Positions 1 to 64,000 of a stretch of DNA of 64,000 nt are shown piece by piece; within the stretch, counting starts at the first letter, position 1; every line of letters begins with the position of its first letter. The stretch comes from Acetobacter cerevisiae. GTDB taxonomy: Bacteria; Pseudomonadota; Alphaproteobacteria; Acetobacterales; Acetobacteraceae. The translations under genes and the position numbers were made by a program. A model generated the notes under the pieces. That model was not told where the DNA came from. It saw only the letters and a program-made list of their open reading frames with translations, and made no database searches. Location: assembly GCF_001580535.1 (NCBI RefSeq), contig NZ_LHZA01000157.1, positions 1 to 64,000 on the forward strand, written 5' to 3'.

Positions 1-1080
1 GGCCGGAGGTTTTGCAGGGGCTGGCGGCGGTGCGGGAAGGGGGGCAACCAGCATGCTGACGGGCACCAACGTAATCCCGACATTAGCCAGATGCGGAATC
101 CACGCCTTGAGGCAGGAAAGGGCCACGGGGCGCAATGGGCCGATAACGCCAATGGCGCGCCCGTTTTTGCGGGCAAGCTGCTGGAGCCTGAGAAGCTGAA
201 TGTCGATCGTGACGATATCGGCATCAGTATTAATGGCGACATCAGCCGTGCCAATCAGCCCCGGCCCGTCGGACGTGGTTGCGGGTGTGGCGTTCAGATA
301 GAACAGGCCGCGCTGATGCACGGCTGAGAGAATGGGTTTGAACGCTGGAGAATGCGGATATTCCCCGCCATTCTGGCCGGAAAACGCATTTGTCACCCCG
401 GCATAGCCCGCGAGATGAGAGAGCGTTTCGTTCAGGTTCTCAATGTTTTTTCGCTCAGGCAGAGAGGCTTGCAGGGCATTCGGCAAAGCCTCTTCACCCG
501 CGGCCTTGCCATCGGCAGGGCTGTCCTGCATCGGCAGAGAAAGTAGTGTTTCATGGTTATGCGTTCTGGCGCGGTCCATCAGGCTGCTCGGGTCCGACGC
601 ATACGGGGAAATAGCCAGAGAAACCGGGCCGGGTAGATTATCGATGGCCTGATTACTCAGTTCATCATCCGACTGCCCGATGCCATCAATCAGTAGGGCG
701 ACCTGTGCATTGCCTGCGGGAACCGGCACTTCCGGTGCTGCATACACCTGCCGGGGTAGGAGGCCATGCGGACCGACTTTGGGCAGGGCAAAGCCCCCGG
801 GGCCAAGGTCGCTTGTCAGCAGATCCCCCATGGGGGCGGGAATGTCCGTTTTGCTGGCTAATGCTGCAATGGCGGCGGGGGAGGTGGTGCCAACATCAAT
901 ATCGTCCCCGCTTACCTCAGCATAAGGCGGCCCCATGATCTGCAGGGTGAGGGCAACAACCCCCGCCAGCGCCGTGCATCCGCCCCAGAAGTAGATAAAA
1001 GCGCGGCCAGATGCAGGCATCTTCTGCCACAGAGAAGCCCCGGAGGGCTTCCCGGGCGTGCCAGGAGATGGGCTGGACAT
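1..1080 (-). CDS. Divergent polysaccharide deacetylase family protein (YibQ/DUF610), 3' end off window
   Basis: Translation of the minus strand from the ATG at 1080 is open to the left edge, so the C-terminus is missing. A short cytoplasmic N-terminus is followed by one hydrophobic segment (about residues 27-50), giving a membrane-anchored or secreted protein. The periplasmic part contains VALLIDGIGQ, a Ser/Pro-rich SLAISPYASD stretch, then ETLLSLPMQ and VAINTDADIVTIDIQ, which I recognise as the divergent polysaccharide deacetylase fold of the YibQ type. Family members lie beside CtpA-type proteases and EnvC-like proteins, as here, and are thought to act on envelope polysaccharide. The substrate is unknown. 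It starts 23 bp after the ctpA stop and is probably the last gene of that transcript. Confidence 0.8.
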   Translation of the reverse strand, partial: MSSPSPGTPGKPSGASLWQKMPASGRAFIYFWGGCTALAGVVALTLQIMGPPYAEVSGDDIDVGTTSPAAIAALASKTDIPAPMGDLLTSDLGPGGFALPKVGPHGLLPRQVYAAPEVPVPAGNAQVALLIDGIGQSDDELSNQAIDNLPGPVSLAISPYASDPSSLMDRARTHNHETLLSLPMQDSPADGKAAGEEALPNALQASLPERKNIENLNETLSHLAGYAGVTNAFSGQNGGEYPHSPAFKPILSAVHQRGLFYLNATPATTSDGPGLIGTADVAINTDADIVTIDIQLLRLQQLARKNGRAIGVIGPLRPVALSCLKAWIPHLANVGITLVPVSMLVAPLPAPPPAPAKPPA

Positions 1081-1103
1081 AAGGGCGTTGGCTCCGGTTC
1101 GGG

Positions 1104-2555
1104 TTAGTGGTGCGCGTGGTCATCCTTAGCCGCCGGGGCCGGAGGCTTGGCGGCGGGCAGGGAGGCTGACGGGTCCGGCGCAGGCAGCCCGGCCATGGAG
1201 CGCACAACGCGCAGGCCCTGCTGGAGCTGGAAGTCCGTTGCAGGCTTGGTGTAGTCAAACTCCGGCCAGTTTGCCGGCGGTTCGCCCGGAATATCCTTGG
1301 CAATGGCGGGCAGGTCCGTGCGCGGAGAGGACTTGGTCTGGTTCCCGCCCTGATTTTTCAGGATATGTTCAAGGTCTGCTTCATGCAGGCTGAAGCCGGG
1401 GTCTTCCCGCGTTTCCTTCACGGCGATATCGGGCGTGATGCCCAGCCCCTGAATGGAACGGCCGGAGGGGGTGTAATACCGCGCTGTTGTCAGGCGGATG
1501 GCCCCGTTCCCCGGAATAGGCATGATGGACTGCACAGACCCCTTACCAAAGGATTTGGTGCCCAGCAGCACGGCGCGGTGATGGTCCTGCAGGGCGCCGG
1601 AGACAATTTCAGACGCGGAGGCAGAGCCACCGTTGATCAGCACCACAACCGGCAGACCATCGGTAATGTCCGTGCCGTGCGCATCCCAGCGCTGGCTGTC
1701 CTTAGGGTGGCGGGCGCGAGTGGAAACAATCTCGCCCGAGCGGATGAAGCTGGAGGAGACATCAATAGCCTGATTCAGCAGGCCGCCGGGGTCATTCCGC
1801 AGGTCCACCACCAGCCCGGCCAGCTTGCCGCCAGCCTGCTGCTTGAGCTGGTTATAGGCCTTGAGCAGACCTTTTTCCGTTTCCTCATTAAACTGGGCAA
1901 TGCGGATATAGCCAATCCGGTCATACAGTGCGGATTTGATGACCTCGATATGGATGTTCTCACGCGTCAGCGTCAGGATAATCGGCTTGGGGGTTTTCTC
2001 GCGCACCAGCGTGAGGGTGATTTTGGTGTTCGGCTTGCCGCGCATTTTCTTCACGGCTTCATCCAGCGGGGTGCCGTCTACCGGATGGCCGTCCACGGCA
2101 ATAATGTAATCACCCGGCTTGATGCCTGCGCGGAAGCCCGGCGTGCCATCGACGGGGGAAACCACGCGGATGTGCCCGTCCTGCTGCTGGAGCTCCAGAC
2201 CAAGGCCGCCGAATTCGCCCTTCATCTGCACCATCATGTCCGCATACTGTTTTTCGGTCATGTAGGAGCTGTGGGGGTCAAGGCCTGTCAGCATGCCGTT
2301 GAGGGCATTGGTGATGAGGTCTTTATCAGAAACCGGCTCAACATAATCCGCCCGCACAAGGTCCAGCACGGTGCCGAACAGGGTGAGCAGGCGATAGGTT
2401 TCGGCATGGTTGCTGGTGGGAGAGGCGTCTGGAGCCTTTTCCGCCATGGCGGGGGAGGCGAGCATGCCTGCGCCGGGCAGCACTCCGGGGTGGGAGGCCA
2501 GGGCAAGGCCTGCCAGGAAAGTGGCGCCAAGCATCAGACCTGTGCGGAACTTCAT
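1104..2555 (-). CDS. ctpA: S41-family C-terminal processing peptidase (CtpA)
   Basis: Periplasmic serine protease of the tail-specific/CtpA family, 483 residues. The N-terminus is a signal sequence (hydrophobic residues about 5-35, ending near SPAMAEK). A PDZ domain follows (about residues 110-190, containing GLGLELQ and AGIKPGDYIIAVDG), then the S41 catalytic domain. The Ser/Lys dyad is visible as Ser313 in GGSASASEI and Lys338 in KSFGKGS, with the family's 25-residue spacing. The C-terminal tail is Pro/Ala rich and ends in a His cluster. Members degrade or process envelope proteins and often control peptidoglycan hydrolases, which fits the EnvC-like gene upstream and the polysaccharide deacetylase downstream. 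Start is the ATG at 2555. Confidence 0.93.
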   Translation of the reverse strand: MKFRTGLMLGATFLAGLALASHPGVLPGAGMLASPAMAEKAPDASPTSNHAETYRLLTLFGTVLDLVRADYVEPVSDKDLITNALNGMLTGLDPHSSYMTEKQYADMMVQMKGEFGGLGLELQQQDGHIRVVSPVDGTPGFRAGIKPGDYIIAVDGHPVDGTPLDEAVKKMRGKPNTKITLTLVREKTPKPIILTLTRENIHIEVIKSALYDRIGYIRIAQFNEETEKGLLKAYNQLKQQAGGKLAGLVVDLRNDPGGLLNQAIDVSSSFIRSGEIVSTRARHPKDSQRWDAHGTDITDGLPVVVLINGGSASASEIVSGALQDHHRAVLLGTKSFGKGSVQSIMPIPGNGAIRLTTARYYTPSGRSIQGLGITPDIAVKETREDPGFSLHEADLEHILKNQGGNQTKSSPRTDLPAIAKDIPGEPPANWPEFDYTKPATDFQLQQGLRVVRSMAGLPAPDPSASLPAAKPPAPAAKDDHAHH

Positions 2556-2726
2556 GCGATCTCGTCTCCTGTCGCCGGGTGCAAAACCCGTGCGGTCGTG
2601 TCCTGTCGAATGTTACAGCGTATGGCTAACTTTGCCTTGTAGCGCAAAGCCCTGCCTGTGTCCGCCATGCAGTTGGGCGAGATTAGCCGCTTCCGCCGGG
2701 CAGGCAAACTGTCTGTCCGCTTTTCC

Positions 2727-4265
2727 TTACAGGAAAGGTGCCGGATTGACGGGTTTTTGCCCATGCCGGAGCTGAATGAACAGCGTGCCCGAACTGCCGG
2801 AAGAGCCCATATGCCCGATGGGCGCGCCTTTGGATAAGCCTTGCCCGGTCGCCACATCCAGCCCGGAAAACCCTGCCATTACAAAGCGATAATGCTGCCC
2901 GCAATTCAGAATGACCATCTGCCCGTAGGTGCGGAACGGCCCTGCAAAATCAACGCGGCCGGAACAGGGGGTGCGCACGCTGGCGCCGGGCGCGGTGCGA
3001 TAGGTGATGCCCGTGGCTGGGCCAGATTCGGTCGCGGAGCCCCATGTGCTGACCAGTGTTCCGACCACCGGGCGCGTGCCGCCGCCTGCGGGCGGATGGT
3101 CTGACAGGCCGGGGCCTGCGGCAGAGGCCATGGCGGCCATTTTGCGCCGGGCGGCGTCGGCCCGTTCCTGCGCACGGCGTCTGGCGGCTTCATCCCGCGC
3201 GGCCTGATGGGCTTTTTCTGCTGCGGCAATTTCTTTTTGCAGGGCAGATTCTGCATCAGCTTGCAGGGCATCCAGTCGGGAGACGGCATCCTGCAGGCTG
3301 GAGGCCTTCTGTGTAGCACTTTGCAGGCGCACGGCAGCGGCACGGGCAGCGGCATTGGCCTGCTGCTGGGCTGCGCGGGCTTTTAAAGCCTGCTGTCGGA
3401 CCTGATCGCGCTGGCGGCTCTGAGTTTCCTGCAACTGGCCGAGTGCTGCGAGTTTCGCGGTAAGGTCAGCATCCAGTGCGGTCAGCTTTTCCTGCCGGGC
3501 GCGCATGTCCTCCGCCTGATGTTCCAGCCCGCGAGACAGCCCGCGCAGCACCAGAAAGCCGGTGACGGCCTCACCCTGCGGCACGGGGGCGGCCAGCAGG
3601 GTATCGGATGGATACAGGGACAGCCGTTCGGCCAGCGGCAGAACCGGGGCGAGGGCTTTGGCATCTTCCGTCAGGGCTTCGCGCAGGCTGGCTTGCTCCT
3701 TACGGAGATCGGCAATGCGGGAATCGAGATCCGCGACCTGCTGTTCCGTGGTCTGAAGCTCAGCGGTAGCGGAGACGGTGGCAGCGGACAGAGCTGAGGC
3801 CTTGGCAGCACTCTGCACGGCGACGGCCTGAGCGGCCTCATTTTTAGCGCGGGAGGCCGTGACGGCGGCGGCCTGCTCAGCTTTCTGCTTATCCATGGCG
3901 GCTCGCTGGGCCTGCGTGGCAGCGAGGGCGGCCTGTGCCTGCTTGACGGAGCGTTCAGCCTCGGCCTCCGCGCGGGTGGAGGCTGCGCGGGCTGCGGCTG
4001 AAGAGGACCGGGTGCCGGAAGAGGACGAGCGCACACGACTTGTGTGACCGGAGGCGCGATGGCTCGTGCTTTTTGTTGCACTATGTGTGGCGTGTGTTGT
4101 GTTTTTCTTAGCGCTGGCGGCCTGTGCAGGCGGAACGCAGGCCAGCAAGACGAAGATCCCGACAGGCAGCAGGCGCAAACCCCGCGCCCCATAGCCCCGG
4201 TCTCCCCACTCGCATTTTGCGGGCAGGGAATGAGGCAGCAGGGTGGGAGGCGGGGAGAAAAGCAT
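2727..4265 (-). CDS. EnvC-like murein hydrolase activator (coiled coil plus degenerate LytM domain)
   Basis: A secreted 512-residue protein. A hydrophobic signal segment (LLPVGIFVLLACVPPAQA) is followed by a long Ala/Gln/Glu-rich coiled coil (about residues 85-370) and a C-terminal M23/LytM-type domain (about 405-512). The active-site HxH of true M23 endopeptidases is absent: the equivalent strand reads LFIQLRHGQKPVNP. This is the signature of EnvC/NlpD-type activators, which switch on amidases rather than cutting peptidoglycan. The ATG at 4265 directly follows the gpmI stop without a gap, but it leaves about 28 residues before the signal peptide, so translation may begin at a later non-ATG codon. 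The usual EnvC partner FtsEX is encoded at 56-57.7 kb. Confidence 0.85.
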   Translation of the reverse strand: MLFSPPPTLLPHSLPAKCEWGDRGYGARGLRLLPVGIFVLLACVPPAQAASAKKNTTHATHSATKSTSHRASGHTSRVRSSSSGTRSSSAAARAASTRAEAEAERSVKQAQAALAATQAQRAAMDKQKAEQAAAVTASRAKNEAAQAVAVQSAAKASALSAATVSATAELQTTEQQVADLDSRIADLRKEQASLREALTEDAKALAPVLPLAERLSLYPSDTLLAAPVPQGEAVTGFLVLRGLSRGLEHQAEDMRARQEKLTALDADLTAKLAALGQLQETQSRQRDQVRQQALKARAAQQQANAAARAAAVRLQSATQKASSLQDAVSRLDALQADAESALQKEIAAAEKAHQAARDEAARRRAQERADAARRKMAAMASAAGPGLSDHPPAGGGTRPVVGTLVSTWGSATESGPATGITYRTAPGASVRTPCSGRVDFAGPFRTYGQMVILNCGQHYRFVMAGFSGLDVATGQGLSKGAPIGHMGSSGSSGTLFIQLRHGQKPVNPAPFL

Positions 4266-5804
4266 TCAGTCCGTTAGCAGGGAAGTCCCGGTCATGTCAT
4301 CAGGTTTGGGTAAACCCATCATGTCCAGCAGGGTGGGGGCGAGGTCGGCCAGTCTTCCGTCTTTCAGCGTCTTGTTGCCAACCCCAAAGGCTACCAGCGG
4401 AACCACGTTCAGCGTATGGGCTGTGTGCGGCACGCCGGTCTCCGGGTCTTTCATGGTCTCACAATTGCCGTGGTCGGCGGTGACCAGCAGAGAGCCGTCC
4501 TGTTTTTTGAGGGCCTCGATAATGCGGCCCGTGCCCGCATCCACCGTTTCAACCGCTTTGATGGCGGCTTTCAGGACCCCGGTATGGCCCACCATATCCG
4601 GGTTGGCGAAGTTCAGGACAATCAGGTCGTACTGCCCGCTTTCAATGGCGGCAACGGCTTTGTCTGTCAGTTCCGGTGCAGACATTTCCGGCTGAAGATC
4701 ATAGGTGGCGACCTTGGGGGACGGCACCATGATGCGGTCTTCACCTTCAAATAGCTTTTCGCGCCCGCCATTGAGGAAGTAGGTGACGTGCGGGTATTTT
4801 TCCGTCTCGGCCATGCGCAGCTGGGTGCGGCCTGCGCGGGAGACGACTTCCCCCAGAATGTTTTCCAGCGAGTCCGGCGGGAACAGCACCGTCAGGCGCT
4901 CGGCCAGCGTGTCGCTATAATGCGTCATGCCCAGAACGGTGGAGAATTTCACAATTTTATGGCGGGCAAAGCCGTCAAAGTCCGGCTCCAGCATGGCGTC
5001 CAGAAGCTGGCGGATGCGGTCGGCCCGGAAGTTGAAGGAGAGCAGGCCGTCTCCATCTTTCATGCCGGTATAGCCGTTCAGCACGGTCGGTTCGATAAAT
5101 TCGTCCGAGATATCGGCCTGATAGGCTTTGGTGATGACATCCTGCGCCGTCGCGGCTTTCGGGCCTTCTGCGCTGACCATCACGTTGTAGGCTTTTTCCA
5201 CCCGGTCCCAGCGTTTGTCGCGGTCCATGGCGTAATAGCGACCAGAAACGGTGGCGATCTTCATGCTGTCCGGCAGGGCGGCGCGGAGGGTTTCCAGATA
5301 GCCCTGTGCGGAACGGGGCGGGGTATCACGCCCATCGGTGAACACATGGAACGCCACCGGCACGCCAGCCTCTGCCACCATGCGGGCGAGGGCTGCGGCA
5401 TGATCCTGATGCGCATGCACGCCACCGGGAGAGACAAGGCCAAGCAGATGGCAGGTGCCGCCGGTTTTTTTCAGGGTGTTGATAAAGCTGGTCATGGCGG
5501 AACTGCGGGCCACGCTGCCATCCTGAATGGCGGTGGTGATGCGTGGCAGTTCCTGCATGACGACGCGGCCTGCGCCGATATTCAGGTGGCCGACTTCGGA
5601 ATTGCCCATCTGGCCATTGGGGAGACCAACGTCTTCCCCGCTGGTGCGCAGGAAGCTGCGGGGACCATTTTTCCAAAGCGCATCAAAAACCGGGGTGTGG
5701 GCCTGCCGGACTGCGTTATCTGACGAGTCTTCTCTCCAGCCGAAGCCATCAAGAATAACCAGCATAACAGGGCGTTTCGTCTGGGAAGGTGCTGAAGCAC
5801 TCAT
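4266..5804 (-). CDS. gpmI: 2,3-bisphosphoglycerate-independent phosphoglycerate mutase
   Basis: Interconverts 3-phosphoglycerate and 2-phosphoglycerate in glycolysis and gluconeogenesis in the cytoplasm. At 512 residues it has the normal family length. The N-terminal metal site is seen in MLVILDGFGW (Asp19) and the phosphoserine nucleophile in NGQMGNSEVGHLN (Ser69). The C-terminal phosphatase-like half carries NFANPDMVGHTG and VTADHGNCE, which supply the remaining metal ligands. Start is the ATG at 5804 with an AAGG sequence upstream. It is the first gene of a run with the envC-like gene and ctpA. The 88 bp that separate it from ilvA contain an inverted repeat (5806-5885). Confidence 0.97.
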   Translation of the reverse strand: MSASAPSQTKRPVMLVILDGFGWREDSSDNAVRQAHTPVFDALWKNGPRSFLRTSGEDVGLPNGQMGNSEVGHLNIGAGRVVMQELPRITTAIQDGSVARSSAMTSFINTLKKTGGTCHLLGLVSPGGVHAHQDHAAALARMVAEAGVPVAFHVFTDGRDTPPRSAQGYLETLRAALPDSMKIATVSGRYYAMDRDKRWDRVEKAYNVMVSAEGPKAATAQDVITKAYQADISDEFIEPTVLNGYTGMKDGDGLLSFNFRADRIRQLLDAMLEPDFDGFARHKIVKFSTVLGMTHYSDTLAERLTVLFPPDSLENILGEVVSRAGRTQLRMAETEKYPHVTYFLNGGREKLFEGEDRIMVPSPKVATYDLQPEMSAPELTDKAVAAIESGQYDLIVLNFANPDMVGHTGVLKAAIKAVETVDAGTGRIIEALKKQDGSLLVTADHGNCETMKDPETGVPHTAHTLNVVPLVAFGVGNKTLKDGRLADLAPTLLDMMGLPKPDDMTGTSLLTD

Positions 5805-5805
5805 A

Positions 5806-5885
5806 GAACCATGCCTTCTTATTGTTTTATGGCGTGACTATGCCACTAAAACAGCTGGACACAAAATGCCCGGCAGGCATGGTTC
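5806..5885. repeat. Inverted repeat between ilvA and gpmI
   Basis: The 10-bp sequence GAACCATGCC (5806-5815) recurs as its exact reverse complement at 5876-5885, and one further flanking base pairs. The arms enclose about 60 bp that span almost the whole ilvA-gpmI gap, and the right-hand arm ends just before the ilvA stop. No T-run follows either arm, so it is not a typical terminator. It could be a weak operator pair or an RNA structure; the arms may also be chance. Confidence 0.35.
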
Positions 5886-5892
5886 CTAAGTG

Positions 5893-7089
5893 TTAGGCGC
5901 GGCGAACGATGTAGTGTTCGCCCAGTGCTTTGGTAATCAGGGCTGCGTGTTCCGGGTCCCGCGCTTCAATCATCACTTCAAGTTCAGCCGCCTGCACGGA
6001 GGGGGCTGCAAACAGGCGCTGATGAGAGACTTCGATGATGTTGCCGCCTGCTTCCCCAATGCTTCTGGAAATATCAGCCAGCACGCCGGGGCGGTCGGGA
6101 ATTTCCATAATCAGGCGCAGGATACGGCCATCCCGCAGCATGGCGCGCAGAAGGGTGTTGGCCAGAATGCGGCTGTCGATATTCCCGCCAGAGATGGGCA
6201 GGGCGACCTTCTTGTCCCGGAACAGTTCCGGGTAGGTCATGACGGCAGCAAGACCGGCAGCGCCAGCCCCTTCGCTCACCTGCTTGGCGCCTTCAGCCAG
6301 CAGGGTAATGGCGGTTTCCACTGCGCATTCCGGCACCACCAGCACTTTGGAAACCAGCTTGCGGATAATTTCATCCGGGCGCTGGCCGATCTGCATGACG
6401 GCAATGCCCTCGGCAATGGTCGAACCACCCGAAGGATGCGTGGCCGGGCCGGGGAAGGCGGAGAGCGAATTGTAGCTTTCCACCTGCACGCCAATCAGTT
6501 CCACCTCCGGACGCATGGCTTTGGCTGCAACAGAGCAGCCGCCCAGCAGGCCGCCGCCGCCAATGGGGGCAACCAGCATGTCCAGCGGGCCTGCATCTTC
6601 AAACAGTTCCAGCGCACAGGTGCCCTGACCGGCCATGATCGCGGGATCATCATACGGATGGATGAAGGTGCGGCCTTCACGCGCCTGAAGGTCCTGCGCA
6701 AACAGCAGGGCTTCCGCAAAGCTTTCGCCTTCCAGAATAACCCGCGCGCCCCAGTTGCGGGTGCGCACCACTTTGGCGGCTGGCGTGAATTTAGGCATGA
6801 CGATAACAGCATCAATACCCAGCAGGCTGGCATGGCGGGCAACGCCCTGCGCATGGTTGCCAGCCGAGACGGCAATCACGCCGCGCTTGCGCTCATCTTC
6901 GGAGAGCAGCGCGAGTTTGTTGGCCGCTCCGCGCTCCTTGAACGAGCCGACAGCCTGAAGATTTTCCAGCTTCAGGGTAATGTCGGCGCCGGTCGCTTTC
7001 GAGAGAGACTGAGAGGAAATCGTGGGGGTGCGGAGTACATTGCCGTTGATCCGCGCCGCCGCGGCGGTGATATCCTCAAACTTCAGCAT
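5893..7089 (-). CDS. ilvA: Threonine ammonia-lyase (PLP) with C-terminal ACT domain
   Basis: Deaminates threonine to 2-oxobutyrate, the entry to isoleucine synthesis. The PLP fold (about residues 1-320) shows the lysine that binds the cofactor in GSFKERGAANKL, the Asn/Ser cluster in VSAGNHAQGVA, and the glycine-rich phosphate loop PIGGGGLLGG. The last 75 or so residues read as an ACT domain (LRLIMEIPDRPGVLADISR). At 398 residues this is the single-ACT short form rather than the 510-residue E. coli IlvA, so a catabolic (TdcB-like) role is also possible. The ATG at 7089 begins one base after the greA stop, so the two are probably translated together. Confidence 0.92.
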   Translation of the reverse strand: MLKFEDITAAAARINGNVLRTPTISSQSLSKATGADITLKLENLQAVGSFKERGAANKLALLSEDERKRGVIAVSAGNHAQGVARHASLLGIDAVIVMPKFTPAAKVVRTRNWGARVILEGESFAEALLFAQDLQAREGRTFIHPYDDPAIMAGQGTCALELFEDAGPLDMLVAPIGGGGLLGGCSVAAKAMRPEVELIGVQVESYNSLSAFPGPATHPSGGSTIAEGIAVMQIGQRPDEIIRKLVSKVLVVPECAVETAITLLAEGAKQVSEGAGAAGLAAVMTYPELFRDKKVALPISGGNIDSRILANTLLRAMLRDGRILRLIMEIPDRPGVLADISRSIGEAGGNIIEVSHQRLFAAPSVQAAELEVMIEARDPEHAALITKALGEHYIVRRA

Positions 7090-7090
7090 C

Positions 7091-7564
7091 TCAGATGAAT
7101 TTCACAGACAGGATCTCATACGTCCGGTCACCACCGGGGGCGGGGACGGAAACGGTATCGCCTTCGTGCTTGCCAATCAGGGATTTGGCGAGCGGGGAGG
7201 AGATGGACAGCAGGTTCAGTTTGATGTCCGCTTCATGCACACCAACAATCTGGTAGGTGGCTTCCTTGTCTGTATCTTCATCAACTACGGTGACAGTTGC
7301 ACCGAACTTGACCTGATCACCAGACAGGGTTGTGGGGTCAATCACCTCAGCCGTGGAGATGATGCTCTCCAGCTCAAGAACGCGGCCTTCGGTAAAGGAC
7401 TGCCGTTCACGCGCGGCGTGATATTCCGCGTTTTCCGAAAGATCGCCGTGGCTGCGGGCTTCCGCAATGGCGCGGATGATGGCCGGACGCTCTACAGATT
7501 TCAGATTACGCAGTTCGTCTTCGAGCCGCCGTAAACCTTTTTCCGTCATCGGAGTTTTCTGCAA
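7091..7564 (-). CDS. greA: Transcription elongation factor GreA
   Basis: Binds the secondary channel of RNA polymerase and stimulates cleavage of backtracked RNA. The N-terminal coiled coil (residues about 1-78) carries the acidic tip in ARSHGDLSENAEY, the conserved catalytic loop; the C-terminal FKBP-like domain follows, ending in GGDRTYEILSVKFI. The 157-residue length is normal. The start is a TTG at 7564, giving MQKTPMTEKG, the usual alphaproteobacterial N-terminus (M-x-K-x-P-M-T); an ATG five codons later (7549) is the alternative. It is followed after one base by ilvA. Confidence 0.95.
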   Translation of the reverse strand: MQKTPMTEKGLRRLEDELRNLKSVERPAIIRAIAEARSHGDLSENAEYHAARERQSFTEGRVLELESIISTAEVIDPTTLSGDQVKFGATVTVVDEDTDKEATYQIVGVHEADIKLNLLSISSPLAKSLIGKHEGDTVSVPAPGGDRTYEILSVKFI

Positions 7565-7615
7565 GACATGTCCCCAGAATAAATCTGCCGGACGATCTGG
7601 CCGGCATGGAAGTTA

Positions 7616-7699
7616 TAAAAAAACACGGGTACAGGCGGCCATGCCCTCAGGCAGGCCGCTTGCCCCGCGGAACGTGGAAGGCAGGCCCGAAGGCCCGCC
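7616..7699 (-). terminator. Probable terminator structures downstream of carB
   Basis: Two hairpins follow carB on the minus strand. The first (7680-7699) is an 8-bp G+C stem closed by a UUCG tetraloop, without a T-run. The second (stem arms within 7635-7659) is followed after about 12 bases by a run of seven T (read on the minus strand, near 7617-7623). The T-run is further from the stem than usual, so termination here is likely but not certain. Confidence 0.5.
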
Positions 7700-7706
7700 C
7701 TCCTGT

Positions 7707-10961
<3,255 letters not shown>

Positions 10962-10967
10962 GATGCG

Positions 10968-12377
10968 TTAGTCCTTGCTGCCGTGCGCATCAATCAGCGC
11001 GACAAACCGTTCAAAAAGATAAAAGCTGTCAGACGGGCCGGGGCTGGCTTCCGGGTGATACTGCACGGAAAAAGCCGGGAAGCGGTCAGACGCCAGACCT
11101 TCGTTTGAGCCATCAAACAGGCTGACATGCGTGACGTGGGCGTCGCCCGGGAGGCTGTCCGCATCCACCGCAAAACCGTGGTTCTGGCTGGTGATTTCCA
11201 CGCGGCCTGTTCCCAGGTCCTTCACCGGCTGGTTCGCGCCGCGGTGGCCACGGGCCAGCTTGTAGGTCTTGCCCCCCAGAGCGCGGGCCAGAAGCTGATG
11301 CCCAAGACAGATGCCAAACAGCGGCAGGCCAGCATTCAGAACACCCTGAATGGCAGGCACGGCATACTCAGCAGTCGCAGCCGGGTCCCCGGGGCCGTTG
11401 GAGAGGAAGACGCCAGCGGGCTTGAGGGCCAGAATTTCTTCCGCCGTCGTGGTGGCGGGCACAACGGTTACGTCACAGCCCGCAGCGACCAGACAGCGCA
11501 GGATGTTGCGTTTCGCGCCGTAATCCACAGCTACAACCTTGCGGCGGTTTTCCGGGGCGGGGCGGGTGCCTTTCGGCCATTCCCACACGCTTTCGCTCCA
11601 GGTGTAAGGCGCTTTGCAGGTTACGGTCTTGGCCAGATCCATGCCTTCCAGCCCCGGCCATGCGCGGGTGGCATCCTGCAGGGCGGCCAGATCAAACTGC
11701 CCGTTTTCCGGGAAATACAGAGCCGCCGTCTGCGCGCCGTGGTCACGGATCTTCAGGGTGAGGGAGCGGGTATCAATCCCGGCAATGCCCGGAACGCCCT
11801 GTGCCTTCAGCCATGCGTCCAGACTTTCCGTGGCGCGCCAGTTGGCCGGTTCTGTCAGATCTTCCTTGGTGACGAGGCCAAGGGCCGCAATGCGGGAGGC
11901 TTCATCATCTTCCGGCGTGGTGCCCACGTTTCCGATATGCGGGAAGGTGAAGGTGATGATCTGGCCCGCGAAGGACGGATCCGTCAGTGTTTCCTGATAG
12001 CCGGTCATGCCGGTGGAAAAGCAGATTTCACCAAGGGCAGGTTTCTGCGTGAAGGCGCCAAAGCCTTTCCCCCACAGAATGGTTCCGTCTGCAAGAACAA
12101 GGGCGGCGGTTGCGCCGTCCGGGCGGGCGTCTGGCATGGGTATTCCTGTTGTGCTGCCTCCCGGTGCCGGGGAGGATTGGTCTGGGGATGTGGGGCTGGC
12201 GGGGTCCAGATCTGTCAGCGAAAGACCTGTGGCGCGTGCTATGACGGGCCAGTGGCGGGATGGAATGGCCTGAGCCTGCCGCCATTTGCGGATAGCTTCT
12301 GTGCCAACGCCGGTCAGGCGTGCTGTTGCGTCCGGCCCGCCAAGTCGGGCAATGATGGTATCGATTGAAATGGGCAT
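10968..12377 (-). CDS. carA: Carbamoyl-phosphate synthase small subunit with N-terminal YdaS/Cro-like HTH extension
   Basis: Glutaminase subunit that supplies ammonia to CarB. The catalytic part (from about residue 81) has the small-subunit N-terminal domain (ALVLADGTILWGKGFG) and a class I amidotransferase domain with the nucleophile cysteine in PLFGICLGHQLLA and the His-Glu pair in SVQYHPEASPGPSD. Unusually it is preceded by about 60 residues that read as a helix-turn-helix domain (IARLGGPDATARLTGVGTEA followed by IRKWRQAQAIPSRHW), and a Pro/Ser/Thr-rich linker. The ATG at 12377 is chosen because the longer frame begins with a GTG at 12446 inside an inverted repeat. The ATG at 12137 has AGGA six bases upstream and would give a standard 389-residue CarA, so two products are possible. 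Confidence 0.93.
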   Translation of the reverse strand: MPISIDTIIARLGGPDATARLTGVGTEAIRKWRQAQAIPSRHWPVIARATGLSLTDLDPASPTSPDQSSPAPGGSTTGIPMPDARPDGATAALVLADGTILWGKGFGAFTQKPALGEICFSTGMTGYQETLTDPSFAGQIITFTFPHIGNVGTTPEDDEASRIAALGLVTKEDLTEPANWRATESLDAWLKAQGVPGIAGIDTRSLTLKIRDHGAQTAALYFPENGQFDLAALQDATRAWPGLEGMDLAKTVTCKAPYTWSESVWEWPKGTRPAPENRRKVVAVDYGAKRNILRCLVAAGCDVTVVPATTTAEEILALKPAGVFLSNGPGDPAATAEYAVPAIQGVLNAGLPLFGICLGHQLLARALGGKTYKLARGHRGANQPVKDLGTGRVEITSQNHGFAVDADSLPGDAHVTHVSLFDGSNEGLASDRFPAFSVQYHPEASPGPSDSFYLFERFVALIDAHGSKD

Positions 12378-12428
12378 AAGGTAGACTGTGCCTCCCGTTC
12401 CGCATGGTTTAGCAGTCTGTGGAGTGGG

Positions 12429-12489
12429 TGGGAAGAAATTTCCCACCGGCTTGGGCGGGTTTTAATCCGGGGTGGGAAATTTCTTCCCA
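12429..12489. promoter_or_regulatory. Perfect 19-bp inverted repeat in the carA-yqeY divergent intergenic region
   Basis: The sequence TGGGAAGAAATTTCCCACC (12429-12447) recurs as its exact reverse complement at 12471-12489, separated by 23 bases. Each arm is itself nearly palindromic around GGGAA-AATTTCCC. The centres of the two 17-bp cores are 44 bp apart, close to four helical turns. The element is 52 bp upstream of the carA ATG (12377) and about 68 bp upstream of the yqeY ATG (12558). It could be a pair of operators, possibly for the HTH domain fused to CarA, or a long RNA hairpin in the carA leader. Confidence 0.7.
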
Positions 12490-12557
12490 TCTGATGATTT
12501 TATGCCACGCCTGTGCGGTGTGGCCTCTGATGTACATGATATGGAGTATGAGTGGTT

Positions 12558-13013
12558 ATGTCCCTGCGTGAACGCCTGATGGCTGATCTCAAGACGGCAA
12601 TGAAAGCCGGAGAAAGTGCGCGTGTGGGCACGATCCGCATGATTACGGCCAAACTCAAGGATGTTGAGATTGCGGGCCGCGCCAAGGGTGGCGAAGGGCT
12701 GAGCGAGGATGAAGGCCTGTCCGCCCTGCGCGGCATGGTCAAAACCCGCACCGAATCGGCCACCATGTATCGGGATGCCGGTCGCCCGGAACTGGCTGAG
12801 AAGGAAGAGGCGGAAATTGCCGTGATCCGTGGCTACCTGCCGCCGGAAATGGATGATGCCGCTCTGGAAGCTGCCGTGAAAGAAGCGCTTGCCGCGACGG
12901 GTGCCGAAACCATGAAGGATATGGGTAAGGTCATGGGCGCACTGAAAGCCAAGTTCGGCGCGGGCCTCGATATGGGTCGTGCGAATGCGGTGGTGAAAGC
13001 CAGCCTGAGCTAA
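12558..13013 (+). CDS. GatB/YqeY domain-containing protein
   Basis: A stand-alone YqeY-like protein of 151 residues, all helical, resembling the C-terminal tail domain of GatB (the amidotransferase that makes Gln-tRNA). It starts MSLRERLMADLKTAMKAGE, contains the family motif EIAVIRGYLPPEMDD, and ends in the small tRNA-binding-like helical domain (MKDMGKVMGALKAKFGAGLDMG). The exact function is unknown; a tRNA-related role is inferred from homology. The ATG at 12558 has GGAG upstream; the frame also opens two codons earlier at a GTG. In many alphaproteobacteria this gene directly precedes dnaG and rpoD; here a minus-strand gene pair lies between. Confidence 0.9.
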   Translation: MSLRERLMADLKTAMKAGESARVGTIRMITAKLKDVEIAGRAKGGEGLSEDEGLSALRGMVKTRTESATMYRDAGRPELAEKEEAEIAVIRGYLPPEMDDAALEAAVKEALAATGAETMKDMGKVMGALKAKFGAGLDMGRANAVVKASLS

Positions 13014-13071
13014 CGGCTTCTCTGTGTGGCGCCGCGGCTTCGGGTCGTGTCGCCACACAGAGCGAAAGCCG
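13014..13071 (+). terminator. Strong hairpin after yqeY
   Basis: Immediately after the yqeY stop, a perfect 12-bp stem (CTCTGTGTGGCG at 13020-13031 and its complement at 13051-13062) is extended by an outer CGGCTT/AAGCCG pairing (13014-13019 with about 13066-13071). No T-run follows, so the structure may act as a 3' RNA stabiliser or a non-canonical terminator. Confidence 0.5.
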
Positions 13072-13177
13072 TCACTCAGACACATCACGACCTGTCTCAG
13101 TGAGCCAAAATCAGGACGCCGCGGCCTCAGTCAACGGTCCTTCAACCCTTCTGGGTAACGGCATCCAATATCGTTTC

Positions 13178-13702
13178 TTATATCTGTCGATACATATAGG
13201 TCGTCGCGTGTCGCGCGCGTCCATCGGGATTCCAGGCATAGTCCGGGATGCGTCCCGCAATCTCGAAACCGAGCTTGGCATATAGCGGCTCGGCAACGTC
13301 CCCGCTTCGCGTATCCAATGTTACAAGAGTCTTGTCGAGCTCTCTGGCGCGGTCAAGTGCATGCGTCATGAGGAGATGCCCGACCCCTAATCGTCGAAAG
13401 TCGGGATGGACGATCATTTTGGCAATTTCGCATCGATGTGACTGGTTAGGGGGCATCGCAGTAATAAGCTGCACGGTGCCGACGACTTGCCCTTCACGCA
13501 CTCCTGCAAAAAGCACTCGTCGTCCAGCCACGACCTCTGGCAGAACGTCGTTTGACCAGTAACAAGCGGCCTCCTGTTGGGAGAATGGAGCCATGAAGCT
13601 TATAGCTGCTCCGCCGTTGACGCTCCTGGCGAGAATGCAGGACAATGCTTCGACATTGCTTTCTATGTCCTGTGTGCCGAGTTCGATGACATGCATTTTC
13701 AT
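13178..13702 (-). CDS. GNAT-family N-acetyltransferase
   Basis: A 174-residue GNAT acyltransferase. The acetyl-CoA pyrophosphate loop is recognisable in IVHPDFRRLGVGHLLM, preceded by beta strand 4 (VVGTVQLI) and followed by the late strand/helix LVTLDTRSGDVAEPLYAKLG. The substrate cannot be read from the sequence. The frame is open further upstream, but the ATG at 13702 (MKMHVIELG) is preferred: AAGGAA lies six bases before it and it sits 10 bp after the stop of the XRE/cupin regulator gene, so the two form an operon. This pairing of HTH-cupin regulator and GNAT is common as a movable accessory unit. Confidence 0.85.
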   Translation of the reverse strand: MKMHVIELGTQDIESNVEALSCILARSVNGGAAISFMAPFSQQEAACYWSNDVLPEVVAGRRVLFAGVREGQVVGTVQLITAMPPNQSHRCEIAKMIVHPDFRRLGVGHLLMTHALDRARELDKTLVTLDTRSGDVAEPLYAKLGFEIAGRIPDYAWNPDGRARHATTYMYRQI

Positions 13703-13712
13703 CAGAAATTCC

Positions 13713-14300
13713 TTAGGCCATGGCGATGATGTAGCGGGCAGGCAACTCAGAGGTCTCAAAGGACGACGCGCCGCGTAACTGATAGCGCAGGCAATCTCCC
13801 GAACGTAGATCGTAAGAGGCACCATCGACGGTGATGGTCAGGGATCCGGCCAGCATAAGCAGGTGATGTTCATGTCCCGGAAAGGCTGGTCTGTCATAAG
13901 CGATGTGCTGATAAGGCTCGATTGAACACTCGATGATCTCGAGTTTGAGTTGTCGGCTTGGTGGTGAAACAACGCGGCGAGAGAACTTCTTCTCCGGGTC
14001 TGACCAGACGTTCTGCTTGTCGCGTCGGGCTAAGGGAGGGAAGCTTGGTTCCAGCGGGGCAAGGAGTTGGGAAAGCGGCAGCGCAAATGCGGCTGCAAGA
14101 CGGCCGAGAGTTTCTGCCGTCGGACTGACATCAGCGTTCTCAATGCGAGACAGAGTGGCACGACTTACGCCACTCTTTTCAGCGAGCGCTTGTAAGCTTA
14201 GGCCGAGGTCAAGCCGCAGCGTTTTGAGGTGCTCGGCTAAGGTCGGGCAGGATTGATTATCTTTGTCCATATATGAGATATAATCCCTGATATGAGACAT
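13713..14300 (-). CDS. XRE-family transcriptional regulator with C-terminal cupin domain
   Basis: A 195-residue regulator with an N-terminal XRE/Cro helix-turn-helix (about residues 20-80; LSLQALAEKSGVSRATLSRIE is the HTH core) and a C-terminal cupin barrel (about 105-190; PGHEHHLLMLAGSLTITVDG), which usually binds a small ligand or metal. It probably controls itself and the GNAT gene that follows. The ATG at 14300 is the first start; a second ATG at 14270 (MDKDNQS) would place two direct repeats in the promoter region rather than in the coding sequence. Neither start has a clear Shine-Dalgarno sequence. Confidence 0.85.
   Translation of the reverse strand: MSHIRDYISYMDKDNQSCPTLAEHLKTLRLDLGLSLQALAEKSGVSRATLSRIENADVSPTAETLGRLAAAFALPLSQLLAPLEPSFPPLARRDKQNVWSDPEKKFSRRVVSPPSRQLKLEIIECSIEPYQHIAYDRPAFPGHEHHLLMLAGSLTITVDGASYDLRSGDCLRYQLRGASSFETSELPARYIIAMA
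14271..14297. promoter_or_regulatory. Direct repeats at the start of the XRE/cupin gene
   Basis: ATATGAGA occurs at 14271-14278 and again at 14290-14297, 19 bp apart (nearly two helical turns). They overlap the first possible start codon of the regulator. If translation begins at 14270 they would be well placed as an autoregulatory operator. This is an inference from position only. Confidence 0.35.
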
Positions 14301-14576
14301 TTCAAGACTGCAAAGAGAAATGGTCTGATCCGTTCGGACAGGCGCGCGGTGTGTTCTGCTGGTTGTCTCGTATGGAAATCTCAGGGTTCAATCCATTGGG
14401 GGAATTAAAAAATATTTGGCGTCAGAAGGAGGATGTCTTCTTTTTAAACTCTGCTCACAATGTCAGCAAAAAACCCTGAATGCCGTTGTTAGTCTTTTTC
14501 GTATGAGCCTCACCATTCTTTCATTCGTGCGGCGGAGTGTGTGTTGAAATCAGACGCAAAATGATATCACCCGCCT

Positions 14577-16412
14577 ATGGCAATTGAGGCAGGCTTTCTG
14601 GATGAACTCCGTGCCCGCACGCCGCTGTTTTCAGTGGTGGGGCGGAGGGTTAAGCTCGCCCGGTCCGGCAGGAACTGGAAGGGCTGCTGCCCGTTCCATG
14701 GTGAAAAAACGCCCTCTTTCTACGTATATGACGATCACTTTCACTGCTTTGGCTGCGGTGTGCATGGGGATGTCATCTCCTTTGTCATGCAGATGGAAGG
14801 CAAAAGCTTTCCGGAGGCGGTGGAAGAACTGGCCTCTGCGGCCGGGCTGGATGTTCCCAAAGATACGCGGCGCTCTCAGGAAGAGGTGGCGCACACCCGG
14901 TCTCTGGGGGAAGTGCTGGAGCTTGTGCAGGAGATGTGGTCGTCCGCGCTGTATTCGCCCTCAGGGCGGGCCGGACTGGACTATCTGCTCGGGCGCGGGC
15001 TGACGCGGGAGACCATTGAGACCTTCGGGCTGGGCTGGGCCGGAGACGGGCGCGGGAGCCTGACGACGGCGCTGGCGGCCAAAGGGGTAACGCCTCAGAT
15101 GATGGCGGAAGCCGGGCTGATGCGTCTGGATGAGGACGGACGCCCCAAGGGTGAACTGTTCTGGGGGCGGGTGACGTTCCCCATCCGCGACCGCAAAGGG
15201 CGGCTGGTGTCCTTTGGTGGGCGTATTCTGGGGGATGGTCAGCCTAAATATCTGAATGGCCCGGAAACGGCGCTGTTTTCCAAGCGGCGCCTGCTGTTCG
15301 GGCTGGATCGGGCGCGGGTTGCGGTGCGGGCTCCCCGGCCTAAAGGAACGCCTGCGACGGATCTGGTTGTGGTTGAAGGGTATATGGACGTCATTGCCCT
15401 ACATCAGGCCGGGTTTGGTGGCGCAGTCGCCCCGCTGGGGACTGCGCTGACGCCAGAGCAGCTTGAAGTGCTGTGGCAGGTTGATCGCGCACCGGTGCTG
15501 TGTTTTGACGGGGACTCTGCTGGCCGTCGTGCCGCGGCGCGGGCGGCGGAGACGGCTCTGCCGCTGTTGAAGGAAGAGCGCTCGCTCCGCCTTTGCCTGC
15601 TGCCGGAAGGGGAAGATCCGGATAGTCTGGTGCGCTCACGTGGGGCGCAGGCGGTGGGCGATCTGTTCGCCTCCGCCAGCCCGCTGTCTGATGTGCTGTT
15701 TGATCTGCTGGCGGGAGGGGTGAGTAATCCGGGCCCGGAAGAGCGGGCGGCCCTGCGGCGCAAGCTGGTGGAAGCGGCGGCGCTGATACCTGAAAAAAAT
15801 CTGGCGGCAGAATATCGCTCCACGCTGCTGGATCGGTTTTTTGAAACCTTCCGGCGGAAAAAGGGTGGCGGCTCTTTTGGGAAGGGGAATTCTGCCTCTG
15901 GTGGCAGTGGAAGTCGCGTGCCGCAGGATATGCAGCCGTCCCGCGTGGACCCTGTGCGGGAGCGGCAGCGTATTCTTCTGGCCCTTCTGCTGCGTTACCC
16001 GGAACTAGTGACGGAGGTGGAGGAAGCCCTTTGTCGCCTGAGCCTGCCGGAGGATTATTCCGAACTGCGTGCGCTGCTGCTGGACATGTCCGCAGAGGGT
16101 CTGCTGCCCGAAGATGGCAAGACGCTGCTGGACGAACTGGCTGGCCGGGAGGAGGAAGCGCTGGTCCAATCCGTACTCACGGAAGGCCCTTTGCCGTTGA
16201 ATCTGGAAGAAAAAGACACCTCGCTTGCTGTGGCCATAAGAACACAGTGGTGGCATTTTTACGGTTTATTGAATTTTGGTCAGTTTCGAAAAGAAGTTGA
16301 GCAGGAGGTTGCGCGCTTCGCACAGGATGGGGCAGATATGGCGGAATGGAAGCGGCTACAGCCAAGGCTGGAGGCTTTGGCGGCGCTGCGGCGTGGGGAG
16401 ATAGACGAGTAG
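14577..16412 (+). CDS. dnaG: DNA primase
   Basis: Synthesises RNA primers at the replication fork. At 611 residues it has the standard domain order: the N-terminal zinc-binding domain with Cys38-x2-His41 and Cys57-x2-Cys60 (CPFH and CFGC), the RNA polymerase domain with the TOPRIM fold (VVEGYMDVIALHQAG and CFDGDSAGRRAA supply the acidic metal ligands), and a C-terminal helicase-binding domain. A Gly/Ser-rich linker lies at about residues 420-450. The start MAIEAGFLDELRAR matches alphaproteobacterial DnaG. About 276 bp upstream are free of genes. rpoD follows 156 bp downstream, the classical dnaG-rpoD arrangement. Confidence 0.97.
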   Translation: MAIEAGFLDELRARTPLFSVVGRRVKLARSGRNWKGCCPFHGEKTPSFYVYDDHFHCFGCGVHGDVISFVMQMEGKSFPEAVEELASAAGLDVPKDTRRSQEEVAHTRSLGEVLELVQEMWSSALYSPSGRAGLDYLLGRGLTRETIETFGLGWAGDGRGSLTTALAAKGVTPQMMAEAGLMRLDEDGRPKGELFWGRVTFPIRDRKGRLVSFGGRILGDGQPKYLNGPETALFSKRRLLFGLDRARVAVRAPRPKGTPATDLVVVEGYMDVIALHQAGFGGAVAPLGTALTPEQLEVLWQVDRAPVLCFDGDSAGRRAAARAAETALPLLKEERSLRLCLLPEGEDPDSLVRSRGAQAVGDLFASASPLSDVLFDLLAGGVSNPGPEERAALRRKLVEAAALIPEKNLAAEYRSTLLDRFFETFRRKKGGGSFGKGNSASGGSGSRVPQDMQPSRVDPVRERQRILLALLLRYPELVTEVEEALCRLSLPEDYSELRALLLDMSAEGLLPEDGKTLLDELAGREEEALVQSVLTEGPLPLNLEEKDTSLAVAIRTQWWHFYGLLNFGQFRKEVEQEVARFAQDGADMAEWKRLQPRLEALAALRRGEIDE

Positions 16413-16568
16413 TTTTTACGAGGCGTGGGGAATGTTCGGCCCGCGTTCCTCTTGACTTCGGGGGCAGTATATCCCACGTCCTGCCCGCCCTGGAAAACTG
16501 AACAATTTGTGTTGAGCTGGTCGTTCTGCAACTTGTCAGAATGCAGCGGGGGGAGGAGCAGGTCTGGC

Positions 16569-18548
16569 ATGGCAACAAAGACAGCATCGGGTAACGGAGC
16601 GCACTCAGCGGAGCAGGATGGTGACACCACCACTCTGGATACGCAGTCTGCCGCGGTCAAAAAGCTGATCGCGAAGGGGCGTGAGCGCGGGTACATCACG
16701 TTTGACGAGCTGAATGCTGTGCTGCCTCAGGACAAGATGTCCTCCGAGCAGATTGAGGACATCATGGCGATGTTGTCCGAAATGGGTATTCAGGTCGTCG
16801 AGAACGAAGAGAACGAAGAGACCGAGTCTCAGAAGACAGAAAAAGCTGAGGGCGAAGAGGCGGAGGAAGCTGAAGAGGCTGAAACCGAAACCGCCTCCGG
16901 CAACGTCAACGCAGAAAATCTTGGCCGCACGGATGACCCTGTGCGCATGTATCTGCGCGAAATGGGCACGGTTGAGCTGCTCTCCCGCGAGGGCGAGATT
17001 GCCATTGCCAAGCGCATTGAGGCTGGCCGTGATGAAATGATCGGCGGTCTGTGCGAAAGCCCGCTGACCTTCCGTGCCATCATCTCCTGGCATGAGAAGA
17101 TCCGTAACAATGAAATGCTGCTGCGTGACATTGTGGATCTGGAAGCCATGCAGGCTGCCACTAACCCGATGGGGGAAGTAGGCTCCGGCGATGCGTTTGA
17201 AAACGCAGAAGGTGAGAGCGAAGAGGGCGATGAGCCGGAAAATGAAGCTGAAGGCGAAGTTGAGGGGGAAGGCAGTGGCCTGTCTCTTTCCGCGCTGGAA
17301 GAAAAGCTGAAGCCGGAAATCCTCGCGCATTTTGAAGAAATTGAGCCGCTGTACGAAAAGCTGCGCAAGCTTCAGGTCAAGCGCATTGATGTGCTGACCA
17401 CCGGTGAGGAAGTGCAGGATCGCTCTGAGAAGATCTATGCCGCCCTGCGTGATGAGCTGGTGGGCAAGGTTGAGCAGGTGCATCTGCACAACAACCGGAT
17501 TGAAGATCTGGTCATCCAGCTGAAAGAGCTGTTCCGCAGCCTGAACGTGCTGGAAGGCCGCATGCTGCGTCTGGCGGAAAGCTGCCGCGTATCGCGTGAA
17601 GACTTTCTGCTGAAATACCGTGGCCGTGAACTGGACCCGGCATGGATGGACATGGTTTCCGCACTGCCGGGCAAGTCCTGGAAGAACTTTGTCGCCAAAC
17701 ATTCTGAAACCGTGATTGGTCTGCGGAATCAGGTTGCTGAGCTGGCTCAGGATACAGGGCTGCCGATTGGTGAATTTCGCCGCGTTTACGCAACCGTTGC
17801 GCGCGGTGAGCGCGATTCCGCTCGCGCCAAGAAGGAAATGATTGAGGCCAATCTGCGCCTCGTGATTTCCATTGCGAAGAAATACACCAACCGTGGTTTG
17901 CAGTTCCTCGATCTGATTCAGGAAGGCAATATCGGCCTGATGAAGGCCGTGGATAAGTTTGAATACCGCCGCGGCTACAAGTTTTCCACCTATGCAACCT
18001 GGTGGATCCGGCAGGCGATTACACGGTCCATTGCGGATCAGGCGCGGACCATTCGTATTCCGGTCCATATGATCGAGACCATCAACAAGCTGGTGCGGAC
18101 CTCCCGCCAGATGCTGCATGAGATCGGTCGTGAACCGGCACCGGAAGAACTGGCTGAAAAGCTGGGGATGCCGCTGGAAAAAGTTCGGAAAGTTCTCAAG
18201 ATCGCCAAAGAGCCGATTTCTCTCGAAACCCCGATCGGGGATGAGGAAGATAGCCATCTGGGTGACTTCATTGAGGATAAGACGGCGATTATCCCGCTGG
18301 ATGCCGCTATTCAGACCAACCTGCGTGAAGCCACGACCCGCGTGCTCGCCTCGCTCACACCGCGTGAAGAACGCGTGCTGCGCATGCGCTTCGGGATCGG
18401 GATGAACACGGACCACACGCTGGAAGAAGTCGGCCAGCAGTTCAACGTGACCCGTGAACGTATCCGTCAGATTGAAGCCAAGGCTCTGCGTAAGCTCAAA
18501 CACCCCAGCCGCAGCCGCAAGCTCCGGTCCTTCCTGGATGATAACTGA
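16569..18548 (+). CDS. rpoD: RNA polymerase sigma factor RpoD (sigma-70)
   Basis: Primary sigma factor, 659 residues from the ATG at 16569, which has GGGAGGAG upstream; the frame is open 48 codons further but that extension is not sigma-like. Region 1.1 lies at about residues 20-80 ([20 protein letters not shown]), followed by an acidic linker and region 1.2 ([20 protein letters not shown]). A non-conserved region contains a second strongly acidic Glu-rich stretch (near 17200-17275). Regions 2 ([19 protein letters not shown] and [17 protein letters not shown]), 3 and 4 ([20 protein letters not shown] and the final [23 protein letters not shown]) are complete. Confidence 0.98.
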
Positions 18549-18582
18549 GGTTCTCATCCGGCAGGCTGAGCCTGTCACACGC

Positions 18583-19122
18583 ATGAAGGTTGATGTGACC
18601 TTCATGCGGATGCTGCGCCCCCCTGAGGGGGAAGGGCTTGCTCTGCCGGAAGGCTGGTCCGTTGAGACCAATGTCCGGCCAGATGTGGCCGGATACCGCC
18701 TGCTGCAGGACAAGGTTGGGCGGGATTATTGCTGGTGGATGCGTCAGGCTGCGTCTGATCGCGATTTGCAGCATTTTCTGGAAGAAGGGCCTGCCAGTAT
18801 TGCGTTGCTCCGCCAGGGGCAGGCGATCCGTGGCTTTTATGAGCTCAATCTGTTTAATCCTCAGGATATCAACCTGTCTTATTTTGGCCTCTTCCCGGAA
18901 GCCATTGGGCACGGGGTAGGGCGCGCTTTTCTGGACATGGCTGTGCGCCATGCCTGGGCGCTTGGCCCGCTGTGTGTGCGGGTTAATACCTGCTCGGCTG
19001 ATCATCCACGCGCGTTGCCGCTGTATAAGCAGGCAGGTTTTGAGGCTGTGCGCACGGTGGAAGAAACGTGGGACGTGCCGAACAGGCTCGGCTTAAAGAT
19101 TCCTGAGAGATTTCTGGTCTGA
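18583..19122 (+). CDS. GNAT-family acetyltransferase
   Basis: A 179-residue protein with a GNAT-like fold: an N-terminal strand (MKVDVTFMRML), central strands ASIALLRQGQAIRGFYELNL and INLSYFGLFPEAIGHGVGRA, where GHGVGRA is a variant acetyl-CoA loop, then VRVNTCSADHPRALPLYKQA, the usual end of the fold. The substrate is unknown. The start is uncertain: an ATG at 18538 overlapping the rpoD stop would add 15 residues, and an ATG at 18604 would remove seven. The gene sits just after rpoD on the same strand and may be read from its transcript. Confidence 0.8.
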   Translation: MKVDVTFMRMLRPPEGEGLALPEGWSVETNVRPDVAGYRLLQDKVGRDYCWWMRQAASDRDLQHFLEEGPASIALLRQGQAIRGFYELNLFNPQDINLSYFGLFPEAIGHGVGRAFLDMAVRHAWALGPLCVRVNTCSADHPRALPLYKQAGFEAVRTVEETWDVPNRLGLKIPERFLV

Positions 19123-19278
19123 ACTCTTGCTTTCTGGCAGGAAATGTGGTTGACACGCCATCTTCCCTGCCGGGTGCGCGGCATCGCTCCGGCTATACCC
19201 AATGCTCTGCTTGTGCAGGGCGCTGTTTGCCGGAACGGTCTGGCGCAGTTGGGTTGATACGATCCGAAGGGAGTACCC

Positions 19279-19752
19279 ATGCCACTTTACGAGACCGTGC
19301 TTATTGCACGTAATGACATTTCCCAGCAGCAGGTCGATGCGATCATCGACGGCATCATTGCTCAGGTCGAAGCCGACGGCGGCTCCGTCAAGAAGCGCGA
19401 ATACTGGGGTCTGCGCACGCTCGCTTACCGTATCAAGAAAAACCGCAAGGGCCACTACGTCCTGCTGGGTCTTGATATGAAAGCCGAGATGCTCAAGGAA
19501 ATCGAGCGTCAGCTCGCCATCAATGAAGACGTTCTGCGTCTGCTGGCGCTGCGCGTTGATGAAATTGATGAAGCTCCGTCCCCGGTTCTGTCCCGCAAGG
19601 GTGATGACCGCGGTGACCGTGGTTTCCGTGGCCCGAAGCCGGCCGGACGCTTTGAAAGCGGCCGTGGTGGCCGTCGTTCTTCCGAAGATCGTGAAGAATA
19701 TCGCGCCCGTGATGAAAAGCCGGCTGAAGCAGCCAGCACTGAAGCGGAGTGA
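19279..19752 (+). CDS. rpsF: 30S ribosomal protein S6
   Basis: Small-subunit ribosomal protein that pairs with S18 on 16S rRNA. The first 95 or so residues are the S6 fold ([15 protein letters not shown] at the start, [29 protein letters not shown]). A 55-residue charged, Arg/Gly-rich tail follows, a common feature of alphaproteobacterial S6 (157 residues in total). A good Shine-Dalgarno sequence (AAGGGAG) precedes the ATG. First gene of the rpsF-rpsR-rplI operon. Confidence 0.98.
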
Positions 19753-19757
19753 GCAGC

Positions 19758-20033
19758 ATGTCTGAAACGACCGAAATCAATCCCGCCGCACGTCGCCCTG
19801 CTGTAGGTGCCCGTCGTCCGTTCTACCGTCGTCGTAAGTCCTGCCCGTTCTCCGGCCCGAATGCGCCGAAGATCGACTACAAGGACGTACGTCTGCTGAG
19901 CCGTTTCCTGTCCGAACGTGGCAAGATCGTGCCGAGCCGTATTACGGCGGTTTCCGCAAAGAAGCAGCGTGAGCTGGCTCAGGCTATCAAGCGTGCCCGC
20001 TTCCTTGCTCTGCTTCCCTACGTGATGAGCTGA
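19758..20033 (+). CDS. rpsR: 30S ribosomal protein S18
   Basis: Binds S6 in the platform of the 30S subunit. The 91-residue protein has a variable Arg/Ala-rich N-terminus and the conserved core [20 protein letters not shown], ending in [20 protein letters not shown]. The ATG at 19758 is used, with GGAG ahead of it; the GTG three codons upstream overlaps the rpsF stop. It lies 5 bp after rpsF and 10 bp before rplI. Confidence 0.97.
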
Positions 20034-20043
20034 GAGGGCGATC

Positions 20044-20643
20044 ATGGCTGCTACAGAAGTGATCCTGCTTCAGCGCGTTGAACATCTGGGTCAGATGGGC
20101 GATGTGGTGAAGGTTCGTCCGGGTTATGCCCGTAACTTCCTGCTGCCGCAGGGCAAGGCTATTCGTGCAAACGAAGCCAACCGTTCACGCTTCGACCGTG
20201 AACGCGCCCAGCTTGAGGCACAGAACATCAAACGTCGTGAAGAAGCCGAGCGTCTCTCCGAGCGCATGGACGGTCTGGCCGTTGTGCTGATCCGTCAGGC
20301 TGGTGACAGCGGCAGCCTGTATGGCTCCGTGTCCACCCGTGACGTTGCTCAGGTTGTGACCGAAGCTGGTTTCACCATCTCCCGTCAGCAGGTCTTCCTG
20401 GCTCATCCGATCAAGTCTCTTGGTCTGTATGAAGTCAAGATTGCTCTGCACCCGGAAGTTGTTGTGCCGGTTGTGGTCAACGTTGCCCGCTCTGCTGAAG
20501 AAGCTGAGCGTCAGGCACGCGGTGAAGCCGTGAGCGTTGAAGAAGAAGCAGAAATGGCTGGTGATGAAGCCGAGATCGAAGGCGAAATTGTCGCTGACGA
20601 CGCGGAAGCACCGGCAGCAGAAGAAAACAAAGCCGACGCCTGA
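20044..20643 (+). CDS. rplI: 50S ribosomal protein L9
   Basis: Large-subunit protein that binds 23S rRNA near the base of the L1 stalk. The N-terminal domain reads [20 protein letters not shown] and [14 protein letters not shown], joined by a long helix to the C-terminal domain ([17 protein letters not shown] and [19 protein letters not shown]). The protein is 199 residues because of an acidic, Glu/Ala-rich C-terminal extension of about 45 residues, as seen in other Acetobacteraceae. Last gene of the operon; a strong terminator follows 30 bp downstream. Confidence 0.97.
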
Positions 20644-20670
20644 TCGTCGTCTTTTTTCTGCTATGCTTTC

Positions 20671-20706
20671 AAAAGGGTCCGGAAAGTATTTCCGGGCCCT
20701 TTTTTG
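20671..20706 (+). terminator. Rho-independent terminator of rpsF-rpsR-rplI
   Basis: A G+C-rich hairpin (AGGGTCCGGAAA, short loop, TTTCCGGGCCCT with one mismatch) is followed directly by a run of T residues. It lies 28 bp after the rplI stop. Confidence 0.9.
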
Positions 20707-20750
20707 TGTTTTATCATCACGTATTTTCATGGCCATGACGGAGTAAGTGC

Positions 20751-21956
20751 ATGAACCGCATTCTGGACCGGATATTACGGCACTTCATTTCCTCGGGGCT
20801 GCTGCATGTTGCCTGGCCCGATGGAAGCCTGACGCATTATCGTGGCAGCAAGCCGGGTCCTGAGGCCGGGATGAAGCTGGTGGATAATGCCAGTGCGCGC
20901 GCTCTGGCCATGAACCCCGGTCTGGCCTTTGGCGAAGGCTATATGAATGGTGGCATCCAGCCGATGGATTGCACGCTGTATCAGCTGCTGGACCTGCTGA
21001 TGCTCAATGCCATGTCTCCCGGCCATTTGCCGGAGCAGATTGCCAGTACGTTTCGCTATGCCTGCCGGAACTGGATCCAGTTCAACCCGATCAAACGTGC
21101 CCGTCAGAACGTGGCGCATCATTATGATCTGGATAGCCGTCTATATGACCTGTTTCTGGACAAGGATAAGCAGTATTCCTGCGCATATTTTCGCCGGGGT
21201 GATGAAACGCTGGATGAGGCGCAGGAAGCCAAGAAAAAGCATATTGCCTCCAAGCTACTGCTGAACAAGCCGGGGCTGGAAGTTCTGGATATTGGCTGCG
21301 GCTGGGGCGGTATGGCGCTGACACTGGCGCGGGATTACGGTGCGATTGTGACCGGCATTACGCTTTCAGAAGAGCAGCTGACCATTGCCCGCCGCCGTGC
21401 GAAGGAAGAGGGCTTAGAAGGGCGTGTGCGCTTTGAAATGCTCGATTACCGCAATCTTAACCGGCGGTTTGACCGGATTGTCTCTGTTGGCATGTTCGAG
21501 CATGTGGGCGTGCATCACTACCACCAGTTTTTCGAAATTCTGAAAAACAACCTGACAGATGATGGCGTGGCCCTTGTGCATTCCATCGGGCGGAATGACG
21601 GCCCCGGCACGACCAACCCGTGGATCAACAAATATATCTTCCCCGGTGGGTATTCACCGTCTCTGAGTGAAGCCTTTGCAGCCGTGGAGCGGTCTGGCCT
21701 GTGGGTGACGGATTGCGAAATTCTGCGGCTACACTACGCCAAGACCATCGCTATCTGGAGGGAGCGCTTTGCGGCCAACCGTGCCAAAGCTGTAGCGCTG
21801 TATGATGAACGGTTTGCGCGGATGTTTGAGTTTTATCTGGACGCCGCAGAACTGTCCTTCCACGTGCAGGGGCACATGAACTTCCAGATGCAGATTGCCC
21901 GCTCCATTAATGCGGTGCCGCTGACGCGGGATTATATGGCAGAGGCGGAAAAATAA
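20751..21956 (+). CDS. cfa: Cyclopropane-fatty-acyl-phospholipid synthase-like methyltransferase
   Basis: SAM-dependent enzyme expected to add a methylene bridge to unsaturated acyl chains of membrane phospholipids. At 401 residues the length fits the family. The N-terminal lipid-binding part is followed by HHYDLDSRLYDLFLD and KQYSCAYF, two hallmarks of the family, then the SAM-binding loop VLDIGCGWGGMALTLA (about residue 180), TGITLSEEQ, and the active-site region MFEHVGVHHYHQFF. Acetic acid bacteria contain cyclopropane fatty acids, consistent with this call. The ATG has GGAG upstream. It stands alone between two terminators. Confidence 0.92.
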   Translation: MNRILDRILRHFISSGLLHVAWPDGSLTHYRGSKPGPEAGMKLVDNASARALAMNPGLAFGEGYMNGGIQPMDCTLYQLLDLLMLNAMSPGHLPEQIASTFRYACRNWIQFNPIKRARQNVAHHYDLDSRLYDLFLDKDKQYSCAYFRRGDETLDEAQEAKKKHIASKLLLNKPGLEVLDIGCGWGGMALTLARDYGAIVTGITLSEEQLTIARRRAKEEGLEGRVRFEMLDYRNLNRRFDRIVSVGMFEHVGVHHYHQFFEILKNNLTDDGVALVHSIGRNDGPGTTNPWINKYIFPGGYSPSLSEAFAAVERSGLWVTDCEILRLHYAKTIAIWRERFAANRAKAVALYDERFARMFEFYLDAAELSFHVQGHMNFQMQIARSINAVPLTRDYMAEAEK

Positions 21957-21980
21957 ACTTCGGACTATTCGTGAAGGAAT

Positions 21981-22016
21981 AAAAAAGCCTGCCGGACAAA
22001 ATCCGGCAGGCTTTTT
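21981..22016. terminator. Bidirectional terminator between cfa and the M48 peptidase gene
   Basis: A perfect 12-bp stem (AAGCCTGCCGGA and its complement) with a 4-5-base loop has an A-run on its left and a T-run on its right, so it can stop the convergent genes on both strands. Confidence 0.92.
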
Positions 22017-22026
22017 ATTCGGCTTT

Positions 22027-23514
22027 TTACAGTTTGCCGTCCTGTGCAGCGCTGCACAGGGTTTTGACATCGTCATCACCTGTGGCCAGACAACGTACCA
22101 TGAGGCCAGCCGTGCCAGCTTTGCTGTCTTGTTCTTTGGTGACCTTGATGCGGTATGCATACATCTCATCGTCATGAAAACGGGTCTGGATGTCTTCATA
22201 CGTTGCCAGAGCCTGCGGATATTGCTTCCTCTGGGCAAGAGAGGCGGCATACAGTTTGGCAATATCTTCTGTAACGTCCGGGCGGTCATAGGCCTTCTTC
22301 AGCAGAGGGACGTATTTAGCGCCCTGACCCTCTGCTACGGAGGCCGCCATTTTCAGATAAAACGCATACTGGCTGTTGATTGCGGCCGGGGATCGGAGAG
22401 TTTTCAATTCCATCAGTTCTTCCTTGGCGGAAGCGGCATGAGACGGATCTGTTTTTTGTGCCAGTTCCTGCGTCTGAACGGTATTCAGCACCCCGACGTC
22501 AGCAATCAGATGCTGATAGGCCGGATTGCTGATAAATTTCTGGAAAGGGGCCTGCGTAATCTGCGCGTCCTGATCGTCATATTCACGGTTGATGTAAGAA
22601 CGGGCTTTTTTAAGCCGTTTAGCACCAGAGGGGTGCGTATCTGCCAGATCGTTAATGCCGTTTTTTACGTTGCGGCCAATCCAGCCCAGTCCTTGCTGAA
22701 TGAAACCGTTGACCGGGTCTGCCATCTCGCCAACATTTTTAAAAAAATTATGGTCGGCTTCAAGCTGTTTGTCGTGAGCGGCCTGCTCCTGCTGTTTGAA
22801 AATTTCAAGAACAGTAAGGGCTTTATCAACAGAATATCCGGCTTTTGCCATCAGGTCGATTGCAAGCGTATCGGCCTGAACTTCCTGATCTCGCTGCCAG
22901 ATGGGGAAGACGTATTCCTGCGTCATGTCCACAAGACCGGTATCTGCCAGATAGGCCAGAGAGGCCTGCTGATTAACGGACTTGGCAACACGGGCAACCG
23001 TCGCCATGACTTGAAGGGCGCCATTGGTACGGTTCATGGCGCTTTTGGAATGACGAATGTCCGTCGGGTGATTCAGCAGCACATGGGCCAGTTCATGCGC
23101 GACGACAAAAGCCAGGCAGTCTTCTGACTGGAAATCGGGGTGGGTTGCCAGAAAGTCCAGCATGCCGGTTGTAAAAACCAGAGCGCCGCCTGCCGTGGCA
23201 TCACTGTTAAACTGGCTGCTGGGCTGGATATAAACATCCAGTCGCGGTCTGGTATAGGGCCAGCCTGCCAGAAGTTTTTCTGTAATGCTTTTCAGGTAAC
23301 CAACGGTATAGGGATCTGAAATGACGCCCATAACATATTTGTTGTTGGGATCCAGAAGTTCCGGACCTTCATCAACTGTTTCATACGTCACATCGTCTTT
23401 CAGGACAGCCAGATACGTCCCTTTTGAGGGAATGTCAGGGGCCGCCAGAGCGGTGCCAGACAGCAGAAAACCTGAAAAGATGCTGAGCAATAAGGCTGTT
23501 TTTAAAGAGCGCAT
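22027..23514 (-). CDS. Secreted M48-family zinc metallopeptidase
   Basis: A 495-residue protein with a clear signal peptide (MRSLKTALLLSIFSGFLLSG, cleavage near TALA-AP). The M48 catalytic motif HEXXH is intact in VVAHELAHVLLNH (about residue 145), and the third zinc ligand region follows at about 220 (QEVQADTLAIDLM). The C-terminal half (about 260-495) is helical, with possible TPR-like units. This architecture resembles BepA/YfgC-type periplasmic proteases that watch over outer-membrane assembly, but the second half is not obviously the BepA TPR domain. It is the last gene of an operon with a small secreted protein and a CHASE2 protein. Confidence 0.87.
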   Translation of the reverse strand: MRSLKTALLLSIFSGFLLSGTALAAPDIPSKGTYLAVLKDDVTYETVDEGPELLDPNNKYVMGVISDPYTVGYLKSITEKLLAGWPYTRPRLDVYIQPSSQFNSDATAGGALVFTTGMLDFLATHPDFQSEDCLAFVVAHELAHVLLNHPTDIRHSKSAMNRTNGALQVMATVARVAKSVNQQASLAYLADTGLVDMTQEYVFPIWQRDQEVQADTLAIDLMAKAGYSVDKALTVLEIFKQQEQAAHDKQLEADHNFFKNVGEMADPVNGFIQQGLGWIGRNVKNGINDLADTHPSGAKRLKKARSYINREYDDQDAQITQAPFQKFISNPAYQHLIADVGVLNTVQTQELAQKTDPSHAASAKEELMELKTLRSPAAINSQYAFYLKMAASVAEGQGAKYVPLLKKAYDRPDVTEDIAKLYAASLAQRKQYPQALATYEDIQTRFHDDEMYAYRIKVTKEQDSKAGTAGLMVRCLATGDDDVKTLCSAAQDGKL

Positions 23515-23535
23515 GCTTAAATAAATCCTGATGAC

Positions 23536-23916
23536 TTAACGGCAGCCTGAAGCCAGGCCGGGAGTTTCATTGTTGGCGGCTCGTGAGGAGGGGCTTAGCA
23601 GAGCGCAATTCGTGGTCTTGGGAGTGGCGACTTTTCCACTGGTCCCAACTTTGCTGGGTTTGACCAGAACGACACCCTGATCTGTCTGGACCTGAAGCCA
23701 GCCATCTGTCGGGTCAACACCCAGCACAGGATGGTTAAGTAATGCTGATGCTGGAATTTCCACCGCGTTATCATGCGCCGCGTGTTTTACTTTGACTGGG
23801 TCACTGAACACATCCGTGACAACATTGGGGGTATCCGCACAAAATGCTTTTGTAAAAGCGCCTGTTGTCCCGGCAATGCTGACAGTGCAGAAAAGGAGGA
23901 AGGATGCTTTTTTCAT
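23536..23916 (-). CDS. Small secreted protein of unknown function, possibly SH3-like
   Basis: A 126-residue protein with an N-terminal signal peptide (hydrophobic residues about 5-25, cleavage near AFCA-DT). The mature part has a short beta-rich segment (VEIPASALLNHPVLGVDPT, then GWLQVQTDQGVVLVKPSKVG) whose spacing of strands and the GWLQV motif recall bacterial SH3-like domains. Two cysteines (about residues 104 and 125) near the end could form a disulphide. I cannot assign a function. It is 21 bp upstream of the M48 peptidase gene and 38 bp downstream of the CHASE2 gene, so it is probably a partner in the same envelope process. Confidence 0.7.
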   Translation of the reverse strand: MKKASFLLFCTVSIAGTTGAFTKAFCADTPNVVTDVFSDPVKVKHAAHDNAVEIPASALLNHPVLGVDPTDGWLQVQTDQGVVLVKPSKVGTSGKVATPKTTNCALLSPSSRAANNETPGLASGCR

Positions 23917-23954
23917 TTTCGTAAAAATTCTCTCTAAAGATTAAAAAAATGCTC

Positions 23955-25649
23955 TCATCTCTGCTTTTTCAGGCAAGGAAATTTTTCAGAGATGAATTTA
24001 TCCGTCGATTTTACGAAGCTGTTTTCTTCATTCACTTCGGGGACGGTGAACCAGAGCAGGGCGAGCCCAATCCAGTCTGCATTGGGCAGATGCAGGAACA
24101 GTTCATTGACGCAATAAACCAGAGAACACACGCAGAGTGTCTGGCGGATCTTCATAGTATATGTCTGTGTTTCAAATTCCACGGGCATGCAGATCATGGT
24201 CAGGAACAGCAGGACGTAGAAGATCAGAACTGTGAGCGAGAAGTAACCCCTGCAAAAACTGTCATACAAAAAGCCAGAGACAGCCAACGCCGCAGCGACA
24301 AGATATTTGATACGGATTTTTTTGAGCCCGGAGAGAGGGCTGGGTGCGGTCTGGGGCTGGGCGCTTTCAGGCTGCTGCGGAAAAGCCGCTTTCCTTTCGT
24401 CATGCGTTGGCGTGCCAGAATGCTCTGCCCCTTGCTGTGTGTCGGACAGAGAGGCACGCACAAGAACGAGGCTGAGAAGCATCCAGATCCCAAGTTCCAG
24501 CGCTTCGGCATTGTCCAGTTCAATGGCATGGCCAAAAATGTGGAATTCGCCAAATCTGGATGCTTCATGAAAATAACCAGCGCCATAGGTTATGAGGTTA
24601 TCAAACGCCATGGCATGCAACTGCACGGCCGGAACCTGACCAATGGCAGGTGCTGTGGTTACATCATGGATAGCTTGCAGATCTCCGCCAAAAAAGACGG
24701 CTCTGTTGCGCAGCATATCAGTGTAAGGCTGCTTGGTAAGCGGGGAGAGCGCATCCAGCCTGGCTGCATCCAGCGTGAGGGCATAGAAGCACCGATTATC
24801 TTCCGGCGGTTCCCATTTGCCGCTCAGGGCATGCGCGCCGGTATTTACAGCGCGGAACAGACGAGCCAGACCGCCTGCATGGGAATCGCGACACTCCCCG
24901 CTTTCTCCATCAAAGGCAATTTTTTGAAGCGGGTCGGTATAAACACCCCATCTGACAAAGAGAGGTTCTTCAAATTCTTCGCCCGCTTTACAGGCATTTT
25001 TCCATGCGCCCTCGCATAGGGTGGAATACATGGCAAAAGCTGGGGTGGGATATTTTTTTCCTTTATCCTGCGGTGCGGAAACCAGCAGCGGATACATATT
25101 GCTTTTTTCGGTCTCCCAGCCGGAATAGACCTGATAGGGCGCAAGAACCGGAGGCAGATCATGAGCCAGTTCTGTCGCCATGCCGCGCACGAAAAAAATG
25201 GGAATACCAAGCTCTTTGGCTTCAGCTAAAACGCTGTCAAAAGCATGCAGGCTGTCACCCTGTCGCTCACCGTCAAAATAGATGTCGACCAGTACGGCGG
25301 CAGGGTGGGCTTCAATAATATGACGGAGCCAGTATGCTTCACGATGATAGGAAACAGGCCATGTTTCCTGTTCGGCTTTCAGCGTTTCATCAGAAATTTC
25401 GACAACGGCAACATGGGACTGCGTCCGATCGCCCTGCCCATAGCCATAAAATGGTTCTGTAATAGCTGAAAAAAACTGAGACGATGCACTTTTTGTGGCG
25501 TTTTCCAGACCTATTGGATCGTAATATTTAAAAACAAACCAGTAAACTAAAAGTATTATGAAATACAAAGTTCCAAGAATTATCTTTTTTGATGATATAT
25601 TATTTTTTTCTTCTTTGGTTAATATGTTATTATTGAATTGATATGCCAA
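23955..25649 (-). CDS. CHASE2 domain membrane protein
   Basis: A 564-residue membrane protein. One N-terminal transmembrane helix (about residues 22-42) is followed by a large extracytoplasmic CHASE2 sensor domain (about 50-370; VAVVEISDETL, PAAVLVDIYFDG, RAVFFGGDLQ). Further hydrophobic segments lie near 380-400 and a group near 450-520. No kinase, cyclase or other output domain follows, which is unusual, since CHASE2 is normally a sensor attached to an output. The start is a TTG at 25649; there is no ATG near, and a stop codon lies upstream in frame. Sequence around the start is very A+T-rich. First gene of the three-gene operon. Confidence 0.8.
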   Translation of the reverse strand: MAYQFNNNILTKEEKNNISSKKIILGTLYFIILLVYWFVFKYYDPIGLENATKSASSQFFSAITEPFYGYGQGDRTQSHVAVVEISDETLKAEQETWPVSYHREAYWLRHIIEAHPAAVLVDIYFDGERQGDSLHAFDSVLAEAKELGIPIFFVRGMATELAHDLPPVLAPYQVYSGWETEKSNMYPLLVSAPQDKGKKYPTPAFAMYSTLCEGAWKNACKAGEEFEEPLFVRWGVYTDPLQKIAFDGESGECRDSHAGGLARLFRAVNTGAHALSGKWEPPEDNRCFYALTLDAARLDALSPLTKQPYTDMLRNRAVFFGGDLQAIHDVTTAPAIGQVPAVQLHAMAFDNLITYGAGYFHEASRFGEFHIFGHAIELDNAEALELGIWMLLSLVLVRASLSDTQQGAEHSGTPTHDERKAAFPQQPESAQPQTAPSPLSGLKKIRIKYLVAAALAVSGFLYDSFCRGYFSLTVLIFYVLLFLTMICMPVEFETQTYTMKIRQTLCVCSLVYCVNELFLHLPNADWIGLALLWFTVPEVNEENSFVKSTDKFISEKFPCLKKQR

Positions 25650-25791
25650 AATAGAATCTTTCTGGAATATAACGATAAATTTATTTTTTTTTCTAATTGA
25701 TTGTGATGAAGAGGCAAGTTACCCCAATAGGGTATGTGTCATACTCTGGGTGCATGGCAGGGTATTGGGCAGAGTGCCCTGCGTTTTACTT

Positions 25792-26631
25792 TTAGTTTTT
25801 GGCAGAAAGAACCAGATGCGTGCGGGCGAGGCTGTCAAATTCCGCGATGGTAAGCGTTTCGGCCCGGCGGGTGCCGTCAATGCCGGTTTCAGCCAGCAGG
25901 CGCTCACCGTGCAGCCCTTTCAGGGAGCCACGCAGCATTTTGCGGCGCTGCCCAAAGGCGGCGGCGGTGACCCGTTCCATGGCCTTGAACAGGGCAGGTT
26001 CAGGCTGCTGGGCATGGGGCGTGATGCTGACAACAGCAGACCAGACCGCAGGCGGCGGAGAAAACGCCCCCGGCGGCAGCTTCATGACAATTGCACATTG
26101 CGCACACCACTGGGCCAGAACACCCAGCCGCCCGTAATGGGATGAGCCTGGCTGCGCGCAAATTCGCTCGACAACTTCGAGCTGGAACATGAGGGTGAGG
26201 CGTTCCCACGCGCTCCCCTGTCGCAGCCAGCCGACCAGCAGGGGCGTAGCGACATTATAAGGCAGGTTGGCGACAATATGCCGGGGAGCAGGGCACAGGG
26301 TTGTCAGATCCTGTTTGAGAGCGTCTGCTTCCACCAGTTTCAGGCGGTCGGGGTAGAAGGCGATGAGTTCGCGGATAATTTCGGCGGCACGCGGATCAAC
26401 TTCCACGGCTGTGACGAAGGCCGCTTTGGTGCCCAGTAGCGCACGCGTCAGGCCACCGGGGCCGGGGCCCACTTCCACCACATGCCGCCCGTCCAGCGTG
26501 CCTGCCAGAGCGGCAATGCGGTTGGTGATATCAGGATCAAGCAGAAAGTGCTGACCAAGCGCCTTACGGGCGTCCAGCCCGTGGCGGCTGATAACGTCCT
26601 TTAAGCTTTCAAGACCGGAGAGGGACGTCAT
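25792..26631 (-). CDS. rsmA: 16S rRNA (adenine1518-N6/adenine1519-N6)-dimethyltransferase
   Basis: Dimethylates two adjacent adenines near the 3' end of 16S rRNA during 30S maturation (KsgA). The 279-residue protein has the entry motif KALGQHFLLDPDITNRIA, the SAM-binding loop VVEVGPGPGGLTRALL, the acidic strand AVEVDPRA, and the catalytic NLPYNVATPLL motif. The start ATG at 26631 overlaps the surA stop by four bases (ATGA), so translation is coupled to surA. Last gene of the lptF-lptG-lptD-surA-rsmA run. Confidence 0.97.
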   Translation of the reverse strand: MTSLSGLESLKDVISRHGLDARKALGQHFLLDPDITNRIAALAGTLDGRHVVEVGPGPGGLTRALLGTKAAFVTAVEVDPRAAEIIRELIAFYPDRLKLVEADALKQDLTTLCPAPRHIVANLPYNVATPLLVGWLRQGSAWERLTLMFQLEVVERICAQPGSSHYGRLGVLAQWCAQCAIVMKLPPGAFSPPPAVWSAVVSITPHAQQPEPALFKAMERVTAAAFGQRRKMLRGSLKGLHGERLLAETGIDGTRRAETLTIAEFDSLARTHLVLSAKN

Positions 26632-28067
26632 ACGCCCTTCAGCTTGATACGCATGTCGATCATGGCTTTGCGGTGCAGATCACTGTCCAGCTGGCGAGCT
26701 GTCTGCTCCACGCGTTCATTCATCAGCTGGTCAGCAATTTCGCTGGGTGAGCGGTCGGCAAAGTTCTTCTCTTTTTTGGAGCAGACCATGATCAGGTCAA
26801 TCCCATCCGTGGAAACCAGAGGGCGGGAGACCTTGTTCAGTGGCAGGGATTCCAGCAGGCCGCGCATCTGCGGGTTCATGCGTTCCAGCTGGAGCTCACC
26901 GGGGTCAGACGGTCTTCTTTCCCCATTCTGCTGGTTGATGGCGGCCACTTCGTCACAGGAATGCACAGTCTGCGCAATTTTGACGGCTTTTTGCAGGGTC
27001 TGCTGCTGCTGGGGCGTAATGTGTTCCGGGTTGAGCTCGGCATCAAACGGCAGGAAAGCCTGACGAATGGAAATGACATGTCCCGGCTGGTGGCCGATAA
27101 TCCGCTTGCCATTAACCGTGATAATCACAAACCCGCCGGGCACCTTGATGGGGTTGGAGATAGCGCCAGCGCCCACCGGCATCTGTTTGATCATGTCGAT
27201 CACAGCCGGGTCCAGCTCATCTTCCTGCACCCAGCCCATGGAACCGCCATCCAGAGCCGTCTGGCTCTGGGAGAACTGGGCCGCCACAATCGGGAAAGGC
27301 GCGCCTTTGCGCAGTTCCTGGATAACGGTGTTGGTAAAGGCCAGCTCTTCTTCCGCGTGGCGCGGATCTTCCACCTTCACGAAGATTTCGCTCAGGTTAT
27401 ATTCTGTCCGGCCATCCTGCCGCTTCAGAGCATCTTCACGCTGAGCAATTTCTTTTGCGGAGACGCGGCCACGCGCCCCAAGCTCCTGCCGCAGCACCTG
27501 CACCCAGCCAATCTGGACCCGGATCTGGTCGATCAGGGTCGTCAGGGAGACACCGTCCTGCGCCAGTCGATCACGCAGGGCGTTTTCCGGCATACCGTTG
27601 CGGCGTTCAATCCCGGCAATGGCGGCGGCAATCTGTTCGGGCGGCGTGTTGATATGGCGGGAGAGAATTTCCTGCGTGCGCAGGCGTTCATCAATCAGCT
27701 GGCGGATAATCTGCGGGCGCAGGCGCTGCATCAGCTCATCATTAACCGGCAGACCGGTTGAGAGCGCGAACAGCTTGCCGCGATTGTTCACATCACGCGT
27801 GGTCAGCGGAATGCTGTTGACCACGGCAATAATGGTGTCGTCCGGGAGGGGCGCTTTGGCCTGGGTTGAGGAGGCGGACGCCGCCTGTGTCTGCCCGGTA
27901 TGGGTATGGGGGGCAGCATTGGCAACGGAGGCCAGTGTCAGAGCCGTAAGGGAGCAGGCCAGTGTAAGAGAGCGCAGACGCATGCAGGACAGTCTTTCAG
28001 CTTTCCGCTGGAGAACGGGAATAATCTTGAATACCGGAGACGACGGGTTTTTTGAAGCACTGATCAT
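26628..28067 (-). CDS. surA: Periplasmic peptidyl-prolyl isomerase/chaperone SurA
   Basis: Chaperone that delivers outer-membrane proteins to the BAM complex and assists LptD folding. The signal peptide is MRLRSLTLACSLTALTLASV(A). The N-terminal SurA chaperone domain follows (AVVNSIPLTTRDVNNRG), then a parvulin-type isomerase domain (LSEIFVKVEDPRHAEEELAF and AAQFSQSQTALDGGSMGWV). The frame opens with an ATG at 28067 that overlaps the lptD stop (ATGA), giving 479 residues with an extra 28-residue leader. A second ATG at 27983 starts exactly at the signal peptide and may be the true start. pdxA, often found between surA and rsmA in other proteobacteria, is absent. Confidence 0.93.
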   Translation of the reverse strand: MISASKNPSSPVFKIIPVLQRKAERLSCMRLRSLTLACSLTALTLASVANAAPHTHTGQTQAASASSTQAKAPLPDDTIIAVVNSIPLTTRDVNNRGKLFALSTGLPVNDELMQRLRPQIIRQLIDERLRTQEILSRHINTPPEQIAAAIAGIERRNGMPENALRDRLAQDGVSLTTLIDQIRVQIGWVQVLRQELGARGRVSAKEIAQREDALKRQDGRTEYNLSEIFVKVEDPRHAEEELAFTNTVIQELRKGAPFPIVAAQFSQSQTALDGGSMGWVQEDELDPAVIDMIKQMPVGAGAISNPIKVPGGFVIITVNGKRIIGHQPGHVISIRQAFLPFDAELNPEHITPQQQQTLQKAVKIAQTVHSCDEVAAINQQNGERRPSDPGELQLERMNPQMRGLLESLPLNKVSRPLVSTDGIDLIMVCSKKEKNFADRSPSEIADQLMNERVEQTARQLDSDLHRKAMIDMRIKLKGV

Positions 28068-30397
28068 TTGAGACCAAACGCCCCCAGCGTTTTGAAGCTG
28101 ACAGTGAACAGATAAGTCGAGTTACGCTGCTGACCACCGATGGACGTGTATTGTTTGAGATACATGAAATCAAGGCCGAAGCAGTCATTGTTATAGCCGA
28201 TATCGCCGCCCAGAGAGACAAATTCCTTACGGGAGAGACTGCGGCGGGCAAAGCCGGACAGGTGCCAGTTGGCCCAGTCGGTGGAGAAGCCGCCGCTCAG
28301 CTCGCTGGTGCGTACGTAATAGAGCTGCGTCGGGCCGGAAGAGCGGTAATCGGTTGCGTAATAGTAGTACGGGGTGACCGGCTCATAGATATACCCGCCC
28401 CGGACGCGGAAGTGCGGCACCCCGGCGCTGAACAGCGCATCCCCGAAGTCAAACTTGGACGTGTAGGGGTTCAGCCGCATACGCGCCGTGAAGTCGAAAT
28501 ACTGATTGGGGACAACGCGCGCGCGGGCCACGATGTCAGACACATGGTGGTCCAGCCCGGAATAGGGCAGGCGGTCCTGCGTAATATGCTCCTGGAAACT
28601 GGCGCCGCCCAGCAGGTCGATTTCATGACCGTCCCACGTCCAGTTGGCATGCATGCCAACATTGCCACGCAGCCCGCCATCCAGCCTGTCCGTGCCCTGA
28701 TAGCGGTTGAGCGAGAACAGGGTTGAATCCGTAAATTCGTAGGCCAGACTGTCTTCGTTCGGAATGTTGTCGTTTGTGCCGGCCCCGGTGTTGGGGGCGT
28801 AAATGGCCTGCACGATCGGTTCCAGAATCTGCGTGCCGTGGCCATGTTCAAACGTGCGGATGAACGGCCAGTTGGTCTTCAGCGCGATGGTCGGCAGAAC
28901 CTGCCCGCTGACGGAGGTTGCGCCGGTTTTGTAGAAGTTGGGCTGCTGGTAAAGCTTGCGGGCCCGGTAGACCATGGAATCCAGATGCAGGGTCAGCAGG
29001 AACTTCTGGCCCAGACGGTTGGTAAACGGGCGATCCCAGTTCAGCGCAAGCTGGCCGCGCATGTCGGAGGTGCCGTTGTCACGCCGGACGTTGAAGTCCG
29101 TGGTGGATACCCCAAAACGGCCGCCCCACGCATCGGGCTGCCCGAGGTAGCTATAGGTATAGCGCGGCAGCACGAACGGCAGGTCCGAGTTGCGGATAAC
29201 ACCCTGGTTCAGGCCCTGATAATACTGGGCGTCCACGCGGCTGTAAGCGCCGGTGCCAAAGCCTTCCAGATAGGCGTTGGAGTTCAGGGTGTCCGAACCA
29301 TAACCCTGCACACGGTAATCGCGCATATAGTCCGCGGATGTGGCCAGATTAATATTGGCCCCGGCGCGCCAGTATTTGTTGATGGAGAACTGGCCATTGG
29401 CAAAAATATAGCCCTGCATACCATGGCCGTTACCCCGGCCGACAGGTTCCCCGAAGTTGTTGGTGTAGCTGCTGGAGCGGTGGGTATCGTAAGCGATACC
29501 TCCCTGCACATTCAGCATGCCGAAGTTGAAGAGCTTTCTGTACTGCGCGCTGAGCTGCGGGCCTGTTTTGGTAGAGAACAGCCCCTGCACCGTGACGTCG
29601 GACGTATCATCCAGCACCCAGTAATAGGGGATGGTGAAGTAGGTGCCCAGATAGCGGTCATGCGGGGTCACGCCCGGCATGAGGAAGCCGCTATGCCGTT
29701 TGGAGGAGGGGTCCGTCATGGAGAAGTAGGGCAGATAGATGACGGGGATACCGAAAATATCGATAAACGTATCCCGGAAATCAATCCGCTCGTGCTGAAG
29801 ATCCTGCGTGGCGTCATAGGCGCGGAACTGCCAGAACGGCGCGCGCGTCTTGTCTTTTTCGCAGATTTCGCAGGCCGTATAGACCGCGCGGCTCATGACG
29901 TTGACCTTGCCGCCGGTCCGACGCAGGCCGTTGGCGGCCAGCTTGGCGTTTTCCGGCAGGCGCGCATTGACGTGCAGCATAATGCCGTCGCGCATATTGC
30001 CGGTCAGTTCCGCATAATTGGCGTACATGACTGAGCCATCCGGCTGGATGGTGGCCACGTTGCCACGTGCGGCGACAATGCCGGTATCCCGGTCAAAAAC
30101 AATCTTGTCCGCGCGCAGCACATGGTCGCCCTGCCAGACCTGCACATTGCCAGTCCAGGTGACCGTGTTAGCGTGGTCATCATAGTCCACGCTGTCAGAC
30201 TGGAAGGTGGCCGGTTCATCAGGGGACGTTTTGGCGCCGGTGTTCAGGTGCATCGGTTGCGGCCTGAACTGGGCGTGCGCCTCCTTGGGCGTTACGACCA
30301 GAATGCACGCGGTCATGCCTCCCAGCGCCGTGGCGGCGGCAAGCGTGCGCCGGCGGTGCAGAAGCCGGAAACGGGAAGGCCGAGAGGCCACGGTCAA
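28064..30397 (-). CDS. lptD: LPS-assembly protein LptD
   Basis: Outer-membrane beta-barrel that inserts lipopolysaccharide into the outer leaflet with LptE. At 777 residues, it has an N-terminal signal region (LAAATALGGMTACILVVTPK), a periplasmic OstA/LptA-like jellyroll (about 60-210; VTWTGNVQVWQGDHVLRADK, then DGSVMYANYAELTG) and a long C-terminal barrel rich in aromatic residues (MTDPSSKRHSGFLMPGVTPH is a typical LptD stretch). The start codon is TTG (30397) directly after the lptG stop; a GTG two codons later is an alternative. Overlaps surA by four bases. Confidence 0.95.
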   Translation of the reverse strand: MTVASRPSRFRLLHRRRTLAAATALGGMTACILVVTPKEAHAQFRPQPMHLNTGAKTSPDEPATFQSDSVDYDDHANTVTWTGNVQVWQGDHVLRADKIVFDRDTGIVAARGNVATIQPDGSVMYANYAELTGNMRDGIMLHVNARLPENAKLAANGLRRTGGKVNVMSRAVYTACEICEKDKTRAPFWQFRAYDATQDLQHERIDFRDTFIDIFGIPVIYLPYFSMTDPSSKRHSGFLMPGVTPHDRYLGTYFTIPYYWVLDDTSDVTVQGLFSTKTGPQLSAQYRKLFNFGMLNVQGGIAYDTHRSSSYTNNFGEPVGRGNGHGMQGYIFANGQFSINKYWRAGANINLATSADYMRDYRVQGYGSDTLNSNAYLEGFGTGAYSRVDAQYYQGLNQGVIRNSDLPFVLPRYTYSYLGQPDAWGGRFGVSTTDFNVRRDNGTSDMRGQLALNWDRPFTNRLGQKFLLTLHLDSMVYRARKLYQQPNFYKTGATSVSGQVLPTIALKTNWPFIRTFEHGHGTQILEPIVQAIYAPNTGAGTNDNIPNEDSLAYEFTDSTLFSLNRYQGTDRLDGGLRGNVGMHANWTWDGHEIDLLGGASFQEHITQDRLPYSGLDHHVSDIVARARVVPNQYFDFTARMRLNPYTSKFDFGDALFSAGVPHFRVRGGYIYEPVTPYYYYATDYRSSGPTQLYYVRTSELSGGFSTDWANWHLSGFARRSLSRKEFVSLGGDIGYNNDCFGLDFMYLKQYTSIGGQQRNSTYLFTVSFKTLGAFGLK

Positions 30398-31510
30398 TCA
30401 GCCATCCTCCAGATGAAGAAGCAGTGAGATAGCGAGGCAAAGCCCGGCAACAGTAGGAGCCCATGCCGCCAGAACGGGGGGAAGGGCGCCGGAGTTACCA
30501 AACTGCTCCGCAACTTTTGATACTGTGAAAAGCAGAAATCCTGCCGCAACGCCAGACCCGATCATCTGAGCTACGCCGCCGCGCCGTGTTGGACGCATGG
30601 AAAACCCTGCTGCCACAAGAGCCATAGTGCCTGCCAGCATAGGGAGCGCGAGCAGAGACTGGAAGTGAATCCGGTGGCGGATGGAAGAAAATCCGGAGCG
30701 GTCCAGCAACGCGATAAAGCTCGGAAGAGCCCAGACAGAGAGGGTTTCCGGCGAGGAAAAACTTTCCTGCACACGGGCGACTGTCAGATCAGTCGGCAGA
30801 TTCATCTGGCCGAGGGGATGAAGAATTTCATTCGGGCGGACGGTCTGCGCGCTTTTCAGTTCCCAGACGCGGTCCCCCAGAATGCCATCAGGCGATTCGA
30901 TTCTCATGACCAGCTTGTCGTTCCGGTCCAGCCGGAAAACGCTGACATCATGAATGTGCAGAATCCCTTTCTCCAGCTGCACACCACGGGCATGCAGGAT
31001 CGCCACGCCTTTTGGGTCATACTGGCTGTCTGCCTGCCGCAGCCACAGGGAGCCGCTGGACAGGCTGAGAGGGCCGCCGCCGGTGCGCAGATATTGCTGG
31101 TCCAGCTCTTCCGCCCGGCGATACATGGCGGAGGAGAGCGGGGAGATCAGGGCTGTTGCGATGGTGCCGATCAGCATGGCGCAGGCCAGAGGGCCGGCCA
31201 GAAACTGCCATGCGGAAATACCGGCGGCACGGGCCACAATCAACTCTGAAGAGCGGGTCAGCCGCCAGAAGCAGATAATGCCCCCCAGCAGAATACCGAA
31301 CGGCAGGATTTCCACAGAAAAATAGGGGACGTGCAGGGCTGCAATTTCTGTCACCACATTGGTGGAAACGTCCGGCCGGGTCGCAACGCGGCGCAGCAGA
31401 TCGATAAAGTCGAACAGGCAGACAATGCCGGTCAGTGACGCAATCATGGCCACGACGGAAAAGACGAACTGGCGCGCGATGTAGAGCGAGAGGGTGACGG
31501 AGACAACCAT
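30398..31510 (-). CDS. lptG: LPS export ABC transporter permease LptG
   Basis: Inner-membrane permease which, with LptF and the ATPase LptB, extracts LPS for transport to LptD. The 370-residue protein begins MVVSVTLSLYIARQF, followed by paired transmembrane helices (about 10-35, 60-85, 100-125), a periplasmic jellyroll domain (about 140-260) and three C-terminal helices (about 275-365, including LLALPMLAGTMALVAAGFSM). The ATG at 31510 has GAGGAAG upstream and lies 17 bp after lptF. The frame is open 26 codons further up, but that would overlap lptF. The final residues border the lptD TTG start. Confidence 0.95.
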   Translation of the reverse strand: MVVSVTLSLYIARQFVFSVVAMIASLTGIVCLFDFIDLLRRVATRPDVSTNVVTEIAALHVPYFSVEILPFGILLGGIICFWRLTRSSELIVARAAGISAWQFLAGPLACAMLIGTIATALISPLSSAMYRRAEELDQQYLRTGGGPLSLSSGSLWLRQADSQYDPKGVAILHARGVQLEKGILHIHDVSVFRLDRNDKLVMRIESPDGILGDRVWELKSAQTVRPNEILHPLGQMNLPTDLTVARVQESFSSPETLSVWALPSFIALLDRSGFSSIRHRIHFQSLLALPMLAGTMALVAAGFSMRPTRRGGVAQMIGSGVAAGFLLFTVSKVAEQFGNSGALPPVLAAWAPTVAGLCLAISLLLHLEDG

Positions 31511-31527
31511 AAGGGGCGCGTTCTTCC

Positions 31528-32673
31528 TCAGACCGTGCGGGTGCTGGAGCGGAGGCGCAGCTCCGGCACAAACAGGATGGCCGCACACGCTAAGCCGGGC
31601 AGCAGGGCCACCAGCGGGATAAGCGGAATGAGCGCCATATTCCGGCTGGCAAGATTTTGCAGCAGCAGGTTGAACGCCAGCAATCCGACCACGCTGAGCA
31701 CAGCAGCCAGTGGGCGCTTGATGTTACCGTGGCGCGAGAACACCCCGCGCAGCACAGCAAACAGGCCGACCATGGCAAAGGAGAAGCAGGTGAGTGGGGA
31801 GGTTAGCCTGCGCCAGCCCTCCACCTTGAACTTGCCGGTATCACGCGGGGCGACCTCTTTTGGGTCCGGGTTCAGCAGTTCATGCAGGGACATTTCCGCC
31901 GCATCGCGGAAGCGGGAGTCTTCCTGATGTGTGGAGGAGAGATCCATGGAATCCTGTTGAAAAACCAGCATATCCAGACGCCCCGTTTTATGGTCGATCA
32001 CCTGACGGGAGCCGTCATACAGGATGACGCGGGGTGTGTCGTTGACAATCATCATGGTGCCGCGATTGGCCAGAATTGTGGCGCGGCTGTTGGGCTGGCG
32101 GTCATCCTCCACCACAATGCCGTGCAGCGTGCCGTCATGGCTGCGCTCACGGATATAGACCGTCATCACGTCTGAAACTTTGGTGAAGACGCCTTCCTGC
32201 AGCATGAAAGCCGCCATCTTGTTCCGGATCTGGAATTCAAACTGCCGGAAGTGATGGTAGGAGACGGGCACGACCCACAGATTGAGCAAAAACCCGATAA
32301 ATGTCGCCATCAGGGCGCAGGTCAGGCCGGGGCGCGCCAGAGCAATGGGCGAAAGCCCTGCGGCGCGCATCACCGTCAGTTCCCGGTCTCCTGCCAGCCG
32401 TTGATAGACAAACAGGCTGACCACAAACGTGGTGATGGGCAGCACAACGGCGACAAAAGAGGGAATAAGCAGGCTGGTCAGCTCGATAAAGACCCGCAGG
32501 GACAATCCGCGATCGACCACCAGCGAGACAAAGCGCAGCGATTGCATCAGCCAGATAAGCGCCGCCAGCCCCCCGGTGGTGGCCAGAAGGGCAATCAGAA
32601 GCTGATGAAACACGTAGCGGTCCAGCGTGGAGACGCGTGCTTTCAGCCATGATGGAAATGAACGGACGGTCAT
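31528..32673 (-). CDS. lptF: LPS export ABC transporter permease LptF
   Basis: Partner of LptG in the LptB2FG exporter. Of its 381 residues, the N-terminal part has three transmembrane helices (STLDRYVFHQLLIALLATTG at the first), a conserved cytoplasmic coupling region (DRELTVMRAAGLSPIALARP), a central periplasmic domain (about 125-270) and further helices at about 280-370. The family is clear, and the F/G assignment follows from order (LptF upstream of LptG). Start is the ATG at 32673. First gene of the LPS/OMP assembly operon. Confidence 0.95.
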   Translation of the reverse strand: MTVRSFPSWLKARVSTLDRYVFHQLLIALLATTGGLAALIWLMQSLRFVSLVVDRGLSLRVFIELTSLLIPSFVAVVLPITTFVVSLFVYQRLAGDRELTVMRAAGLSPIALARPGLTCALMATFIGFLLNLWVVPVSYHHFRQFEFQIRNKMAAFMLQEGVFTKVSDVMTVYIRERSHDGTLHGIVVEDDRQPNSRATILANRGTMMIVNDTPRVILYDGSRQVIDHKTGRLDMLVFQQDSMDLSSTHQEDSRFRDAAEMSLHELLNPDPKEVAPRDTGKFKVEGWRRLTSPLTCFSFAMVGLFAVLRGVFSRHGNIKRPLAAVLSVVGLLAFNLLLQNLASRNMALIPLIPLVALLPGLACAAILFVPELRLRSSTRTV

Positions 32674-32849
32674 ATCTGTCTTATCTACCCGCTCCCTCTC
32701 TCAGAGCAACACCCCCTTGTGACAGAATAATGAGGGCGGGAGAGGAAGAGTGGTTCCGGCTTGCGGCTTTATGAGGGCGAAGAGCGCCGCCACAGGCCGG
32801 ATTACGCCCGTCAGACGGTCAGACGCGTGCTGCCTGACGTGTATAAAAA

Positions 32850-33677
32850 TTATTCTTCTATGTGGGTATCCGGGTCACCGCCCAGACGGTTTCCGGCTTC
32901 CAGCCCCGCAATGGCGGCAAGATCGCCTTCGTCCAGCGTGAAGTTGAAGATATCCAGATTGGCCCGCATCCGGTCTGTATTGCTGGATTTGGGGATGGGG
33001 ATGATGTCGTTCTGGGTAAACCAGCGCAGCATGATCTGGGCCGGGGTGCGGTTGTGTTTGTCCGCAAGTTCCACAATCACGGGGTTATCCATCAGCCCCT
33101 TGCCAAGCGGCCGCCAGCCTTCCGTCAGAATGCCATGTTTGGCATTGAAGCGGCGCATGTCGGCCTGCTGGAAGTCGGCATGGATTTCAATCTGGTTGAC
33201 GGCAGGCACGACGCCCGTTTCCTGAATGAGGCGTTCCAGATGCGCGGGTTTGAAGTTCGAGACGCCGATGGAGCGGATCTTACCGTCCTTCTGTGCGGCA
33301 ATCATCGCCTTCCAGCTTTCCACATACAGGTTTTTTTCCGGCAGGGGCCAGTGGATGAGGTAGAGGTCCACATAGTCCACATTCAGCCGCTGGAGGCTGC
33401 CATCCAGCCCTTTGAGCGCAGCATCATAGCCCTGATCCGTCCCGCGCAGTTTGGTGGCGAGAAAGATGTCTTTTCTTTCAACTTCAGAGTCTTGCAGCGC
33501 GTGGCCAACACCCGTTTCGTTCCCATAGCTGGCAGCGGTGTCAATCAGGCGATAGCCGGTGAGCAGGGCGGCCTGCACGGCGGCTTCCACTTCCTGATCA
33601 TTCATGGGGTAGGTGCCAAACCCCATGCCGGGAATTTTGTGGCCGTCATTCAGAGTAAGAAGGGGAGCTGAGGGCAT
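32850..33677 (-). CDS. Aldo/keto reductase
   Basis: NADPH-dependent reductase of small carbonyl compounds (2,5-diketo-gluconate reductase-like subgroup). All four catalytic residues are visible: Asp and Tyr in DTAASYGNE, Lys in ATKLRG and His in LIHWPLPEKN. The cofactor-binding end contains PIPKSSNTDRMRANL, typical of NADP-preferring members. The 275-residue length is normal. The ATG at 33677 has AAGGA upstream and is preferred over the TTG three codons earlier. Acetic acid bacteria have many such enzymes; the exact substrate cannot be read. Confidence 0.93.
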   Translation of the reverse strand: MPSAPLLTLNDGHKIPGMGFGTYPMNDQEVEAAVQAALLTGYRLIDTAASYGNETGVGHALQDSEVERKDIFLATKLRGTDQGYDAALKGLDGSLQRLNVDYVDLYLIHWPLPEKNLYVESWKAMIAAQKDGKIRSIGVSNFKPAHLERLIQETGVVPAVNQIEIHADFQQADMRRFNAKHGILTEGWRPLGKGLMDNPVIVELADKHNRTPAQIMLRWFTQNDIIPIPKSSNTDRMRANLDIFNFTLDEGDLAAIAGLEAGNRLGGDPDTHIEE

Positions 33678-33814
33678 GGGGCGCAATCCTTGAATGTCTT
33701 GTCAGAACGTCAGAGGCGCAACCCAGCCTCCGTGCGGCACAGGGCCGGGAGGCGGGGCGCGGCTTTCTTTCTTAACGTTTCGGGGTGGGGATGGTTCAGA
33801 AAAACCAGCCGCCC

Positions 33815-35485
33815 TCAGAACAGCAGGATGACGCCGGCGGAGGCGGAGTTATCGCTTTCCTTGTTCGGGCCGTGGGCGGCAGATTCCGTGTGGGCGTATT
33901 CCGCTACAAGGTTCAGCCAGTCGGTCAGGCTATAGAAGGCCGCGCCGACTTCGGACTGGTTGCGACGCACCAGCAGAGAGCTGTTTTCGCCCGGAGCCTG
34001 ATAGAGATTACTCACACCATAACTGCCGACCAGCTTGAACTTCTTGGTGAAGTTATACATGGCCTGCACGTAATAGCCTTCCGACGCCCGTTTGCGGCCA
34101 TTGTTGGCAATGCCGTCAAAGAACAGGCCGGTCGTGCCCAGTCCGCTGCCCCGGTAGTAATAGGCCACACCCTGAAAGCCTTTGTAGGTAATCTTGGTGC
34201 CGATTTCTCCCGCTTCCACCATTGCACCGCGGCGGCTGCTGGCATCCAGATCCGGGCTGGTCAGGCCCTGCTGATGCTGCACAAGGAAGCTGGCCCAGAT
34301 ACGGGTCTGCACGCCACCAATCGTAAAGTCGTAGGTGCCTTTACCCTGTATCATGGGGGAGGAATGCTGAGTTGATGAGGCAGAGAGCGCGCGGCCTGAC
34401 GCATCGCCCCCGGCAAAGTTGAATTCATCAAGCGGCTGGAAGACGCCGACAGAGCCCTGCAGGCCGTGATATTTGGGGGAGACGTAGGAAATCTGCGGGA
34501 TCCAGTCGGCATAGACATAACCGACACCGATACGTCCCAGCGACGTATTGCCCGGTGCAGCATTGCTGCCGGTGGACCCCACACTGAGCAGAGTGGCATC
34601 GTTCAGGATGGCGTCGCTGCCGAAAATGGCGAGGTCACGCCCGAACTTGAACGTCCCGACTGCCTTGGTGCCGACGGTTACGTAAACCTGTCGCAGATCG
34701 ATCCCGGCGGTGCCCAGCCCGACGGGGCTGCCGCCTGTGTTGGCGTTGAAGGCCCCGTTCTTGGCGTTGTCCACGCCCGGATACATGCCCAGCACGGCGG
34801 ACATATCAATGCCCGACTGGGTGGTGCTGAGCTTGAGGATAAAGCCTGCGGGCAGCAGGCCGTTACGCACGGAAGAGGAATCAAACCCGCTGGAGCCGGT
34901 GGAGACGCCACCCGCCACCGGGCGACCGCCTGCGGGGCTGTTATAGGTGTAGAACCCGTTCACGAAGCCGGAGAAGTTGATGTCGATCGGACCGGCCTTG
35001 AAGGTCAGGCCCTTGCCGGGAACGTATTTGGCCACGCGGACGATGCTGTTGCTGTTCAGGGCCTCATTGGTGGAGCGCATTGCTTCCTGCGCGGAGCGAG
35101 CACTGGCTTCGGCCCGGTTGGCTGCCAGTTCTGCGCGGCTGGAGGCTTCATCCGGCGCGCCCGGATCAAACCGGATGCCATCTTCATAACCCGAACCGAG
35201 GGTGTGCGCAGCCGGACCGGCATGATGCGGGGCAGACGCGGTGGCCGTGCGGACGGGGCGGGCTGTACGCGCCGGGGCTGTGTGCTGCGTTGTGCCTGCG
35301 GTGTGGCTCAGATGTTTGGCCAGAAGGGTATCGTGCTCATGCCTGGTCAGGCTGCCTTTGAGCTGAAGAATATCCAGCAGGTCACTATAGTCGTCAGCCA
35401 GTGCAGATGGCGCAGTCATAAATGGCGCGCAGGCAACAGATGTTACCACAACAGGTAATAGAAGTGCCCGTTTTCTCGATGCCAT
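33815..35485 (-). CDS. Outer-membrane porin
   Basis: A 556-residue secreted protein. The N-terminus is a signal peptide (LLLPVVVTSVACAPF, cleavage near ALA-DD). A short coiled-coil region follows (about residues 20-45 of the mature part, then ARSAQEAMRSTNEALNSN), and then a long beta-barrel domain (FSGFVNGFYTYNSPAGG onward, many alternating aromatic strands). It ends in Phe (ASAGVILLF), the typical C-terminal signal for BAM-mediated insertion. This order resembles the porins of Acetobacteraceae with an N-terminal alpha-helical part. The ATG at 35485 is preceded by GAGGGAG. Solute specificity is unknown. Confidence 0.88.
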   Translation of the reverse strand: MASRKRALLLPVVVTSVACAPFMTAPSALADDYSDLLDILQLKGSLTRHEHDTLLAKHLSHTAGTTQHTAPARTARPVRTATASAPHHAGPAAHTLGSGYEDGIRFDPGAPDEASSRAELAANRAEASARSAQEAMRSTNEALNSNSIVRVAKYVPGKGLTFKAGPIDINFSGFVNGFYTYNSPAGGRPVAGGVSTGSSGFDSSSVRNGLLPAGFILKLSTTQSGIDMSAVLGMYPGVDNAKNGAFNANTGGSPVGLGTAGIDLRQVYVTVGTKAVGTFKFGRDLAIFGSDAILNDATLLSVGSTGSNAAPGNTSLGRIGVGYVYADWIPQISYVSPKYHGLQGSVGVFQPLDEFNFAGGDASGRALSASSTQHSSPMIQGKGTYDFTIGGVQTRIWASFLVQHQQGLTSPDLDASSRRGAMVEAGEIGTKITYKGFQGVAYYYRGSGLGTTGLFFDGIANNGRKRASEGYYVQAMYNFTKKFKLVGSYGVSNLYQAPGENSSLLVRRNQSEVGAAFYSLTDWLNLVAEYAHTESAAHGPNKESDNSASAGVILLF

Positions 35486-35855
35486 AAAAGTCTGCTCCCT
35501 CACGTCGTTTGCTATCTCTGAGAGATTGGACTTCCCTCCGTCAACACCCTGATAAGAAGAGTTTCCTGCCAGTACAAAGGCCTAAACGGCAAGGAAACAG
35601 GGCGGAGGCAAAGGGACCGGAAGAGGCAGTGCCGCCCCTGAGCTGTGAGGCTTTCAAGGGGCTCTTATGCAGCGCAAGCGGGCTGGATTATGCGGCATTT
35701 TGAGGGTTTTTGTTTGTTGTCAAAATGTTATGCGGATTTGTTCGGGGACGCGGAACGATTTTAAATTGAAACAAAATCGCTAAAGCACGCTTCCTCGCAC
35801 GCTTGTGGCGGAGGGGTGCTATGCGGGAATAGAACTTGTCCGGCTTAAGAGAACG
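35486..35855. other. Gene-free region upstream of the porin
   Basis: About 370 bp between the porin start and the cysG terminator. It is A+T-richer than its surroundings (for example near 35700-35790) and contains no credible gene on either strand. It probably holds the porin promoter and a 5' leader; I see no convincing -35/-10 pair to name. Confidence 0.5.
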
Positions 35856-35892
35856 GAAAAACCCTTGGTGTTATAACGAAAAATACCAAGGG
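35856..35892 (-). terminator. Rho-independent terminator of cysG
   Basis: Read on the minus strand, an 8-bp stem CCCTTGGT/ACCAAGGG encloses an A+T-rich loop and is followed by TTTTT. It starts 25 bp after the cysG stop. Confidence 0.85.
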
Positions 35893-35917
35893 AATACGGA
35901 CGCAGGTCACGCAGTTG

Positions 35918-37327
35918 TTACGCCTCCGGCAGCGTCGGGCTGACCCGATGCTGCACAACTTCGCCAATAATGATCAGGGCAGGGCTGGTCACATTTTCAG
36001 CAACAGCCTGTTCAGGCAGCGTGGCGAGGGTGCCGGTAATCACGCGCTGCTGCGGCGTTGTGCCACGTTCCACAAGGGCGGCGGGCCAGTCGGCGGGCAG
36101 ACCATGTTCCATGAGTTGCGCGCTGAGTTGCGGCAGCATGGTCAGGCCCATATAGATCACCACCGTCTGGCTGCGCAGGGCGATGGTTTCCCACGCCAGA
36201 TCCAGCGTGCCATCGGCCTTGGCGTGGCCGGTAATAAACAGGCAGGCCTGTGCGCAGTCCCGGTGCGTCAGCGGAATACCGGCATAGGCCGCGCAGCCAT
36301 TGGCGGCGGAAATGCCCGGAATAATGCGGAAGGGCACGCCTGCTTCTGTCAGTGTTTCGATTTCTTCCCCGCCACGGCCAAAAATAAACGGGTCTCCGCC
36401 CTTCAGGCGCAGGACGCGTTCACCGGCTTTGGCACGGCGGACCAGTTCGGCATTAATGCCTTCCTGCGGCAGGGTGTGCCGGTTGCGCTGTTTGCCAACA
36501 AAAATCAGCTCGGCATCCCGCCGGACATAATTGAGGATGTCCGGGCCAATCAGATTGTCATACAGAACCGTATCCGCATCCTGCATCAGGCGCAGGGCGG
36601 CGAGGGTGAGCAAGTTCGGGTCTCCCGGGCCAGCGCCGACCAGCCAGACTTCGCCTTGCCGGGTGTGACCGTCCAGCAGGTTATCCAGTTCCCGGCTGGC
36701 GGCTTCTGTCTGGCCGCTCATGGCCAGATTGCCGCCGGAGCCATCAAGAAACCGTTCCCAGACCTGCCGCCTGTCAGACGGGTCGGGCAGGCGTGCGCGC
36801 AGAGGCAGGCGGGCGTTCTGCATAAAGTCCGCCAGCAGATGCAGGCCAGCGGGCAGAATTTCTTCAATTTTGGCGCGCAGGCGGCGGGCGAGCACCGGCG
36901 CCGCCCCACCTGTGGAGACGGCGACCTGCACCGCGCCGCGCGTGCTCAGCGCCGGGGTGATGAAGCTGGAATTACCCGGATCATCCACCGCGCAGACCGG
37001 CACGTTCTGCTGCTGGCACAAAGCGGCAAGGCTGCGATTCAGCGTGGTATCATTGGTGGCGATATAAACCAGACGGCAGCCGGGCAAGCGGGCGCGCACG
37101 TCGTCTTCCGACACCAGACCCGGCACATGCGTCAGAACGCCGTCATCCGCCAGACGCTGCAATTCGGGGCAGAGCGTGGGGGAGAGGAGTTCAATCCGCG
37201 CGCCGGTGGGCACCAGAAGGCGCACCTTGTTGGCGGCGATATTCCCGCCACCAATGACAAGGACACGAGCTTCGTCGAGGCGAAGCATGATGGGGAACCA
37301 GCTGGTTTTTTCAGAAGACGACTGCAT
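35918..37327 (-). CDS. cysG: Siroheme synthase (multifunctional)
   Basis: Converts uroporphyrinogen III into siroheme, the cofactor of sulfite and nitrite reductases. The N-terminal half is the precorrin-2 dehydrogenase/ferrochelatase with the NAD-binding loop VLVIGGGNIAANKV and the central dimerisation region. The C-terminal half is the SAM-dependent uroporphyrinogen-III C-methyltransferase (VWLVGAGPGDPNLLTLAALR, then VLRLKGGDPFIFGRGGEE). At 469 residues it is a full CysG. The ATG at 37327 with GAGGG upstream is preferred over a GTG 20 codons earlier. Transcribed divergently from the ABC exporter. Confidence 0.95.
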   Translation of the reverse strand: MQSSSEKTSWFPIMLRLDEARVLVIGGGNIAANKVRLLVPTGARIELLSPTLCPELQRLADDGVLTHVPGLVSEDDVRARLPGCRLVYIATNDTTLNRSLAALCQQQNVPVCAVDDPGNSSFITPALSTRGAVQVAVSTGGAAPVLARRLRAKIEEILPAGLHLLADFMQNARLPLRARLPDPSDRRQVWERFLDGSGGNLAMSGQTEAASRELDNLLDGHTRQGEVWLVGAGPGDPNLLTLAALRLMQDADTVLYDNLIGPDILNYVRRDAELIFVGKQRNRHTLPQEGINAELVRRAKAGERVLRLKGGDPFIFGRGGEEIETLTEAGVPFRIIPGISAANGCAAYAGIPLTHRDCAQACLFITGHAKADGTLDLAWETIALRSQTVVIYMGLTMLPQLSAQLMEHGLPADWPAALVERGTTPQQRVITGTLATLPEQAVAENVTSPALIIIGEVVQHRVSPTLPEA

Positions 37328-37510
37328 AACACCCTCAGCAAGCAGGCTTGTGCGCGGGACGCAAGGGTTCTGATGCGTTGAGCGCACAAAAAAGCTTTTT
37401 TAATCTTTCTGCGTTTCAGTGGCCTGTTGCCATGATAGCGCCGTCTTCCCAAGTGAGAGGACACAAAAAGTGTGCCGCAACGCAGGCTTCACCATCACAA
37501 AGAGGGCAGA

Positions 37511-39349
37511 ATGGCAGGAACGGTCACACAGTCTGGCATGCAGAGTAATCAGACCGATAAAACCATTGTGGTGCCGGACCGCGAACTGCATGTGTATGCC
37601 GGGCGGCCCGTGGCTTTTCTGCTGCGCTACATGCGCAACCGGGCGATGGCGCATGTGATGGTGTTTGGCTCGGTCGGGCTGGCGATTGGCTGCGCGGTTC
37701 TGTCCTCCTACGCCATCCGGCATCTGGTGGATGTGATGACGGCCACGGCGCATAATGGCCCGGTGGAAGCCGTCTGGCAGGCGGTGGCCATTCTGGCGGT
37801 GCTGATTGCCACAGATAATATGGGCTGGCGTATTGCAGGCTGGTTTGCCTCCCGCACCTTTATTGAAATGACCGGAGATATCCGGCGCGATCTGTTCCGG
37901 TTTCTGACAGGCCATTCCCCGGCATATTTTTCCGAGCGGATGCCAACCTCTCTTGCGGCGCGGATTACCACGGCGGGTAATGTCTGCTTCACCCTCGAAA
38001 ATCTTCTGGCATGGAGCGTCCTGCCGCCTGCTCTGAATGTGGTGCTTTCTGTCACGCTCATGCTGTCCGTGAGCTGGCTTATGGGAGGCGTGACGGTGGT
38101 TCTGGCAGCGGCTCTGTGCCTGCTGATGTTCCGTCTGGCGGTGCGCGGGCGCACATTGCACGGAGAATACGCTGCGGCTGCTGCCGGGCTTGAGGGCGAG
38201 ACGCTGGATGTGATGGGCAATATCGCGCTGGTGCGCGCCTTTGGGATGCGAACGCAGGAACGTCAGCGCTTTAATACATTGGCGGGCAGGGAGATGGGCG
38301 AGCGTCTGCGTTCCCTGCGTTACATGGAAAAGCTGCGCATGGTGCATGCCGTGCTGACGGCTGTGCTGACGGCGGGTCTGCTGATCTGGGCGGTGCTGCT
38401 CTGGCAACATGGCGAGGCCAGTGTGGGGGAGGTGGTGATGGTCATCACCCTCGGTTTTGCCATTCTGCACGGCACGCGGGATCTGGCGATGGCGCTGGTG
38501 GAGACCATTCAGCACAATGCGCGGCTTTCTGAAGTGCTGTCTGCCTTGCTGGTGCCGCACGATATGCCCGACCGGGATGACGCCGTGCCGCACCCCGGCC
38601 CGGTGCGCGGCGAGATTGTGTTTGAGGATGTCGGCTTTGCCTATCCCGGCGGGGCAAAGGTGCTGGATGGCTTTAACCTGCATATTGCCGCAGGTGCCCG
38701 CGTGGGGCTGGTGGGGCGCTCCGGTTCCGGCAAGAGCACGGTTTTGGCGCTGTTGCAGCGGCTCCGCTTTGTGCAGGCAGGCCGTATTCTGATTGACGGG
38801 CAGGATATTTGCAGCCTGACGGATGATGGCTTGCGGGCCTGCCTCTCCATTGTGCCGCAGGATGTCTCTCTGCTGCATCGCACCGTGATGGAAAATATTC
38901 GCTATGGCCGTCCCGATGCGACGGATGAAGTCGTGCGCGCCGCAGCGGCGGCCGCTGGGTGTGCGGACTTTATCGAGGCCATGCCGGAGGGGTTTGGGAC
39001 GCTGGTGGGGGATAGGGGCGTAAAGCTGTCCGGCGGCCAGAGGCAGCGGATTGCTATTGCCCGGGCCTTCCTGCGCAACGCGCCTATCCTCATTCTGGAT
39101 GAAGCGACCAGTGCGCTGGACACGGAAAGTGAAGCGCATGTGCAAAAGGCGCTGGAGCGGCTAATGGTGGGCCGGACTGTGATTGCGGTGGCACACCGGC
39201 TTTCAACTTTGCGCAACTTTGATAGAATTGTTGTGATGCAGGACGGCAGGATTGTGGAGGACGGCTCTCCCACCCTGCTGGAACAGCAGGACGGCCCGTA
39301 TAAGAATTTTTTGAACCAGCAGGTGACCCATACGAATGATGTTGCATGA
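37511..39349 (+). CDS. ABC transporter, fused permease and ATPase (exporter type)
   Basis: A half-size exporter of 612 residues that should function as a dimer. The N-terminal membrane domain (about residues 40-330) has six hydrophobic helices. The C-terminal nucleotide-binding domain shows the Walker A loop VGRSGSGKSTVLALL, the signature KLSGGQRQRIAIARAFL, Walker B with the catalytic Glu in ILILDEATSALD and the H-loop VAHRLSTL. It resembles MsbA/multidrug exporters. The substrate is not evident. The ATG at 37511 has AAAGAGGG upstream. The following gntR-like gene overlaps its end by 14 bp. Confidence 0.93.
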   Translation: MAGTVTQSGMQSNQTDKTIVVPDRELHVYAGRPVAFLLRYMRNRAMAHVMVFGSVGLAIGCAVLSSYAIRHLVDVMTATAHNGPVEAVWQAVAILAVLIATDNMGWRIAGWFASRTFIEMTGDIRRDLFRFLTGHSPAYFSERMPTSLAARITTAGNVCFTLENLLAWSVLPPALNVVLSVTLMLSVSWLMGGVTVVLAAALCLLMFRLAVRGRTLHGEYAAAAAGLEGETLDVMGNIALVRAFGMRTQERQRFNTLAGREMGERLRSLRYMEKLRMVHAVLTAVLTAGLLIWAVLLWQHGEASVGEVVMVITLGFAILHGTRDLAMALVETIQHNARLSEVLSALLVPHDMPDRDDAVPHPGPVRGEIVFEDVGFAYPGGAKVLDGFNLHIAAGARVGLVGRSGSGKSTVLALLQRLRFVQAGRILIDGQDICSLTDDGLRACLSIVPQDVSLLHRTVMENIRYGRPDATDEVVRAAAAAAGCADFIEAMPEGFGTLVGDRGVKLSGGQRQRIAIARAFLRNAPILILDEATSALDTESEAHVQKALERLMVGRTVIAVAHRLSTLRNFDRIVVMQDGRIVEDGSPTLLEQQDGPYKNFLNQQVTHTNDVA

Positions 39350-40028
39350 CGATGCGCCCGCTCTGGACTCTGATCGTCCGGCGGCAGCTAAAGGGGCTCT
39401 TGCCGCTTACGCTTATCAGCAGATCAGAGAACGCCTGATCCTGAGCACTTATAAGGGTGGTGAAAGGCTGGTTCTGCGTCCGCTGGCGGCGTCTCTTAAC
39501 CTCAGCCCGACCCCGGTGCGGGAGGCCCTGCTGCGGCTGGTGTCCGAACAGGCTCTGGAACTGGATGACCGCAATACTGCCCGCGTGCCCGCTCTCTCGC
39601 GGGAGGTGTTTCAGGAAGTGCATCCTCTGCGCGGGGACCTGGAAGAGCGCCTGACGCGCAATGTGGCGGGGCGGATAACCCCGGAGCAGATTGGCGTGCT
39701 GGAAACCTGCCATCAGTCCTTTATTGATGGCTATCTGGCCGGAGACCCGCATCAGGCGGCTGTCGGGAATGCCGCCTTCCATAGTGCGATTGCTGACTTT
39801 TCCAGCATGACCATTACCGCCGGTATTATGCAGCGCCTGTGGGCGCGGATTGGCCCGTTTTATGCTGGCACCAATGGTTTGCCGCCAGCCAGTCCGGTGG
39901 AGGCTAATCATCCGCACATGCTGCTGCTTGAAGCCTTCCGGCGGCATGATGCGGAAGCGGCCGTGGCGGCAATCCGGCAGGATTTCCAGCAGGCCCGCAG
40001 CTGGCTGGAACCGCTTTTGCCGGCCTGA
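39336..40028 (+). CDS. GntR-family transcriptional regulator (FCD domain)
   Basis: A 230-residue regulator. The N-terminal winged helix-turn-helix (about residues 22-90; IRERLILSTYKGGERLVL, then LNLSPTPVREALLRLVSEQA) is of GntR type. The C-terminal all-helical ligand-binding domain (about 95-225) belongs to the FadR/FCD group. The ligand is unknown. It starts inside the end of the upstream ABC exporter gene (14-bp overlap), which suggests that the two are co-expressed and that it may regulate the exporter or a linked pathway. A terminator follows directly. Confidence 0.9.
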   Translation: MMLHDDAPALDSDRPAAAKGALAAYAYQQIRERLILSTYKGGERLVLRPLAASLNLSPTPVREALLRLVSEQALELDDRNTARVPALSREVFQEVHPLRGDLEERLTRNVAGRITPEQIGVLETCHQSFIDGYLAGDPHQAAVGNAAFHSAIADFSSMTITAGIMQRLWARIGPFYAGTNGLPPASPVEANHPHMLLLEAFRRHDAEAAVAAIRQDFQQARSWLEPLLPA

Positions 40029-40054
40029 CCCTGTTTGAGAGTGTTCGGGCAAAG

Positions 40055-40092
40055 AAAAACCCGGTCCGCTGCAAGAGCGGGCCGGGTTTTTT
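40055..40092. terminator. Bidirectional terminator between the gntR-like gene and minE
   Basis: A G+C-rich hairpin (AACCCGGTCCGCT, a short loop, AGCGGgCCGGGTT) is flanked by an A-run on the left and a T-run on the right. It serves two convergent genes. Confidence 0.92.
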
Positions 40093-40114
40093 TATACCGT
40101 GATGGCGGTAAGCC

Positions 40115-40438
40115 TCAGGCTTTTTTGGCCTGAGGAGCAGCCTTGGCAGCCTGAATAGCGGGCTTTTCACTCGGTTTGACGTCCGTCAGGCCGGGCACTT
40201 CTACGTCAATTTCCAGCGTGGAGCAGTGGGCACCGCGATCCAGCTTGATCTGCACTTTGTCCTGATCCACGGCGACGTGCCGTTTGATCACTTCCATGAT
40301 TTCCCGGTGCAACTGGGCGAGCAGATCATCTTTGCCTTCCCCACCGGAAATCCGTTCATGAGCGAGGAGAATCTGCAAACGGTCGCGCGCGACGGGTGCC
40401 GAGGAGCGGCGTTTGAAGATATTGGAGAGGAAGGTCAT
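40115..40438 (-). CDS. minE: Cell division topological specificity factor MinE
   Basis: Stimulates MinD ATPase and drives pole-to-pole oscillation of MinCD so that the septum forms at mid-cell. The N-terminal membrane-targeting helix is [11 protein letters not shown], followed by the anti-MinCD helix region with [14 protein letters not shown], and the topological-specificity domain ([20 protein letters not shown], then [20 protein letters not shown]). The 107-residue length includes an Ala/Lys-rich tail. Its ATG overlaps the minD stop by four bases. Confidence 0.97.
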
Positions 40439-41250
40439 GAGACTCTCCGTTTAAACAGCCAGTCAAACAGGCCTTTGCGTTCCGTGGGAATAGTGACTTC
40501 CAGCTTCTCGCCTGCCAGACGCCGCGCCGCATCGTTATAGGCGCGCGCCGCTGCACTTTCAGGCTCAGCTATCGTAACCGGGGCTCCCACGTTTGAGGCC
40601 CGCAGTACGTCGCCGCTTTCCGGGATGATGCCCAGAAGCGGAATGGACAGGATTTCCAGCACATCGTCTGTCCCCAGCATGTCACCCCGGGAGGCGCGCT
40701 GCGGGTCATACCGGGTGAGGAGGAGGTGTTTTTCCAGCTTCTCACCTTTTTTGGCTTTTTCCGTTGTGCTGTCCAGCATGCCGATAATGCGGTCACTGTC
40801 ACGCACGGAAGAGACTTCCGGGTTGGTGACAATCACGGCCATATCGGCGTGATACATGGCCATCTGTGCGCCGCGCTCAATCCCGGCAGGGCTGTCACAG
40901 ATCACCCAGTCAAACTTCTTGCGCAGTTCCGCAATCACCTTGGCCACGCCTTCAGACGTCAGGGCATCCTTGTCCCGCGTCTGGGAGGCAGGCAGCAGGG
41001 AGAGGGAGGGGACGCGCTTATCCTTGATGAGCGCCTGCGCCAGATTGGCATCACCCTGAATCACGTTGATCAGGTCAAACACCACGCGGCGTTCTGCGCC
41101 CATTACCAGATCAAGGTTCCGCAGGCCGACATCGAAATCAACCAGCACAACGCTCTGACCATTTTGTGCCAGCGCTGCGCCTAAGGCTGCGGTGGTGGTG
41201 GTCTTACCCACGCCACCTTTGCCGGACGTGACGACCAGAACCTTTGACAT
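40435..41250 (-). CDS. minD: Septum site-determining ATPase MinD
   Basis: Membrane-associated ParA-type ATPase that recruits MinC. The deviant Walker A motif is [17 protein letters not shown] (about residues 11-27), and Walker B lies in [17 protein letters not shown]. The C-terminal amphipathic membrane-targeting helix reads [11 protein letters not shown]. At 271 residues it has the expected length. The start is the ATG at 41250; minE follows with a four-base overlap and minC lies 141 bp upstream. Confidence 0.98.
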
Positions 41251-41294
41251 CCGTGTTATTCCTCTTTGGTCTTTAAGGCTGCTTTGCCGTCAGC

Positions 41295-41322
41295 TTAGTA
41301 CGACAGCCGTGTAGGAACGCAA
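41295..41322 (-). promoter_or_regulatory. Possible minDE promoter
   Basis: In the 141-bp minC-minD gap, the minus strand carries TTGCGT (41317-41322), then a 16-bp spacer and TACTAA (41295-41300), about 45 bp ahead of the minD ATG. The match to the sigma-70 consensus is moderate, so this is tentative. Confidence 0.35.
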
Positions 41323-41391
41323 CCTTACAATCTGTCATCAAAAATGGAACGCAGAATATTCGCCTTAAGCGAAGTCTTTTGCGTAAAAGTG

Positions 41392-42090
41392 TTACGTGAG
41401 AGGAAGGAAAGTGAGTGTTTCCCCGGAAAGTGCAACCTGAGCCGGTTTACTTGTCTGGTCCGCATTCATTTCTTCCGCGGTGGCGTAAAAACCGTCAATC
41501 GCCACCAGTTCGGCTTCCAGCGCACGGGTGAAGATGCGGGCTTCCCCATTGCCGCCAATGCCTGCAATGGCCCGGCCACGCAGGGGGCCGTAGACGTGGA
41601 TGGAGCCGCCGGCTGAGACTTCCGCCCCAGAGGCGACGGAGCCGAGAATGATCACATCACCATCCGGCCACACGACCTGCTGGCCGGAGCGGATGGGGCT
41701 CTCAAGAATAAGCGTGCGCGGGCCGGGGGCTTCGGGTACGTCATCTTCCGGGATATCGATCTCGGCAGAGGCACGGCCACCGGCAAAGTTCTCCGGCCAT
41801 TCCCAGTCCGCCAGCGCAGGCCAGGAGCGGTCCCCGCCTTCAATGCCCATCACGCGGATGCCGCGTTCCTTCAGGGCAGGCAGCAGATCAGCCAGATGCT
41901 GTGTTTCAGCATCCAGCATCCCGAGGTCCAGAATAATGGGCTTGCCGGCAAAGAACCCGGCAGAGCGGGCAATCTGGTGATCCAGCGCGCTTAGCCAGTC
42001 TTCCAGCGGGGCTTCCGGGGTGAGCGTGAGCGCCAGAAAAGACCGGCCGGAGATACGGATGCGGGGCAGGGGGGATGTCGTGGCGGACAA
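41392..42090 (-). CDS. minC: Septum site-determining protein MinC
   Basis: Inhibitor of FtsZ polymerisation. The N-terminal FtsZ-interacting domain (about residues 8-110) contains RISGRSFLALTLTPEAPLED and PIILDLGMLDAE. The C-terminal beta-helical domain binds MinD (about 125-225): IRSGQQVVWPDGDVIILGSV, then VSAGGSIHVYGPLRGRAIAG. The 232-residue frame begins at a TTG (42090); no ATG lies close upstream, and the frame remains open there, so the exact N-terminus is uncertain. First gene of minCDE. Confidence 0.95.
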   Translation of the reverse strand: MSATTSPLPRIRISGRSFLALTLTPEAPLEDWLSALDHQIARSAGFFAGKPIILDLGMLDAETQHLADLLPALKERGIRVMGIEGGDRSWPALADWEWPENFAGGRASAEIDIPEDDVPEAPGPRTLILESPIRSGQQVVWPDGDVIILGSVASGAEVSAGGSIHVYGPLRGRAIAGIGGNGEARIFTRALEAELVAIDGFYATAEEMNADQTSKPAQVALSGETLTFLPLT

Positions 42091-42265
42091 GGACGTGAGA
42101 TCTCGCTTGCGTAGGATCGGACGGGAAAGTGCAGCAGTGGTACACGCTGCAAGGGTTGTCTGTCGAGCATCTGTGCAGAACGCGCAGGGACCCTGTGCAT
42201 TATTTGATGCCCGCAGGCCCGATTACCCTCTGGCGCGCTGGCAGACAATGTCATAAATCTTGCGC

Positions 42266-42934
42266 ATGCGTACCCTGTATCATCTCCCCCTCTCCCCCTA
42301 CTGCCGGAAGATCCGGCTTGTGCTGGGTGAAAAACGTCTGCCGTTTGAAGTCATCGTGGAACGGGTGTGGGAAGAACGCCCGGAATTCTACGCCATGAAC
42401 CCGGCAGGTGAAGTGCCGGTTCTGGTGGAAGATAACGGGCTGGTTGTGCCGGATTCCTCCGTGATCTGTGAGTATCTGGAAGAAGCCTATTCCGATACGC
42501 CGCTGCTGGGCCGCACGCTGGCTGAGCGCGTGGAAGTGCGGCGTCTGGTGGCGTGGTTTGACCAGCGCTTTGCGCGCGATGTGTCTCGCCGTTTTATTGG
42601 CGAGCGCGTCATGAAGCGCATTAGTGGCCGCGGTAACCCGGATGGCACCATTCTGCGGGAAGGGTATGCGGCCATGAAGCCGCATCTGAAATACATCAAC
42701 TTCCTTGCGGAAAACCGGAACTGGCTGGCTGGTAACTTCCTCTCTCTGGCGGATTTTGCGGCAGCAGCCCATCTCTCCAGCCTTGATTTTATTGGGGATA
42801 TTGACTGGTCCAAAGCGCCTGCGGTGCGGGACTGGTACGCCCGCATGAAGTCTCGCCCCTGTTTCCGCCCCCTGCTGGGTGACCGCGTATCTGGCATTAC
42901 CCCGCCGGACTATTACGCCAATCTGGATTTCTGA
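42266..42934 (+). CDS. Glutathione S-transferase-like protein
   Basis: A 222-residue two-domain protein. The N-terminal thioredoxin-like domain reads RTLYHLPLSPYCRKIRLVLG with a CRK motif after the active-site Ser/Tyr region, and contains the glutathione-binding VVPDSSVICEYLEE. The C-terminal helical domain includes AGNFLSLADFAAAAHLS, the usual GST N-cap motif. The substrate is unknown. The ATG at 42266 is chosen over a TTG two codons earlier. Five bases separate it from the next gene, so both are probably co-transcribed. Confidence 0.9.
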   Translation: MRTLYHLPLSPYCRKIRLVLGEKRLPFEVIVERVWEERPEFYAMNPAGEVPVLVEDNGLVVPDSSVICEYLEEAYSDTPLLGRTLAERVEVRRLVAWFDQRFARDVSRRFIGERVMKRISGRGNPDGTILREGYAAMKPHLKYINFLAENRNWLAGNFLSLADFAAAAHLSSLDFIGDIDWSKAPAVRDWYARMKSRPCFRPLLGDRVSGITPPDYYANLDF

Positions 42935-42939
42935 AGAGC

Positions 42940-44166
42940 GTGACCTTTCATAATGGCGGCGACGCAGCGCGTCGTGCGCCCGATGTGCTGATTATTGGTG
43001 CCGGTGCTGCCGGGCTGATGGCGGCGTTTACAGCAGCCCGGCGTGGTCGGCGCGTTGTGGTGCTGGACCATGCGCCGGAGGTTGGGCGTAAAATCCTGAT
43101 TTCTGGTGGTGGACGCTGTAATTTTACCAATACCGAAATGCGGGCCGAACGCTTTATTTCCCAAAATAAGCATTTTGCCCGCTCAGCCCTCAGCCGGTAC
43201 ACGCCTGCGCAGTTTCTGGAACTGCTGGCTAAGCACAAAATCCCCTGGCACGAGAAAAAGCTGGGACAGTTGTTCTGTGACAATTCCGCGCGGGACATTG
43301 TGCAGATGCTGCTGGCGGAATGTAAGGCCGCCAATGTGACCATTCTTACGGATGTGCGCATTACCGATGTCACCAGGCCGCAGGATTTCCGGGTGCAGAC
43401 CTCTGCCGGAACCTTCACCAGCAAGGCGCTTGTGCTGGCGACGGGTGGCCTCTCCATCCCCAAACTCGGCGCGACCAGCTTCAGCTATAATATTGCCCGC
43501 TATTTTGGTTTGTCGGTTGTCTCGCCGGAGCCGGCTCTTGTGCCGCTGGTGTTTGGGCAGCCTGACGAAAGCTGGGTGCAGTCTCTGGCTGGCGTCTCTC
43601 TGCCGGTGCGGGCGTCCTGCGGGAAAATCGGGTTTGATGAATCGCTGCTGTTCACGCATCGGGGTCTCTCCGGCCCGGCGTTGCTGCAGATTTCGTCTTA
43701 CTGGGAGCCGGGGCAGGCGGTGCGGATTAATCTGCTGCCCGGTGAAGATCTGAACGCACTTCTGACTGAACTGAAAAAAGCCAAAGGGCAGATGAAAGGC
43801 CCGGCAGCATTGGGTCGCTGGTTGCCGCATCGTCTGGCGCAGGAACTGGCTCGCCAGAGTGCGCCGGAAGAGCGGCCTGTTGTGGAATGGCCGGACCGCA
43901 CGCTGCGCGCTCTGGCTGACCGCATTCATCGTCTGGACCTGCACCCCACCGGTACGGAAGGCTTTGCGAAGGCGGAAGTCACGCGCGGCGGGGTTGATAC
44001 CCGGAAACTGTCTTCCAAAACCATGGAAGCGCAGACTGTGCCCAATCTCTATGTGATTGGTGAGGCGGTGGACGTGACCGGCTGGCTGGGTGGCTATAAT
44101 TTCCACTGGGCATGGGCCAGCGGGCATGCGGCAGGGGAAGCACTTGGAGAAAGTGCTGCCTCCTGA
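42940..44166 (+). CDS. HI0933/YhiN-family FAD-dependent oxidoreductase
   Basis: A 408-residue flavoprotein. The N-terminal Rossmann motif is VLIIGAGAAGLMAAFTAARR, with VVLDHAPEVGRKILISGGGR next, the family's hallmark, followed by CNFTN. ALVLATGGLSIPKLGATS forms the second FAD contact, and the C-terminus carries YVIGEAVDVTGWLGGYNFHW, the family's closing motif. Members are annotated as aminoacetone or bile-acid type oxidoreductases, but the physiological reaction is generally not known. The start is a GTG at 42940, just after the GST-like gene. Confidence 0.92.
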   Translation: MTFHNGGDAARRAPDVLIIGAGAAGLMAAFTAARRGRRVVVLDHAPEVGRKILISGGGRCNFTNTEMRAERFISQNKHFARSALSRYTPAQFLELLAKHKIPWHEKKLGQLFCDNSARDIVQMLLAECKAANVTILTDVRITDVTRPQDFRVQTSAGTFTSKALVLATGGLSIPKLGATSFSYNIARYFGLSVVSPEPALVPLVFGQPDESWVQSLAGVSLPVRASCGKIGFDESLLFTHRGLSGPALLQISSYWEPGQAVRINLLPGEDLNALLTELKKAKGQMKGPAALGRWLPHRLAQELARQSAPEERPVVEWPDRTLRALADRIHRLDLHPTGTEGFAKAEVTRGGVDTRKLSSKTMEAQTVPNLYVIGEAVDVTGWLGGYNFHWAWASGHAAGEALGESAAS

Positions 44167-44172
44167 GGCGAT

Positions 44173-45153
44173 TTAGTCCGAGCTGTTTTTAAGTTCCGCA
44201 GCTAGTTCCAGCGCACGGGCGTAAACCGTGCGGCGGGGCAGGCCGATGGCGGTGGCGGCTAGAGCAGCGGCGTCTTTGACGGAATGAGTGCTCAGCAGGG
44301 TGCGCAGGGTCGTATCCAGATCATCCGCGCTGCTTTCTTCCGCTTCTGCCGGGCCGAGAAGCAGGGTGATTTCCCCGCGCGGCGCTGTTTCCGCATAGAA
44401 GGCAGCAAGGGTGCCTACCGGCCCCCGTTTGACTTCCTCAAAGCGCTTCGTGAGTTCCCGTCCCACGGCGCAGGGGCGGTCTTCCCCAAAAACTTCGGTC
44501 ATGTCAGCCAGCGTATCCGCCAGCCGGTGCGGGGCTTCATGCCAGATCAGGGTGGCGCTCAGGCCCGCCCGTTCAGCGGCGCGCAGTTTGGCGAAGGCTT
44601 CCTTACGGGCGGCAGAGCGCGGGGGCGGGAAGCCGATGAACATGAAGGGGTGCGGCGGCAGGCCGGATAATACCAGCGCCGTCAGGGCCGCATTAGGGCC
44701 GGGGATGACGGTTAGCGAGAGATCGGCCTCAATCACTGCCCGCACCAGCCGGAAGCCGGGGTCGGACATCAGCGGCATGCCGGCGTCGGACACCAGCGCC
44801 ATGCGGGTGCCGTTCTGCATCCGCTCAATGAGGGCCGGAACGCGCTGGCGTTCATTATGCTCGTGCAGGGCTTCCGTGCGGGTCGTAATATTCCGGTCAG
44901 ACAGCAGGCGGGCTGTCATGCGGGTATCTTCACACAAAATCAGGTCGGCTTCGGCCAGAGCTTCCGCGCCACGCAGGCTGAAATCTCCCAGATTTCCTAT
45001 GGGAGTCGCAACCAGAGTGAGGCCTGCCGCACCACCGGAGGAAGAGAAGGCATGACGAGAGGCCTTTCCTTCGCTATGGAGTGTGGAAGTCCGGTCATAA
45101 GCTTCATCAGGCCGGTTGTTTGCGGAGGACGATCTGGATGATGACGCGCACAT
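44173..45153 (-). CDS. rsmI: 16S rRNA (cytidine1402-2'-O)-methyltransferase
   Basis: Adds the 2'-O-methyl group to C1402 in the decoding centre. The tetrapyrrole-methylase fold is seen in LTLVATPIGNLGDFSLRGAE, ADLILCEDTRMTARLL, and VSDAGMPLMSDPGFRLVR, all signatures of RsmI; PGPNAALTALVLSGLP follows. The ATG at 45153 gives a 42-residue Ser-rich leader before the core and lies within the 5' end of the divergent lpoA-like gene; a start nearer the core at a non-ATG codon cannot be excluded. In many bacteria rsmI neighbours lpoA (yraL-yraM), and here they face away from each other. Confidence 0.93.
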   Translation of the reverse strand: MCASSSRSSSANNRPDEAYDRTSTLHSEGKASRHAFSSSGGAAGLTLVATPIGNLGDFSLRGAEALAEADLILCEDTRMTARLLSDRNITTRTEALHEHNERQRVPALIERMQNGTRMALVSDAGMPLMSDPGFRLVRAVIEADLSLTVIPGPNAALTALVLSGLPPHPFMFIGFPPPRSAARKEAFAKLRAAERAGLSATLIWHEAPHRLADTLADMTEVFGEDRPCAVGRELTKRFEEVKRGPVGTLAAFYAETAPRGEITLLLGPAEAEESSADDLDTTLRTLLSTHSVKDAAALAATAIGLPRRTVYARALELAAELKNSSD

Positions 45154-46562
45154 ATTCTTTCCTGTCAAAGGCATCCACGCGAGGTCTGGCTGGAAATGGC
45201 GCAGGACGCAAGGCCGGAATGGTTGTTTTGGGTACAGTTGGTCTTGCAATGGCGGGATGTGCGGATCAGTCCGGCCCCGGTGCAGCCACTGGCCCGCAGG
45301 CCCCAAAGGCCGCGACCAGCCACAAGATTGGCGTTCTGCTGCCGTTGACCGGGCCGAATGCCGCCCTCGGGCATGAGCTTCTGGCCGGGGCGCAGCTTGC
45401 TCTTGCAGAAAATGGAACCTCCACGACGCAGGGGCAGGCCTCTGCCCTGCAAATGGATGTGCATGACACGGCAGCCGTCGGGGGCGCCTCCGCTGCGGCC
45501 ACGGCGGCGGCAGAAGCTGGCGATGGCATTATCCTTGGCCCGCTGACGGCGGTGGATACCGCAGCAGCGGCCCCTGCCGCGCAGTCTGCCAGCATGCCGG
45601 TTCTGGCTTTTACCAGTGATGTTGGTCAGGCCCGGAATGGTGTGTGGGTGATGGGCATTACGCCGGAAGATCAGGTGGAACGTCTGGTCGCCACGGCGCG
45701 TCAGGAAGGGCGGCATCGTTTTGCAGCCTTCCTGCCGGATAACCCGCTGGGCCATGCGCTGGGGAATGGTCTTCTGGCGTCCTGCCGGGATCAGGGCCTG
45801 ATGTCCCCCACCATTGTTTATCATACCGGCTCTCAGGCCAGCATTACGCAGATGATGCGGGAGCTGTCCTCCTACGATACGCGCCGCGCAGAAGCGCAGC
45901 CGGATGGCAATGCTGCGCCTCCTGCAAGCACGCCTGCGGCACCGGCTACGGGCAGCACGGACACAGCAGATAAGGCGCTGCCGTCTGATCTGGCCGCAGC
46001 GCTCAAAGGTGGGTCTGATACGTCTGCAACTGCTTCGGCTGATGGCGCAGCGCAAACCTCGGCAGTGCCCAAACTTGCGCCGCCGCCGTTTGATGCGCTG
46101 CTGCTGGGCGATACAGGCCTCGGCCTGAAAAACGTGATTGGCGCACTGGCAGATAGTCAGGTGTCCTCCGCGAATGTGCGGATTATGGGGCCGGGCCTGT
46201 GGGCGGCTTTTGCAACCAAGCTAGGTGCCCTGAAGGGTGCATGGTATGCGGCGCCGGATCCGTCATCCCGCCAGAGCTTTGCCAGCCGCTTTATGGCGCG
46301 CAACCACCACATGCCGCGTCCGCTGGCGGATCTGTCCTATGATGCCGCGAAGGTTGCCACCACCGTGGCGCGCGTGGCGCCCAATGGTTACCCGGCTGAT
46401 GTGCTGACCCGTTCGGAAGGGTTTGCCGGGGTGGATGGTCCGTTCACACTGCTGCCGGATGGCCGCACGCGCCGTGCGCTGGGTGTGTTTGAAGTGCTGG
46501 ATAATGGTGGCGGTGCAAAGCTGCTGGTTCCGGCCACCACCAAAAGCGCTGTTTCAGGCTGA
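45138..46562 (+). CDS. LpoA-like penicillin-binding protein activator lipoprotein
   Basis: A 474-residue lipoprotein: a signal peptide ends in the lipobox LAMAGC, so the mature protein is anchored by Cys28. The rest has the periplasmic binding-protein type I fold (IGVLLPLTGPNAALGHELLA; ILGPLTAVDTAAAAPAAQSA; RFAAFLPDNPLGHALGNGLL). This matches the C-terminal domain of LpoA, which activates penicillin-binding protein 1A; the E. coli TPR domain is absent, as usual in alphaproteobacteria. An Ala/Ser-rich low-complexity insert lies at about residues 250-315. The ATG at 45138 has GGAGG upstream. Its start overlaps the rsmI start by 16 bp on the other strand. Confidence 0.87.
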   Translation: MMTRTYSFLSKASTRGLAGNGAGRKAGMVVLGTVGLAMAGCADQSGPGAATGPQAPKAATSHKIGVLLPLTGPNAALGHELLAGAQLALAENGTSTTQGQASALQMDVHDTAAVGGASAAATAAAEAGDGIILGPLTAVDTAAAAPAAQSASMPVLAFTSDVGQARNGVWVMGITPEDQVERLVATARQEGRHRFAAFLPDNPLGHALGNGLLASCRDQGLMSPTIVYHTGSQASITQMMRELSSYDTRRAEAQPDGNAAPPASTPAAPATGSTDTADKALPSDLAAALKGGSDTSATASADGAAQTSAVPKLAPPPFDALLLGDTGLGLKNVIGALADSQVSSANVRIMGPGLWAAFATKLGALKGAWYAAPDPSSRQSFASRFMARNHHMPRPLADLSYDAAKVATTVARVAPNGYPADVLTRSEGFAGVDGPFTLLPDGRTRRALGVFEVLDNGGGAKLLVPATTKSAVSG

Positions 46563-46584
46563 TCTGAACACGGCTTGAAAAAGC

Positions 46585-46626
46585 AAACGGGGCACCGGGA
46601 AGAAATTCCCGGTGCCCCGTTTTTGT
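46585..46626. terminator. Strong terminator between the lpoA-like and TPR genes
   Basis: A perfect 16-bp hairpin (AAACGGGGCACCGGGA with its complement, six-base loop) is followed by a T-run on the plus strand and preceded by A-rich sequence, so it can serve both convergent genes. Confidence 0.93.
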
Positions 46627-46646
46627 TTCAGGCGTAGTCCGCTGTG

Positions 46647-48257
46647 TCAGGCGCGATAGGCGGCCATCACGCGAAGGCGTTCTGCGACCTTTTTCACCAC
46701 ATCATCCCATCTGCGGGGTGTGGTCTGGCGGGTGATGTGCATGGTTGGGTACCACGGGCTGGTGTCCTGTCCATGCAGCCAGCGCCAGCAATTGTCATAC
46801 CGATCCATCATGATGACCGGCTTACCCAGTCCCCCGGCCAGATGGACAGATGAGGTATCGACAGAGACAATCACATCCAGTGACATCATGAGCGAGGCTG
46901 TATCGTCCATGGTATGCAGGTCATCCGTAGGGTCATATAGCGTCATGTTGCGGGGCGGGTCCAGCATCTGGTCCGCATAGGGGCCTTTTTGCAGGCTGAT
47001 GAGATTGATGCCCGGAATAGCGCTGAGCGGTTCCAGTGTTTTCAGGCTCATGGAACGTCTGCGGTCCACCATATGCGGGCCAATCAGATTAGGCCGTGGC
47101 GCACCACCCCAGATGACGCCGACATTCAGCTTGTGATTGTCCGGCAGGAGTTCGGCAAACTCTTTTACCTTGTTGGGGTCGGCTTTCAGATACGGGCCGG
47201 GTGCGCCCATGGCATCCGGCGTAGCGGAAAAAACGCGGGGCAGGCTGATAAAGGGACAATGCCAGTCATACGGCGGCACCTCGCCCCCGACCTGCACGGT
47301 GCCAACGCCTTCAAGACGGCGGCAGAGATCTTCCAGCGTATCCGGCACCCAGAGGTGAACATGCGCGCCCCGGCGGGCCAGCGGTTCCACATAGCGCAGA
47401 TACATGAGCGTATCGCCGAGACCTTCTTCCTGCGTGACCAGAACGCGCTGGCCGGTCAGATCTGTGTCCGGGCCGAGGGAGGGGAGCAGGCGGTCCTGCG
47501 GCAGGCTGCTGTGGCCCGGCAGCTTCAGTCGCCATTCATGCTCTGCCCAGCCCTGCGCATAGCGTCCGGCCTTGAGCAGAGTGATGGAATGGTTCAGGCG
47601 GATCTGGGCATCGGTGGGGCGGAGGGTAATGGCGCGGCGGTAGGCGTTCAGTGCCTCTTCAAACCGGCCTTCACCGGCCAGAATGCAGCCGATGTTGGAG
47701 AGAGTGCCGGCATGGTCCGGGTTTTCAGCCAGCACGCCTTCCAGCACGCTCAGCGCCTCAGCCATATCTCCGCGCTCCGTGAGTGCCATGGCCAGCATGT
47801 TGTAGGAATAGGTGGCATTGGGGCGGAGGGCGATGGAGTGGCGAAGGGTTTCAACGGCCTCGTCAAACAGGCCCATCTGGGTCAGCACGCCGCCCAGCAC
47901 GTCATAAATACGGGCATCCTGCGGGGTGACCTTCAGCGCGGCGCGGCAGGTCGCAACGGCATCCGGCCTGCGGTCCAGCTCGGCCATGATGTCGCTCAGG
48001 TCCTGCAGGGGGTGAACGGTGGTGGGGCTTTTCCGCGCAACGCGGCACAGAAGTTCCGCAGCCTGTTCCGGCTTATGGGTTCCTGCCAGACAGAAGGCGC
48101 GTAATATATCAACGGAATTCTCCCCACTGCTGGCGTAGGGACTGAGGGCCTTCAGAGTGCTTTCAAAGTGCCCGGCTTTGATCTCACTCAGCGCCCGGCG
48201 CAGAATGGCAGGATCAGGGGCCGCAGAATGTGCGGGGGAGGAGGCTTTGCGCGTCAT
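46647..48257 (-). CDS. TPR-repeat protein with glycosyltransferase-like C-terminal domain
   Basis: A 536-residue cytoplasmic protein. The N-terminal half (about residues 10-250) is built of TPR units (for example ARIYDVLGGVLTQMGLFDEA, ATYSYNMLAMALTERGDMAE, GTLSNIGCILAGEGRFEEAL). The C-terminal half resembles family 9/41-type glycosyltransferases, with LNVGVIWGGAPRPN, LKTLEPLSAIPGINLISLQK and the nucleotide-sugar region DVIVSVDTSSVHLAGGLGKP. Such proteins are often involved in flagellin or surface glycan modification; the acceptor here is unknown. The ATG at 48257 is preferred, because the longer frame (to 48305) runs close to the carD terminator. Confidence 0.87.
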   Translation of the reverse strand: MTRKASSPAHSAAPDPAILRRALSEIKAGHFESTLKALSPYASSGENSVDILRAFCLAGTHKPEQAAELLCRVARKSPTTVHPLQDLSDIMAELDRRPDAVATCRAALKVTPQDARIYDVLGGVLTQMGLFDEAVETLRHSIALRPNATYSYNMLAMALTERGDMAEALSVLEGVLAENPDHAGTLSNIGCILAGEGRFEEALNAYRRAITLRPTDAQIRLNHSITLLKAGRYAQGWAEHEWRLKLPGHSSLPQDRLLPSLGPDTDLTGQRVLVTQEEGLGDTLMYLRYVEPLARRGAHVHLWVPDTLEDLCRRLEGVGTVQVGGEVPPYDWHCPFISLPRVFSATPDAMGAPGPYLKADPNKVKEFAELLPDNHKLNVGVIWGGAPRPNLIGPHMVDRRRSMSLKTLEPLSAIPGINLISLQKGPYADQMLDPPRNMTLYDPTDDLHTMDDTASLMMSLDVIVSVDTSSVHLAGGLGKPVIMMDRYDNCWRWLHGQDTSPWYPTMHITRQTTPRRWDDVVKKVAERLRVMAAYRA

Positions 48258-48313
48258 GGCCGCCAGCCTACTGCGCTCATGCAGTGCTGAAAAGAGGAAG
48301 CGCACCCGCCATC

Positions 48314-48351
48314 AAAAAACCCGGTCAGGCACTGGGCCGGACCGGGTTTTT
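48314..48351 (-). terminator. Rho-independent terminator of carD
   Basis: A 7-8-bp stem (ACCCGGTC/GACCGGGT) with A-run and T-run flanks lies 23 bp downstream of the carD stop, on the minus strand. It sits between carD and the TPR gene, so the latter needs its own promoter. Confidence 0.88.
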
Positions 48352-48374
48352 GCGTCAGATCTGGAGCAGGAAGC

Positions 48375-48965
48375 TCAGGCTGCTTTCATCACAGCCGTGA
48401 GGGAGTCCAGAACTTCCGTGGGGTCTTTTTTCTCAAGAACAGCGACTTCCGCCACAAAACGTTCCTGAGCGGCTTCAAACAGCTTCCGTTCACTAAAGCT
48501 GCCGTCCAGACTATCCACATTGCGGCGCAGGTCACGCAGGACTTCGGCAATCTGAACCAGATCCCCAGAGTTGATCTTTTCCTGATACGCAACAGCGCGG
48601 CGGGCCCACATGCCTTTGCTGACATGCGGTTTGCCCTTGATGATCGCCATGGCTTTGTCCACAATCTCGCGCGAGACGATTTTGCGAAGGCCAGCCTTGC
48701 GGGCTTTTGTCAGCGGGATGCGCAGGGTCATCTGGTTGCCGGGGAAGGAGATCTGAATCACTTCCAGCTTGGTCCCGGCAATCTCGTCAACACCGATGCG
48801 GTCTACACGGCCCACGCCATGGGCGGCATAGACAATGGCGTCACCTTCCTGGAAGGGGTCGTCATCTTTAATTTTGGTTTTGGCCTGCGCTGCGGTTGTT
48901 GCGGCGGCAGTGCGTGCCATTGCGTCTGTCACGCCGCCTTTCGGAGTTGTTCTGAATGTGCTCAT
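48375..48965 (-). CDS. carD: CarD-family transcriptional regulator
   Basis: RNA polymerase-binding regulator that stabilises the open promoter complex, notably at rRNA promoters. The N-terminal Tudor-like RNA-polymerase interaction domain (about residues 40-100; FQEGDAIVYAAHGVGRVDRI and QISFPGNQMTLRIPLTKA) is followed by the helical DNA-binding domain (about 110-190). The first 35 residues are Ala/Lys-rich. The ATG at 48965 has AAGG seven bases before it and is preferred over a TTG two codons up. At 196 residues it has the size usual for alphaproteobacterial CarD. Confidence 0.95.
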   Translation of the reverse strand: MSTFRTTPKGGVTDAMARTAAATTAAQAKTKIKDDDPFQEGDAIVYAAHGVGRVDRIGVDEIAGTKLEVIQISFPGNQMTLRIPLTKARKAGLRKIVSREIVDKAMAIIKGKPHVSKGMWARRAVAYQEKINSGDLVQIAEVLRDLRRNVDSLDGSFSERKLFEAAQERFVAEVAVLEKKDPTEVLDSLTAVMKAA

Positions 48966-49044
48966 AACCAAACCTTATACCACAATTTCGGTGGCCTGTC
49001 TTCCAAAACGGCAGACAGGCCCGTATGGCAGATGGAGCCGCAGA

Positions 49045-49920
49045 TCAGGGCTGAATGCCGTTTACTGCGGTAATGGGGGGTGGCAGGGGCAGGCCTGTGG
49101 GCTGGACCACATCAATTTCAATCGTGCGGGCCATGGCGGCCATAGGGAGCGCATGCGGCGTGCTGGCAAACGGCTCCTGCAGGTCATTCGCACTTTTATC
49201 GAGCACCAGAAACAGAATACCCACCAGAGATGAGCCCAGCGGCGTAATCCATTCCAGCGTCTGCACCATGGACAGGGGCAGAAGGATGCAGAAGACGTTC
49301 ACCAGCGCACGGGGCAGGGCGGAAAACTGCATGGGCAACGGCGTGTTGCGAATACGCTCAAGGCCACCCTGTGCATTGGCGAGGTCCGAGAGGATGCGGT
49401 CAATCTGGCCATGCACTGCGCCATCAATGCCCTTTTTGGCGACTTCATCACTCACGCCCAGCCCGAGCTGATAGAGAATGGCGTTAGGCTGGTTGCGCCA
49501 GCCTGCAATGGCCCGCGCCATTTCCGGCGGGAGCAGGCGGTTGACGTCGGCAGAGACATCCACATTCCCCAGCGCGCCACGCAGGGCGTGCGGGTAGGCG
49601 GCCATGCCCATCATCAGGTCTGGCCGGTCTTTAAGCAGAGTGCCGACCTGCCGGCCGAAGGAGCGGCTGTTATTGGTAATAGCCCCCCACAGGGTGCGGG
49701 CCTCCCACCAGCGGGCATACGCACTATTGCTGCGAAAGCCCATGAACAGGGCCAGCGCTGAGCCAATGAGCGAAGTGGGCAGACTTGGCTGCTCCATCCA
49801 TTCCTGATGGAATACCTGGAACAGGATAACCACGATGAAATCCCACGCCGCCATAAGAAGGATAACACCAAAAATTTCTTTCGTGATGATGCGCAGGCCG
49901 ATCCGCTGGTCAACGATCAT
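49045..49920 (-). CDS. Bestrophin-family chloride-channel-like protein (UPF0187)
   Basis: A 291-residue membrane protein. It begins MIVDQRIGLRIITKEIFGVI, with transmembrane segments at about residues 16-35 and 50-70; PTSLIGSALALFMGFRSNSA and YARWWEARTLWGAI are the bestrophin family signature, forming the neck region of the pore. Additional helices lie near 210-260 (SMVQTLEWITPLGSSLVGIL). Prokaryotic bestrophins form pentameric ion channels. The ATG at 49920 has GGAG upstream. It is 79 bp from the carD start and on the same strand. Confidence 0.93.
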   Translation of the reverse strand: MIVDQRIGLRIITKEIFGVILLMAAWDFIVVILFQVFHQEWMEQPSLPTSLIGSALALFMGFRSNSAYARWWEARTLWGAITNNSRSFGRQVGTLLKDRPDLMMGMAAYPHALRGALGNVDVSADVNRLLPPEMARAIAGWRNQPNAILYQLGLGVSDEVAKKGIDGAVHGQIDRILSDLANAQGGLERIRNTPLPMQFSALPRALVNVFCILLPLSMVQTLEWITPLGSSLVGILFLVLDKSANDLQEPFASTPHALPMAAMARTIEIDVVQPTGLPLPPPITAVNGIQP

Positions 49921-50237
49921 CCATTAAATCTCCATTTTCTCTGATGTCAGGCACCGGGGCCGGACCATAAAAAGCAATGTTGCTTAACAGCTTAGCCCCC
50001 AAAGGGTTTCCCTGGATGCAATGCTGTATCGCGCAGAACGGGACAATAGCATGGTCTGGCGCGTGTGTGGGGGGGGTGGGGAGGGCTTTTTAAAAAAATC
50101 GTCATGATTTTCTTGTGACCCCGGACGCGAGAACAGCTCTGGCCCGTCCGTTAAAAAGCGGATTATCGTGGCCGTATTGCGTCAGGGCGGCAGAGCATTT
50201 GCGCTGTGGCTTGGGGAAAATAAGGAGTGTCGGGCTG
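49921..50237. other. Intergenic region upstream of the S-formylglutathione hydrolase
   Basis: 317 bp between the bestrophin and the hydrolase starts, which are divergent. It includes a G-rich stretch (near 50067-50090) and a short A/T run. No credible gene is seen; the plus frame that continues upstream of the hydrolase start begins with a GTG and lacks family similarity. It must contain both promoters, but I cannot point to clear elements. Confidence 0.5.
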
Positions 50238-51101
50238 ATGACGACCAGCAGCATGCTGAAAACCAGATCGGAACACCTGTGCCACGAGGGACGCGTTGGC
50301 TTTTACAGCCATCAGTCCGACGTGCTGGGGCTGGAAGCCCGCTTTGCCGTGTTTGTGCCGCCCGGTGCCTCGGCGGCGCGGCCTGTGCCGGTGGTGCATG
50401 TGCTGGCGGGGCTGACCTGCACCGAGGAAACCTTCTTTATTAAAGCGAATGCGCTGGCCGAAGCCGCCCGATTGGGGATTGCGCTGGTGGCGACGGATAC
50501 CTCGCCACGCGGAGCGCAGGTGCCGGGTGAGGAGGAAAGCTGGGATTTTGGCACGGGAGCCGGGTTCTATCTGGACGCGACGCAGGAACCGTGGAGCCGC
50601 CATTACCGCATGGGCAGCTACATTGCGCAGGAATTGCCTGCCTTAACAGAACAGCTCTTCCCGCTGGACGGCACACGCCGCGGCATTATGGGGCATTCCA
50701 TGGGCGGCCACGGCGCGCTGGTGCATGGGCTGCGGGCACCGGAGTTCTGGAAATCCGTCTCAGCCTTTGCCCCCATTGTGCATCCGGCAGCCGTGCCGTG
50801 GGGTGAGAAAGCCTTTACCGGCTACCTGGGGCCAGACCGGCAGACATGGCGACGGGAAGATGCCGTCTGCCTGCTGGAAGATGGCTACCGTCACCCGGCG
50901 GATATTCTGATTGATCAGGGCGAGGCCGACCAGTTTCTGGAACGCGAACTGAAACCGGAACTACTGGAAGAGGCTGCACGCAAAGCAGGCCAGTCCCTCC
51001 GCCTCCGCCGACATGCGGGCTATGACCATTCTTACTGGTTTGTGCAGAGCTTTGCTGCGGATCATGTTCGGCATCATGCGGGGGTGTTGAGGGGGGTGTG
51101 A
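50238..51101 (+). CDS. fghA: S-formylglutathione hydrolase
   Basis: Hydrolyses S-formylglutathione to formate and glutathione in formaldehyde detoxification. The 287-residue esterase-D type protein shows the nucleophile elbow GHSMGGHGALVHGL, the oxyanion region LAGLTCTEETFF, the catalytic Asp in DILIDQGEADQFL and the catalytic His in HAGYDHSYWFVQSF. The ATG at 50238 is used, because AAGGAG precedes it; the frame is open a further 41 codons. The formaldehyde dehydrogenase gene (adhC) that is often adjacent is not in this window. This gene forms the left border of the accessory island. Confidence 0.94.
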   Translation: MTTSSMLKTRSEHLCHEGRVGFYSHQSDVLGLEARFAVFVPPGASAARPVPVVHVLAGLTCTEETFFIKANALAEAARLGIALVATDTSPRGAQVPGEEESWDFGTGAGFYLDATQEPWSRHYRMGSYIAQELPALTEQLFPLDGTRRGIMGHSMGGHGALVHGLRAPEFWKSVSAFAPIVHPAAVPWGEKAFTGYLGPDRQTWRREDAVCLLEDGYRHPADILIDQGEADQFLERELKPELLEEAARKAGQSLRLRRHAGYDHSYWFVQSFAADHVRHHAGVLRGV

Positions 51102-51637
51102 GGGAATTTTCAACATTGGGCGAAAATGATTGGTCTGCTTTCGCCCTCATGCCGGACATACAGGCTCCCAGATCAGTGTCCGCATAGCGGACATCACAAT
51201 TAGGGTAAGGATAGTTCAAGAACCAACTCAATATTGACCCAGAATGACAGACTTTCATTAATGATGATTTGGCTATTCACTGATGTGTTGGTGCAGACGG
51301 CTACTATTTGCGTGGTAGCGACTACGTGCTTCCGCACAACGTAGCAATTGGAAATCGACAACGTCCGTCGCTGGTTGACGGAATAATGGTATGATGGCGC
51401 CTAAAATTTTACCTGCACCTTCGGTCGACCGATCATTTCGGCTCTTATGGACGAACTGCTAGAGTGTTATTTTTACTCACTATCCAATCCGAAGCACCAA
51501 AGCCGCTTCGCTAAGAATAATATTTAATGCCGCAGGAGCCCGGACCGCAATGCGCCTTAGGATGTGCAACCAGTCTCGCGGCCTTGGCGAGTTGACGATT
51601 ACGTTCTATCAAAAGCCGGGGGCGCCGTGAAACGAGC
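51102..51637. other. Gene-free left flank of the ABC-3C island
   Basis: 536 bp without a credible gene. It opens with a hairpin (GGGCGAAA/TTTCGCCC, 51118-51146) that may terminate fghA, then a 7-bp palindrome TGTCCGC-ATA-GCGGACA (51177-51193). The base composition drops to about 50% G+C, which marks the boundary of transferred DNA. It probably contains the promoter of the three-gene system. No tRNA or attachment-site pair could be found. Confidence 0.5.
51118..51146 (+). terminator. Possible terminator hairpin after fghA
   Basis: An 8-bp stem (GGGCGAAA and its complement) 16 bp after the fghA stop, with a 13-base loop and no T-run; termination is uncertain. Confidence 0.35.
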
Positions 51638-52632
51638 ATGAATTACCGTAGACATCTTCTCGCTTTAGACGATGACGAACTCGAGCAGTTTGTCCTTCGA
51701 TGGGCTAAGGTGATGGCAGCCCCGAAGTATCACCATGTGGAAAGATTTTCCGGTTCAGGAGATATGGGCCGCGATGTCGTCGGGTTTCTGACAGATCAAC
51801 TCCATGACGGGCAGTGGCACAACTATCAGTGCAAGCAGTACGGCCGCAATCTAAGCGTTGGCTCTGCCCTTCTTGAACTGGGGAAGATTATTCATTTTAG
51901 CCATCAGGGCGCGTTCACCCTGCCGGTAGAATATACCTTTGTCGCGCCCAAAGGTCTTAGCCGTCCGTTGGAGGAACTCATTTTAGCCCCAACAAGCTTA
52001 GGCAGGCACTAATTGACAATTGGGACGCGAATTGTGCGAGGAAGATTACGAAAGGCAAGACTATCCCTCTGGATGCAGGTCTCCGCGCCCATCTCAATAC
52101 CTTCGCTTTCAATCTGGTTCGACGAACATCTATTGATCATATCCTTGCGGACGACGCCGCAAAGCCAGCGATGGCCGCGATGTTTGGCACTGATCCCGGA
52201 AAGCCACCGGAAGGCGTGGTTCCACTAGCGGTAGCGCAAAGGGAAGCCCGTTATGCAATCGAACTTTTCTTGGCCTATGGCGAGAAGGATGGCTGCACCT
52301 ATTCCGAGGACGATGTTGTCGTCCACACAGTTCATGGACCACATTTCTCTGAACAACGTGAGCGCTTCTACACAGCAGATGAATTCAGACGGCACTACCG
52401 GGATAATACCTTAGGAGCCGAGATGGCGGCCCTCGAAGATGAGGTTTACCATGGCATTATCCAGAAGCATCGCGAAAAATATGCAACGGCCCTCGACCGT
52501 GTCGAAGCTGTCATGGGGCATGCAGCTGTGATTTCCCCTACCGGCCCGCTTGCAGTTCATGCGCGGGTGCAGGTCCGTCAGGGGATTTGCCACCATCTTG
52601 TTAACGATGAGCGCATCAAGTCATGGAAATAA
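51638..52632 (+). pseudogene. PD-(D/E)XK nuclease-like ABC-3C component, split by a one-base frameshift
   Basis: The first 112 or so residues form a restriction-endonuclease-like fold: GSGDMGRDVVGF carries the catalytic Asp (Asp46), and HNYQCKQYG the Gln-x-Lys part (Gln64, Lys66) of a PD-(D/E)XK site. The frame then stops at 52012. In the next frame (-1) the protein clearly continues (SPNKLRQALIDNWDANCARK onward) up to 52632. A single missing T in the run at 51981-51984 explains the break; with five T the gene would encode one 331-residue protein. It may be a real mutation, a sequencing error or, less likely, a regulated slip. It is the likely effector of the ABC-3C system. Confidence 0.75.
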
Positions 52633-53123
52633 CCGGTGAAGGGCGTCCACCGCTCTACAACAGTCATCTCGAGACCGGCACTAGGGCCATTGTCATCCTT
52701 GAAGCGGCGTATCCGCGCGCTCTTGATTTGGCACGCCTGACTTGGTTTGATCATCTTGTTGTCCACACCAAAGACATTGGAGGCCCCGACAGCTTACACC
52801 CTGCTCTTCCTGGAAGGACAGGGGAACTACTAATTCGACGGCGTCTTGTCGAAGAAAGCTTGTCCTTTATGCGGCGTCTACATTTGATCGATGTGACCCA
52901 TGACGAAACCGGTATCGCGTACCGCGCTGGCGACGATGCGTCAGCCTTCGTGAACCTCCTAACAACGAATTACGCCCTAGGGTTAAAGGAGCGGGCGCGA
53001 TGGCTAATTGCTGAGCTTGGCGATCTTGACGCAGCGCACCTCACGAAGCGCGTTGCTGATCAGATTGGCCGGTGGTCTGTTGAATTCCAAGGCGAAGATA
53101 GCCTCCCGAGGCAACGTTCGTGA
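52623..53123 (+). CDS. ABC-3C system middle component
   Basis: A 166-residue protein. It begins MEITGEGRPPLYNSHLETGT, followed by RAIVILEAAYPRALDLARL, and the rest is helical with a possible winged-helix region (about residues 55-130; GELLIRRRLVEESLSFMRRL, then LIDVTHDETGIAYRAGDDAS). This fits the small middle component of ABC-three-component systems (probably the MC2 subgroup), which is thought to link the ABC ATPase with the effector. It overlaps the end of the upstream gene by 10 bp and the ATPase gene by 4 bp, so the three form one tightly coupled operon. Confidence 0.75.
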   Translation: MEITGEGRPPLYNSHLETGTRAIVILEAAYPRALDLARLTWFDHLVVHTKDIGGPDSLHPALPGRTGELLIRRRLVEESLSFMRRLHLIDVTHDETGIAYRAGDDASAFVNLLTTNYALGLKERARWLIAELGDLDAAHLTKRVADQIGRWSVEFQGEDSLPRQRS

Positions 53124-54976
53124 CAAGTCGGCTCATCCTCAATCGGCTTGCCTTCACTGGGCCGAAGACACCGCGCGTTGAGCTCACGTTCGAGGATCGG
53201 CTCAACGTTGTATTCGGCGCTTCAAATACAGGAAAATCCTTTGCATCCAAAGCCATCGACTTTGGTTTGGGTTCTGGCGGTCTCCTGCCGGACATTGATC
53301 AGCGCCGCCCATACGACAAACTTTGGCTGTCTCTCGCTTGCGATGACCAACTAGCGACACTTTCAAGGAGCATGGCCGGAGGAAATCTGAACGTTGTTGA
53401 AGGAATTACCGACCAGCTTCCCCAGAACGCGCGCATCCTCGGACAAAAGAACGATGCGTCCAATGAAAACAATGTTTCCCAGTTCCTCCTCAGTCTAATT
53501 GGCCTTCGGGGCAGACAGCTAGCAACGAACGTCTCTGGCACGAAGCGCCCCTTGAGTTTCCGGGATCTTGTCCGATTCTGTATTGTTGATGAGACCGCGA
53601 TTCTGAGCGAATCTTCGCCTGCCTTATCGGGGCAGCGTCATAGCGCAACGGTCGAGCGTAGCGTTTTCAGACTTCTTCTAACAGGTCTGGATGACAGTGC
53701 TGTCGTACCTGTCATGGATCCGAAGTCTTTCCGTACCTCCAAGGCTGCGAAACTCGAAATGCTGGAAGAATTGCTATCTTCCGTGCAGGCAGACATTGAG
53801 GCAGAGTTCCCAGACATCAGCGATATTCAAGAGCAAGAGGGGAAGCTCGAAGATTCCTTGATCGCTGCACAAGCCGACATAGCTGCTGCTCAACAAGCAG
53901 TGCAGGTGCTGCTCTTAGATCGCCGCACGGCAACTCTTGAGTACGCGCGCGCTGAAGCACGCATGTCAGAAATAGAGATGAATCTTCGACGATTTGCGCG
54001 CCTTCAAGAGGTCTATGATTCCGACATCGAACGTCTCGAATCGATCGAGGAAGCTGGTTTCATTCTTACTATTGGCGGTGATCGTGACTGTCCTTTATGC
54101 GGGGCATCACCGGACGCCCAACAACATGAGCACGCCCTCGGCGATATTGGACGTATCCGAGCAGCGGCTATGGCAGAGATAGCAAAAATCAAACGACAGC
54201 AGGTGGACCTCAACGCAACTGTGCAGCAGATCCTCGGAGTAGGGCGAGCGCTTCGGAATGCTTTACCCGACTTTGCCAAACGTCTGGAGGCCGTCGAAAG
54301 CCAAATTTCGGCGGCTACACCAGAGGTTTCAGCGTCGCGAACTAAGCTGGCCACGATCATGGCCGCGCGGGACCGGGTAAAGCGCGGGCTATCGCTGCTC
54401 GAGCAACGCGATGGACTCATCGTGCGGAGATCTGCTTTGGAGCTAGAGAAGGCAACTCGTGTTGGAGAACGGCCAAACCAAGGTATTAACTCAACAGCGA
54501 CATACGATTTTGCGCAAGAGGTTAGTCGAGTACTCACGGCTTGGAGGTTTCCTGGAAACAGGCATGTCATCTGGGATGACGCTACCTTCGACCTAAAGAT
54601 CGATGGCAAGCTCCGCCGTGATAATGGCAAAGGCGTACGCGCGATCACGCACGCAGCCTTCAAGGTTGCCCTTCTCTTGTTCTGCCGCGAACGTGGGCTT
54701 CCGCATCCCGGATTTCTTCTGCTCGACACTCCGCTACTGACTTATCGGGACCCGATCACGTCAAAGCACGGCGAGCTTAGTAGCGACGAGCAGGCATTTG
54801 CCCAGCTCCCGCTTCGCGACCACTTTTTCGAGCACCTGGCAGCTGAAGCAAGCGGAGCCCAGTTCATTGTCCTTGAGAATGTCGATCTGCCACCGAATAT
54901 CGGTTCTCTGGCCAGAGTTGAAGTGTTTTACGGTGAGAAGGGCGGCGGAAGGTCCGGGCTCTTTCCTACCGTCTGA
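53120..54976 (+). CDS. ABC-3C system ABC ATPase, Rad50/SMC-like (DUF3732)
   Basis: A 618-residue ATPase. Walker A lies near the N-terminus (FGASNTGKSFASKAIDFGLG; Gly33-Ser40), and the opposite end has Walker B (GFLLLDTPLLTY; Asp536) with a degenerate signature (NGKGVRAITHAA) upstream, as in SMC/Rad50 ATPases. Long coiled coils (about residues 210-320 and 340-450) flank a CPLC zinc hook (Cys324, Cys327). This domain order matches DUF3732, the ABC component of predicted ABC-3C conflict systems. G+C content and codon use differ from neighbouring genes, which indicates horizontal transfer. The start GTG overlaps the end of the middle component. Confidence 0.85.
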   Translation: MTSRLILNRLAFTGPKTPRVELTFEDRLNVVFGASNTGKSFASKAIDFGLGSGGLLPDIDQRRPYDKLWLSLACDDQLATLSRSMAGGNLNVVEGITDQLPQNARILGQKNDASNENNVSQFLLSLIGLRGRQLATNVSGTKRPLSFRDLVRFCIVDETAILSESSPALSGQRHSATVERSVFRLLLTGLDDSAVVPVMDPKSFRTSKAAKLEMLEELLSSVQADIEAEFPDISDIQEQEGKLEDSLIAAQADIAAAQQAVQVLLLDRRTATLEYARAEARMSEIEMNLRRFARLQEVYDSDIERLESIEEAGFILTIGGDRDCPLCGASPDAQQHEHALGDIGRIRAAAMAEIAKIKRQQVDLNATVQQILGVGRALRNALPDFAKRLEAVESQISAATPEVSASRTKLATIMAARDRVKRGLSLLEQRDGLIVRRSALELEKATRVGERPNQGINSTATYDFAQEVSRVLTAWRFPGNRHVIWDDATFDLKIDGKLRRDNGKGVRAITHAAFKVALLLFCRERGLPHPGFLLLDTPLLTYRDPITSKHGELSSDEQAFAQLPLRDHFFEHLAAEASGAQFIVLENVDLPPNIGSLARVEVFYGEKGGGRSGLFPTV

Positions 54977-55409
54977 GTTGCGAGGCGGGTATATCAATAG
55001 ATGGCATTGGTAAGAGTTTCCTAGGACCAACTAAGTAGGAATTCAGCCAATTTTCGTAATGGCCGGACGAGACGATAGTCCATCTTCGATGCCGTCAATC
55101 AGCACTTCAAGCATCCACAATTATGCCCGTGATACCGCTTCACGATTAGCCGCATTGTAGCATTCTTCGTGGGCCGTGACATTCCGGACGTTCGTGCCAG
55201 AAACCCAGTAAGCTCATGGCATGAGACTGTTCTAACCGACCGTTTCTCTTCTGCTTTCGGAATCGCTGAAATAAGCCAACAACGATCGAAATTGGGCGCA
55301 AAGTTATCATGGACGTTAAAGGCACGAATGGCTACTTGTCTAATTTTCCGCCCAATGGCCGACCTTCCGTTCCCCCCCACTAATCAGACATTCCCTTAAT
55401 TCTCCACAG
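54977..55409. other. Gene-free right flank of the ABC-3C island
   Basis: 433 bp between the ATPase and the ydcF-like gene. Composition is still lower in G+C than in the core genome. A 93-codon minus-strand frame (55099-55380) has no recognisable family and looks like decayed sequence. No inverted repeat, transposase or direct repeat matching the left flank was found. Confidence 0.5.
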
Positions 55410-56033
55410 TCACCCCGCAACACGCGACGGGTTATGCGCAAAACCCGCTAGTGCGCCGAGCCATTTTGCAAATTCTCTTAGGAGGAGTTGCATGGTTGAT
55501 GTTTCGAGTGGATGTTCGAGTGCTGGGGGGATAACCGGGTAGGGGTAGAGGGTGACACCCGGCAGGGTACGGCGGAGTTCTACCAGAGCGCGGCGCATGT
55601 GGTAGCCTGCCGTGACGACGGTAAGCGTGTGGACATGGTTGTCCACCACCCATGCGGCTGTCTCACTCGCATTTTCAATAGTGGAGCGGGCCAGATAGCC
55701 GAGGGTTACGCGGTCCTTCAGGCTTTCGGGCAGGTGGGGCGGCAGCAGGTCCTGCTGGGTGGCTTGCGGGTCCACTCCGGAAATCAGCAGCTTATCGCCT
55801 CGGTTTTGCATAAGCAGGCGTAGGGATGTGTCCACGCGGCCTTGCCCGCCTGTTAGGGCCACAATGCCATCGGTGTGCGGCATGTTATCTGGGGCAGGCT
55901 TGAGCGCATCATACACAAACCAGCCAAAGGCCCCGCAGAGCGCCAGACTGGCCAGCAACCCCATTTTAACCCACCAGAAGATGAAGCGAGACAGGCGTGA
56001 GGGGCGATGAGGACGATCGGCCTCGTGTCTCAT
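55410..56033 (-). CDS. YdcF-family protein (DUF218)
   Basis: A 207-residue protein with one N-terminal transmembrane helix (about residues 22-45; MGLLASLALCGAFGWFVYDA) and an extracytoplasmic DUF218 domain (DGIVALTGGQGRVDTSLRLL, then LLISGV, and TVVTAGYHMRRALVELR). The family includes SanA and ElyC, which affect envelope integrity and peptidoglycan precursor use, though its enzymatic role is unclear. It overlaps ftsX by four bases (ATGA), so it is in the ftsEX operon, as often seen in alphaproteobacteria. Confidence 0.88.
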   Translation of the reverse strand: MRHEADRPHRPSRLSRFIFWWVKMGLLASLALCGAFGWFVYDALKPAPDNMPHTDGIVALTGGQGRVDTSLRLLMQNRGDKLLISGVDPQATQQDLLPPHLPESLKDRVTLGYLARSTIENASETAAWVVDNHVHTLTVVTAGYHMRRALVELRRTLPGVTLYPYPVIPPALEHPLETSTMQLLLREFAKWLGALAGFAHNPSRVAG

Positions 56034-56980
56034 GGGAGCCGTCGGAGCCAGACGCGGACCATAAACTGTGTCGTCACCCAGCCAATAAAGGCGGCCACAA
56101 ACGGCAGGGCGGCGAGCCCCACCAGCATATCACCGGGCAGAAGGTCCGGCAGGGTGCGCCAGTCCGGCATGGTGGTGCTGGCGGCTTGCAGCGTGGAGGC
56201 CGCAAACGGGGCGGCCATTCTGAATAGCAGGAGCAGCGGGGCCATGGCCAGCAGAGTGCCCAGCAGGCCACCGCCAAGCGCCAGCCCACCCGTGCGCCAT
56301 GCAAAGCGCCCGGCAATATAGCTGTCTGTCGCCCCCAGCCCGTGCAGGATTTCAATAATATCGCGGCGCGTGGACAGGCCCGCTTTTGTGGCCAGAGCGG
56401 TGATCATGGTGGCAATGCCGCCAACTGTGGCGAGCGCCAGAGCAGCGCAGGCCAGTAGGCTTTGGGCCAGAGCCCGCAGGCGGGTGCTCCATTCTGCATT
56501 ATGTTCCACCACCGTGCCGGGCACATGTGCGTCCAGCGTCTGTTCCAGATTGGCCGGAGCTTCCTGCCCCTCGGCCAGACGCACTTCAATAACGGCAGGT
56601 AGCGGAAGAGCCGTTTTGCCCGCATCACCCAGCCAGGGGGTGAGCAGTCTGGCCAGTTCTTCCTGCGTCAGCCGATGGACCTGCGTGCCTGTGGGCAGGG
56701 TCGCGAGGTCCGCCAGCACGGCATCGGCGCGGGTTGGCTGGGCTGTTTTGTCGGCTTTGCTGGTTGCGGCAAGGGGCTGGTCGGGTTCGGAAACCTGAAT
56801 GGTCAGCAACTGCGCGGCACCGCCTGCCCAACGGGTGGAGAGGGTGCGCGCACCGGTGGCACCCGTCAGCGTCAGGGCAGCCAGAAAGCTCATCATGGCG
56901 ACCAGAATAAACAGGCTTCTGTCAGGCAGCGCTTCGGAGAGGGAGAGGCCGTCTTTACGGCCAGAAAAGGGAAGGGCCAC
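56030..56980 (-). CDS. ftsX: Cell division protein FtsX (ABC permease)
   Basis: Integral membrane partner of FtsE in the divisome, which activates peptidoglycan hydrolases through EnvC. The 316-residue protein has a first transmembrane helix (about residues 25-45), a periplasmic loop (about 50-180) that would bind EnvC, and three C-terminal helices (about 185-215, 235-265 and 285-310). RRDIIEILHGLGATDSYIAG is the conserved coupling region. The start is a GTG at 56980, three bases after the ftsE stop. Confidence 0.92.
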   Translation of the reverse strand: MALPFSGRKDGLSLSEALPDRSLFILVAMMSFLAALTLTGATGARTLSTRWAGGAAQLLTIQVSEPDQPLAATSKADKTAQPTRADAVLADLATLPTGTQVHRLTQEELARLLTPWLGDAGKTALPLPAVIEVRLAEGQEAPANLEQTLDAHVPGTVVEHNAEWSTRLRALAQSLLACAALALATVGGIATMITALATKAGLSTRRDIIEILHGLGATDSYIAGRFAWRTGGLALGGGLLGTLLAMAPLLLLFRMAAPFAASTLQAASTTMPDWRTLPDLLPGDMLVGLAALPFVAAFIGWVTTQFMVRVWLRRLP

Positions 56981-56983
56981 GGC

Positions 56984-57655
56984 TCAGGCTCCGTCCTGCA
57001 CAAGGCGACCGCGTTCCAGCACTAAGGCCGGTCGGGACAGGCGGCGGACCAGTGCCTCATTATGGGTGGCGACAATCACGGTGGTGCCCATGCTGCTTAG
57101 CTCACTGAACATATCCAGCAGTTTGTGGGCCTGCGGTTCTTCCAGCGCGTTAGTGGGTTCATCCGCCAAAATCAGGCCGGGGCGATGCACAATGGCGCGG
57201 GCAATGGCTGTTCTCTGCTGCTCACCGCCAGACAGGCGGGAGGCGCGGACGCCGAGCCGGTCGCCCAGACCCACCCATTTCAGGATGGACTGAACTTCAT
57301 CCGTAATTTCATCTTCCGGCCTGTGTTGCAGGCGCATGGGCAGCGCCACGTTATCGGCCACGGAGAGGTCGGGCATCAGCCGGAAATCCTGATGCACCAT
57401 GCCGATTCTTTGCCGCAGGCGGACCAGAACGGAGCGGTGCGTGTGGGCTGTTACATCCTTGTCCAGTAGGCACAGCGTACCATCGGAGGGCAGGCTTTCC
57501 ACATGCAGCAGGCTGAGCAGGCTGGTCTTGCCCGCGCCAGAGGGACCAAGCAGCCAGCGGAAGCCGCCCTGAGGCACCTCAAAAGACAGGTTGGAGAGCA
57601 CGGGGGTGCTGGCCTTGCGCTCCCTGCGCCATGAGACGTTGGTGAGACGAATCAT
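56984..57655 (-). CDS. ftsE: Cell division ATP-binding protein FtsE
   Basis: ATPase of the FtsEX complex. In 223 residues, Walker A (LGPSGAGKTSLLSLL), the Q-loop (GMVHQDFRLMPDLSV), the signature (LSGGEQQRTAIARAI) and Walker B with catalytic Glu (LILADEPTNAL) are complete; the H-loop His lies in VIVATHNEALV. The gene starts at an ATG at 57655 and is followed by ftsX and a ydcF-like gene in one operon. Confidence 0.95.
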   Translation of the reverse strand: MIRLTNVSWRRERKASTPVLSNLSFEVPQGGFRWLLGPSGAGKTSLLSLLHVESLPSDGTLCLLDKDVTAHTHRSVLVRLRQRIGMVHQDFRLMPDLSVADNVALPMRLQHRPEDEITDEVQSILKWVGLGDRLGVRASRLSGGEQQRTAIARAIVHRPGLILADEPTNALEEPQAHKLLDMFSELSSMGTTVIVATHNEALVRRLSRPALVLERGRLVQDGA

Positions 57656-57922
57656 GGAGAAAGCACGGTTCTGCTACTCGGCAGCAGGCAAAAAGGACGG
57701 GGGTTACGCATGGAAATAAGTGTAACGGAGGGAAGGTGGTGCTGTCGATCAGAAGCCGTAGGGGAAGCTAAAATAGCAGGCCGGGGCCTCCGGTCTGACG
57801 TGGCGTTCCGTCTGTTGTGTATAAAGACGGTTCCCGCGGCTGGCTCGGCAAACACGCTACCAGAGTAGCCCTCCGATTCGAGCTTTGAAGCCTGCTGGCA
57901 GATCAATCAGGAAGAGGTAAGA

Positions 57923-58084
57923 ATGCCCGCTTTACGAGAACTGATGCTGACGGACAGGTTCTGGCGGTGGGCGTGGATGGCCAGCGGTGTGGTGGCTGTG
58001 CTTGTGGTCCTGTCAGTCAGTTTCTGGTGGCAGGATATTGTGCAGGTCTGGCCCGCGGCAGCCCGGCTGCATCAACCGGGCTGA
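57923..58084 (+). CDS. Small Trp-rich membrane protein, 53 residues
   Basis: A short open frame that starts MPALRELMLTDRFWRWAWMA and has one hydrophobic segment (about residues 20-37, GVVAVLVVLSVSF), a WWQDIV motif after it, and a short tail ending LHQPG. A good Shine-Dalgarno sequence (GGAAGAGG) lies before the ATG. It is divergent from ftsE and convergent with the 58093 gene. The composition (six Trp in 53 residues, one helix) looks like a real small membrane protein. I do not recognise a family. Confidence 0.6.
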   Translation: MPALRELMLTDRFWRWAWMASGVVAVLVVLSVSFWWQDIVQVWPAAARLHQPG

Positions 58085-58092
58085 GTTACCTT

Positions 58093-58506
58093 TTACATAT
58101 TGCGCCCGGCCAGCGTGGCCAGTGTAGCTCCGGCAGCGGCCAGACCCATCAGCAGAATGCCATCCCAGATCATGCCGCTGGCTGTCAGCGTGTGGCCTGC
58201 CATGGTGAGCTGTTCCGGAATGGCAGAGGCCACGTTGGCAATGGCGTCACGCGCCTGCGGGTCAGCTGAGGCGCTGACGTGGGAGACGGCACCAATCAGC
58301 ACAGGTAGAGCTTTCCACGCCACGCCGGCAATCAGCAGTAGCGGGGCAAACAGCTCTGCGAGTTGCTGGATAAAATAGAACACAAAATAGCAGATGGACC
58401 ACAGGCCGGCACGGGCCAGCTTGAGCCCCAGCGGCGTAGAAGTCTGCGCGTTGGATAAAAAGGAAAGGGGCCGCTGAGCATCAGCGCGGTTGGGGGTGTG
58501 GTCCAT
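58093..58506 (-). CDS. Hypothetical membrane protein
   Basis: A 137-residue protein with two or three hydrophobic segments (about residues 33-68, GLWSICYFVFYFIQQLAELF then APLLLIAGVAWKALPVLIG; and about 110-135, IWDGILLMGLAAAGATLATL). The N-terminus is polar and the middle is Ala/Ser rich. I do not recognise a family and cannot infer a function. The stop lies 8 bp from that of the convergent small membrane protein gene. Confidence 0.6.
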   Translation of the reverse strand: MDHTPNRADAQRPLSFLSNAQTSTPLGLKLARAGLWSICYFVFYFIQQLAELFAPLLLIAGVAWKALPVLIGAVSHVSASADPQARDAIANVASAIPEQLTMAGHTLTASGMIWDGILLMGLAAAGATLATLAGRNM

Positions 58507-58885
58507 AGATCTGGTGTGTCCTCAGCCAGTAAAAACAGGGTGCGGCGGCGGTCAGAAACCAACAGGCACGCACAGATTGGGCGGGATTATACACAAGTGC
58601 CGCCCAAGCACACACACGCTTGCCGCAAAAGGCGGATGCTGTGGCTTTGCTGCTATAGGACTTTGTTATAACAATCATGTGGGTGTTAGCTTTTCTTGCT
58701 CAGGTAACGCATTCGCGAACAGACGGGGGTGCCGGGATCGGGTTAGATGAATTCACGCTCATGAACGCGTAGCACCTGTGGTCGTGAGGCAGGGGCATGA
58801 TGTAGAAGACGGCAGCAGAAGAAAGCAGGACACCTGAAAACGTGATGGACGCTCCGGGGCAACAGGTGTGGGATGCGGAATTGAG
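58507..58885. other. Intergenic region before the sensor kinase pair
   Basis: 379 bp between two divergent genes. No credible protein or RNA gene is seen. It contains mixed-composition sequence with a possible A+T-rich promoter region near 58650-58700, but no clear consensus elements. Confidence 0.4.
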
Positions 58886-60670
58886 ATGACGATCCGCTCG
58901 GATAATATTTTGCTGGTGGGACTGGAGCCTGAGCGGCGTGAGGCGTTTTCTGCGCTTTTGAACCAGCGCGGCTTTCAGGTGCGGTCTGCGCTCAATGGTC
59001 GTCAGGCGTTTGAAGGGTTTGAGGACCATTTGCCGGATTTGCTGGTGGTGCCTGCCGCGCTGCCGGATATGTCCGCCGCACAACTATGCCAGCGCCTGCG
59101 GCTGAACGTGGTGACGCGAGGCATTCCTGTTCTGGTGGTGGTGGAAACGCAGAACCCGGAGCAGGAACGCCTGATTCTGGAGCAGGGCGCGGATGCCTGC
59201 CTGAGCAGCCAGACCGAACCGGCTTTTCTGATGTTTCGGATCTGCACCCTGCTGCGGGAGCAGGAGGAAGATCCGCTCTCTCGCCCCGGGGGAACATTCC
59301 GTCAGCCCTGTGTGGCGATTGTCACGGCGCCGGGCGGTTTGCTGTGGTCATGGCGAGGGGAAGGGCGGGATACGCCACCTGTTCTGTCAGACCTGCTGCG
59401 GCGTAATGGCGCCAGCGTCGTGCTGATTGATGACCCCGACGATTTCAACCTGACAAACTGGCCCGTTGGGAAAGACCAGCCGGATTGTCTGGTGGTGGAT
59501 CTGGAGTGCCCGTTATTTGATGGGCTGGCTTTTGCTCACACCGTTGTCGCCATGCGCCGCAGAACCCGCCAGTGCATGCGTGTGCTGGGGATGGTGGATG
59601 GCGGCCAGCTGTCTGGGCAGATGGCCAGCATGGCCTTTACCGCCGGGGTGGATGATCTGGTGGATGTGGATATCGCGCCCGATCTGCTGGTAGCCCGGAT
59701 TGGCAGCCTTGTGCGCCGCAAGATGGTGCAGGATGAAACCCGGCGGGAAGAAGCGCATATTGAAAGTGCGCGTGCCCGCATGGCGCTTGCAGACGCTTTG
59801 CGGCGGGTGAATGCGGATCTGGCAGCCGCTAACCGCAAGTTGATTGAGGCGCAGGCCAAGCTGGTGCAGTCCGCCAAAATGGCCTCGCTGGGGGAACTGG
59901 CGGCCGGGATTGCGCATGAGTTCAATAACCCGCTTGCGTTTGTTCTGGCGCATGAAAACACGGTGAACCGCAGCATTGCCCGCGCGCTGAACGCCGTGCG
60001 CGAAGGCGATAGTCTGACGGCGGAGCAGGCGCTGGCTAAAAGCAGTGAGCGTCTGGCGGCGTCTCTCGTCGGGCTGTCACGCATGCGGGATCTGGTTGTC
60101 AGCCTGCGGCGGTTCTCCCGGTTGGAAGAAGGGGAGTTCAGCCGTCTGGATGTGCCGGATGCCATCAGCATGGTGCTGACCCTGCTGGCCCCTAAACTTG
60201 GGCAGAATATTCGGGTGATATGCGCTCTGGATGCGCCGCCGGATCTGTTCTGTCAGGCGGCTTTGGTCAATCAGGTTGTCATGAATATTGTCAGCAATGC
60301 CGCCGACGCCATTATGGAAAAGCAGCGTGAGCAAGAGGAAGTCGGCCTGCCTGCGGGTGAGGAAGACCGGATTGAAATCACCTCTACTCTGGAACCGGCC
60401 ACCACGCATGCCGGACAGGATTACGTGATCAGGATTAGCGATACAGGACCGGGTGTGCCTCAGGATCTTCAGGAACGCGTTTTTGAACCGTTTTTTACAA
60501 CAAAACCTGTAGGCTCAGGCACTGGGCTGGGACTGGCGACCGCGTATGGCGTTGTACAGGCGCATGACGGGAGTATTGTTGTGACCGATGCGCGTGAAAA
60601 TGGCGGAGCCTGCTTTACATTGCGTGTGCCCTATCGGGCCGAAGAGGAGAGGCGCACTCATGCTGCCTGA
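58886..60670 (+). CDS. Hybrid sensor histidine kinase with two receiver-like N-terminal domains
   Basis: A 594-residue cytoplasmic protein with no membrane segment. The first receiver-like domain (about residues 5-125) lacks the phosphate-accepting Asp: the position reads Pro56 in LLVVPAALPDM. The second (about 140-275) has an Asp at the expected site (Asp205 in LVVDLECP). A coiled coil leads to the HisKA domain, with His344 in LAAGIAHEFNNPLAF, and the HATPase domain (NAADAIMEK; ISDTGPGVPQ; GSGTGLGLATAYGVV). It probably acts in a phosphorelay with the next gene, which it overlaps by 11 bp. The signal and output are unknown. Confidence 0.88.
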   Translation: MTIRSDNILLVGLEPERREAFSALLNQRGFQVRSALNGRQAFEGFEDHLPDLLVVPAALPDMSAAQLCQRLRLNVVTRGIPVLVVVETQNPEQERLILEQGADACLSSQTEPAFLMFRICTLLREQEEDPLSRPGGTFRQPCVAIVTAPGGLLWSWRGEGRDTPPVLSDLLRRNGASVVLIDDPDDFNLTNWPVGKDQPDCLVVDLECPLFDGLAFAHTVVAMRRRTRQCMRVLGMVDGGQLSGQMASMAFTAGVDDLVDVDIAPDLLVARIGSLVRRKMVQDETRREEAHIESARARMALADALRRVNADLAAANRKLIEAQAKLVQSAKMASLGELAAGIAHEFNNPLAFVLAHENTVNRSIARALNAVREGDSLTAEQALAKSSERLAASLVGLSRMRDLVVSLRRFSRLEEGEFSRLDVPDAISMVLTLLAPKLGQNIRVICALDAPPDLFCQAALVNQVVMNIVSNAADAIMEKQREQEEVGLPAGEEDRIEITSTLEPATTHAGQDYVIRISDTGPGVPQDLQERVFEPFFTTKPVGSGTGLGLATAYGVVQAHDGSIVVTDARENGGACFTLRVPYRAEEERRTHAA

Positions 60671-62654
60671 ACCTGACAAGCGGTCTGTTGTCCTGATTGT
60701 GGATGACGAGCCGGAGATTCTGGTCGCCCTGACGGATCTGCTGGAAGACACGTATGAGGTTCTCCCGGCGTCTTCGGGTGAGCGCGGGCTTGCGTTGCTG
60801 AAGGAACGCCCTGACGTTGCCGTCATTGTGTCCGACCAGCGGATGCCGGGCATGACGGGGGACGTGTTTCTGGCGCGCGCCAGACTGCTCTCCTCCGCCG
60901 GGGCCATTTTGCTAACGGGATATGCCGATATCACGGCAGTGGAAGCCGCTCTGAACCAGGGGCAGATTTCCTTTTTTGCGTACAAGCCGTGGGATGATGA
61001 AACCCTGCTCTCCATGGTTGGGCAGGCGGCGTCTCGCTATCGTTTGGAAAAAGAGCTGCAATGTGAACAGCTTTTGCTGCGTGGCCTGCTGGATAATCTG
61101 CCGTTTGGTCTGGCGTTCAAAGAGCAGTCCGGGCGTTTTATCCGCCTGAATAGCCAGATGGCGCAGCAGTTCGGGCGCAGTGTGGACGCATGCGTGGGCC
61201 ATACGGAAGAAGAACTGGTAGACGCCACGCGTCTGGATAGCCTGAAGGGGGCGGAGAGAGTTCTGAACTCTTCAGGTCGGGACCAGCAGATTTTGCAACT
61301 GGCCGGGCCGGATGGTCAGGCGCGCTGGCATGATCTGACGCGCGTACGGCTGGATGGTGCGCCGGACGGTACACCGCCTGCCGGGGCCTCTGCTCTGGAA
61401 AACTATTCCATCCTGATTGATCGGGATGTGACCGATTTGCTGGCGATGGAGCAGCGCCTGCGTCAGGCCGAAAAAATGCAGGCCATTGGTACGCTGGCAG
61501 GCGGTATTGCGCACGATTTTAATAACCTGCTGACGGCTATTCTCGGCTCCCTTGAACTGGTGATGGATCTGGAGCCGCCCAAAGAGCCGGGTGTCTCCCG
61601 CCTGTTCCATAACGCGCTGGAAGCAGCCCGTCGTGGCGGTGCGCTGACGCAGAAACTTCTGGACTTCAGCCGGCCACGCCATCTGGTGTGCCAGCAGGTT
61701 GATTTGCGGAACTTGATGGCGTCCCTGCAAAGTTTCATGACGCAGGGCAAAGTGCCGGATGAAATTCAGGCCGTGCTGGGGGCCGCGGCACTCTCCTCCA
61801 GTAGCCGGATCAGCACCGTGCAGTTTGATATCCCAGCCACGCCGCTACCCGTGGTGTGGACGGATGCCACACAGCTGGAACTGGCGGTGTTCAATCTGTG
61901 CGTCAACGCACTGGATGCACAGCCCGAAGGCGGGGCGACCACGGTTTCCGTCCGGCAGGCAAACCGGCCTCTGGGTCTGACGGGTAGCGCCACCCACGGG
62001 GAAGCCTGGGTGGTGGTGCAGGTGATGGATCGCGGTGTGGGCATGACGGAAGAAATGCAGGCCCGCATTTTTGATCCGTTCTTTACCACCAAGGGGATCG
62101 GGCAGGGCACAGGGCTGGGCCTGTCCATGATCTACGGCTTTATCAGCCATTGCGGAGGGGAAGTGCGGGTGGAAAGCGTGCCCGGTGGCGGCACGTCCAT
62201 TGAGCTCTGGCTGCCTGCCATGGTGGAAGAGCGTGCACCGGTCACGCCGGTTCGGTCTGTTCGCAGCGGGCAGGTCACACCACAGGCCTTGCCGCCGGTT
62301 CAGCACGGGGAAACCATTCTGGTGGTGGATGATGAGCCGGGTGTTCGGGCTGTTACGGCAGGCTTCCTGCGCCGGGCCGGGTATGACGTGCTGGAATCCG
62401 CCAGTGGTGCCGAGGCGCTGAGTGTAATTGGCGATAAGCCGGGGATTGCACTGGTGGTGATGGACGTCATGATGCCGGGCATGAACGGGGATGAAGTGGC
62501 TCGCCGCCTGCATGAGGTGCGGCCAGAACTGCCCGTCCTGTTTGTAACCGGCTATGCCGACCTCGCCTTGCTGCCGGAAGGCGTGACGGTTTTGCACAAA
62601 CCCTACACGCGGGATGCCTTGCTGGGGGATGTCAGGGCCATGCTGGCCGCATAA
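60660..62654 (+). CDS. Hybrid sensor histidine kinase (REC-PAS-HisKA-HATPase-REC)
   Basis: A 664-residue soluble kinase. An N-terminal receiver (Asp59 in [23 protein letters not shown] supplies the acidic pair) precedes a PAS domain (about residues 140-260), the HisKA domain (His285 in [15 protein letters not shown]), the HATPase domain ([29 protein letters not shown]) and a C-terminal receiver ([14 protein letters not shown]). Receivers at both ends are unusual, and suggest that it receives phosphate from the upstream kinase and passes it on. Neither kinase is next to a DNA-binding response regulator in this window. The ATG at 60660 overlaps the end of the upstream gene. Confidence 0.9.
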
Positions 62655-62716
62655 CGAGCGGTTTCCTGCCTGCTGGCCTCTTGTGCTGGCGGCAGGAAGG
62701 CTTATCTCCTTATACC

Positions 62717-63322
62717 ATGCAAAGCTTTCAGACAGCCTCCTCCTCGCATGATCCCGTCGGATGGCACGGGACAACCATCCTCTGTGTCCGGCGTGGCCCG
62801 ACTGTGGCTATGGCCGGGGACGGGCAGGTGACGCTCGGTCAGACCGTCATCAAGGGCAACGCCCGCAAGGTGCGGCGTATCGGGCCTTCTGGCTCCATTC
62901 TGGCCGGGTTTGCCGGGGCAACGGCGGATGCCTTCACCCTGCTGGAGCGGCTGGAAGGCAAGCTGGAACGCTACCCCAACCAGCTTGAACGCGCCTGTGT
63001 GGAACTGGCCAAAGACTGGCGGACAGACCGCTACCTCCGGCGGCTGGAAGCTATGATGGCCGTGGCGGATGCGGAGCATTCCTTCACGCTGACAGGGAAC
63101 GGCGACGTGCTGGAACCGGAAGACGGCATTATCGCCATTGGCTCAGGCGGGAATTTTGCCCTCTCAGCAGCCCGTGCGCTGCTGACGGTCGAGGATCTGG
63201 ACGCTGAGGAAATTGTGCGTCGTTCCATGAAAATTGCCGGGGATATCTGCGTTTATACCAACCACTCTGTGCGGGTTGAAACGCTGACAGCTTCTCCTTC
63301 AACCGATAAGGCTTCTTCCTGA
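62717..63322 (+). CDS. hslV: ATP-dependent protease subunit HslV
   Basis: Proteolytic subunit of the HslUV (ClpQY) complex. The 201-residue protein has a short N-terminal extension before the catalytic threonine, found in [12 protein letters not shown], so maturation at the Thr (about residue 19) is expected, as in other alphaproteobacteria. The core continues [20 protein letters not shown], and the C-terminal part has [17 protein letters not shown]. The ATG at 62717 is preferred to an earlier in-frame ATG 12 codons up, which lies in the gap behind the kinase gene. Its stop overlaps the hslU start by one base. Confidence 0.95.
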
Positions 63323-64000
63323 TGGATGCACCGACATTTTCTCCGAGGGAAATTGTCTCGGAGCTTGATCGCTTTATTATCGGGCAGGCTGACGCCAAGC
63401 GTGCCGTTGCCATCGCGTTGCGCAACCGCTGGCGGCGCGCGCAGTTGCCGGAAGCGCTGCGTGAAGAAGTGGTGCCCAAGAATATCCTGATGATTGGCCC
63501 GACCGGGTGCGGTAAAACCGAGATTGCCCGCAGGCTGGCCAAACTGGCGCAGGCCCCGTTCCTGAAAGTGGAAGCCACCAAGTTTACGGAAGTGGGCTAT
63601 GTGGGGCGCGATGTGGAAAGCATTGTGCGCGACCTCGTCGAGGCCTCCATCACCATGCTGCGGGAGGTCAAACGCAAAGACGTTGCTGCCCGCGCCGCGC
63701 AGGCCGCGGAAGATCGGCTGGTCGATGCGCTGGTCGGTGCGAGTGCGTCGGCTGAGACCAAAAACAAGTTCCGCAGTATGCTGCGGGATGGCCAGCTGGA
63801 AGATAAAGAGGTTGAGGTGGCTGTTGTGGAAGCCGCCCCCGCGGGTGGCGGTGACATGCCGGGGATGATGCCCGGTCAGGTCATCAACTTCAGCGAGATG
63901 ATGAAGAATTTCATAAACAAGGCCCCTCAGCAGCGCCGCCTGAAAGTGGCTGCTGCGCGGGAGTATCTTGAGCGTGAAGAAGCTGACAAGATGCTGGATA
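63322..64000 (+). CDS. hslU: ATP-dependent protease ATPase subunit HslU, cut by the right edge
   Basis: AAA+ unfoldase that feeds substrates to HslV. The N-terminal 226 residues visible here include the family start [29 protein letters not shown], Walker A ([19 protein letters not shown]), the pore-loop motif [20 protein letters not shown], and part of the intermediate (I) domain. Walker B and the C-terminal part lie beyond the window. The ATG overlaps the hslV stop (TGATG), showing translational coupling. Confidence 0.95.

Follow-up and report, generated by a model that had tools for sequence, protein, structure and literature searches.

The region upstream of carA in this window (the whole stretch of 64,000 nucleotides analyzed here, from Acetobacter cerevisiae) contains a perfect 19-bp inverted repeat. 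The repeat is very likely an operator pair for the HTH domain fused to CarA. CarA or CarAB would bind both sites and repress its own carAB promoter. The reading is built on sequence comparisons across the family Acetobacteraceae. The features of the locus are as follows.

12429 to 12447, no strand: proximal operator (putative), the 17-bp dyad TGGGAAGAAATTTCCCA (12429-12445) followed by CC; overlaps the putative carA -35 element.
12471 to 12489, no strand: distal operator (putative), GG followed by the 17-bp dyad TGGGAAATTTCTTCCCA (12473-12489).
10968 to 12377, minus strand: carA, CPSase small subunit with an N-terminal HTH; 469 aa, ATG at 12377; TIGR01368 (E 1.6e-135), PF00988, and PF00117.
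12204 to 12377, minus strand: HTH (carph-isopro) domain of CarA, residues 1-58; NF046037; recognition helix at residues 26-35 with Gln34.
12132 to 12206, minus strand: linker between the HTH and the catalytic part, residues 58-82; predicted disordered, with pLDDT <50 at residues 57-82 of the full-length model.
7707 to 10961, minus strand: carB, CPSase large subunit, the next gene downstream of carA; ORF of 1084 aa, identified by reading the sequence.
12552 to 13013, plus strand: yqeY, the divergent neighbor, followed by dnaG and rpoD; PF09424; probably not the target of the sites.

The two arms of the repeat lie between carA and yqeY. They are 19 nt each and 100% complementary, with 23 nt between them. 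The site centers are at 12437 and 12481, which places them 44 bp apart. The initial annotation had described this geometry and had judged a chance origin very unlikely. Both points were borne out, with about 2e-5 perfect inverted repeats of at least 19 bp (loop of up to 60) expected by chance in 64 kb. With up to 3 mismatches allowed, the 19-mer occurs at these two places only in the window (0.01 expected). The 17-bp pattern TGGGAANNNNNTTCCCA occurs only in the two arms across the whole 3.09-Mb genome. Each arm is itself a 17-bp near-palindrome, TGGGAA-N5-TTCCCA, so the repeat is better read as two operator-like dyads than as one long hairpin. The asymmetric centers of the two dyads (GAAAT/ATTTC) face opposite ways. 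The two centers are not necessarily complementary in other species; for example, locus L345 has CGGGAAGAAAATTCCCA and TGGGAAGAAAATTCCCA.

It had also been proposed that the spacing suits two sites on the same face of the DNA. This is weak, since 44 bp makes 4.2 turns and spacings in the family are most often 38 to 40 bp. The spacing varies across the family, mostly within 32 to 50 bp. A strict helical phase between the sites was rejected, because spacings of 32 to 52 bp, mostly 38, 39, 40, and 44, do not correspond to integral turns. An imperfect 17-nt inverted repeat is also present at 13020-13062, just 3' of yqeY, and is perhaps a terminator.

The CarA of the window is 99% identical to that of A. 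malorum. It contains complete CPSase small-subunit and GATase domains, as a trigger enzyme should, and its activity is predicted. Residues 5-58 match the NCBIfam model NF046037 (carph-isopro) with 66.4 bits (curated cutoff, 38). The AlphaFold2 model of the HTH is helical with a pLDDT of 83, and helix 26-35 is in the recognition position. The best PDB matches of this model were 3bd1, 2hin, and 6on0 (rmsd 1.2-2.6, probability 1.00, E ~0.04). Profile matches to the Cro proteins of Xfaso 1 and N15 were distant (E 0.003-0.009). The predicted structure has the Cro/C1-type HTH fold of P22 Cro, Xfaso 1 Cro, and N15 Cro. The domain scores 20.9 bits against Pfam PF14549 (P22_Cro), below the gathering score of 30.2, and is therefore a distant relative and not a filed member of PF14549. 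On the other side of yqeY, before dnaG, the window encodes a GNAT acetyltransferase and an XRE-cupin regulator (13178-14300). Among 80 named relatives, this pair is found there only in A. persici (L337); L268 has the GNAT.

Within the genus Acetobacter, 35 loci encode HTH-CarA (that of the window and 34 others). All 35 contain TGGGAAGAAAWTTCCCA, at 46 to 78 nt before the carA ATG. A single A/T position is all that varies in the proximal site among them; the flanking sequence has otherwise diverged. The distal site is present, weaker and more variable, mostly 44 bp from the proximal site, and some Acetobacter have a degenerate copy. Away from carA, these Acetobacter genomes contain almost no exact copy of the motif. 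Two members of the genus with small genomes (G011 and G015) encode a CarA without the HTH extension, and the exact motif is nowhere in either genome. The region upstream of carA was read in G011 and has no site; in G015, carA is at a contig edge. Frameshifts within the HTH coding sequence were seen in A. persici JCM 25330 (L337, near 2501-2620) and in genome G009 (L056), each with both operators intact. They may be draft-sequence errors or a recent loss.

NF046037 matches were retrieved from 283 of 299 family genomes, covering 100 of 102 genera. The 157 unique HTH-carA loci of the family were selected by the domain, independently of the sites. A pair of GGAA-N5-TTCC dyads (30 to 52 bp apart, at least 14/16 core matches) is present upstream of carA in 154 of them, from many genera. 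Shuffled upstream sequences reached the same pair score in 0.03% of cases. Of the three exceptions, L144 and L164 have a single site each, and L080 has its pair farther upstream. The site pair was also found at 78 of 79 loci of a named set that overlaps partly in species (Acetobacter, Komagataeibacter, Gluconacetobacter, Novacetimonas, Asaia, Swaminathania, Rhodopila, Caldovatus, and others). Genome G089, from another genus, encodes a CarA without the HTH and has no site upstream. The members that lack the HTH have reduced genomes and have lost many regulators. The initial annotation had proposed a search for the core upstream of carA in relatives and had held that absence of the repeat from relatives with the fusion would count against the operators. 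The sites were present at 35/35 genus and 154/157 family loci, and the search thus went in favor of the operators.

Outside the family, the exact motif was found beside carA in none of 24 genomes searched. The carph-isopro loci examined there were not CarA. In other alphaproteobacterial families (L202-L228), the carph-isopro model matches the N terminus of long non-CarA proteins. One such protein was checked (L214:1444-2811); it has a Pfam Mitofilin match, and its gene comes after an apparent hemD.

Control of pyrimidine and arginine genes more widely had been suggested as well. This did not hold up, as the exact motif is present only at carA in the genome of the window. A relaxed motif search of 100 family genomes gave only ~1.3 matches per genome over the control, which is roughly the carA pair, so no wider regulon was seen. 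A regulon at other pyrimidine or arginine genes was rejected, with no clear excess of sites in those 100 genomes. Genome G132 contained 13 matches to YGGGAANNNNNTTCCCR and 0 for the control pattern, far above other genomes.

The half-sites vary with the recognition helix of CarA. At the 136 loci with Gln34, base 2 is G in 91% of half-sites. At the 13 loci with Ser34 or Ala34, it is G in 0-2%, and the sites are of the CCGGAA type. The change from TGGGAA to CCGGAA thus tracks the change of residue 34 from Gln to Ser/Ala. Residues 34, 36, and 25 have the three strongest associations with the half-site among 56 HTH columns, and all three lie within recognition helix 26-35 or next to it. None of 243 variable catalytic columns was above residue 34 or 36, and one was near (0.754 versus 0.774). 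The Ser/Ala types need at most 3 changes on the CarA tree, only one of which falls on well-supported branches, and monophyly of the Ser types was not rejected. A formal independent-contrast test of residue 34 and half-site lacked power, with only 1 to 3 independent pairs. Shared ancestry could inflate the association, because the independent changes number from 1 (well supported) to 3 (possible). We take the tracking as strong support, not proof, for the HTH of CarA.

A separate, unlinked transcription factor might instead bind the sites and regulate carA in Acetobacteraceae, with the HTH of CarA doing something else. We consider this unlikely. A motif search does not by itself identify the protein that binds, and the members without the HTH have lost many genes in genome reduction. 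Such a factor would need to have a near-exclusive single target over many genomes, and the joint absence of sites and HTH and the match between half-site and recognition helix argue against it. The neighboring XRE-cupin gene (13713-14300) was rejected as the regulator, as it is almost never conserved there (beside carA at 1 of 80 named loci). Four observations thus point to the HTH of CarA as the probable binder. Sites and fusion occur together and are missing together, carA keeps the sites where yqeY is elsewhere, named relatives almost never have the XRE-cupin gene next to carA, and a different recognition helix goes with a different half-site.

The divergent yqeY-dnaG-rpoD genes could be regulated by the sites instead of carA or along with it. 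The distal site is nearer to yqeY, and yqeY is present at 103 of 109 loci, mostly as the divergent neighbor. This reading is quite improbable. Sites are retained by carA at three Acetobacter loci that have no yqeY there (L290, L291, and L300). At L290 (A. sicerae), the place upstream of carA is taken by a gene for an ABC transporter substrate-binding protein. In the genomes of A. sicerae and its relatives, the exact motif is present once only, at carA, and the promoter elements fit carA. Co-regulation of yqeY alongside carA is possible.

We infer the -35 and -10 elements of the carA promoter from sequence. In the window they are as follows.

12429 to 12434, minus strand: putative carA -35 element (TTCCCA), within the proximal operator, 17 nt before the extended -10.
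12406 to 12414, minus strand: putative extended carA -10 element (TGC-TAAACC), a conserved block in the genus alignment, TGCTARAA-like.

Across the family, 97 loci have the proximal site near the start codon. In 90 of these, the 17-bp site is directly preceded by the TTG of the -35, and the TA of the -10 comes directly after the site in 60 and two bases on in 27. The 17-bp operator would therefore be the promoter spacer. Promoters of Gluconobacter oxydans have been mapped as TTGnnn / Tatnnn (PMC5756330), and the family carA layout agrees. The start codon is 4 to 8 nt past the predicted -10 in 94 of the 97 loci (exactly 6 nt in 59), which would put the transcription start at about the start codon. 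The carA mRNA thus appears to be leaderless across most of the family outside Acetobacter (L064-L092, L093-L172, and L231-L260). The Acetobacter layout differs, with the TTCCCA of the proximal site spaced 17 nt from the extended -10. It has a predicted leader of ~22 nt, with both sites outside it, and the proximal site is centered ~38 bp before the predicted start.

In both layouts, promoter elements would be hidden beneath a protein bound at the proximal site, which favors repression. Binding of CarA could also activate carAB, which we regard as improbable to about the same degree as yqeY being the target. In Acetobacter, the proximal site overlaps a -35 that matches the consensus poorly, and its center at about -38 is close to where a class II activator would sit. 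The site of most other genera, by contrast, takes up the -35/-10 spacer, where a bound protein is expected to block polymerase.

The second reading that had been offered, a 19-bp stem within the carA leader RNA, is very improbable, whether as an attenuator or as a protein-binding element. The carA-sense strand folds at -44.9 kcal/mol (z -4.8), but every perfect inverted repeat would fold well. Both sites lie before the predicted carA start, carA in most genera appears to have its start codon at that start and so would have no leader RNA to fold, and the window has no Rfam match. A cis-acting leader RNA was rejected accordingly, since pairing of the arms is at chance outside the genus; the complementarity of the N5 centers there is 0.498, versus 0.511 +/- 0.019 for randomly re-paired loci. 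Of the initial annotation, the two operators read by the HTH of CarA gained support at the genus and family loci, while the RNA stem, the shared DNA face, and the wider regulon were not supported.

In the preferred reading of the repeat as an operator pair for CarA, the protein, alone or as CarAB, would bind the two near-palindromic sites. Bound CarA would cover or occlude the carAB promoter, giving direct autogenous repression. One HTH pair may sit on each dyad, and the two sites may be held together by the quaternary structure of the enzyme. We speculate that operators 38 to 44 bp apart could be bridged by a CPSase oligomer, so that metabolite state would set promoter activity. Binding of UMP, ornithine, or IMP to CarB might then modulate repression. 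In Escherichia coli, ornithine, MgATP, and potassium promote the CPSase tetramer, and with UMP the enzyme is essentially an alpha-beta heterodimer (PMC6245113). We tentatively suggest that CarAB is both sensor and repressor and that its UMP/ornithine-controlled state or oligomerization decides whether the HTH domains bridge the operators. If this is true, one protein couples allosteric feedback on activity to its own transcription without a separate regulator.

The carAB genes stand at the parting of arginine and pyrimidine synthesis. The whole family seems to control the carAB promoter by a phage-Cro-like domain fused to the enzyme, which would assign a function to the carph-isopro domain. 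It would also offer a simple one-protein, one-operator system for reading the allosteric state of an enzyme as gene control. The natural joint switch of half-site and one residue provides a direct test of CarA recognition. In the open-license literature, no mention of the carph-isopro domain was found, and nothing relevant was found on HTH-CarA or on carA regulation in Acetobacteraceae. As far as could be found, this would be the first CPSase with a fused DNA-binding domain and an operator of its own.

PutA, BirA, and NadR combine an enzyme and an autoregulatory DNA-binding domain in one chain and act on genes of their own pathways. They differ from HTH-CarA in that none is a carbamoyl-phosphate synthase, and their DNA-binding domains and targets are others.

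The E. coli carAB regulators ArgR, PepA, PyrH, PurR, RutR, and IHF are all separate proteins (PMC6245113). PepA represses E. coli carAB directly, and the likeness of PepA and PyrH to HTH-CarA is that a metabolic enzyme directly controls carAB transcription (PMC6245113). PepA differs in being an unrelated aminopeptidase hexamer that wraps ~230 bp of DNA (PMC6245113); in Acetobacter, the regulated enzyme itself has the fused HTH and would use two 17-bp dyads. ArgR at E. coli carAB P2 is alike in that a single oligomer binds cooperatively to a pair of imperfect palindromes, the two 18-bp ARG boxes, close to the carA promoter (PMC6245113). It differs as a separate winged-HTH protein and the general repressor of arginine biosynthesis, whereas the Acetobacteraceae sites are tied to HTH-CarA and to carA alone.

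The Cro proteins of phages Xfaso 1 and N15 (3bd1, 2hin, and 6on0) are the best sequence and structure matches of the CarA HTH. The 6on0 structure is N15 Cro bound to operator DNA. These proteins differ from HTH-CarA in being small, free-standing phage repressors with no enzyme fusion.
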